From assembly GCA_016879935.1 (NCBI GenBank), contig JAACJQ010000432.1, positions 1 through 34,806 on the forward strand: a stretch of 34,806 bases of DNA. Reading direction: 5' to 3'. A program made the position numbers and the translations under genes. The stretch comes from Archangiaceae bacterium (GTDB lineage: Bacteria > Myxococcota > Myxococcia > Myxococcales > Myxococcaceae). Positions 1-34,806 of the stretch are shown here, in pieces; within the stretch, counting starts at the first letter, position 1, and each line of letters begins with the position of its first letter. The notes below the pieces were generated by a model. The model saw only the letters and a program-made list of their open reading frames with translations, had not been told where the DNA came from and did no database searches.

Positions 1-63
1 CCGCCAAGGACCCCCTTCCCCTACAACAAAAGTGGTCGCCTACACGCGTCACTTGCGGAGTAG

Positions 64-475
64 CAAGGAGAGGCAGAAAACCCGCGCGGGTCGCGGAAGC
101 GCTGCCAATCGACCCGCAGCTCATCGAGCCCGTGCGATTCGTGATGCGCCGATGAACCCCATGTCTCGCGCAGCGGCTGCCCTGAGACGCCGCGGCAACG
201 GATCGCGGACCCAACGAGAGGCAGAAAACCCGCGCGCGTCGCGGATTCGCTGCCAATCGCTCTGCATCACGAATCGGAGGTGATCGATAAGCATCGCGCG
301 CACGGCTGTCCTCAGCCGCCGCCGCAACGAAGCGTGGAGTCAACGAGAGGCAGAAAACCCGCGCGGATCGCGGAAGCGCTGCCAATCGATCCGCAGCTCA
401 TCGATGAACCACACGTCTCGCGAGCGCGGAATCAACGAGAGGCAGAAGAACCGCACGCGTTGCGGAGCTGCTGCT
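64..475. repeat. Array of four palindromic hairpin repeats, gene-free left end
   Basis: Four copies of a 35-base palindromic unit lie at 72-106, 220-254, 349-383 and 441-475. Each has the same geometry: a 5-base outer arm (GGCAG), 5 bases, a 5-base inner arm, a 5-base loop of form CGNNT, the inner arm complement, 5 bases, and the outer arm complement (CTGCC; CTGCT in copy 4). The inner arm is CCGCG/CGCGG in copies 1-3 and CCGCA/TGCGG in copy 4, so pairing is kept by a compensatory change. Copies 2-4 are preceded by AACGAGA. Unit starts are 148, 129 and 92 bases apart. The spacers are partly related, and they hold a 13-base inverted match (135-147 against 264-276) and a small hairpin at 303-318. 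Short open frames run through the array, but I see no protein family in them. Positions 1-63 show nothing I recognise. Confidence 0.75.
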
Positions 476-495
476 TCCGACTCTCGCGACTCGTG

Positions 496-1050
496 TCAGC
501 GCAACGTCCACCGATGTGGGCCGGTGACTCCCTGCTCCTTGAAGTACCGGCGCACGGCTTCGACGTGCAGGGGGAACGCGAAGTGCTCCTCGAGGCCGTC
601 TGGCCCGAAGATGAGGCCGCGCTCGCTGGTCTCGTTCGTCGGTGAAAACGGAGGCAAGCCCGACTCGTCGATGGTCGCCGCGACCGAGAACAGCAGCACG
701 CGGTTGGGCTTCGGCTGGGTCGAGGTGAACCAGAAGGCCGTGAGCGTCGAGGGGTCGACCACCACGTCAGACTCTTCGCGAATCTCCCGCACGCCACCTT
801 GTTGCCAGGTCTCGTGGTCCTCGAGGAACCCGCCGACCAGCGCGAGCTTGGCGAGCTGCGGCTGAATCGCGCGGCGCACCACGAGCAGCCCAACGCCGTC
901 CTTCGTCTTCACGGGAGCGAGCACGACACTCACCGGAATCGGGTTCGACCAGATGGTCGTCTGACAGTTCTTGCAGGTGCGTGGGTACGAGAGCGGCGGC
1001 GCGTACGCCGTACCGCAATACGAACAGAAGGTGTCTTTCGCGGGGGCCAT
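496..1050 (-). CDS. Zinc-ribbon Nudix hydrolase
   Basis: A 184-residue Nudix hydrolase, expected to cleave a nucleoside diphosphate linked to another group. An N-terminal zinc ribbon has paired cysteines at 9/12 and 26/29. The Nudix box runs from G74 to V96: G-x5-E80-x7-R88-E89-x2-E92-E93, with Asp95 where the consensus has Gly. The ribbon-plus-Nudix layout resembles NudC-type NADH pyrophosphatases, but the substrate is not shown by the sequence. I chose the ATG at 1050 because the zinc ribbon begins only eight residues later; the frame stays open much further, but only as a shadow of the opposite gene. It is divergent from the NadR-type gene with a 60-base gap, so a role in NAD or ADP-ribose turnover is a reasonable inference. 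Confidence 0.85.
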   Translation of the reverse strand: MAPAKDTFCSYCGTAYAPPLSYPRTCKNCQTTIWSNPIPVSVVLAPVKTKDGVGLLVVRRAIQPQLAKLALVGGFLEDHETWQQGGVREIREESDVVVDPSTLTAFWFTSTQPKPNRVLLFSVAATIDESGLPPFSPTNETSERGLIFGPDGLEEHFAFPLHVEAVRRYFKEQGVTGPHRWTLR

Positions 1051-1110
1051 GCCCGAAGTGGAGCACGTCGCTGTCGCCGATTCAGGCGCAAAGTTGGAGA
1101 CTCGCCAGTC

Positions 1111-2256
1111 ATGGGTCTCGAACTCTTCGATTGGTACGGCGGCGGCTCCTACGACACCGAGCCGTGGCCGCCCGAGATTGACGTCTCCCGGCAGCCGGCC
1201 GAAGGGACCCAGCGCTGGGCCGATCGGACCACGGGCGAGGCCGTTCGCGCGTTGAACCTGGCTCGGAAGAAGCGCGGCGCGTTGGTGCTCGGCCGCTTCG
1301 ATCCACCGCACCTCGGGCACGCGTTTCTCATTCGCGCTGCACGCGAGACCACCGAGACGAAGGTGGTCGTCGCCGTGTTCTCCCGCCCCGGCGACTTCAT
1401 CGAAGGCTCTGCTCGCGTGAGCGCGCTGAAGACGCTCGTCGCCCATCGGGCCACCGAGGTGCTCGAGGTGAAGGTCGACGAGACGTTCCCGACGGGCAGC
1501 CCCGACCCCGAGCGGTGGGTCAGTTGGTTCAAGGCGAGCGGTCTCGACGCGAAGGTCGGCGCGCTCGTCTCGTCCGACCCCAACGCCGAGGCGTTCGCGA
1601 AAGCGGCGGGCCTCGAGCTGATTCTGGTCGACCCGGCGCGACAGTCGTTCCCCATCAGCTCGACCGCGATTCGTGCCGACCCGTGGGCCACGTGGGACGC
1701 GTTGCTGCCAGATCTTCACCCGCGCTTCGCCCGGCTCGTCGGACTCATCGGCCCCGAGGGAGGCGGCAAGTCGACGGTCGCGCGAGCGCTCGGAGCGCAC
1801 TTCAAGACCTCGGTCGGCGCCGAGTACCTCGAGCGGCTCGCGGGCGGTCTGTCGCGCGCGATGCAGCCGGCAGACGTCTCGGGCGACGCCTTCTCGGGGC
1901 AGCGGCAGACCAACGGTCAGGTGCGGCTCTCGGCGCGAAGGTTCGGCATCGTCGACAGCGATCTCGCCAACCTGAAGCTGTGGTTCGAGCGGCTCTTCCC
2001 CCAGGAGAAGCCGTTCGAGCTGAAGGCTGATCAGTGGTGTCACCACTATCTGCTCTTCGACGACCACCCGTGGACGGGCGCTCCCGCGAAGGACCAGCCC
2101 GAAGCGCGTCGCCGAATGGTGCACGACGCCATTCAAATGCTCGAAGCGAACGGCAAGTCGTACGTCCTCATCGATGGGCCGCGGGAAGGGCGCTTGAAGA
2201 AGTCGATCGACGCCATCGAGGCGTGGGTGAAGACGAAGCCCTGGCTTCGCCCGTGA
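1111..2256 (+). CDS. nadR: NadR-type NMN adenylyltransferase / nicotinamide riboside kinase
   Basis: A 381-residue two-domain enzyme of NAD salvage. The N-terminal half is a nucleotidyltransferase: GRFDPPHLGH with the HxGH signature at 67-70, and ISSTAIR at 182-188, the second nucleotide-binding motif of NMN adenylyltransferases. The C-terminal half is a P-loop kinase with Walker A GPEGGGKST at 214-222, matching the ribosylnicotinamide kinase domain of NadR. No helix-turn-helix precedes the adenylyltransferase, so the repressor domain of enterobacterial NadR is absent; about 55 residues of unrecognised sequence stand there instead. The ATG at 1111 is the first in-frame start after the divergent Nudix gene. 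The stop overlaps the GTG start of the glycosylase gene (GTGA), suggesting co-transcription. Confidence 0.85.
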   Translation: MGLELFDWYGGGSYDTEPWPPEIDVSRQPAEGTQRWADRTTGEAVRALNLARKKRGALVLGRFDPPHLGHAFLIRAARETTETKVVVAVFSRPGDFIEGSARVSALKTLVAHRATEVLEVKVDETFPTGSPDPERWVSWFKASGLDAKVGALVSSDPNAEAFAKAAGLELILVDPARQSFPISSTAIRADPWATWDALLPDLHPRFARLVGLIGPEGGGKSTVARALGAHFKTSVGAEYLERLAGGLSRAMQPADVSGDAFSGQRQTNGQVRLSARRFGIVDSDLANLKLWFERLFPQEKPFELKADQWCHHYLLFDDHPWTGAPAKDQPEARRRMVHDAIQMLEANGKSYVLIDGPREGRLKKSIDAIEAWVKTKPWLRP

Positions 2257-3095
2257 AGGAGCTGCGGGTTCCCCTCGCGCCGTTCGATCTTCGGCGCTCG
2301 TTCACCATGCAGGCGCTCGGCGCGTTCGACCCGACGGCGGTGTTCGCCTCAGACACCGTGTTCATCAAGAACTTCGTGTCGCGCGGTGCGGTGGTGACGC
2401 TGCGGTGCGAAGCCCGTGACGGCGAGTTGGTGGTGACGGGTGACGGCGCCGCGCTCGACGGGTGGGCGAAGTGGCTCCCTCCAGACGATGGGCAGGCGGC
2501 CTTTGCTCCGTCGAACGAGAAGCTCGCGCAGCTGCATCGGCGGCTGGGTGGGCTGCGGCTATTGCGGGTGCCATGGTTGTTCGACCTCGCGTGCGGCGCC
2601 GTGCTGCAGCAGCGCATCGCATTCGTCGATGCCGTGAAGCAGTTCGGCCGCATCGCGAAGGCGTTTGGGGTTCGCGTGGGGGAGGGCGCTGCCTTTCCTG
2701 ACGGGCCGACGCTCGCGAAGGTGCCGCTGTTCGAACTGCAGCGGCTTGGCGTCGATGCTCAGCGGGCGAGAACCCTGCACGCCCTCGCAAAGTCGGAGAC
2801 ACAGCGGCCGTTCCTGTCGTCAGAGACCTCGTTCGACGAGATCGTGCGCAGGCTCGAGCTGTTGCCCGGCATCGGCCCGTGGACGATGGGCATGATTCGC
2901 GGGTACGGGCTGGGCGACCCCGACGCCACGGTCGTTCGTGATCTTGGGTTGCCGCACCTCGTGTGCTGGGCGCTCGCCGGAGAACCTCGGGGAACCGACG
3001 AGCGCATGCTCGAGTTGCTCGAGCCGTTTCGTGGCCAGCGGTTTCGCGTCACGCGGTTGCTGCACGCTGCGGGCATCTCCGTTCCGCGCGGGTGA
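2253..3095 (+). CDS. AlkA-like DNA-3-methyladenine glycosylase (HhH-GPD family)
   Basis: A 280-residue base-excision-repair glycosylase. The helix-hairpin-helix is at 203-211 (LLPGIGPWT). It is followed at the expected distance by Asp230 in VVRDLGL, which fits the catalytic aspartate of the HhH-GPD family. The N-terminal part (PLAPFDLRRSF...) matches the AlkA N-terminal domain. No cysteine cluster of the Nth/MutY type follows, so an AlkA-like alkyl-base glycosylase is preferred. The GTG at 2253 overlaps the nadR stop by 4 bases and leaves a normal N-terminus; the open frame further upstream is the nadR gene in another frame. It ends 10 bases before the convergent P450 gene, and I see no hairpin between them. 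Confidence 0.85.
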   Translation: MKELRVPLAPFDLRRSFTMQALGAFDPTAVFASDTVFIKNFVSRGAVVTLRCEARDGELVVTGDGAALDGWAKWLPPDDGQAAFAPSNEKLAQLHRRLGGLRLLRVPWLFDLACGAVLQQRIAFVDAVKQFGRIAKAFGVRVGEGAAFPDGPTLAKVPLFELQRLGVDAQRARTLHALAKSETQRPFLSSETSFDEIVRRLELLPGIGPWTMGMIRGYGLGDPDATVVRDLGLPHLVCWALAGEPRGTDERMLELLEPFRGQRFRVTRLLHAAGISVPRG

Positions 3096-3105
3096 GGCCG
3101 TACCG

Positions 3106-4209
3106 TCAGCCGAAGCGGAGCGGCACCCTGGTGAACCCCCTCGTGACCGAAGAGACGAGGCGGGTCGGCGCTCCAGCGAGGGCAGGGCGGGGCCCTTCAC
3201 TGAGCGCCTGCATGACCGCGGCGAGCTGCGCCCGTGCGGTCCGCGCTCCGGCGCAGGCATGCGGGCCCGCGCCGAACGCGAGGTGTGGGTTGGGCGCTCG
3301 ATCGAGTCGAAGAACGCTCGGTTCCTCGAAGACGCGCGGGTCGCGATTCACGACTGGAAAGACGATGGCCAGGCGTGTGCCTTCGCGCACGGAGACACCG
3401 GCCAGCACAATGTCTCGAGTGGCGACGCGGGAGAAACGAACGAGCGGTGACGTCCACCGCAGCCACTCCTGCACTGCACGGGCACCTCCGTCGAAGGGCG
3501 CGTTCCATTCCAGGGCGGCATGAATCGCTCCGGCGATCGCCTGGGCCGTCGACTCGTGGCCGGTCTGCACCACCAGCCGCAACAGGAACATCGCGTCTTC
3601 CCCCGTGAGTCCGCGCCGAAGCGCTTCACGGCCCAGCTCCCAGAACCTGCCGGGACGTGCCTCGTTCAGGCCGGCCCGCAGCAGTGCGCGCAGGTCGCCG
3701 TCGGCAGTCGTCTGGCTCTCACGATCGAGCCCCGACCGTGCCAGCCCCTCCGTCAGCCGCGCGAGCTCGGCCACCTCTGCGACCGTCAGCTCGAGCTGCG
3801 CCGCAAACGTACCCCTCGCGATTGGCTCGCCGAGATCGCCCAACGCGTCGGCTTCTCCTTTTGCCCTCGCACGCGCCACGGCCGCGTCAACACGATGGAC
3901 CAGCTGAAGTTGCGAATCTGGAGACATTGGCTGGTCCATGAATGACTGCACCAGCCGACGCAGTTCGAGTGAGCGGGGCGCGTCGTCGAGGTTGAGAGAC
4001 CGCCCGCTGGTGCCTCCTTCGCTCAGGCCCGTGCCTCGCCGTGACGTGAAGCGTTCGGAGTCGGACAGCACCTGCGCAGCCTCGGAGTGGCCCAGCACCG
4101 CCAGGACGCCCGCCGTCGGAACCCACCTGAGCGGGCCCTCTTGCTGCGCATGGAGCGCCGCCTGAAGCGCCTCCCCATTCGCCCAGCCGTTGGGATCGAA
4201 GAAGTTCAC
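3106..4209 (-). CDS. Cytochrome P450
   Basis: A soluble bacterial P450 monooxygenase of 367 residues with the start chosen here. The heme-binding loop FGAGPHACAG (FxxGxxxCxG) gives Cys319 as thiolate ligand. The K-helix ExxR is EWLR. The I-helix segment TGHEST carries the acid-threonine pair. The GTG at 4209 puts the usual FDP motif at residues 5-7. An ATG at 4308 would add 33 residues without family similarity and would run through the likely promoter of the divergent gene (-35 at 4231, -10 at 4254), so I prefer 4209; the longer form (400 residues) cannot be excluded. No ferredoxin, reductase or biosynthetic neighbour is present, so the substrate cannot be inferred. Confidence 0.85.
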   Translation of the reverse strand: MNFFDPNGWANGEALQAALHAQQEGPLRWVPTAGVLAVLGHSEAAQVLSDSERFTSRRGTGLSEGGTSGRSLNLDDAPRSLELRRLVQSFMDQPMSPDSQLQLVHRVDAAVARARAKGEADALGDLGEPIARGTFAAQLELTVAEVAELARLTEGLARSGLDRESQTTADGDLRALLRAGLNEARPGRFWELGREALRRGLTGEDAMFLLRLVVQTGHESTAQAIAGAIHAALEWNAPFDGGARAVQEWLRWTSPLVRFSRVATRDIVLAGVSVREGTRLAIVFPVVNRDPRVFEEPSVLRLDRAPNPHLAFGAGPHACAGARTARAQLAAVMQALSEGPRPALAGAPTRLVSSVTRGFTRVPLRFG

Positions 4210-4230
4210 CTTCGCGCGAGCGTACTTTTC

Positions 4231-4259
4231 TTGGCTGTCTCCGAGCGGGCCCCTACACT
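4231..4259 (+). promoter_or_regulatory. Sigma-70-like promoter for the RomR-like gene
   Basis: TTGGCT at 4231-4236 and TACACT at 4254-4259 are separated by 17 bases. Both hexamers match 4 of 6 consensus positions. The expected transcription start lies about 45 bases before the ATG at 4313. The region is noticeably richer in A+T than the flanking genes. Confidence 0.5.
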
Positions 4260-4312
4260 CCTGAAGCCAATTTTTTCCGGGGCATGGCTCCGGTTCGACG
4301 AAAGACATTCAG

Positions 4313-5485
4313 ATGCCCAAGAGCGTTCTGGTCGCCGACGACTCGATCACCATCCGCAAAGTCATCGGCATGGTCTTCGCGCACGAGGACTTCACCGTCA
4401 CGATGGTCGACAACGGAATCGACGCCATCAACAAGGCGCGCGAGCTGCGGCCCGACCTCGTCATCGCCGACTGCGTGATGCCCGGAAAGACGGGCTACGA
4501 GGTCGCGCAGGCGATTCGCTCCGACCCGTCGAGCTCGCACACGCCGGTGATGCTGCTGGCCGGCACCTTCGAGCCCTTCGACGAGAACCGTGCGCGTGCG
4601 TCTGGCGCCTCTGGGCACATCGTCAAGCCGTTCGACAGCCAGTCCTTCATGGACCGGGTTCGCGCGATGGTGGGCATGGCTCCCGGCGCTGGTCCCATCT
4701 CCACCGTTTCTCCCGTCTCGACGGGGAGCGCGCCCGTCGCGCGTGCGCCCGCCGCCGCACCGCCCACCGGCATTCCGATGGGCACCCAGCCCGGCATGGC
4801 GCGGCCGCCCATGGGTCCCGGCCCGGGGCCCGCGATGCCACGTCCTCCCGGTGGAATTCCCACGGGCACGCAGCCCGGTATGGCGCGGCCGCCGATGGGC
4901 CCCGGCCCTGGAATGCCTCCCGGCCCCGGCATGCCGCGCCCCCCAGGCCCCGGTGGAATTCCGCCCGGCACCCAGCCCGGCATGCGCCCGCCTGGAATGC
5001 CTCCCGGCCCCGGCATGCCACCCGGCCCGGGAATGCCTCGTCCTCCCGGCCCCGGTGGCGTTCCGATGGGCACGCAGCCTGGCATGGCACGGCCGCCGAT
5101 GGGCCCCGGCCCTGGAATGCCGCCTGGCCCCGGTCTGCCGCGGCCGCCCGGTGGCGCTCCCCTTCCCGGTGCTCCGATGCAGGCCCGACGCGACCCGTTC
5201 GGGCTCGGCGCTCCACCGCCCGGTGGCCCGATGCAGGGTCGGCCGATGCAGCCGCCCCCGCAGCAGCGCCCGCCAGCGCCCCAGCAGCACCACCACGAGA
5301 CGTTGTCGCTCGACGACAAGCCCGCCGACGGTGGTGAAGCGACCCTGCGCGCCGCGCTCTCGGCCGCCTCGAAAGAGGTCATCGAGAAGATCGCCTGGGA
5401 GGTCGTGCCTCAGCTCGCCGAGACCATCATTCGCGAGGAACTCGATCGTTTGATCAAGGAACGCGAAGCCAAGGGGCTGGCCTGA
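4313..5485 (+). CDS. RomR-like single-receiver response regulator with Pro/Gly/Met linker
   Basis: A 390-residue protein. Residues 1-121 are a receiver domain with acidic pair D9/D10, phospho-acceptor D53, T85 and K105. Residues about 122-328 are a low-complexity linker rich in Pro, Gly and Met, with the unit GTQPGM four times (starting near 157, 185, 219 and 253). Residues about 342-390 form a conserved-looking helical tail containing EKIAWEVVPQLAETIIREEL. There is no DNA-binding or enzymatic output domain. Receiver, disordered proline-rich linker and short charged tail is the layout of RomR, the Myxococcus polarity regulator of gliding; RomR identity is my inference from architecture. The gene stands alone between its own promoter and a terminator. 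The linker DNA is repetitive, so length differences between strains are likely. Confidence 0.85.
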   Translation: MPKSVLVADDSITIRKVIGMVFAHEDFTVTMVDNGIDAINKARELRPDLVIADCVMPGKTGYEVAQAIRSDPSSSHTPVMLLAGTFEPFDENRARASGASGHIVKPFDSQSFMDRVRAMVGMAPGAGPISTVSPVSTGSAPVARAPAAAPPTGIPMGTQPGMARPPMGPGPGPAMPRPPGGIPTGTQPGMARPPMGPGPGMPPGPGMPRPPGPGGIPPGTQPGMRPPGMPPGPGMPPGPGMPRPPGPGGVPMGTQPGMARPPMGPGPGMPPGPGLPRPPGGAPLPGAPMQARRDPFGLGAPPPGGPMQGRPMQPPPQQRPPAPQQHHHETLSLDDKPADGGEATLRAALSAASKEVIEKIAWEVVPQLAETIIREELDRLIKEREAKGLA

Positions 5486-5527
5486 GAAGACCAGCGTTGT
5501 CTTGAGAGTCAGTTGTGATTGAAGGGC

Positions 5528-5564
5528 GGCGTCGACTCCAGTGAGAGTCGGCGCCGTTTTTCTT
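5528..5564 (+). terminator. Intrinsic terminator after the RomR-like gene
   Basis: An 11-base stem (5528-5538 with 5545-5555, one T-G wobble), extendable by one C-G pair, encloses a 6-base loop. It is followed by GTTTTTCTT. It lies 42 bases after the response regulator stop and 36 bases before the valS start, so it separates the two units. Confidence 0.85.
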
Positions 5565-5599
5565 CGCTCGTCCCCACCACATCAGGGCGCAGGAGCACC

Positions 5600-8500
5600 A
5601 TGAGTTCAGCCGAATTGTCGAAGTCGTACGAGCCCGCCGAAGTCGAAGCCCGCTGGTCGAAGAAGTGGCTCGATGACGGCCTCTTCACCGCCGACCCCGA
5701 CTCGAAGAAGCCTCCGTTCTGCATCGTGCTGCCGCCGCCGAACGTCACCGGCAGCCTGCACCTCGGCCACGCGCTGACGGCGACGATTCAAGACATCCTC
5801 ACGCGGTGGAAGCGCATGAACGGCTTCAACTGCCTGTGGCTGCCCGGCACCGATCACGCCGGCATCGCGACGCAGATGGTGGTCGAGCGCGAGCTCATGA
5901 AGACCGAGAAGAAGACGCGACACGATCTCGGTCGTGAAGAGTTCTTGAAGCGCGTGTGGGCCTGGAAGAAGCAGTACGGCGAGCGCATCGGTGAACAGCA
6001 CAAGCTGCTGGGCGCGTCGCTCGACTGGTCTCGTGAGCGCTTCACGATGGACCCGGGCCTGTCGGAGGCCGTCAAAGAGGTCTTCGTGCGCCTGCACAAA
6101 GACGGGCTCATCTACCGCGCCAACCGCCTCATCAACTGGGACCCGGTGCTGCGCACGGCGCTGTCGGATCTCGAGGTCGAGAACGAAGAGACGAACGGCA
6201 CGCTCTGGAGCATCGCGTACCCGGTCGAAGACTCCGGCGAGAAGCTGATCGTCGCCACCACGCGCCCCGAGACGATGCTCGGAGACACCGCCGTCGCCGT
6301 GCACCCCGACGACGAGCGCTACAAGCACCTCATCGGCAAGAACGTCGTGCTGCCGCTCGTGGGCCGCAAGATTCCGATCATCGCCGACGGCATTCTCGTC
6401 GACCCGAAGTTCGGCACCGGCGTGGTGAAGGTGACGCCCGCGCACGATCACAACGACTACGCGACCGGCATTCGCAACAAGCTGCCGATGATCAACATCT
6501 TCACCGAGACCGCGTACGTGAACGAGAACGGCGGGCCGTATCAGGGGCTCGAGCGGTTCGCGGCGCGCAAGAAGGTGCTCGAAGACCTGAAGAACCTCGA
6601 GCTGCTCGTCGAAGAGAAGCCGCACAAGCTGCCGCTCGCGAAGTCGCAGCGCTCGGGCGTGCCGGTGGAGCCGCGTCTCTCGCCGCAGTGGTACGTGAAG
6701 ACGAAGCCGCTCGCCGAGCGTGCGCTCAAGGCCGTGGCCGATGGCCGCACCACCTTCGTGCCCGATCAATGGACGGCGACGTTCAACCGCTGGCTCGAGA
6801 ACATTCAGGACTGGTGCGTGTCGCGTCAGCTCTGGTGGGGCCACCAGATTCCCGCGTGGTTCCCCGTCGGCCCCGACAGCACGGTCGACTTCGAGAAGTC
6901 GACGCCCGTGGTGAGCAAGGAGCCGCCCGCCGAAGGTCAGTGGGTGCAAGACCCCGACGTGCTCGACACCTGGTTCAGCTCGGCGCTCTGGCCGTTCTCG
7001 ACGCTCGGCTGGCCCGACGTGAACTCGAAGGATCTCAAGGCCTGGTACCCGAACCAGGTGATGGAGACCGGCCACGACATCATCTTCTTCTGGGTGGCCC
7101 GCATGATGATGATGGGCCTGCACTTCATGGACGACGTGCCGTTTCGCACCGTCTACCTGCACGCGATGGTGCGGGACGAGAAGGGCGAGAAGATGTCGAA
7201 GACGAAGGGCAACGTCATCGACCCCATCGACATCATCCAGGGAGCGCCGCCCGAGAAGCTGCCTGCGAGCGTGAAGAACAAGTACCCGAAGGGCCTCGAG
7301 CCCATGGGCGCCGACGCGCTGCGCTTCACCCTCGCCGCGCTCACCCAGCAGGGCCGCGACATCAAGCTCTCGATCGATCGCATCGGTGGCTACAAGGCCT
7401 TCTGCAACAAGATCTGGAACGCCACGCGCTTCGCGCTGATGAACCTGGGCGACTTCCAGGAAGACGGCCGCGTGTTCATCGGAGAGCGCGCGCTCAGCCT
7501 GGCCGACAAGTGGATTCTGTCGCGCCTCGATCGCGCCGTGCGTGACACCAACGAGGCGCTCGAGCGCTACGCCTTCAGCGACGCGGCCTCCACGCTCTAC
7601 CAGTTCCTCTGGGGCGAGTTCTGCGACTGGTACATCGAGCTGTCGAAGGGCGCGCTCTACGGTGACGACGACGCTGCGAAGGAGTCGACCCGCGCCACGC
7701 TCGTGTTCTGCCTCGATCGCGTGATGCGCCTGCTGCACCCGTTCGCGCCGTTCATCACCGAGGAGATCTGGCAGAAGCTGCCGATGGCCCGCACGGTCGA
7801 TTCGATCGCGATCGCCGAGTACCCGAAGCACGACGAGCGGCTGCGTGACGAGGTGGCCGAGGCCACGATGGCGCCGATCATCACGGCCATCGAGGGCATT
7901 CGCACCATTCGTGGCGAGTCGAACCTGTCTCCCGCACTGCGCATCGAGGCGCTGATTCAGAGCGACGAGACGATCGTTCGCGGCACGCTCGAGACGTACA
8001 AGCGCTACGTCATTCCGCTCGCCGGGCTCGCGAAGCTGTCGGTCGAGCCGATGGGCACCAAGCCTCCGCAGTCGGCGGCCGAGATTCGGCACCAGATGGA
8101 GATCTACGTGCCCCTCGCCGGCATCGTCGATCTCGCCGAAGAGCGTGAACGCCTGAAGAAGGACATCGCCAAGTCGGAGGCCGAGGCGGCGCAGATTCAA
8201 AAGAAGTTCGAGAACCCCAACTACGCCACCCGCGCGCCAGCCGACGTCGTCGAGAAGGACAAGGCCCGCATCGCCGAGCTGAAGAGCCGCGTCGACAAGC
8301 TCAACGACAACCTGAAGCGCATCGCGCCCGTCGAAGTGCGGGTCGCTCCGCCTGCGGCTGGTCCCGTGAACCTCGAGGAGGAGCTCAAAGAAGAGCTCTC
8401 TGGCGTGACGGTGCCCGCCGACCCCGATCAGCAGGTGAAAGAGGCGCTCACCAAGCTGCGTGAAGGCACGAAGGAAGGCCTCTCGTCGCAAGATCATCGC

Positions 8501-8839
8501 GACCTCGGCGTGGCCTACATGAACATGGGCCTCGTGGACGACGCGGTGCGCGAGTTCAACGCCGCGAAGGAGGACGACGCGCCGAAGAAGAAGGCTCCTG
8601 CTGCGAAGAAGAAGCCCGCGCCGGCACCGCAGAAGGCTCCTGCCGCGAAGAAGAAGCCCGCGCCTGCACCGAAGAAGGCCGCGCCGGTGAAGAAGAAGCC
8701 GGCCGCGAAGAAGCCCGCTCCGAAGAAGGCTGCGCCGGTGAAGAAGAAGCCGGCCGCGAAGAAGCCGCCCACGAAGAAGCCGGCCACGAAGAAGCCCGCT
8801 CCCAAGAAGGCCGCTCCCGCGAAGAAGACGAAGCGCTGA
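5600..8839 (+). CDS. valS: Valine--tRNA ligase with lysine-rich C-terminal tail
   Basis: Class I valyl-tRNA synthetase, 1079 residues. The HIGH motif is HLGH at 54-57, after PPPNVTGS. The KMSKS motif is KMSKT at 531-535. The large editing insert and a C-terminal coiled coil (arm near residues 840-900, rich in Lys, Glu and Ala) are present. AGGAG at 5591-5595 fits the ATG at 5600; the open frame before it crosses the terminator and is discarded. After the usual end of the enzyme comes an extra region: a TPR-like helix pair (DLGVAYMNMGLVDDAVREF) and then an 86-residue tail, 994-1079, made almost only of Lys, Ala and Pro in repeated KKPA/KKAAP units. The tail resembles histone H1 tails. nadC begins 7 bases after the stop and is probably co-transcribed. 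Confidence 0.95.
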   Translation: MSSAELSKSYEPAEVEARWSKKWLDDGLFTADPDSKKPPFCIVLPPPNVTGSLHLGHALTATIQDILTRWKRMNGFNCLWLPGTDHAGIATQMVVERELMKTEKKTRHDLGREEFLKRVWAWKKQYGERIGEQHKLLGASLDWSRERFTMDPGLSEAVKEVFVRLHKDGLIYRANRLINWDPVLRTALSDLEVENEETNGTLWSIAYPVEDSGEKLIVATTRPETMLGDTAVAVHPDDERYKHLIGKNVVLPLVGRKIPIIADGILVDPKFGTGVVKVTPAHDHNDYATGIRNKLPMINIFTETAYVNENGGPYQGLERFAARKKVLEDLKNLELLVEEKPHKLPLAKSQRSGVPVEPRLSPQWYVKTKPLAERALKAVADGRTTFVPDQWTATFNRWLENIQDWCVSRQLWWGHQIPAWFPVGPDSTVDFEKSTPVVSKEPPAEGQWVQDPDVLDTWFSSALWPFSTLGWPDVNSKDLKAWYPNQVMETGHDIIFFWVARMMMMGLHFMDDVPFRTVYLHAMVRDEKGEKMSKTKGNVIDPIDIIQGAPPEKLPASVKNKYPKGLEPMGADALRFTLAALTQQGRDIKLSIDRIGGYKAFCNKIWNATRFALMNLGDFQEDGRVFIGERALSLADKWILSRLDRAVRDTNEALERYAFSDAASTLYQFLWGEFCDWYIELSKGALYGDDDAAKESTRATLVFCLDRVMRLLHPFAPFITEEIWQKLPMARTVDSIAIAEYPKHDERLRDEVAEATMAPIITAIEGIRTIRGESNLSPALRIEALIQSDETIVRGTLETYKRYVIPLAGLAKLSVEPMGTKPPQSAAEIRHQMEIYVPLAGIVDLAEERERLKKDIAKSEAEAAQIQKKFENPNYATRAPADVVEKDKARIAELKSRVDKLNDNLKRIAPVEVRVAPPAAGPVNLEEELKEELSGVTVPADPDQQVKEALTKLREGTKEGLSSQDHRDLGVAYMNMGLVDDAVREFNAAKEDDAPKKKAPAAKKKPAPAPQKAPAAKKKPAPAPKKAAPVKKKPAAKKPAPKKAAPVKKKPAAKKPPTKKPATKKPAPKKAAPAKKTKR

Positions 8840-8846
8840 GACCGAC

Positions 8847-9731
8847 ATGCGCGACCACTTCATCGAACGCCTGATCGACCTCTCGCTGGACGAATATCTC
8901 GGCGCGGCCGGAGACGTCACCAGCAACGCCCTCGTCAGCGCCACGGCGCACGGCAAGGCCGAACTCTGGGCCAAAGAAGAGATGACGCTCTCGGGCCTCA
9001 CGGTCTTCGAGCAGGTCTTCCGCCGCCTCGACGACTCGGTCGAGCTCGACTTCGATCTCTCCGATGGCGACCGCACGCTCAAGAAGCAGCGGGTCGCGCG
9101 CATGGAAGGGCCGATGCGGGTGCTGCTCGCGGGGGAACGCACCGCGCTCAACCTCGTGCAGCGCCTCTCTGGCATCGCCACCATGACGGCGAAGGCCGTG
9201 TCGACCATCGCGAGCGTTCGCGGCACGAAGCTCAAGATCCTCGACACGCGCAAGACGACGCCCGGCATGCGTGGGCTCTCGAAAGAGGCCGTTCGGCACG
9301 GCGGTGGCGTGAATCACCGCATCGGCCTCTTCGACGGCGTGCTCATCAAGGACAACCACATCGCGGCGGTGGGCGGCTCCATTCGGGAGGCGCTCAAGCG
9401 CGCGAGAGAGAACGCGCCCCGGCTCGTGAAGATCGAGATCGAGGTCACCTCGATGGCGCAGCTCGAAGAGGCCATCGACTCTGGGGCCGACATCGTCATG
9501 CTCGACAACATGAACGACGCCCAGATCGTCCAGGCGGTGCAGCTCGCCGACGGCCGCTGCGAGCTCGAGGTGTCGGGTGGCGTGACGCTCGATCGGCTGC
9601 CAGTGCTGGCGAAGCTGGGCGCCGACTACGTGTCGATGGGGGCCCTCACGCACTCCGCGCGCGCGATGGATCTCTCGCTCGAGATCCTCACGCCACGCGA
9701 AGTGTCGAAGCCCCGCATTCGAATGCGCTGA
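8847..9731 (+). CDS. nadC: Nicotinate-nucleotide pyrophosphorylase (quinolinate phosphoribosyltransferase)
   Basis: A 294-residue enzyme that converts quinolinate and PRPP to nicotinate mononucleotide in de novo NAD synthesis. Conserved blocks: ERTALNLVQRLSGIAT (97-112), DTRKTTPG (133-140), HGGGVNHR (151-158) and KDNH (168-171), which form the quinolinate and PRPP site. The length is normal for the family. The ATG is 7 bases after the valS stop. It ends 3 bases before the convergent udk stop, and I see no terminator hairpin there. Confidence 0.95.
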   Translation: MRDHFIERLIDLSLDEYLGAAGDVTSNALVSATAHGKAELWAKEEMTLSGLTVFEQVFRRLDDSVELDFDLSDGDRTLKKQRVARMEGPMRVLLAGERTALNLVQRLSGIATMTAKAVSTIASVRGTKLKILDTRKTTPGMRGLSKEAVRHGGGVNHRIGLFDGVLIKDNHIAAVGGSIREALKRARENAPRLVKIEIEVTSMAQLEEAIDSGADIVMLDNMNDAQIVQAVQLADGRCELEVSGGVTLDRLPVLAKLGADYVSMGALTHSARAMDLSLEILTPREVSKPRIRMR

Positions 9732-9734
9732 GGC

Positions 9735-10382
9735 TCAGGGGCGCCCGAGCAGCTCGAGCACCGTCGCCATCGACACGTCGATCGGCTCGGTGCCCGACAC
9801 GCGCAGGTGGGCGTGCTGCTTCGACGGCTCGACGAAGGCGTCGTGCATGGGCTTCACCTGACGGTGGAACTGCTTGTGAACGCCGTCGGGCGTGCGCCCG
9901 CGCTCGCGAACGTCACGCTCGAGGCGGCGGTTGAAGCGCACGTCTTCTTCGCACTCGACGAAGACGGCCACGTCGAACAGGTCGCGCACGTTGGCCGCGT
10001 CGAGAATCAACGTGCCATCGACGACCACCAGCGGCCTCGCCGCGAGCGGGTCGGTGCGGGTGAGTCGTTTGTGGGTCGCGAAGTCGTAGATCGGCACCTC
10101 GACGGGCTTGCCCTCACGCAGCGCCTTCAGCTGCGACTCGAGCAGGGGAAAGTCGAGGCTCGACGGGTGATCGAAGTTCACGCTGCCGCCGTCGCCGTCG
10201 AAGCGGGCGGACTGGTCGATGTAGAACGAGTCCTGCATGACGAGGCAGGCGTCGTCGGCGAAGGCGCGCACCAGCTCTTGCGCCAGCGTCGTCTTGCCCG
10301 AGCCTGAGCCGCCCGCGACGCCGATGAGCACCCGGCGCCCGTTCGCGAAGTGGGCTCTACACCGTGCCAAAGAGTCGGTCAC
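9735..10382 (-). CDS. udk: Uridine kinase
   Basis: A 215-residue P-loop kinase that phosphorylates uridine or cytidine. Walker A is GGSGSGKT at 24-31. The family blocks FDHPSSLDFPLL and VPIYDFATHKR follow. The ATG at 10382 overlaps the end of upp by 26 bases, giving a 17-residue lead before the first strand; no better start is seen. It is the last gene of the minus-strand uracil operon, where it would feed uridine into the UMP pool alongside Upp. Confidence 0.9.
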   Translation of the reverse strand: MTDSLARCRAHFANGRRVLIGVAGGSGSGKTTLAQELVRAFADDACLVMQDSFYIDQSARFDGDGGSVNFDHPSSLDFPLLESQLKALREGKPVEVPIYDFATHKRLTRTDPLAARPLVVVDGTLILDAANVRDLFDVAVFVECEEDVRFNRRLERDVRERGRTPDGVHKQFHRQVKPMHDAFVEPSKQHAHLRVSGTEPIDVSMATVLELLGRP

Positions 10383-10983
10383 CGGCGTCTCCCAGGCCCG
10401 GCAGCAGGTAGCCGCGCTCGTCGAGGCCCTTCTCGATGCTCAACGTGAAGATCTCGACGTCGGGGTGCGCGTTCAGCACCTTGTCGATGCCCACCTGGGC
10501 GGAGAGGATCGTGACGACCTTGATCGGCCCGACCTTGTACTGCTTGAGCCGATCGAGCGCGGCGAGGCAGGTGTCTCCAGTGGCGAGCAGCGGGTCGATG
10601 AGCAGCAACCGGTGGCCGTCCACCCGCTTCGGCAGCTTGAAGTAGTACTCGACGGTCTGGTTCATGCCCTTGTCGCGGTAGATGCCGATGTGACCGAACT
10701 GCGCGAACGGCAGCATCGACATGAACGCGGGCAGCATGCCCTCGGCGGCGCGCAGCACGGCGGCGACGGTGATCTGCTCCTGCACCTTGTACGCGGTCGT
10801 CTTCTGCATCGGGGTGACGACCGGCGTCCTGGTGAGCTTCAGATCGCGCGTGGCCTCGTAGGCGAGAATGGAGCCCAGCTCGTTGAAGATCTGCCGGAAC
10901 TCGTGGGGCGTCGCGTCCTTGTTTCGAAGGTGCGCGAGCTTGTGCTCGATGATCGGGTGCGAAATGACGTGAACGTTCTTCAT
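10357..10983 (-). CDS. upp: Uracil phosphoribosyltransferase
   Basis: A 208-residue enzyme (the usual length) making UMP from uracil and PRPP. The PRPP loop is at 130-138 (DPLLATGDT). The C-terminal uracil-binding part ends in DRLFGT. The ATG at 10983 is preceded by AAAGAGAT, a reasonable ribosome site; the frame is open further upstream but without family similarity. It lies 17 bases after the URC4 stop. In this operon it should supply UMP, the substrate from which the URC route starts. Confidence 0.95.
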   Translation of the reverse strand: MKNVHVISHPIIEHKLAHLRNKDATPHEFRQIFNELGSILAYEATRDLKLTRTPVVTPMQKTTAYKVQEQITVAAVLRAAEGMLPAFMSMLPFAQFGHIGIYRDKGMNQTVEYYFKLPKRVDGHRLLLIDPLLATGDTCLAALDRLKQYKVGPIKVVTILSAQVGIDKVLNAHPDVEIFTLSIEKGLDERGYLLPGLGDAGDRLFGTV

Positions 10984-11000
10984 GATCTCTTTCGTGAAGG

Positions 11001-13473
<2,473 letters not shown>

Positions 13474-13500
13474 GGAGGCGTTCCTTTCGGGGGTGATGCT

Positions 13501-14979
13501 TCAGCTCATCCAGTTGAGGTCCTTCGGCATCGTCCACTTCGTGGTGACCTTCTTGAGGTCTGACCAGAAGTTGAGCGACGCGGGCCCGGTGATGTCACCG
13601 TGGCCGAACTTCGATTCGTAGGTGCCGCCGAACGAGAACGGCTCGCGCGGCACGGGCACGCCGATGTTGATGCCCACCATGCCGCTGTTCGCGCGGCGGG
13701 CCACCTCTTCGGCGATGGCGCCAGACGAGGTGAAGACGCTGGTGGCGTTGCCGAAGGTGCTCGAGTCGTCGACCGCGAGCGCCTCGTCGAGCGAGGCCAC
13801 GCGCATCACCGACAGCACCGGGCCGAAGAGCTCTTTCGTCGCGGCTTCGCTCGAGGCCTTCACCCCGTCGAGAATCGTCGGGCCCAGCCAGTTGCCGTTC
13901 TCGTAGCCGGGCAGGGGCTTCACGGTGCGACCGTCGACCAGGGCCTTCGCTCCGTCGGCGACGCCGCGATCGATGGCGCCGCGGAGGAAGTCGACCTGCT
14001 GCCTCGTGATGATGGCGCCCATGGTCTCGCCCGGCCGGTGGGCGCTCGCGCGCTCGGCCACCTTCGCGAGAATGTGATCGACCTTGCCGACGGCGAGCAC
14101 GACCGAGGCCGCCATGCAGCGCTGGCCCGCGCAGCCCGTGAACGAGTCGGCGATGCCGGCCGCTGCGATCTCGGGGTCGGCGTCGGGCATCAAGATGATG
14201 TGGTTCTTCGCGCCGCCCAGGCAGAGCGCGCGTTTTCCCAGCAGGGTGGTGCGCGAGTAGACGGCCCTGGCGACCGGCGTCGAGCCGACGAAGCCCACCG
14301 CGCGCACCTCGGGGTGATCGATGATCGCGTTCACCGCGTCGACGCCGCCCTGCACGATGGTGAGCACGCCGGGCGGTAGACCCGCCTTCGTGAAGCACTC
14401 GCCGAGCACCTGCGAGGTCATCGGCACCTTCTCCGACGGCTTCCACACGAAGGCGTTCCCCAGCGCGATGGCGATGGGCATCATCCACATCGGCACCATC
14501 GCGGGGAAGTTGAACGGGGTGATGCCGGCGACGACGCCCAGCGGCGCGCGACGCACCTCACAGTGCACGCCGCGAGAGACCTCCATTTTGCCGCCCTGAT
14601 CGAGGTTCTGGAGCGCGAGCGCGAACTCGAGCACCTCGACGCCCTTCATCACGCCCGCTTCGGCTTCCGCGATCGTCTTGCCCGACTCGTACGAGATGAC
14701 GGCGCGCAGCTCTTCGAGGCGGTTGAGAATGTTCTGGCGCACCTCGAACAAGAGGCGCGTGCGCTCCTTGATGGGGGTCTGGGCCCACTCCTTCGCGCCA
14801 GCAGCGGCTCCGGCCACGGCTTCGTCGACGAGCGCGCGATCGGCGCTGCGCAGCTCGAGCATGAGCTCGCCCGTGTACGGGCTGGTGACGGTGTGAGCGC
14901 CCTTCTCGAAGCGCCACTGGCCTTTGACGAGATGGGGAACGACGCGGGGGCCCTGCGACAGTCGCTGGTACGGGTGCAT
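13501..14979 (-). CDS. mmsA: Methylmalonate/malonate semialdehyde dehydrogenase (CoA-acylating)
   Basis: A 492-residue aldehyde dehydrogenase. Catalytic Cys288 lies in GCAGQRCMA. The general-base glutamate region of ordinary ALDHs (ELGGK) is replaced by CLGGAKNHIILMPDAD, a hallmark of the CoA-acylating methylmalonate-semialdehyde group. It would oxidise malonate or methylmalonate semialdehyde to acetyl- or propionyl-CoA. The ATG is at 14979. URC1 follows after 27 bases, so it appears to be the first gene of the minus-strand operon mmsA-URC1-URC4-upp-udk. The URC route is reported to yield 3-hydroxypropionate, which would need this kind of enzyme after one oxidation, so the grouping makes sense (inference). 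Confidence 0.9.
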   Translation of the reverse strand: MHPYQRLSQGPRVVPHLVKGQWRFEKGAHTVTSPYTGELMLELRSADRALVDEAVAGAAAGAKEWAQTPIKERTRLLFEVRQNILNRLEELRAVISYESGKTIAEAEAGVMKGVEVLEFALALQNLDQGGKMEVSRGVHCEVRRAPLGVVAGITPFNFPAMVPMWMMPIAIALGNAFVWKPSEKVPMTSQVLGECFTKAGLPPGVLTIVQGGVDAVNAIIDHPEVRAVGFVGSTPVARAVYSRTTLLGKRALCLGGAKNHIILMPDADPEIAAAGIADSFTGCAGQRCMAASVVLAVGKVDHILAKVAERASAHRPGETMGAIITRQQVDFLRGAIDRGVADGAKALVDGRTVKPLPGYENGNWLGPTILDGVKASSEAATKELFGPVLSVMRVASLDEALAVDDSSTFGNATSVFTSSGAIAEEVARRANSGMVGINIGVPVPREPFSFGGTYESKFGHGDITGPASLNFWSDLKKVTTKWTMPKDLNWMS

Positions 14980-14981
14980 AA

Positions 14982-14996
14982 AGGGTCGCGCACCCT
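14982..14996. promoter_or_regulatory. Small inverted repeat just before mmsA
   Basis: AGGGT (14982-14986) and ACCCT (14992-14996) form an inverted repeat with a CGCGC centre, 3 bases upstream of the mmsA start. It could be a repressor half-site pair or a hairpin covering the ribosome site. No good -35/-10 pair was seen in the 64-base gap to the PIN gene. Confidence 0.25.
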
Positions 14997-15043
14997 ACAG
15001 CTTCGGCCCACCGAGGAGGAGGACGACGTGTCGACGCCCGGCG

Positions 15044-15514
15044 TCAAAGCGGAATCGGGGCGCGCACGAGCCGATTCTTCTCCCACGAGAAGAGCGGCAC
15101 GACCGACTTGCCCGCGGCGCGGAAGTGCGGGTCGGCCGAGAAGGCGAGGGTGAGCTCGAGGCGCTTCATCACCACCAGCGAGCTGCAGTCGGTGAGCGAC
15201 AGGCTGGGAACGCGGGGCGCGAGCTTGCGGAAGAGGGCGAGCGACTCCGAGAGCCCCTCTGGCCCGACGCGAACGAGCTGCATCTCTCCCGCCGCGACGA
15301 TGGCCTCGAAGTCGTCGAGGAAGTGGAGCGCCGAATCGGGCCCAGCCGCGGCATGCAGCGCGGTCAGGATCTCCTCCAGCACGAGATCCGACGTCACGCG
15401 CACCGAGCCATGCGCGTCGAGCCACACATCGGCCTCGAGCACGTCGTCGTGCGCCGGGTCGCGCCGGTTCGCCATGGCCAGGAACGCCCAGGTGTCGACG
15501 AAGATGGCCTTCAC
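15044..15514 (-). CDS. PIN-domain toxin (VapC-like ribonuclease)
   Basis: A 156-residue PIN-domain protein. The acidic residues expected in the metal site are visible: D7 in FVDTWAFL, E47 in VLEEIL, D109 in SLTDCSSL and D128 in FSADPHF. PIN toxins cleave RNA. The start is the GTG at 15514, which overlaps the antitoxin stop (GTGA), typical of toxin-antitoxin pairs. The frame upstream of it is the antitoxin gene in another frame. The RNA target is unknown. Confidence 0.85.
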   Translation of the reverse strand: MKAIFVDTWAFLAMANRRDPAHDDVLEADVWLDAHGSVRVTSDLVLEEILTALHAAAGPDSALHFLDDFEAIVAAGEMQLVRVGPEGLSESLALFRKLAPRVPSLSLTDCSSLVVMKRLELTLAFSADPHFRAAGKSVVPLFSWEKNRLVRAPIPL

Positions 15515-15753
15515 TTCGGCAGGGGCTCGGTGGCGGCCTCGAGGGCGAAGTAGCCGCGACGCATGCGAGCCTTCGCGGCAGCCGAGCGCGTCTTGAGCGT
15601 CTCGAGGTCGGCGCGGCTCTCGCGTCGTTCGAGCGCCAGCTCGGCCCCTTCGATCAACAGCTCCCGCACCGTCACCCCGCCCTGCGCCGCGGCGGTCTTG
15701 AGTCGCGCGTGCAGGCCAGGGTCGAGCTGAAAGGTCATCTTCACGGGTGCCAT
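15511..15753 (-). CDS. Ribbon-helix-helix antitoxin
   Basis: An 80-residue protein. The N-terminal MTFQLDPGLHARLK-x-AAAQGG-x-TVRELLIEG segment is a typical ribbon-helix-helix DNA-binding fold (a beta strand, then two helices). The C-terminal charged, alanine-rich part would wrap the toxin. It precedes and overlaps the PIN toxin by 4 bases. The ATG is at 15753; an inverted repeat directly upstream (15757-15780) could be its own operator, as autoregulation is usual for such pairs. Confidence 0.8.
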   Translation of the reverse strand: MAPVKMTFQLDPGLHARLKTAAAQGGVTVRELLIEGAELALERRESRADLETLKTRSAAAKARMRRGYFALEAATEPLPK

Positions 15754-15756
15754 ACA

Positions 15757-15791
15757 GCAAACCGTATCAGCGCCGTTTGCATGCCGTAAAC
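15757..15791 (-). promoter_or_regulatory. Possible operator of the toxin-antitoxin operon
   Basis: GCAAAC at 15757-15762 and GTTTGC at 15775-15780 form an inverted repeat with a 12-base spacer. A further GTTT/AAAC pair follows (15775-15778 with 15788-15791). The sites lie directly upstream of the antitoxin ATG, where a ribbon-helix-helix repressor would be expected to bind. No convincing -35/-10 pair can be fixed. Confidence 0.4.
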
Positions 15792-15900
15792 ACGGCTCCG
15801 GCGATGAACCGGCGCGCAGAATCTGCGGAGAAGCAGCACTCCACCGCGGCCGAGATTTTTTCATCACAGCCGGGGCCGCCGAACATCTAGAAGCCAATCC

Positions 15901-17082
15901 GTGCAATTGCGAATCGTTCTCATTCTCTCGGCGATGGTGCTCACGAGCTGCCCCCAGCCGACGAAGCCCGACCCGGGAGAGGCGCTGCAACGTCAGGCGC
16001 TCGCAGCCATCGACGCCAACGTCGCGCGGCCGTCGCTCGAGCGGTTCGTCACGGATTCGTCGGCGTTGAGTCTGGCCGTCGAGCGTTGGCGGCAGGCGCC
16101 CGCAGGGCAGGACGCGACGGCGCTGGAAGACGCGAAGAAGACGTTCGAGACGGCGTTTCTTTCGTGGCAGCGCGTCGAGTTGCTGCAGTTCGGCCCGCTG
16201 GGCGCAGCGACCCGGGTCACGCTGGGCGAAGGGCTTCGCGACGAGATCTACTCGTGGCCCACTGCCAACCTCTGCCGCATCGACGCTGCGCTCGTCGCGA
16301 ACACGACCCCCGACGATGCGTACTTCGACGCTGCGCTCGTGACGTCGAAGGGCCTCGTGGTGCTCGAGGAGCTGCTCCACAACCAGTCGATGACGACGAC
16401 GTGTCCTTCGACGGCGACCATCGTCACCGATGGCTCGTGGGCTGCGCTCGCAGCGACCCCCGCCTTGCAGGAGCGTCGGAAGGCCTGGGCCGCGGGCGTG
16501 GCCCGACATGTCGAGCGCACCGCGAAGAAGGCACGTGACGGCTGGGTCGCCTACGCCGAGAAGCAGGCCGCTGCTGGTTCGATGGGCTCGCCGTGGAGAA
16601 CCCCGAAGGACGCGCTGGACGACGTCTTCGCCGGCCTCTTCCTCGTCGACCAGATGGTGAAGGACTCGAAGCTGGGCGCGCCGGCCGGCCTCAACATGGC
16701 GTGCATGGCGACGTCGTGCCCCGAGCTCGCCGAGTCACCACGGGCGCTGCTCTCGAGCCGCGCGGTGGTCGAGAACCTCGTCGCGTTGCGTGCTGGTTTC
16801 ACGGGCTCGTTCGAGATCGGCTCGACGGCCGTGGGCTTCGACGATCTGCTCGTCGAGCGTTCTGCGCCCGAGCTGCGCGATCAGATGCTGGCGGCGCTCG
16901 ACGCGGCGCTCGCCAGTGCACGTGCCCTCGATCGCCCGGTTCAGCGGCTCGTCGTCGAGAGCCCCGACACCGTTCCCGCGCTCCGCACGCAAGTGAAGGC
17001 CTTCACCGATCTCTTCAAGACGCAGTTCGTGACCACCCTGTCGCTCAAGGTTCCCAAAGAGGGCGCCGGCGACAACGACTGA
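15901..17082 (+). CDS. Imelysin-family (peptidase M75 / IrpA-like) lipoprotein
   Basis: A 393-residue exported lipoprotein. The N-terminal hydrophobic segment ends in a lipobox LTSC with Cys17. The rest is helical and carries imelysin blocks, including SWQRVELLQFGPLG and KGLVVLEELLHN. The latter is the position of the GxHxxE motif, here G-L-V-V-L-E, so the histidine is missing. Imelysin-like proteins such as IrpA are linked to iron uptake; their biochemistry is not settled. The start is a GTG at 15901; the next ATG (15934) would destroy the signal peptide. A stretch at 909-927 of the 15 kb block (15909-15927) matches 12 of 19 positions of the Fur-box consensus, a weak hint of iron control. 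First gene of a four-gene operon. Confidence 0.8.
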   Translation: MQLRIVLILSAMVLTSCPQPTKPDPGEALQRQALAAIDANVARPSLERFVTDSSALSLAVERWRQAPAGQDATALEDAKKTFETAFLSWQRVELLQFGPLGAATRVTLGEGLRDEIYSWPTANLCRIDAALVANTTPDDAYFDAALVTSKGLVVLEELLHNQSMTTTCPSTATIVTDGSWAALAATPALQERRKAWAAGVARHVERTAKKARDGWVAYAEKQAAAGSMGSPWRTPKDALDDVFAGLFLVDQMVKDSKLGAPAGLNMACMATSCPELAESPRALLSSRAVVENLVALRAGFTGSFEIGSTAVGFDDLLVERSAPELRDQMLAALDAALASARALDRPVQRLVVESPDTVPALRTQVKAFTDLFKTQFVTTLSLKVPKEGAGDND

Positions 17083-17103
17083 CCCACCCTGGACCCGACC
17101 ACC

Positions 17104-18213
17104 ATGCGAATCATCGTCTCAGCACTCACCCTCGCTCTCGTCGCCTGCGGCGGCATGCCCAGCGGCACCGACGCGGGCTGTGAAGTTCCGCTCACGGGCG
17201 CCTACCCCGACACCACCTTCGCGACGGCTGCCGCCAACGAGGTCGCGATGCTTGGTCGGCTCAACGCCTTCAGCGCTCCGCTTCGCAGCGCTGCACTCGA
17301 CGCCGGCTTCACCATCACGCGCGGCGAGCTGAACACCCTCTTCACCGCGGGCACGCCGTCGCTCTCGACGTACATCACGCCCGGCTTCCAGCCGACGCTC
17401 GACGAGGCGCTCACGGCGTTCGTCGCGGCGCAGGGCAAGACGTTCACGCCGGTGAACCCCGCAATGGGCACGGGCGGCATCTATGGCACCGGCACCACCT
17501 CGTACGTGATCTCGGAGAAGGGCGTCGATCTGCGCGAGGTCGTCGACAAGGGCTTCTACGGCGCGGTGTTCTACGCCGAGGCGGCCCGGCGCGTTCCCAC
17601 GGCGACGAGCCCCGAGTCGATCGATCAGCTCGTCGCGCTCTTCGGCGCGAACCCCACCTTCCAGCAGAGCGACACGGCCGCGATGGGCAAGGACGAGATG
17701 GCGGCGAAGTACGCCAAGCGCCGCACGCCCGCGGGAGGCCCCGGCAGCTATGTCGTCATTCGTGACGCGTTCGTGCGGGCGCGGCTCGCGGCGACGTCGA
17801 CTTCGGCCGCGTGTTCGGCCGAGCGTGCCGCAGCCCTCGAGACCGTGAAGCTCGAGTGGGAGCGCGCGCTCGCCTCGACCGTCGTCTTCTACGTGAACTC
17901 GGCGGCGACGAAGCTGCAGGACCCTGCGGCCGACGCGACGAAGAAGGCCTCCGCGCTGCACGATCTCGGCGAAGCGGTCGCGTTCTTCATCGGGCTCAAG
18001 GCCGTGCCGCAGTCGAACCGGAAGATCACCGACGCGCAGCTCGAGCAGGTGCTCACCGCCATGCGTACGCCCTCGCTCTCGGGGTCGACGCTGTTCCGTC
18101 TCGTCACCGACACGCCCGCCGACGTCGACGGCCTGCTCATGGCCAACACGCGCATTCAGCAGGCGTACGGCTTCACGGCCGACGAGATGACCCGCTTCAA
18201 GACCAACTACTGA
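17104..18213 (+). CDS. Exported lipoprotein, DUF4856-like, in imelysin operon
   Basis: A 369-residue lipoprotein: signal segment MRIIVSALTLALVAC with lipobox LVAC and Cys15. The mature part is mostly helical; VDKGFYGAVFYAEAARR and LHDLGEAVAFFIGLK are notable segments. The position next to imelysin, HTTM and TonB-receptor genes is where DUF4856 proteins are found in other bacteria, and length and layout fit, but I assign the family only tentatively. It begins 21 bases after the imelysin gene and ends 3 bases before the HTTM gene. A substrate-binding or delivery role at the membrane is inference. Confidence 0.75.
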   Translation: MRIIVSALTLALVACGGMPSGTDAGCEVPLTGAYPDTTFATAAANEVAMLGRLNAFSAPLRSAALDAGFTITRGELNTLFTAGTPSLSTYITPGFQPTLDEALTAFVAAQGKTFTPVNPAMGTGGIYGTGTTSYVISEKGVDLREVVDKGFYGAVFYAEAARRVPTATSPESIDQLVALFGANPTFQQSDTAAMGKDEMAAKYAKRRTPAGGPGSYVVIRDAFVRARLAATSTSAACSAERAAALETVKLEWERALASTVVFYVNSAATKLQDPAADATKKASALHDLGEAVAFFIGLKAVPQSNRKITDAQLEQVLTAMRTPSLSGSTLFRLVTDTPADVDGLLMANTRIQQAYGFTADEMTRFKTNY

Positions 18214-18216
18214 GCC

Positions 18217-19521
18217 ATGCGCCTCGCCGAGATCGTCAGCCGATTGAACGAGCCCGTCGATGGGCGTTCGCTGCGTGTCTTTCGCGCTGGCCTCGGCGTG
18301 TTGCTGGCCGGAGCGCTGCTTCGACTCCACCTCACGGGGTGGACGGCGCCCCTCTTCCTCGAGCCTGACTTTCGCTTCTCGTACGAGGCGTTCTCGTTCC
18401 TTCCTCCGATTCCGCGCGCGTTGGTGCCGGTCGCGCTCGCGGCCGGAGCGCTCGGCGCGGTGGTGCTGGGCTTTTCGAGCGGCGTGCTCCGTCGCCTGGG
18501 CGGGCTCGTGTTTCTGCTGTGCTTCGGGTGGCTCAAGCTGTTCGACGTCACGAACTACCTGAACCACGACTACCTCGCGTTCCTGCTCGGTGCGCTGCTC
18601 ACGCTCCTTCCGCTCGACGGGGCGACGATTCCTCGTTGGGCGCTGTGGCTGGTGCGCTTTCAGGTGGGCGTCGTCTACGTGCACGCAGGGCTCGCGAAGG
18701 TGAACACGGACTGGTTGCTGCACGCGTGGCCGCTCGAGACGTGGTTCGCGGCGAATCGTGGGTTGCCGGTGCTGGGGCCGCTGCTCGCGTTGCCGTTCGC
18801 GCCGCTCGTGGCTGCGTGGGCAGCGTGCCTGTACGACTGCACGATTCCCTTCTGGCTTTTCAACCGCCGCACGCGCCCGTTCGCCTTCGCGGTGCTGCTC
18901 GTCTTTCACGGCACCACGCACGCGCTCTTCGACATCGGCATCTTCCCGTTCATCATGACGCTGGCGGCGACGGTGTTCTTCGAGCCGTCGTGGCCCGCGC
19001 GGTTCGGGCTCGTGCTGCGTCGAAGCGCGACGTGGAAGCCGCTGCCCAACGCGATCGTCGCGCTGCTGTGTGTCTACGTCGCGTTTCAGGCGCTGTTTCC
19101 GCTGCGCTCTCACCTCATCGGTGACGACGTGCTCTGGGACGAACAGGGCATGCGCTGGTCGTGGAAGGTGATGCTGCGCGAGAAGAACGGCTCCATCAGC
19201 TACCGGGTGCGCGTGCGTGGTGAGGCGCGCGAGTGGCAGGTCGACCCGATGGACGTGGTGACGCCGCGGCAGTCGAACGAGATGAGCGGGCAGCCCGATC
19301 TCATCGTCGCCCTCGGCCGGCACATCGGCCGTCAGATGGAGCAGAAGCTCGGAAGGCCCGTCGAAGTGTTCGTCGACGCGCTGGTGTCTCTCAACGGCCG
19401 GCCCCCCGCACGGCTCTTCAAACCCGACGTCGACGTGATGACGCTCGAGGGGTGGGATCTGCGGCCGGCGCTGTTGCCGTCGCCGCGCTCGTCTCAGCCC
19501 GTTCGAATCGCGGGGTGGTGA
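18217..19521 (+). CDS. HTTM-domain membrane protein (vitamin K carboxylase-like)
   Basis: A 434-residue integral membrane protein. The N-terminus LNEPVDGRSLRVFRAGLGVLL is typical of HTTM (horizontally transferred transmembrane) proteins, which are related to vitamin K-dependent gamma-carboxylase. About seven to eight hydrophobic segments fill residues 20-300. YVHAGLAKVNTDWL near 155-170 contains the conserved Lys-bearing motif of the family. The C-terminal ~130 residues are soluble. The function of bacterial HTTM proteins is mostly unknown. The next gene starts immediately after its stop, so it is almost certainly translated together with the TonB-dependent receptor. Confidence 0.85.
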   Translation: MRLAEIVSRLNEPVDGRSLRVFRAGLGVLLAGALLRLHLTGWTAPLFLEPDFRFSYEAFSFLPPIPRALVPVALAAGALGAVVLGFSSGVLRRLGGLVFLLCFGWLKLFDVTNYLNHDYLAFLLGALLTLLPLDGATIPRWALWLVRFQVGVVYVHAGLAKVNTDWLLHAWPLETWFAANRGLPVLGPLLALPFAPLVAAWAACLYDCTIPFWLFNRRTRPFAFAVLLVFHGTTHALFDIGIFPFIMTLAATVFFEPSWPARFGLVLRRSATWKPLPNAIVALLCVYVAFQALFPLRSHLIGDDVLWDEQGMRWSWKVMLREKNGSISYRVRVRGEAREWQVDPMDVVTPRQSNEMSGQPDLIVALGRHIGRQMEQKLGRPVEVFVDALVSLNGRPPARLFKPDVDVMTLEGWDLRPALLPSPRSSQPVRIAGW

Positions 19522-19524
19522 GTG

Positions 19525-21792
19525 ATGGTCTCGGGGCTTCTGTTCAGTCTCGTCGTCGCTGCAGGGCCGATGGTGCCCTTGCTCTCCGATCCTTTGCCGG
19601 CTCCGAAGCGAGTTCGGGTCGCGCAGCTCGACGACGCAGACGGTGGCGTGTGGTCGTACGAGGACGAGCCGATCGACGCCGGAGCTGCCGATGCCGGCGT
19701 GAAGTTCTCGACGAAGGTCGTGGGGCAACGCGGGCCCGACATTCGGCGCGTGGCCGGGAGCGCGATCGCCCTGACCGAAGAAGATCTCGAGCGGCGCGAG
19801 CTCAACGACGTGCACCGCGTGCTGGCGGAGGTGCCAGGTGTGTACTTCCGCGAGGAGGACGGACTCGGCCTGCGGCCCAACATCGGTCTGCGTGGCGCGA
19901 ACCCCGATCGCAGCGCGAAGGTGACGCTGATGGAAGACGGCGTGCTACTCACGCCTGCGCCGTACTCCGCGCCGGCCGCCTACTACTTCCCCCTCGTCAC
20001 GCGCATGGTGGGCCTCGAGGTCTACAAAGGCCCGGCGGCGATTCAGTATGGCCCGCAGACGATCGGCGGGGCGATCAACCTGCGCACCCGTGAAGTGCCC
20101 ACGTACAACCTGTTCAAGCTCGACGTCGCGGGTGGCAGCCGGTTTCAGGCGCGCGTGCACGGCGTCGCGGCCGCGGGCTCGGAGAAGTGGGGCGTGCTCG
20201 CCGAGGGCGTGTTCCTTCGTGACGACGGCTTCAAGCGCATCGACGGTGGCGGCAACGCGGGCTTCGAGCGCAGCGAGTTCATGATCAAGGGGCGCATCTC
20301 GCCGGGTGACGCGTGGAAGCAGCAGCTGATCGTCAAGTCGACGCTCTCGATCGAAGACAGCCGCGAGACCTACCTGGGGCTGACGGGCGCCGACTTCGAG
20401 GCGACGCCGCTCCGGCGCTACTCGGCGACGGCCCTCGATCGCATGCAGGCCAACAGGCTCTCGGTGAGCGCGCGTTGGTCGGCCCAGCCCGCGCCGTGGC
20501 TCACGTTGACCGCCGATGCGTACCGCCACGCCTTCGATCGTGCGTGGAACCGGCTCGATCACTTCCGTCGCGGGCCGGAGCTGTATTCGCTGCTCGTGCA
20601 GCCCGTGCGCGGCGGTCTCGACGGTCAGTTTCTGCAGGTGCTGCGTGGCGCGGCCGATTCGACCGGCCCCGACGACGCCCTCGTGGTGCAGCGCAACTCC
20701 CGCACGTTCATCAGTGAAGGCGTGCAGCTCAGCGCGCGTTCGACGTTCTCGACGGGGCCGATCTCACACGAGGTCGAGGCTGGCGCGCGGTTTCATCACG
20801 ACGAGATTCGCCGAGATCACACGGGCCAGAGCTACGCGATGACGAACGGCGCGCTGGTGCGTGACGAAGCTCCCATGACGCAGGAGGCGCTCAATCGCGG
20901 CGTCTCCCGGGCGGGCGCGCTGCAGCTGCACGACACGCTGACGTGGGGCCGGTTTCTGCTCTCTCCCGGCGCGCGCCTCGAGCTGATCGACATGGCGTAC
21001 TCGGACGATCTGACGAAGTCGTCGAGCCGCGGGCTGCAGGTCGTTCCGCTCGTCGGGCTCGGTGGCGTGGTCGCGCTCCCGCTCGGCGTCAACGTGTTCG
21101 GCGGGGTGCACCAGGGCTTCAGCCCCGTCACGCCAGGCCAGCAGGCCGACGTGCTGCCCGAGCGCGCGACGCACTTCGAGTTGGGCGTTCGGGCGCCGAG
21201 CCGGAAACGCCGCTTCGAGGTGGTCGGCTTCTGGAGCGAGTACACGAACCTCACCGGCGAGTGCACCGGTAGCTCGGGCTGCGTCGACGACTCGCTCAAC
21301 CGGCAGTTCAACGGCGGAGCGGGGCGCATCATCGGCGTCGAGGCCCTGGCGTCGATGTCGTTCGCGTTGCCGGCCAACTTCGAGCTCGTCCCCCAGCTCA
21401 CGTACACCTTCACGTCGGCGCACTTCCTCACCGACTTCACCTCGGCGAACCCGATCTGGGGCACCGTTCGTGCGGGCGACTTCATTCCGTACGTGCCTTC
21501 GCATCAGGGGTCGGCGCGGTTGATCATGAACCGTGAGGCGCTCTCGGTCTCGGTGGGCGTCGAGGCGAGCAGCGGCTTTCTCGAAGAGGCGGGCGATGGA
21601 ACGAGACAGCCGGTCGTGCCTGCGCGGGCGTTGCTCGACGCGACCGCCAGCTACCGGCTCGGCGCGTTTCAGTTCTACGTGACGGGCACGAACCTGACGA
21701 ACCAGCAGGTCATCGCGGCGCGGCGTCCCTTCGGGGCCCGCCCCATCGCGCCCATCGCCGTGCAGGGGGGCGTTCGCGCCCAGTGGCCGTAG
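19525..21792 (+). CDS. TonB-dependent outer-membrane receptor, FecA-like
   Basis: A 755-residue outer-membrane receptor. After a signal peptide and an acidic spacer comes the plug domain with VLAEVPGVYFREEDG, the block LRPNIGLRGANPDRSAKVTLMEDG (in parts) and APYSAPAAYYFP, which are characteristic of ferric-dicitrate (FecA)-type receptors. The remaining ~550 residues alternate as beta strands and end in a short aromatic strand (RAQWP). GTG (19522) and ATG (19525) are adjacent; I take the ATG. It is the last gene of the imelysin-lipoprotein-HTTM operon, giving the outer-membrane entry gate. No TonB, ExbB or ExbD gene is nearby, so energy must come from elsewhere in the genome. Confidence 0.9.
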   Translation: MVSGLLFSLVVAAGPMVPLLSDPLPAPKRVRVAQLDDADGGVWSYEDEPIDAGAADAGVKFSTKVVGQRGPDIRRVAGSAIALTEEDLERRELNDVHRVLAEVPGVYFREEDGLGLRPNIGLRGANPDRSAKVTLMEDGVLLTPAPYSAPAAYYFPLVTRMVGLEVYKGPAAIQYGPQTIGGAINLRTREVPTYNLFKLDVAGGSRFQARVHGVAAAGSEKWGVLAEGVFLRDDGFKRIDGGGNAGFERSEFMIKGRISPGDAWKQQLIVKSTLSIEDSRETYLGLTGADFEATPLRRYSATALDRMQANRLSVSARWSAQPAPWLTLTADAYRHAFDRAWNRLDHFRRGPELYSLLVQPVRGGLDGQFLQVLRGAADSTGPDDALVVQRNSRTFISEGVQLSARSTFSTGPISHEVEAGARFHHDEIRRDHTGQSYAMTNGALVRDEAPMTQEALNRGVSRAGALQLHDTLTWGRFLLSPGARLELIDMAYSDDLTKSSSRGLQVVPLVGLGGVVALPLGVNVFGGVHQGFSPVTPGQQADVLPERATHFELGVRAPSRKRRFEVVGFWSEYTNLTGECTGSSGCVDDSLNRQFNGGAGRIIGVEALASMSFALPANFELVPQLTYTFTSAHFLTDFTSANPIWGTVRAGDFIPYVPSHQGSARLIMNREALSVSVGVEASSGFLEEAGDGTRQPVVPARALLDATASYRLGAFQFYVTGTNLTNQQVIAARRPFGARPIAPIAVQGGVRAQWP

Positions 21793-21855
21793 TCGGTCAC
21801 CACTTCGTCATGGCTGGGCCAGCATCGACGCCGCGCTCGCTACGGTGGCCTCGCC

Positions 21856-23214
21856 ATGACTCCTCTGCGACGCCAGCTCCTCGAGCGATACGGCACCAAG
21901 CCCGTGCCCCGCTACACGTCGTACCCGCCTGCCAATCACTGGAAGGCGACCACCGATGCGGCGTGGCCAGGGCGCGTGTTCGAGACGATTCGAAGACCGC
22001 TCTCGATCTACGTGCACGTGCCGTTCTGCAAGAAGCTGTGCTGGTACTGCGGCTGCAACATGCTCATCGATCACCGCGGTGAGCTGGTCGAGCGGTACCT
22101 CGCGGCCATCGAGCGCGAGTTCGAGCTCGTCTCGAAGCTGCTCCCGGCGCAGCGAGAGGTCGTGCAGGTCCACCTGGGCGGAGGCACTCCGACGCACCTG
22201 ACGCCTGCGCAGCTCGAGCGCCTCATCGGGAGCCTGCGCGAGAGGTTTCCGTGGGCCTCCGACATCGAGGCGTCGATCGAAGTGCACCCGCCGGTCACCT
22301 CCCTCGCCCACCTCGAGACGCTCGCGTCGCTCGGCTTCAATCGCCTCTCGATGGGCGTGCAGGACTTCGACGAACAGGTGCAGGAGCGGGTGAACCGGCC
22401 CCAGCCCTTCGAACAGACGCGGCAGCTCGTCGCCTTCGCCAGAGCGCTCGGCTTCGAGAGCGTGAACATGGACCTGATGTACGGCCTGCCGCTGCAGACG
22501 GTGGAGCGCTTCGCCACCACGCTCGAGCTCGTGAAGCGCATCGACCCCGATCGCCTGGCGCTGTTCGGCTACGCGCACATGCCCTCGCTCAAGAAGCACC
22601 AGCGGCTGATCGACGCGAACGAGCTGCCGAACGCCGAGGGCCGGCTCGCGCTGCTCGAGCTCGGCATCAACACCCTCGAAGCCTCGGGCTACACGCTCAT
22701 CGGGCTCGACCACTTCTCCCGCTCGCACGACGAGCTCGTGAAGGCGCGTGAGAACGGCACGCTGCGGCGAAACTTCATGGGCTACACGACGTGCCGCGAC
22801 AGCGAGGTGATCGCCTTCGGGCCGTCGGCGATCTCCGAGGTCGAAGGCACCTTCCTGCAGAACCAGCACGACGTGCGCGCCTGGTGCGCCGAGCTCGAGG
22901 CGGGACGATTGGCGGTCACGCGCGGGTGGGCGCCGAGCGCAGACGACTCCGTTCGCCGCACGCTCATCATGCAGCTGTTCTGTCAGCTCGACGTCGACAC
23001 CCGCGCGTTCGGTGAGAAGTACGGCATCGACTTCGAGCGCTACTTCGAAGACGAGCTGCGGCTCATGGCCGAGCTCGAGCACGACGGGCTGGTGGAGCGC
23101 CGCCCGGGGCACCTCACGCTCACCTCCGAAGGCCAGCTGCTGCTGCGCAACGTGGCGAGCGTCTTCGATACCTACTCGAAGGGCCCGAAGAAGGCCCACG
23201 CCCCCGCGGTGTGA
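21856..23214 (+). CDS. hemN: Oxygen-independent coproporphyrinogen III oxidase
   Basis: A 452-residue radical SAM enzyme that decarboxylates coproporphyrinogen III to protoporphyrinogen IX without oxygen. The cluster motif is Cys58, Cys62 and Cys65 (CKKLCWYCGCN, with the extra Cys67 typical of true HemN). The N-terminal PVPRYTSYPPANHW matches the HemN trip-wire region, which HemW proteins lack, so HemW is unlikely. HLGGGTPTHL is the GGGTP motif. The start is the ATG 63 bases after the TonB-receptor gene. Its stop abuts that of hemB on the other strand. Confidence 0.95.
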   Translation: MTPLRRQLLERYGTKPVPRYTSYPPANHWKATTDAAWPGRVFETIRRPLSIYVHVPFCKKLCWYCGCNMLIDHRGELVERYLAAIEREFELVSKLLPAQREVVQVHLGGGTPTHLTPAQLERLIGSLRERFPWASDIEASIEVHPPVTSLAHLETLASLGFNRLSMGVQDFDEQVQERVNRPQPFEQTRQLVAFARALGFESVNMDLMYGLPLQTVERFATTLELVKRIDPDRLALFGYAHMPSLKKHQRLIDANELPNAEGRLALLELGINTLEASGYTLIGLDHFSRSHDELVKARENGTLRRNFMGYTTCRDSEVIAFGPSAISEVEGTFLQNQHDVRAWCAELEAGRLAVTRGWAPSADDSVRRTLIMQLFCQLDVDTRAFGEKYGIDFERYFEDELRLMAELEHDGLVERRPGHLTLTSEGQLLLRNVASVFDTYSKGPKKAHAPAV

Positions 23215-24189
23215 TCAGCGCAGGCCCGCGCGGCGACGGGCGTCGTACGTGACGATGAGATCGGCGCCTGCGCGGCGGAGCGAGACGAGCAGCTCGGTCA
23301 TCGCCCGCTCGAAGTCGATGAGCCCCTTGTCGGCGGCGGCGCGCACCATCGCGTACTCACCCGACACCTGGTACGCGACGAGCGGGTGCAGCGTGCGCTC
23401 GCGTGCGTCTCGAATGAGATCGAGGTTCGACATCGCGGGCTTGACGAGCAGCAGATCGGCGCCTTCGTCGACGTCGAGCATCAGCTCCCGCAGCGCCTCG
23501 CGGCGGTTGTGTGCCGGCATCTGGTACGAGGCCCGGTCGCCGAACGCGGGTGCGCTGTGCGCCGCTGCGCGGAAGGGCCCGTACAGCGCCGACGCCATCT
23601 TGATCGCGTACGAGACGATGCCCACGTCGTGACACCGCGCCTCGTCGAGCGCCGCACGAATCACGCCGACGCGCCCATCCATCATGTCGCTCGGGCAGAC
23701 GAAGTCGACGCCGGCCTTCGCGAGCAGCACGGCCATCTCGGCCAGCTTCGGCAGCGTCGCGTCGTTCACGATGTGGTTGCCCTCGACGACCCCGCAGTGG
23801 CCGTGCTCGGTGAGGCTGCACAGACAGACATCGGCCATCAGCACCACGTCGGGCGTCACCCGTCGGGTCAGCTCGATGGCGGCGAGGTACTCGGCGAGCG
23901 GCTCCGAGAGGGGGCGTTGCTGGTTCCACTTCGCGTCGGGCACGCCGAAGAGCATCACGCCCCCGACGCCCGCGCGGTGGAGCTGCTGGACCTCTTCTGC
24001 GAGCACGTCACCGCTGAGCTGCCACAGCCCGCTGCCGGGCGACGTCTCGCGCTTGGTGCCCTTGCCGTTCACCACGAAGTACGGCTGCACGAGGTGCTCG
24101 AGGCCGACGTCGACTTCCTTGAACAGTCGGCGAATGGCGGGCGTGCGGCGCAGACGGCGAAGGCGGGTCGCGGGGAACGCTTCAGACAT
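23215..24189 (-). CDS. hemB: Delta-aminolevulinic acid dehydratase (porphobilinogen synthase)
   Basis: A 324-residue enzyme joining two 5-aminolevulinate molecules into porphobilinogen. Zinc-ligand cysteines C122, C124 and C132 (DVCLCSLTEHGHC) mark the zinc-dependent class. Active-site lysines are K197 (YAIKMASALYGPFR) and K250 (LLVKPAM, Schiff base). The ATG at 24189 overlaps the hemD stop by 8 bases. It is convergent with hemN with no gap between the stops. Confidence 0.95.
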   Translation of the reverse strand: MSEAFPATRLRRLRRTPAIRRLFKEVDVGLEHLVQPYFVVNGKGTKRETSPGSGLWQLSGDVLAEEVQQLHRAGVGGVMLFGVPDAKWNQQRPLSEPLAEYLAAIELTRRVTPDVVLMADVCLCSLTEHGHCGVVEGNHIVNDATLPKLAEMAVLLAKAGVDFVCPSDMMDGRVGVIRAALDEARCHDVGIVSYAIKMASALYGPFRAAAHSAPAFGDRASYQMPAHNRREALRELMLDVDEGADLLLVKPAMSNLDLIRDARERTLHPLVAYQVSGEYAMVRAAADKGLIDFERAMTELLVSLRRAGADLIVTYDARRRAGLR

Positions 24190-24892
24190 GGCGTGGCTCC
24201 TCTGGGGTGAAGGCTTCGAACAGCGGGCGAGAACGATCGGCCTGCTCTGCGTCGGGGAATGCGGCGCGAGCTGCGTGCAACGTCGACTCGCCCCAGCAGA
24301 CGACGCGTGCAGGCGGGGTCGGGTGCGCGGCGAAGAAGTTCGAGACGGCCGAGGGGCTCGCGAAGAAGACGCCGTAGTGTGGTGGCAGCCTGGCGACCTC
24401 CGCTTCGAGCGTCGCCGGGGCGCGCATCTCGTACACGATGGGCCGGGTGACGGGCCCCAGCACTTCGAGACGCTTCACCGCCTCCTGCTGCTCCGCGCTC
24501 GTCACGCCGGCGTCGCTGCTCGGGTACCAGAAGACCGCGTCGTTGATGCCGCGGCGGTGCAGGCGCTCCTCGACGGCCTGCGCGAGCTGCACCACGCCAG
24601 AGAAGCCCTCCACCGTCGGCCGGTAGCCCAGCTCACGGAGCGCCTGAGAGGTGGTCGGCGCGATGGCGGCGAGCTCGTGCGGTTCGGCCGAGGCCAGCAC
24701 GCGATGAACGGCTTCGACCGCTCCAGTGCTCGTCAGCAGCACCACGCGGTGGCCCTCGGGGCGCCACCGAGGAAAGGGCCGCAGCACCCGTTCGATGCAG
24801 GGCAGCGCGAAGGCTTCGACCCCCGCGCCGCGCAGCTCCTCCACCACGCGGCGAGCGTCGGCGTCGGAGCGGGTGATGGCCCAGGGCAACAC
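24182..24892 (-). CDS. hemD: Uroporphyrinogen-III synthase
   Basis: A 236-residue protein with the weakly conserved HemD fold. VVLLTSTGAVEAVHRVL (first domain) and GVFFASPSAVSNFF (second domain) are the diagnostic segments that contact substrate. The enzyme closes hydroxymethylbilane with inversion of ring D. The start is uncertain: GTG at 24892 places the first strand (PWAITRSDADARRV) right at the N-terminus; a TTG at 24925 would add 11 residues. It is divergent from hemE across a 90-base gap and overlaps hemB. Confidence 0.85.
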   Translation of the reverse strand: MLPWAITRSDADARRVVEELRGAGVEAFALPCIERVLRPFPRWRPEGHRVVLLTSTGAVEAVHRVLASAEPHELAAIAPTTSQALRELGYRPTVEGFSGVVQLAQAVEERLHRRGINDAVFWYPSSDAGVTSAEQQEAVKRLEVLGPVTRPIVYEMRAPATLEAEVARLPPHYGVFFASPSAVSNFFAAHPTPPARVVCWGESTLHAARAAFPDAEQADRSRPLFEAFTPEEPRHV

Positions 24893-24982
24893 GTCGCGGT
24901 TGTACGCGGAGCCCCCTTCACGCAACCCCCGACATGACGGACCTGTGACGAAACGGCGCAGTTCATTCGGTACTCATCCGCC

Positions 24983-26023
24983 ATGGACAGACGCCAACGG
25001 TTCCTCGCTGCGCTCTCACGGCAGCCGGTCGATCGCCCGCCGGTGTGGCTGATGCGTCAGGCAGGCCGCTACTTGCCCGGCTATCGCTCGGTTCGCGCCG
25101 AGCACGGCTTCTGGGACGTGTGCCGAACGCCCGAGCTCTCGACCCGGGTCGCCCTCGAGCCGCTCAAACGCTTCGCGCTCGATGCGGCGATCGTCTTCAG
25201 CGACATCCTCGTGGTGCCTGAGGCGCTCGGCGCTGGCGTCACCTTCGAGAAGGGTGAAGGGCCCGTCTTCGCGAGTGTGCTGCGCAGCCGCGCCGATCTC
25301 GCGAAGTGGAACACCACTGGCCTGATGGAGCGGCTCGCGTACGTGCCCGCCGCCGTGAAGCACCTGGCTCAGACGCTCGCGGGCAGCCACGGCCTGCTCG
25401 GGTTCGCGGGCGCGCCGTTCACGTTGTTTGCGTACAGCGTCGAAGGTGGTGGGAGCGATGACTTCCGCCACGCGCGCTCGATGCTCGCGAGTGATCCCTC
25501 GCTGGCGCACGACGTGATGAACCTCTTCGCCGACGCGATCGCCGAGCTGTGTCTGGCCGAGCTCGCAGCCGGCGCCGACGCAGTGCAGCTCTTCGACACC
25601 TGGGGCGGGCTGCTGTCGAAAGACGAGTACCGCACGCACGTGGTGCCTTCACTCAACCGCGCCGCCGCGAAGATTCGCGCGAGCGGCAAGCCAGTCATTC
25701 TCTTCCTCAAGGGCGGCATGCACCTGCTCGAGGTCTTGAAGGACGTCGAGGTCGATGGTGTGTCGCTCGACTGGCGTACCTCGTTCACCGAAGCGCGCGC
25801 CGCGTTGCCCAACCACCTGCTGCAGGGCCAGCTCGATCCCGTGCTCCTCTTCGCAGGCGAGGCGCCGGTTCGTCAGCGCACGCGCGCTCTGTTGAAGGAG
25901 CTCGACGCACTCCCCGGAGGGAATCGCGGCTGCATCGTGAACCTCGGGCACGGCATTCTTCCGCAGACTCCCGAGAGCTCCGTCGCGGCGCTGTGCGACG
26001 AGGTGGCGGCGTACCGGCCATGA
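24983..26023 (+). CDS. hemE: Uroporphyrinogen decarboxylase
   Basis: A 346-residue enzyme converting uroporphyrinogen III to coproporphyrinogen III. The N-terminal signature PPVWLMRQAGRYLPGYR (21-37) and the second signature GFAGAPFTLFAYSVEGGGS are complete. FSDILVVPEALGAGVTFEKGEGP carries the catalytic aspartate region. The length is normal. Its stop overlaps the hemA start (ATGA). It is the first gene of hemE-hemA-hemC-hemL-HK-RR-hemH; no convincing promoter hexamers were seen in the 90-base gap to hemD. Confidence 0.95.
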   Translation: MDRRQRFLAALSRQPVDRPPVWLMRQAGRYLPGYRSVRAEHGFWDVCRTPELSTRVALEPLKRFALDAAIVFSDILVVPEALGAGVTFEKGEGPVFASVLRSRADLAKWNTTGLMERLAYVPAAVKHLAQTLAGSHGLLGFAGAPFTLFAYSVEGGGSDDFRHARSMLASDPSLAHDVMNLFADAIAELCLAELAAGADAVQLFDTWGGLLSKDEYRTHVVPSLNRAAAKIRASGKPVILFLKGGMHLLEVLKDVEVDGVSLDWRTSFTEARAALPNHLLQGQLDPVLLFAGEAPVRQRTRALLKELDALPGGNRGCIVNLGHGILPQTPESSVAALCDEVAAYRP

Positions 26024-27108
26024 CGATGCCAGTCGCCGTCGTCGGAATGGACTTCAGGGAGGGGCCCTCGTCGGTGCGCGCCCAGCTCAAGGCCATCGAC
26101 GACTCTGCCGACTCTCCGACGGGCCGGCTCCGACAGGGCGGGCTGTGTGACGGCGTCGCGCGAATCGAGAGCTGCTCGCGCATCGAGTGGGTGCTCTCGG
26201 CGAAGAACGCGTCGTGGGCTGCGGAGCTGCTGCGCGGTGGCCTGCTCAAGGCGCTCGGCGACGCTGCGACGGGCCGACGCATGCACCTGAAGCTGTCGAC
26301 CGGAGCGCTCCACTATCTGCTGCGCGTCACCCTCGGTCTCGAGTCGGTGGCCGAAGGCGAACATGCGATCGGCCGCCAGGTGCTCAAGGGCTTCGAGCAC
26401 GCGCACGCCGAGGGCACGACCGATCGCACGCTCCACCTGTGCTGGCACGCGCTCGGGCGAATTCTCCAGGCCCGCAAGGAGACCGGCGTCGGGTCGAGCG
26501 TCGGCGTGCAGTCGCTCGTCGTCGGTGAGCTCCGCGGTGTCGAGAAGCGCGCCGAGTTGCTGCTGCTGGGCCGTGGCGAGATCGGCCGGCAGGTGTCGGG
26601 GGCGCTCCAACGTGAAGGCTTCGAGCGCGTCGAGCAGTTCTCTCGCGCCGAGTTGGCTCGTTTTCACGAGCGCGCGGTGTCGGCGCCGGTGGTGGTGGTC
26701 GCGACTGGCGGGCCAGCGCCGTGGCTCGAGCTGCCGTCACGAACCGACTGGCCGTTGGTGATCGACGTCGGCGCTCCAGAGCAGGTGCTCGGCTGTGAGG
26801 GGTGGCGCTCGTTGACGCTCGACGCGCTGCTGACGCGGCGCGGCCTCACGCTCGACGGAGGGGCGCTGGCGACGTTGAACACGCTCGCCGACGAAGGCGC
26901 CGAGGCGTTGCGTGAAGCGCTCGAGGCGGCTCCTGGCCATCAGGTGCTGCAGGCGCTCGAGTCGGAGAAGCGTCGATTCTTCGAAGACGACGTCGAGGCG
27001 ATGTTGGCCGAGCTGCCCGCGAAGGAGGCCCGTCGCGTCGCAGAGACGCTGCGTGGCTTCACCCATCGACTGCTCGAGGTCACCCGGAGGGCATCACGTG
27101 TCTCGTGA
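26020..27108 (+). CDS. hemA: Glutamyl-tRNA reductase, short divergent form
   Basis: A 362-residue protein, shorter than the usual 410-480. The catalytic cysteine is C52 in ESCSRIEW, corresponding to S-T-C-N-R-x-E. GLESVAEGEHAIGRQVLKG matches the conserved GLES-x-GE-x-I-GQ-K block, and LLLLGRGEIGRQVSGAL is the NADPH-binding loop. It reduces glutamyl-tRNA to glutamate-1-semialdehyde, the substrate of HemL encoded two genes on. The ATG at 26020 overlaps the hemE stop; an ATG at 26026 is an alternative. The C-terminal dimerisation helix is reduced (ALESEKRRFFEDD to the end). The sequence is divergent, but context and Cys52 make the assignment firm. Confidence 0.88.
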   Translation: MTMPVAVVGMDFREGPSSVRAQLKAIDDSADSPTGRLRQGGLCDGVARIESCSRIEWVLSAKNASWAAELLRGGLLKALGDAATGRRMHLKLSTGALHYLLRVTLGLESVAEGEHAIGRQVLKGFEHAHAEGTTDRTLHLCWHALGRILQARKETGVGSSVGVQSLVVGELRGVEKRAELLLLGRGEIGRQVSGALQREGFERVEQFSRAELARFHERAVSAPVVVVATGGPAPWLELPSRTDWPLVIDVGAPEQVLGCEGWRSLTLDALLTRRGLTLDGGALATLNTLADEGAEALREALEAAPGHQVLQALESEKRRFFEDDVEAMLAELPAKEARRVAETLRGFTHRLLEVTRRASRVS

Positions 27109-28003
27109 ACTGAAGTTGGCGACGAGAGGCAGCGCGCTGGCGAGGTGGCAGACCGCACAGGTGGCAGCGCGCCTTGGGGGAAACGCGCGCGAAGTGATCA
27201 TCGAGACGCGCGGTGACATCGATCAGGCGCCGGTGCTCGCGGGCCGCATGGAGAAGGGCTTCTTCACCGCCGAGCTCGAGCGCGCACTGCACGAGAAGAG
27301 CGTCGACGTGGCCGTGCACTCGCTGAAGGATCTGCCGACGATTCAGCCGAAGGGCCTGTGCCTCGGTGCGGTGCTCGAGCGTGCAGACCCGCGTGATTGG
27401 CTCATCGTTCGTCGCGACGCGGTCGATCGCTCCAACGCCGTGCCCGTGAAGCCGCGCGGCCGGGTCGGTGCCTCGTCGCTTCGCCGCATGTCGTTGCTGA
27501 GACATCACGCGCCTCACCTCGAGCCCACGCCGCTCAGAGGCAACGTACCCACCCGCGTGCGCAAGCTCGGTGAAGGCCAGTACGAGGCGATCGTGCTCGC
27601 AGCGGCCGGCGTCTCGCGCCTCGGCATCGATCTCTCGCCCTTCGAGGTGTTCGCGCTGACGCCGACGACGTGGGTGCCCGCGCCGGGGCAGGGGACGCTC
27701 GCCATTCAATGCCGCGAAGACGACACCGAGGTTCGCCAACGCCTCGCGGCCATCGAGCACGTCGAGAGTCGCCGCCGGGTCGACGCCGAGCGCCTCATGC
27801 TGCAGGCCTTCGAAGCCGGGTGCGCGAGCCCGTTCGGCGCCTTCCTCGCTGGAGCGCAGCTGCACGTCGGCGAGGAGCGTCAGGGCCGGTTCCTCGTCGC
27901 CCGCACCGAGCTCTCGTCGCCGCTCACCCTCGAAGGCGCCCACCGCCTGCTGCCCACGCTCTCGTTCCAGGAGTCCCATGAAGCCATCACTCAAGACCTC
28001 TGA
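27098..28003 (+). CDS. hemC: Porphobilinogen deaminase (hydroxymethylbilane synthase)
   Basis: A 301-residue enzyme that polymerises four porphobilinogens. The N-terminal LATRGSALARWQT, VAVHSLKDLPT (Asp78 catalytic) and PLRGNVPTRVRKL are standard. Cys242 in GCASPFGAF carries the dipyrromethane cofactor. The GTG at 27098 is chosen because CCGGAGGG lies 8 bases upstream and the next residues fit the family start; it overlaps hemA by 11 bases. The end overlaps hemL by 26 bases. Confidence 0.95.
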   Translation: MSRELKLATRGSALARWQTAQVAARLGGNAREVIIETRGDIDQAPVLAGRMEKGFFTAELERALHEKSVDVAVHSLKDLPTIQPKGLCLGAVLERADPRDWLIVRRDAVDRSNAVPVKPRGRVGASSLRRMSLLRHHAPHLEPTPLRGNVPTRVRKLGEGQYEAIVLAAAGVSRLGIDLSPFEVFALTPTTWVPAPGQGTLAIQCREDDTEVRQRLAAIEHVESRRRVDAERLMLQAFEAGCASPFGAFLAGAQLHVGEERQGRFLVARTELSSPLTLEGAHRLLPTLSFQESHEAITQDL

Positions 28004-29252
28004 GGCGCTGTTCGAGAAGGCGCGCGGCCGCATGCCCGGCGGTGTGTCGAGCCCGGTGCGCGCGTTCGGCAAGGTCGGCGGCGTGCCCCGCTACATCGCG
28101 AAGGCGGCCGGCCCGTTCCTCTGGGACGAAGACGGCAACCAGTTGCTCGACTTCTGCCTCGCGTGGGGCCCCAACATTCTTGGCCACGCGCACCCTGCCG
28201 TCGTCGAAGCGGTCGTCGAGGCTGCGAGAAACGGGCTCGCCTTTGGCACCACGCACCGCAACGAGGTCGCGCTGGCCGATCTCGTGCTCGAGGCATTCCC
28301 CGAACATCAGCTGGTGCGCTTCGTCGTCTCGGGGACGGAGGCTGTGGCCACGGCGATTCGGCTCGCGCGCGGCGTGACGGGCCGGCCGCTGACGCTCAAG
28401 TTCACCGGCTGCTACCACGGCCATGTCGACAGCCTGCTGGTGAAGGCTGGCAGCGGCGTGGTGACGCAGGGGCTCTCTGACAGCAAGGGTGTGCCCGAAG
28501 GGCTCGCCGCGACGACGGTGGTCGTTCCGCTCGATGACGAAGCCGCGATGATCTCGGCGTTCGATCAATACGGCCCGAAGCTGGCGGCCGCGATCGTCGA
28601 GCCGCTGCCCGCCAACAACGGCCTGCTGCAGCAGCGCAAGGCGTGGCTCGAGACGCTCCGCGCGCAGTGCACGAAGCATGGAACCGTTCTCGTCTTCGAC
28701 GAGGTCATCAACGGCTTCCGGTTTCACTTCGGCGGCTACGGTCGCCTCATGGGCGTGACGCCCGATCTCACGACGCTGGGGAAGATCGTCGGTGGCGGGT
28801 TGCCCGTCGCGGCGGTGGCCGGCAAACGCGAGCTGCTCTCTCAACTGGCTCCGCTCGGCGGCGTGTACCAGGCCGGCACCATGGCGGGAAACCCGGTCGC
28901 CCTCGCCGCGGGCATCGCGACCCTCACCGAGCTTCGAAAGCCGGGCACCTACGAGACGCTCGAGTCGCTGGGCGCGCAGCTCGAAGCGGGGTGGCATCGA
29001 CGGAGCAAGGGCCTGGGCCTGCGGCGCGTCGGCTCGCTCTTCTGGCCCTGGCTCGACGCGAGCGCTCCGCCAACGACAGCCGAGGCGATTGCTCCAGAGG
29101 TGGTCGCGCGGTTTCACCAGTCGTACGGGCGCTGGCTCGACGCGGGCATCTACCTGCCGCCGAGCGGCTACGAGGTCGGCTTCCTCTCGACCGCCCACAC
29201 GCCCGCGCACGTCGATCGACTGCTCGAGGTGATGTTCCCGGAGGCCGGATGA
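27978..29252 (+). CDS. hemL: Glutamate-1-semialdehyde 2,1-aminomutase
   Basis: A 424-residue PLP enzyme making 5-aminolevulinate from glutamate-1-semialdehyde. Lys269 in TLGKIVGGGLP binds PLP; DEVINGFR (241-248) holds the cofactor aspartate; MPGGVSSPVRAF is the family N-terminus. CAGGAGTCCC precedes the ATG at 27978, which lies 26 bases inside hemC. With HemA it forms the C5 route, so no ALA synthase is needed. It overlaps the histidine kinase start by 4 bases (ATGA). Confidence 0.95.
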   Translation: MKPSLKTSEALFEKARGRMPGGVSSPVRAFGKVGGVPRYIAKAAGPFLWDEDGNQLLDFCLAWGPNILGHAHPAVVEAVVEAARNGLAFGTTHRNEVALADLVLEAFPEHQLVRFVVSGTEAVATAIRLARGVTGRPLTLKFTGCYHGHVDSLLVKAGSGVVTQGLSDSKGVPEGLAATTVVVPLDDEAAMISAFDQYGPKLAAAIVEPLPANNGLLQQRKAWLETLRAQCTKHGTVLVFDEVINGFRFHFGGYGRLMGVTPDLTTLGKIVGGGLPVAAVAGKRELLSQLAPLGGVYQAGTMAGNPVALAAGIATLTELRKPGTYETLESLGAQLEAGWHRRSKGLGLRRVGSLFWPWLDASAPPTTAEAIAPEVVARFHQSYGRWLDAGIYLPPSGYEVGFLSTAHTPAHVDRLLEVMFPEAG

Positions 29253-30208
29253 CATCGTGGCGTACGCGGTTCGAATACGTCGTGGCCGGCGTCGCGCTGG
29301 CGGTGATCGCCGTCATGGTGACGTGGTGGGCCGTGCTGGCTCGTCGTCTCGCGAATGACGGGCTGCGCTTGCAGGAGCAGCTGCATCTGCTGCGCACCGG
29401 AGAGCACCTCGATCTCGCCGAGCGCAGCGCCCGCGTGAACTTCATGGTGCTCGGCGAGTTCAGCGCCATGGCCATCTGTCTCGTCTCGGCCGTCGGCGTG
29501 CTCCTCTACATCGCGCGGCAACGCACGCTCGCGCAGCTGCGCATGGAGCGGCTGCTCCAGTTCACCTCGCACGAGCTGAAGACGCCGATCGCCGGCGTGC
29601 GGGCGCTCTTGCAGACCCTCGAGATGGGCGCCGTGCCAGAGGAGCGCGAGAAGGAGTTCCTCCAGCGCGGCCTGCAGGAGATCGATCGCCTCGAGCACCT
29701 CGCCGAGACGATCCTCATGTGGCAGCGATCGGTCGCGTCGGTGGGCAAGCTGACGTCGGCGCCGGTCGATGCGCGGCGGTTGGTGGAGGACGTGCTCGAG
29801 CACCGCGTGCGCACGGGCGTCACGGAGCAGATTGAGGTGGCGTCGCTCGCCCCTGCGACAGTGGTGGCCGACAGCGATGCGTTTCGCGTGATTCTCGAGA
29901 ACCTGCTCGACAACGCGCGCAAGTACGGCGCTGGCACGGTCGAGCTGAAGGGCGAGCTGACCCCGGGGGCGTGGCAGCTGTCGGTGCGCGACGGCGGGCA
30001 GGGCTTCCCCTCGGAGGAGGCGTCTCGCCTGTTCGATCCCTTCAGGCGCCAGCGCCACCAGGGCATGACGCACGGGAGCGGCCTGGGCCTCTATCTCGCC
30101 CGTCAGCTCGCCTTGCGAATGCACGGAGAGATCACGGCTCGCAGCGAGGGGCCCGGTCGAGGTGCGGTCTTCACGGTGTCGTTGCCGCTGCAGGAGAGCC
30201 GATCATGA
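29249..30208 (+). CDS. Membrane sensor histidine kinase in the heme operon
   Basis: A 319-residue kinase. Two membrane segments (about 10-30 and 68-90) enclose a short external loop of about 38 residues, too small for a known sensor domain. Phospho-acceptor His108 is in FTSHELKTP; the N box is ENLLDNARKYG with N222; the G1 box is D248-G-G-Q-G; the F box is LFDPFRR; the G2 box is GSGLGL (276-281). The ATG at 29249 overlaps the hemL stop, and its stop overlaps the regulator start, both ATGA. With its partner it sits between hemL and hemH. The signal is not shown; heme, porphyrin or redox state is a guess from context. Confidence 0.9.
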   Translation: MTSWRTRFEYVVAGVALAVIAVMVTWWAVLARRLANDGLRLQEQLHLLRTGEHLDLAERSARVNFMVLGEFSAMAICLVSAVGVLLYIARQRTLAQLRMERLLQFTSHELKTPIAGVRALLQTLEMGAVPEEREKEFLQRGLQEIDRLEHLAETILMWQRSVASVGKLTSAPVDARRLVEDVLEHRVRTGVTEQIEVASLAPATVVADSDAFRVILENLLDNARKYGAGTVELKGELTPGAWQLSVRDGGQGFPSEEASRLFDPFRRQRHQGMTHGSGLGLYLARQLALRMHGEITARSEGPGRGAVFTVSLPLQESRS

Positions 30209-30888
30209 CGGAGCGGGTGCTGGTGATCGAAGACGACGCGCTGGTGCGCGATCTCGTCACGCTGAACGTCTCGCACGCGGGCTTTCAGGTCATCGAGGCC
30301 GTCGACTTCGCGCAGGGGCAGCGGCTGCTCTTCGAAGGTGGGTGGGAACTCGCGCTGGTGGACGTGATGTTGCCAGGTGGTGACGGCTTCACGCTCACGC
30401 GCACCGCGAGAGAGAAGGGCGTGCGAAAGCCGATCATCATGCTGACCGCGCGCGCCGACGTGGCGTCGAAGGTGCGTGGCTTCGACTGCGGCGCCGACGA
30501 CTACCTGCCCAAACCCTTCGACGTTCAGGAGCTGCTCGCCCGCGTGCGTGCGGCCCTGCGGCGCGCGAGCCCGGGGCCCATGAAGGAGACCCGCCTCACG
30601 CTCGGCTCGTACTGGGTTCGGTTCGATACCGGGCAGGCGCAGACGACCGAGGGGCTCCTCTCGTTGTCGGACAAGGAGCTGCGGCTGATGCAGCTGTTCG
30701 CCAACCGGCCCGACGAGGCCCTCTCACGCGCCGACATTCTCGAAGAGGTCTGGGGCATGGATGCGTTCCCGACCGATCGCACCGTCGACAACTTCATCAT
30801 GCGGCTGCGGCGGTTGTTCGAAGTGAACCCCGAGGAGCCACGCCACCTCGTGACGCTCCGGGGCCGCGGGTACCTCTTCAAGCCATGA
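30205..30888 (+). CDS. OmpR/PhoB-family response regulator in the heme operon
   Basis: A 227-residue regulator. The receiver has acidic residues E9-D10-D11, phospho-acceptor D53, T81 and K103. The C-terminal winged-helix domain is complete, with EEVWGMDAFPTDRTVDNFIMRLR and HLVTLRGRGYLF in the recognition-helix and wing regions. It overlaps the kinase stop and the hemH start by 4 bases each. It probably controls some of the neighbouring heme or iron genes, but I found no direct-repeat binding site to support this. Confidence 0.92.
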   Translation: MTERVLVIEDDALVRDLVTLNVSHAGFQVIEAVDFAQGQRLLFEGGWELALVDVMLPGGDGFTLTRTAREKGVRKPIIMLTARADVASKVRGFDCGADDYLPKPFDVQELLARVRAALRRASPGPMKETRLTLGSYWVRFDTGQAQTTEGLLSLSDKELRLMQLFANRPDEALSRADILEEVWGMDAFPTDRTVDNFIMRLRRLFEVNPEEPRHLVTLRGRGYLFKP

Positions 30889-31928
30889 ACGCGCTCACCA
30901 CCATTCCGGGAAAGCGGCGCGCCGTCGTGCTGGTGAACCTGGGAACGCCAGAGGCTCCGACGCCCGCAGCCGTGCGTGCGTACCTCGCGGAGTTCCTCTC
31001 CGACCCGCGCGTCGTCGATCTGCACCCCATCGCACGGTGGCTGCTCTTGAACCTCGTCATTCTTCCGCGCCGGCCCGCGAAGGTGGCGCCGCTGTACGAG
31101 TCGATCTGGATGAAGGGCGGCTCTCCGTTGCTCGTGCATGGGCGCGCGCTGGAGCAGCAGGTGCAGCAGCTCTTGCCCGACGCCGAGGTGATGCTGGCGA
31201 TGCGCTACGGCACGCCATCGCTGGCCTCGGTGCTCGATCGAATCGACGCGCTGCGCCTGCGGGAGGTGACGGTGGTGCCGCTCTTTCCGCACGAGGCGAG
31301 CGCGACGACGGGCTCGGTGAAGGAGGCCGTGTACTCGCACTATCGCCGTCACCCGCGCGTGCCGTCGGTGCGCGTGGTGCAGCCGTTCTTCGACGACGCG
31401 GGCTACCTCGAGACGCTCGCCGAGAACGTGCGCGCGCAGCTGCCCTCCGACGTGCAGCACGTGCTCTTCAGCTACCACGGCCTCCCCGAGCGGCAGGTGC
31501 GTCGCGAAGATGGCACGGGGCACTGCCTCACCGATTCGTGTTGTGCGTCGCTGACGGCGAAGAACGCGCACTGCTATCGCGCGCAGTGTTTCGCGACGAC
31601 GCGGCTGCTGGCGGCGCGCCTGGGGTTGACCGACGTGGGCACGGCGTTTCAATCGCGGCTGGGTCGCGACCCGTGGATTGGCCCTGCGACCGACTCGACG
31701 CTGCAGTCGTTGGCCGATCGCGGCGTGAAGCGTGTGGCCATCGTCACCCCGGGCTTCGTCGCAGATTGTCTCGAGACGCTCGAGGAGCTGGGAAAGGCCG
31801 CCGTGGAGCGGTTTCAGCAGCGCGGCGGCCAGCTCACCGTCACCACCTGTCTCAACGACGACGCGGCGTTCGCGAGGGTGATCGCGCGGCTGGCGAGCGT
31901 GCCTGTCAGCTCCACAGCAGCGGTTTGA
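30885..31928 (+). CDS. hemH: Ferrochelatase with internal cysteine cluster
   Basis: A 347-residue enzyme that inserts iron into protoporphyrin (or coproporphyrin). The metal-site histidine is H198 in FSYHGLP. Directly after it stand Cys214, Cys219, Cys220, Cys230 and Cys235 within 22 residues. Internally placed cysteines of this kind are known as [2Fe-2S] ligands in Myxococcus/Bdellovibrio-type ferrochelatases, so this enzyme should contain a cluster. The ATG overlaps the response-regulator stop (ATGA). The 3' end overlaps the convergent hemJ by 23 bases. HemN makes protoporphyrinogen, so protoporphyrin is the likely substrate here. Confidence 0.95.
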   Translation: MNALTTIPGKRRAVVLVNLGTPEAPTPAAVRAYLAEFLSDPRVVDLHPIARWLLLNLVILPRRPAKVAPLYESIWMKGGSPLLVHGRALEQQVQQLLPDAEVMLAMRYGTPSLASVLDRIDALRLREVTVVPLFPHEASATTGSVKEAVYSHYRRHPRVPSVRVVQPFFDDAGYLETLAENVRAQLPSDVQHVLFSYHGLPERQVRREDGTGHCLTDSCCASLTAKNAHCYRAQCFATTRLLAARLGLTDVGTAFQSRLGRDPWIGPATDSTLQSLADRGVKRVAIVTPGFVADCLETLEELGKAAVERFQQRGGQLTVTTCLNDDAAFARVIARLASVPVSSTAAV

Positions 31929-32337
31929 AGATCACCATTCCGACGATGATGATCATGAGCAGCGTCGGCAGCTCGTTCATCACGCGGAAGAACTTGTGAT
32001 TCCACGTCGTGGGCGCGGTGATGAGCCGCTTGCGCGCGACGATGGCGAAGGCGTGGGTGCCCAGCAGCAGCACCACCATCGTGAGCTTCAGGTGCAGCCA
32101 GCCCTGCGAGAGCCACCCGGGTATGAGCGCGATCATCCACACGCCGGTGATGACGGCGACGATGGCGGCGGGCGTGGTGATGGCGTTGAGCAGGCGGCGC
32201 TCCATCACCTGGAAACGATCGCGCACGACCTGCTCGGTCTCCATCGCGTGGTAGACGTACAGGCGGAAGATGTAGAGCAGGCCTGCCATCCAGCTGATGA
32301 CCGCGATGATGTGGAGCGTCTTGAGCCACAGGAACAT
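31906..32337 (-). CDS. hemJ: HemJ-type protoporphyrinogen IX oxidase
   Basis: A 143-residue membrane protein with four hydrophobic segments. The N-terminal FLWLKTLHIIAVISWMAGL with His9 and RLYVYHA match HemJ, as does KLTMVVLLLGTHAF in the third segment (Lys and His conserved in the family). HemJ oxidises protoporphyrinogen IX to protoporphyrin IX, filling the only gap in this cluster between HemN and HemH. It overlaps hemH tail to tail by 23 bases. A CopD-like copper protein is a less likely alternative because of size and context. Confidence 0.9.
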   Translation of the reverse strand: MFLWLKTLHIIAVISWMAGLLYIFRLYVYHAMETEQVVRDRFQVMERRLLNAITTPAAIVAVITGVWMIALIPGWLSQGWLHLKLTMVVLLLGTHAFAIVARKRLITAPTTWNHKFFRVMNELPTLLMIIIVGMVIFKPLLWS

Positions 32338-32408
32338 GCGGCGGTTTTCCCAGCGGGCGCGGGCGTTCGTGTCACCACCCTGTCATGCGGTTCGGGCAGA
32401 CTGGCGTC

Positions 32409-32876
32409 ATGCAGCGTGTCGCGCTGGTGATCGCGGTGGTGGTGGTGGCGCTCGTCGCAGGCGGCGTCTTCTGGTGGCGAGCTCGTGGCGTTGAGTCGAC
32501 GAGCGCTGCGGGGCTGCTGAGCGTGACGAGCAGCCCCTCGGGCGCGGCGGTGATGGTGGAAGGCAAGGAGGTCGGCCGAACGCCGTACTTCTCGGACAAC
32601 CGGTGGGGCGGGAGCGTCGCCATCGAGGTGTCAGCGCCCGGCTATCGCAAGTGGAGCGGTACCTTCGAAGGCGGGCGCGACGCGAAGGTCGAGGTGACGC
32701 TCGCGCGGAAGAAGCTCCGCAAGGTCACGCAGGTCGACGCGGGCGTCATCGAGCTCGATCTCGACGAGGAAGAAGAAGCGCCGCGGCACACCAAGGGGCC
32801 GCTCCGCCCGCCCGAACCGACCGAGTTCGTCGACGACGACCTCGATCGTGAAGCCGAGGCGCAGAAGAAGCAGTGA
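32409..32876 (+). CDS. Membrane-anchored PEGA-domain protein
   Basis: A 155-residue protein. An N-terminal hydrophobic helix (residues about 4-24, with WWRAR after it) anchors it in the membrane. The PEGA domain (about 36-98) has SSPSGAAVMVEGKEVGRTP and SAPGYRKW, the usual PEGA/SEGA pattern of a beta-sandwich. A highly acidic and charged tail follows, ending in EAEAQKKQ. The ATG at 32409 places the helix at the very start; an ATG at 32385 would add eight residues. Function unknown; PEGA domains usually bind surface or envelope partners. A hairpin follows the gene. Confidence 0.75.
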   Translation: MQRVALVIAVVVVALVAGGVFWWRARGVESTSAAGLLSVTSSPSGAAVMVEGKEVGRTPYFSDNRWGGSVAIEVSAPGYRKWSGTFEGGRDAKVEVTLARKKLRKVTQVDAGVIELDLDEEEEAPRHTKGPLRPPEPTEFVDDDLDREAEAQKKQ

Positions 32877-32898
32877 CGATGGCGGGTTTCAGAAACAC

Positions 32899-32936
32899 GA
32901 AGGCCCGGGTCTCCGTTCGCTGGAGCCCGGGCCTTC
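32899..32936. terminator. Bidirectional-type hairpin between convergent genes
   Basis: An 11-base perfect stem (32899-32909 with 32926-32936), extended by CTCC/GGAG with one bulged T, encloses a 7-base loop. It sits between the PEGA gene and the convergent unknown gene. There is no T-run on either side, so it is a likely but not certain terminator. Confidence 0.55.
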
Positions 32937-32954
32937 TCGCAGCTGTCATTCGGC

Positions 32955-33572
32955 TCACGCCGCCTGGGGCACGATCGAGGCGGGCGACTTCGTCAGCTCG
33001 GCCTTCTTCTTGATCCGCAGCGTCAGCTTCACGCCAAGGGTCGCGAGAACTGCGCGGCCCTGGGCGACCGCGCTCTGCAGGCTGAGGACCGCAGCGTCGA
33101 GGTCGCGCTGGCTCGAGGTGAGCCTGGCCTTCGCCTCGGCGGAGACGGTCTCGGCGGTGGTGAGGTCGCGGAGCATGTGCGCGAGGCCGTCGGCCAGCGG
33201 CGGCCCATAGCCCGGCACACGGCGCATCTCGGGCTCGAGGCGGCGCGCGAGGCCCGCTTCATCACCTCGGTCGACGACGGTGAAGTACTCGCCAGAGACG
33301 ATGCCGCGAATCTCACAGACGTTGACGCACGCGACGTTGAGCAGCCGCACGTTCTTGCGCAGCGTCTCGTAGGCGCGGGTCGCCTCCGCAGCAATGCGGG
33401 CGGCGCTCTGCTTCGAGGTCGCGGCCCTGACCGCTTCCGACTCGGCGGCTTGAATGCGCGCGTACATCTCGACGGCCGCGGGCGTCTTGAACGCGGTGAG
33501 CGCGGCGGTGACTTCGGCCGACTGCCGGCTGGTGCTCTCGAACTTCACGCTGATGTCCCTGGTCCACGACAT
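32955..33572 (-). CDS. Unknown alanine-rich, helical protein
   Basis: A 205-residue protein that I do not recognise. It lacks a signal peptide and membrane segments. Long stretches (about 15-70 and 125-185) are alanine-, glutamate- and arginine-rich and probably helical or coiled-coil. Two cysteines lie in a short central block (VACVNVCEIRG). The ATG at 33572 has GAGG 7 bases upstream; a start further upstream at 33602 would add ten residues. Codon use is like that of its neighbours. It ends in AELTKSPASIVPQAA. Nothing in the neighbourhood suggests a role. Confidence 0.7.
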   Translation of the reverse strand: MSWTRDISVKFESTSRQSAEVTAALTAFKTPAAVEMYARIQAAESEAVRAATSKQSAARIAAEATRAYETLRKNVRLLNVACVNVCEIRGIVSGEYFTVVDRGDEAGLARRLEPEMRRVPGYGPPLADGLAHMLRDLTTAETVSAEAKARLTSSQRDLDAAVLSLQSAVAQGRAVLATLGVKLTLRIKKKAELTKSPASIVPQAA

Positions 33573-34037
33573 GGTTTGCCTCGTTGGGTGGAGCGAGTTC
33601 ATTCCCGCTGGGGTGACGCCTTGCGCTCCCGGGGCCATTCCCAAGTTGGTGTTATCCGGTGGGGGAGAATGGCTCCGCCGTCCAGGGGACGAGATGGCGT
33701 GCCTCGTGGTGGACCAGAAGCGCGGGGGACGTTCCTCCACCCGATCGGCTCCGCCAAGGGAAACGGGTTCGGGCTCGGCTCCATCGCCCGGAGGAGCTGC
33801 GACGAGCCCATCGGCGAGGCCGGTGGAAGTTCCCCCAGTCTGCCGGACGGACGGGGGAGAACTCATCCATCCGGTCGCCACGGTCGGAGGACGTTCCTCC
33901 ATTCGTTCGGATCAACTGGTGAGCGTTCCCCTGCGGGTTGGAGCCTCGCGGACGAGGTTCCTCCGAGGTGTCTGAACCTGGGCTCCAGTCTTCCTCCGCC
34001 ACGTCGGAGCTCTGGAGAGGAAACCGGCCTTGTGAGG
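33573..34037. repeat. Gene-free stretch with degenerate ~32-base repeats
   Basis: No credible gene is found in this stretch. From about 33661 to 34015 a core like GTTCCTCC recurs at 33731, 33829, 33893, 33925, 33958 and 33990 (as CTTCCTCC), that is, at steps close to 32-33 bases or multiples. The 13-mer GGACGTTCCTCCA is exact at 33727-33739 and 33889-33901. Several cores form small hairpins (GGAGGA-CGT-TCCTCC at 33886-33900). The spacing is not a steady multiple of 3, and open frames here are not protein-like. Confidence 0.5.
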
Positions 34038-34074
34038 AAAAGAAAAACCCCGGAAAGAACGAGTCTTTCCGGGG
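34038..34074 (-). terminator. Intrinsic terminator of the tRNA unit
   Basis: A perfect 11-base stem (34048-34058 with 34064-34074) with a 5-base loop. Read on the minus strand it is followed by TTTTTCTTTT, so it is a strong intrinsic terminator for the two tRNA genes. Confidence 0.9.
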
Positions 34075-34084
34075 CATCTTTCTG

Positions 34085-34158
34085 CGAGGAGTAGGGGACT
34101 TGAACCCCTGACCTTCGGCGTGACAGGCCGACGTTCTAACCAGCTGAACTAACTCCCC
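34085..34158 (-). tRNA. tRNA-Asp (GTC)
   Basis: A 74-base cloverleaf on the minus strand. The anticodon loop CTGTCAC gives GTC (Asp). The D-arm TTAGTTCAGCTGGTTAGA and T-arm GGGGTTCAAGTCCCC are normal, and the acceptor stem GGGGAGT pairs with ACTCCTC with one wobble. The discriminator is G73, as expected for Asp. The CCA end is not encoded. Confidence 0.95.
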
Positions 34159-34182
34159 ATATTCAGTTGTCCTACCACGGCT

Positions 34183-34254
34183 TAGGCGGAGCAGGCTTCG
34201 AACCTGCGACCCTCGCCTTGTAAGGGCGACGCTCTACCCCTGAGCTATCCGCCC
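34183..34254 (-). tRNA. tRNA-Val (TAC)
   Basis: A 72-base cloverleaf on the minus strand. The anticodon loop CTTACAA gives TAC (Val). The D-arm is TAGCTCAGGGGTAGAGC and the T-arm CAGGTTCGAAGCCTG. The acceptor stem GGGCGGA pairs with TCCGCCT (one G-T). Discriminator A73; no encoded CCA. It is 24 bases before tRNA-Asp in the same transcript. Confidence 0.95.
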
Positions 34255-34277
34255 AGTGCTGCGTTGAGAGCGCGGGG

Positions 34278-34306
34278 CTTCTACGTTTCGTCCCATTCAG
34301 TGTCAA
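34278..34306 (-). promoter_or_regulatory. Promoter of the tRNA-Val/tRNA-Asp unit
   Basis: On the minus strand a perfect -35 box TTGACA (34301-34306) is followed after 17 bases by TAGAAG (34278-34283), 4 of 6 for the -10. The first tRNA base lies 24 bases further on. This is the strongest sigma-70-type promoter in the window. Confidence 0.8.
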
Positions 34307-34347
34307 CCGCGATCCACACGACTCGTGTTCGAAGCACTTCCTGACGG

Positions 34348-34677
34348 CTACCGGCGCGGGGCCGAAGGCGAAGGTCCGTACCGCTCCGGCCGCACCACCT
34401 CGACCTCCTGCAGGGACGCCACCACCGACCAGCTGGGAAAGTAGCGCTCGGTCAAGGTCGCCAGCAGGCCCTCGGCGATCTCGGTCGTCACGACCGTTTC
34501 GAGGCGCACGCTCGGGCCCGACCACTCGCTCGCCCGCACCGTTCCGAACCCCGAGCCGTGCACCTCGGTCACCGTGTAGCCAGACGCGCCAGCAGTGCGC
34601 AGCTCGGCCACCAGGCGATCGCGGAGCACCGCCTCGGCGATCACCGTCAGCAGCTTCACCTTCACGGTCTTGATCAC
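34348..34677 (-). CDS. PII-like signalling protein, SbtB type
   Basis: A 109-residue small protein with the alternating beta-alpha-beta pattern of the PII/GlnB superfamily: KTVKVKLLTVIAEAVLRDRLVAEL then ASGYTVTEVHGSGFG (in parts), where GlnB has its T-loop. The conserved GlnB uridylylation tyrosine context is absent. It starts with GTG at 34677, overlapping the stop of the transporter gene (GTGA). That pairing with an SbtA homologue points to SbtB, the PII-like partner of the bicarbonate transporter. The cyanobacterial SbtB C-terminal redox loop cysteines are missing. Nucleotide-dependent control of the transporter is inference. Confidence 0.75.
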   Translation of the reverse strand: MIKTVKVKLLTVIAEAVLRDRLVAELRTAGASGYTVTEVHGSGFGTVRASEWSGPSVRLETVVTTEIAEGLLATLTERYFPSWSVVASLQEVEVVRPERYGPSPSAPRR

Positions 34678-34806
34678 GGTGAGCCTCCTCCGAACGCGAC
34701 CTTCGCGATCGCAAAGTACAGCGGCAGCCCCAGCGTCAGGTTGAAGGGAAACGTCACCGCCAGCGACGCCGTCACGTAGTACCCCGGGTTCGCCTCCGGC
34801 AGCGCG
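34674..34806 (-). CDS. sbtA: SbtA-like sodium-dependent bicarbonate transporter, C-terminal fragment
   Basis: Only the last 43 residues are inside the window; the gene continues beyond the right edge. The sequence starts ALPEANPGYYVTASLAVTFP and goes on with FNLTLGLPLYFAIAKVAF before a short GGGSP end. This is the last membrane region of the SbtA (DUF897) bicarbonate transporter family. The stop overlaps the GTG of the PII-like gene. GGAGG in the last codons would serve as ribosome site for that gene. Confidence 0.75.
   Translation of the reverse strand, partial: ALPEANPGYYVTASLAVTFPFNLTLGLPLYFAIAKVAFGGGSP

What the first reader, a model, noticed from the sequence alone, without database searches (positions are those of the whole stretch)
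15901..21792. Imelysin-lipoprotein-HTTM-TonB receptor operon: an uncharacterised iron system
Four tightly packed genes encode two lipoproteins, a vitamin K-carboxylase-like HTTM membrane protein and a FecA-type receptor. Imelysins are linked to iron, but what HTTM proteins do is unknown. The genes stand directly before the heme cluster. A working idea is that the HTTM protein acts on the lipoproteins or on iron at the inner membrane (by modification or electron transfer), with the receptor as the outer gate. The imelysin lacks the histidine of GxHxxE.
Basis: partly seen in the sequence, partly recalled or inferred. Interest (0 to 1): 0.7.

Follow-up and report, generated by a model that had tools for sequence, protein, structure and literature searches.

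The report
Bacterial iron operon with vitamin-K-carboxylase homologue
A four-gene bacterial iron-uptake unit, found in much the same form in several phyla, contains a relative of the human blood-clotting enzyme vitamin K carboxylase with its key catalytic residues kept, usually next to a lipoprotein that ends in the same tiny acidic tail, so the unknown job of bacterial vitamin K carboxylases becomes testable.

Summary
The four genes are real and packed: imelysin lipoprotein, DUF4856 lipoprotein, HTTM plus vitamin-K-carboxylase (VKGC) lumenal domain, TonB receptor. The set is widely conserved. Of 161 non-redundant VKGCs with readable upstream DNA, 133 lie directly downstream of an imelysin or DUF4856 gene. 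In Bacteroidota 84% of 57 operons carry a Fur box (2% expected), and published Riemerella data show the same gene set rising under iron limitation. Iron-regulated uptake is well supported for the family, inferred for the window. The HTTM protein keeps GGCX's catalytic base (K218), Glu-binding N159/H160 and quinone pocket in all 161 homologues, so it is probably a working menaquinol-dependent enzyme. New: imelysins lacking the GxHxxE histidine (the VKGC partners) end in Asp-x-Asp-COOH (142 of 144); none of 42 His-type imelysins do. The tail is predicted disordered. It also occurs in Psychrobacter IPPA and nine loci without VKGC, so it marks the imelysin family rather than VKGC alone. Best reading: the enzyme modifies its lipoprotein partner, the tail being a prime candidate site; activity and substrate are untested. 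The neighbouring heme genes are not a conserved feature.

The parts
15901..17082 (+). Imelysin-family lipoprotein of the GxxxxE (IPPA/PA4372) type
   Evidence: PF09375 81.5 bits; model matches 3pf0 E 2.7e-8, TM 0.85 on target; the only PF09375 match in this genome
15949..15951 (+). Lipobox Cys17 of the imelysin (LTSC)
   Evidence: sequence; invariant column in A2 and A4
16351..16368 (+). GLVVLE, the GxHxxE position without histidine
   Evidence: sequence; alignment
17071..17079 (+). Invariant C-terminal tail Asp391-Asn392-Asp393-COOH (DxD)
   Evidence: disordered in the AlphaFold2 model
17104..18213 (+). DUF4856 lipoprotein, lipobox LVAC
   Evidence: PF16148 27.9 bits against cut-off 22.3; conserved partner gene
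18217..19521 (+). HTTM + VKGC lumenal domain membrane protein, homologue of vitamin K-dependent gamma-glutamyl carboxylase
   Evidence: PF05090 177.9, PF22777 121.8 bits; GGCX structures E 1.6e-17
18562..18567 (+). Asn116-His117, equivalent to Glu-binding N159-H160 of GGCX
   Evidence: alignment; invariant in 161/161
18697..18699 (+). Lys161, equivalent to the catalytic base K218 of GGCX
   Evidence: alignment; invariant in 161/161
19522..21792 (+). TonB-dependent outer-membrane receptor
   Evidence: Plug 50.7 and barrel 75 bits; a receptor lies directly downstream of VKGC in 88/149 loci

Best explanation
This is a conserved outer-membrane iron-acquisition operon. The TonB receptor brings a ferric complex across the outer membrane; the two lipoproteins (imelysin, DUF4856) bind or hand over the iron in the periplasm. 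The HTTM/VKGC protein is a working menaquinol- and O2-dependent enzyme of the inner membrane that modifies its partner lipoprotein after synthesis, as GGCX does with clotting factors. The imelysin is the likeliest substrate, and its exposed, invariant C-terminal Asp-x-Asp tail is the likeliest recognition or modification site (for example carboxylation, giving a stronger metal ligand). Shown by computation: gene set, conservation, Fur boxes in Bacteroidota relatives, intact catalytic residues, DxD tail, a menaquinone-pathway gene and a VKOR homologue in the genome. Inferred: iron regulation in this organism, transport roles, enzyme activity, substrate and site.
For: Linkage: 133/161 non-redundant VKGCs directly follow an imelysin or DUF4856 gene, often with a 4-bp overlap; 88/149 precede a TonB receptor. 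All operon-linked VKGCs fall in one clade of 145 tips, support 0.955, with 7 unlinked members inside it. GGCX residues kept: K218, N159, H160, W223, F286, F299, W399 in 161/161; F294 and H287 nearly so (roles from PMC12589487). Fur boxes at 15/19 or better in 84% of 57 Bacteroidota operons against 2.2% in shuffles and 1.2% in other tiles. Riemerella TBDR, VKGC, imelysin and a hypothetical protein (RAYM_09779-09794) rise 2.1- to 3.1-fold under iron limitation. Tail: 142/144 non-His imelysins end in DxD, 0/42 His-type do; background in other ORFs 0.24%. Only four columns are invariant in 40 imelysins, two of them the tail Asps. In Bacteroidota 48/51 tail-bearing imelysins sit beside a VKGC against 0/11 tail-less ones. 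Model pLDDT 94.6 overall but 45 in the last block. MenD 401.7 bits and VKOR 54.2 bits in this genome.
Against: The tail occurs without VKGC: Psychrobacter IPPA (3pf0) ends in DGD (its own operon could not be read), and loci L256-L258, L262-L265, L275, L276 bear the tail with no VKGC alongside. The tail holds Asp, not Glu, and no Glu-rich Gla-like segment was seen. Two GGCX substrate contacts are not kept (Y395, R436), and the protein is 434 aa against 758. By my memory the Leptospira homologue epoxidises vitamin K but does not carboxylate. VKOR presence does not track VKGC. No Fur box is claimed upstream of the window operon.
Confidence: 0.45

Rival explanations
1. The VKGC homologue is only a quinol epoxidase/oxygenase and modifies no protein; it serves the iron system by local O2 or quinol chemistry (for example redox poise for iron).
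For: K218 base and quinone pocket kept but Y395 and R436 contacts lost; the Leptospira homologue is said, from memory, to epoxidise without carboxylating. In two tail-bearing operons without VKGC a different O2-using membrane protein family, FA_hydroxylase, lies in or next to the cluster (L275, L265).
Against: N159 and H160, the Glu-handling residues, are invariant in 161/161; tight pairing with one lipoprotein family.
Confidence: 0.2
2. The enzyme acts on a small molecule, such as a carboxylate iron chelator, rather than on the lipoproteins.
For: The operon includes a TonB receptor for an unknown substrate, loosely FecA-like.
Against: In the imelysin-DHOR-imelysin-VKGC architecture most loci have no receptor directly behind VKGC, while the imelysin stays; the partner that is kept is the imelysin.
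Confidence: 0.15
3. The HTTM protein is a permease or anchor that replaces EfeU as inner-membrane iron channel, with vestigial catalytic residues.
For: EfeU is absent from the cluster and an inner-membrane step is otherwise missing; FTR1 homology lies elsewhere in the genome.
Against: Complete conservation of the catalytic residues across phyla is not expected of a channel; the VKGC lumenal domain is present.
Confidence: 0.1
4. The DxD tail is unrelated to VKGC: it is a metal-binding or assembly feature of GxxxxE imelysins that makes up for the missing histidine, and VKGC modifies something else.
For: The tail tracks loss of the histidine almost perfectly (142/144 against 0/42) and exists in loci without VKGC.
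Against: 48/51 tail-bearing imelysins in the Bacteroidota sample adjoin VKGC.
Confidence: 0.35

Closest known systems
Human gamma-glutamyl carboxylase GGCX
   Same: HTTM and lumenal domain; K218, N159, H160, W223, F286, F294, F299, W399 equivalents; expected use of menaquinol
   Different: 434 aa against 758; Y395 and R436 equivalents differ; substrate unknown; operonic with iron lipoproteins
Leptospira vitamin K carboxylase homologue (from memory; not examined here)
   Same: Bacterial VKGC; Leptospira has iron-regulated imelysin-DHOR-imelysin genes (PMC13066512, PMC7567364)
   Different: Reported, from memory, to epoxidise but not carboxylate, with His160 replaced; the window enzyme keeps the His.
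Fur-regulated imelysin/DHOR clusters (P. aeruginosa PA4370-PA4373 type; EfeUOB-like)
   Same: GxxxxE imelysin; iron control; a VKGC-bearing variant imelysin-DHOR-imelysin-VKGC exists
   Different: The window has DUF4856 and a TonB receptor instead of DHOR and a second imelysin; it holds the genome's only imelysin
Riemerella anatipestifer RAYM_09779-09794
   Same: TBDR, VKGC, imelysin and a hypothetical protein, iron-regulated
   Different: Listed in a table; no functional conclusion about VKGC in the passages read; that the hypothetical protein is DUF4856 is my inference

Membership tests
Vitamin K-dependent gamma-glutamyl carboxylase (GGCX/VKGC) | HTTM plus VKGC lumenal domain | tested here: met
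   PF05090 177.9 and PF22777 121.8 bits, both over cut-off
Vitamin K-dependent gamma-glutamyl carboxylase (GGCX/VKGC) | Catalytic base K218 | tested here: met
   K161 aligned; 161/161
Vitamin K-dependent gamma-glutamyl carboxylase (GGCX/VKGC) | Glu-binding N159 and H160 | tested here: met
   N116-H117, 161/161
Vitamin K-dependent gamma-glutamyl carboxylase (GGCX/VKGC) | Further substrate contacts Y395 and R436 | tested here: not met
   Met312 and Glu355 in the pairwise alignment; position 312 is M, Y or F in linked relatives. So it is filed as a VKGC homologue, not as a proven carboxylase
Vitamin K-dependent gamma-glutamyl carboxylase (GGCX/VKGC) | Glu carboxylation coupled to vitamin K epoxidation | not testable with these tools
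   needs an assay
IPPA/PA4372 (GxxxxE) imelysin family | Imelysin fold with the His of GxHxxE replaced | tested here: met
   GLVVLE; 3pf0 match
IPPA/PA4372 (GxxxxE) imelysin family | Operon with an EfeB-like di-heme peroxidase (DHOR) and a His-type imelysin (common, not strictly defining) | tested here: not met
   Not in the operon; no second imelysin in the genome; DHOR homologues only on other contigs
FecA ferric citrate receptor | FecA equivalog score | tested here: not met
   87.7 bits against 1100
DUF4856 | PF16148 over gathering score | tested here: met
   27.9 against 22.3 bits; relation to known folds inconclusive
Fur-regulated operon | Fur box upstream | tested here: inconclusive
   Present in 84% of 57 Bacteroidota relatives; the box used by this phylum is not known, so the window is not settled

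The most novel reading that the evidence does not exclude
Bacterial VKGC homologues carry out a new vitamin-K-dependent modification, carboxylation or oxidation of the C-terminal Asp-x-Asp tail of an imelysin lipoprotein, creating an iron-binding site; this might be an ancestral setting of the clotting-factor carboxylase chemistry.
Probability: 0.2. Interest if true: 0.93.

Novelty: new variant of a known kind. Interest (0 to 1): 0.74.

Why it matters
What bacterial relatives of the vitamin K carboxylase do is open. This ties most of those found in two sampled phyla to one iron-related operon and to one lipoprotein partner with an invariant three-residue end, so substrate and chemistry can be tested by mass spectrometry of a single protein. 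It also gives imelysins without the GxHxxE histidine a positive hallmark of their own.

Tried and rejected
Heme-cluster link: rejected as conserved context. DxD tail as a by-product of gene overlap: rejected; an ATGA overlap forces the last codon to end in A, so it cannot encode Asp, and the window has no overlap there. Tail as a strict mark of VKGC partners: rejected after IPPA and nine loci without VKGC showed it. DUF4856 as a second imelysin: profile comparison matched only the signal peptides; structure comparison gave middling helical-bundle matches, imelysin 3n8u at Z 4.5 among them, not decisive. VKOR as a partner marker: present in 143/195 Myxococcota genomes with or without VKGC. Plasmid search for gammaproteobacterial tail-bearing imelysins found none. 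Papers: no paper in the library holds DUF4856, and none holds two of imelysin, DUF4856 and HTTM.

Full report
Observation. The four ORFs lie exactly where stated. Pfam names them imelysin (81.5 bits), DUF4856 (27.9), HTTM with VKGC lumenal domain (177.9 and 121.8) and a TonB receptor. Gaps are 21, 3 and 0 bp. Both lipoproteins have a lipobox. The receptor is FecA-like only in a loose sense. hemN follows after 63 bp.

Conservation. PF22777 was found in 72 of 195 Myxococcota genomes and 56 of 247 Bacteroidota genomes. Neighbourhoods were fetched and, with 80 named loci found by VKGC similarity, annotated with HMMs built here. After removing redundancy, 133 of 161 VKGCs have an imelysin or DUF4856 gene directly upstream on the same strand, and 88 of 149 a TonB receptor downstream. 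Per set: Myxococcota 34/43, Bacteroidota 38/53, named loci 61/65. The last set is biased because it was drawn by similarity to mostly imelysin-linked VKGCs; the first two were not chosen by neighbours. Two architectures dominate: DUF4856-imelysin-VKGC-receptor, and imelysin-DHOR-imelysin-VKGC. The window's genus swaps the first two genes of the former. Record titles include Bacteroidota, Myxococcota, Planctomycetota and Chloroflexota. In a tree all linked VKGCs fall in one clade (145 tips, support 0.955, 7 unlinked inside).

Iron. Using the published Riemerella Fur box (PMC5609570), 48 of 57 Bacteroidota operons have a match of at least 15/19 within 350 bp upstream, against 2.2% in shuffles and 1.2% in other tiles of the same loci. 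Riemerella data list TBDR, VKGC, imelysin and a hypothetical protein, with neighbouring locus tags, all up 2.1- to 3.1-fold under iron limitation. The delta-fur ratios with iron are smaller (1.36 to 1.93), so direct Fur control there is moderate. For the window itself iron control is inferred.

Enzyme. The closest solved structures are GGCX (E 1.6e-17). From that alignment K161 equals K218, N116-H117 equal N159-H160, W166 equals W223, F230/F238/F243 equal F286/F294/F299, W316 equals W399. In 161 homologues K161, N116, H117, W166, F230, F243 and W316 never vary. In GGCX K218 deprotonates the hydroquinone, and N159, H160 and Y395 hold the substrate Glu (PMC12589487). Y395 and R436 are not kept. 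The genome has MenD (401.7 bits), no futalosine-pathway match and a VKOR homologue.

Imelysin and its tail. The lost histidine marks the IPPA/PA4372 family (PMC3143127). Aligning the partners revealed that they end in Asp-x-Asp-COOH, x mostly G or N. In 187 non-redundant imelysins, 142 of 144 without the His column end in DxD, against 0 of 42 with the His; of the remainder one is L144, where the motif lies three residues before the end, and one (L083) looks like a disrupted reading frame (a homologue cut by a contig end, L267, was not decisive). Among other ORFs the rate is 0.24%. In 40 imelysins of 27% mean column identity only Cys17, Trp215, Asp391 and Asp393 are invariant. AlphaFold2 gives mean pLDDT 94.6 but 45 for the last block, so the tail is conserved yet probably unstructured, as expected of a tag, ligand or modification site. 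In the Bacteroidota sample 48 of 51 tail-bearing imelysins adjoin a VKGC, 0 of 11 tail-less ones do (counted by hand from the tables; relatedness not corrected). But the tail also exists without VKGC: IPPA ends in STDGD, and several loci have an imelysin with DUF4856 and receptor, or with DHOR, and no VKGC. In L275 an FA_hydroxylase gene sits in the VKGC slot and in L265 just after the receptor. So the tail belongs to the imelysin family, and VKGC is its commonest sampled companion, not its only one.

Interpretation. An iron-uptake operon, Fur-controlled in relatives, is the secure part. That VKGC is an active menaquinol-dependent enzyme is likely from residue conservation. That it modifies the imelysin, and at the tail, is inference; the strongest rival is that the tail is a metal ligand making up for the missing His while VKGC acts elsewhere. 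These two readings overlap with the best explanation in part and are separable by mass spectrometry of one protein.

Limits. Tests ignore phylogenetic relatedness. HMM searches can miss divergent neighbours. Proteobacterial and Leptospira contexts could not be read. Statements on the Leptospira enzyme are from memory and untested. The confidence values of the rivals are not exclusive of each other.

Noticed in passing
L154, L178, L181, L184, L190, L191, L193, L194, L203, L204: A second Bacteroidota VKGC group without imelysin lies beside a RibF-like gene (TIGTFDGVHIGH) and often a SerS-like gene (names by sequence inspection only); a conserved context of its own, function unknown. In unlinked VKGCs the GGCX Y395 position is mostly His.
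   Followed up: partly
L275:6950-7924; L265:10470-11405: FA_hydroxylase (PF04116) membrane proteins in or next to tail-bearing DUF4856-imelysin-receptor operons that lack VKGC; possible replacement of one O2-using membrane enzyme by another.
   Followed up: partly
L256: Bacteroidota imelysin-DHOR-imelysin(DxD) cluster without VKGC, beside hemB and hemE homologues, echoing the window's hem neighbourhood.
   Followed up: partly
window 10357-14979 (- strand): Four packed genes that look like a uracil-catabolism (URC-type) set: uracil phosphoribosyltransferase-like, an unknown 402 aa protein, GTP cyclohydrolase II-like, aldehyde dehydrogenase. Only the last was checked (PF00171).
   Followed up: no
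window 15044-15760 (- strand): PIN-domain protein (PF01850, 40.1 bits) divergent from the operon; possible part of a toxin-antitoxin pair.
   Followed up: no
L115 and L111: A record titled Klebsiella pneumoniae MAG carries an imelysin-DHOR-imelysin-VKGC cluster; probably mislabelled, since the same imelysin C-terminal stretch is in a Verrucomicrobia MAG (L111).
   Followed up: no
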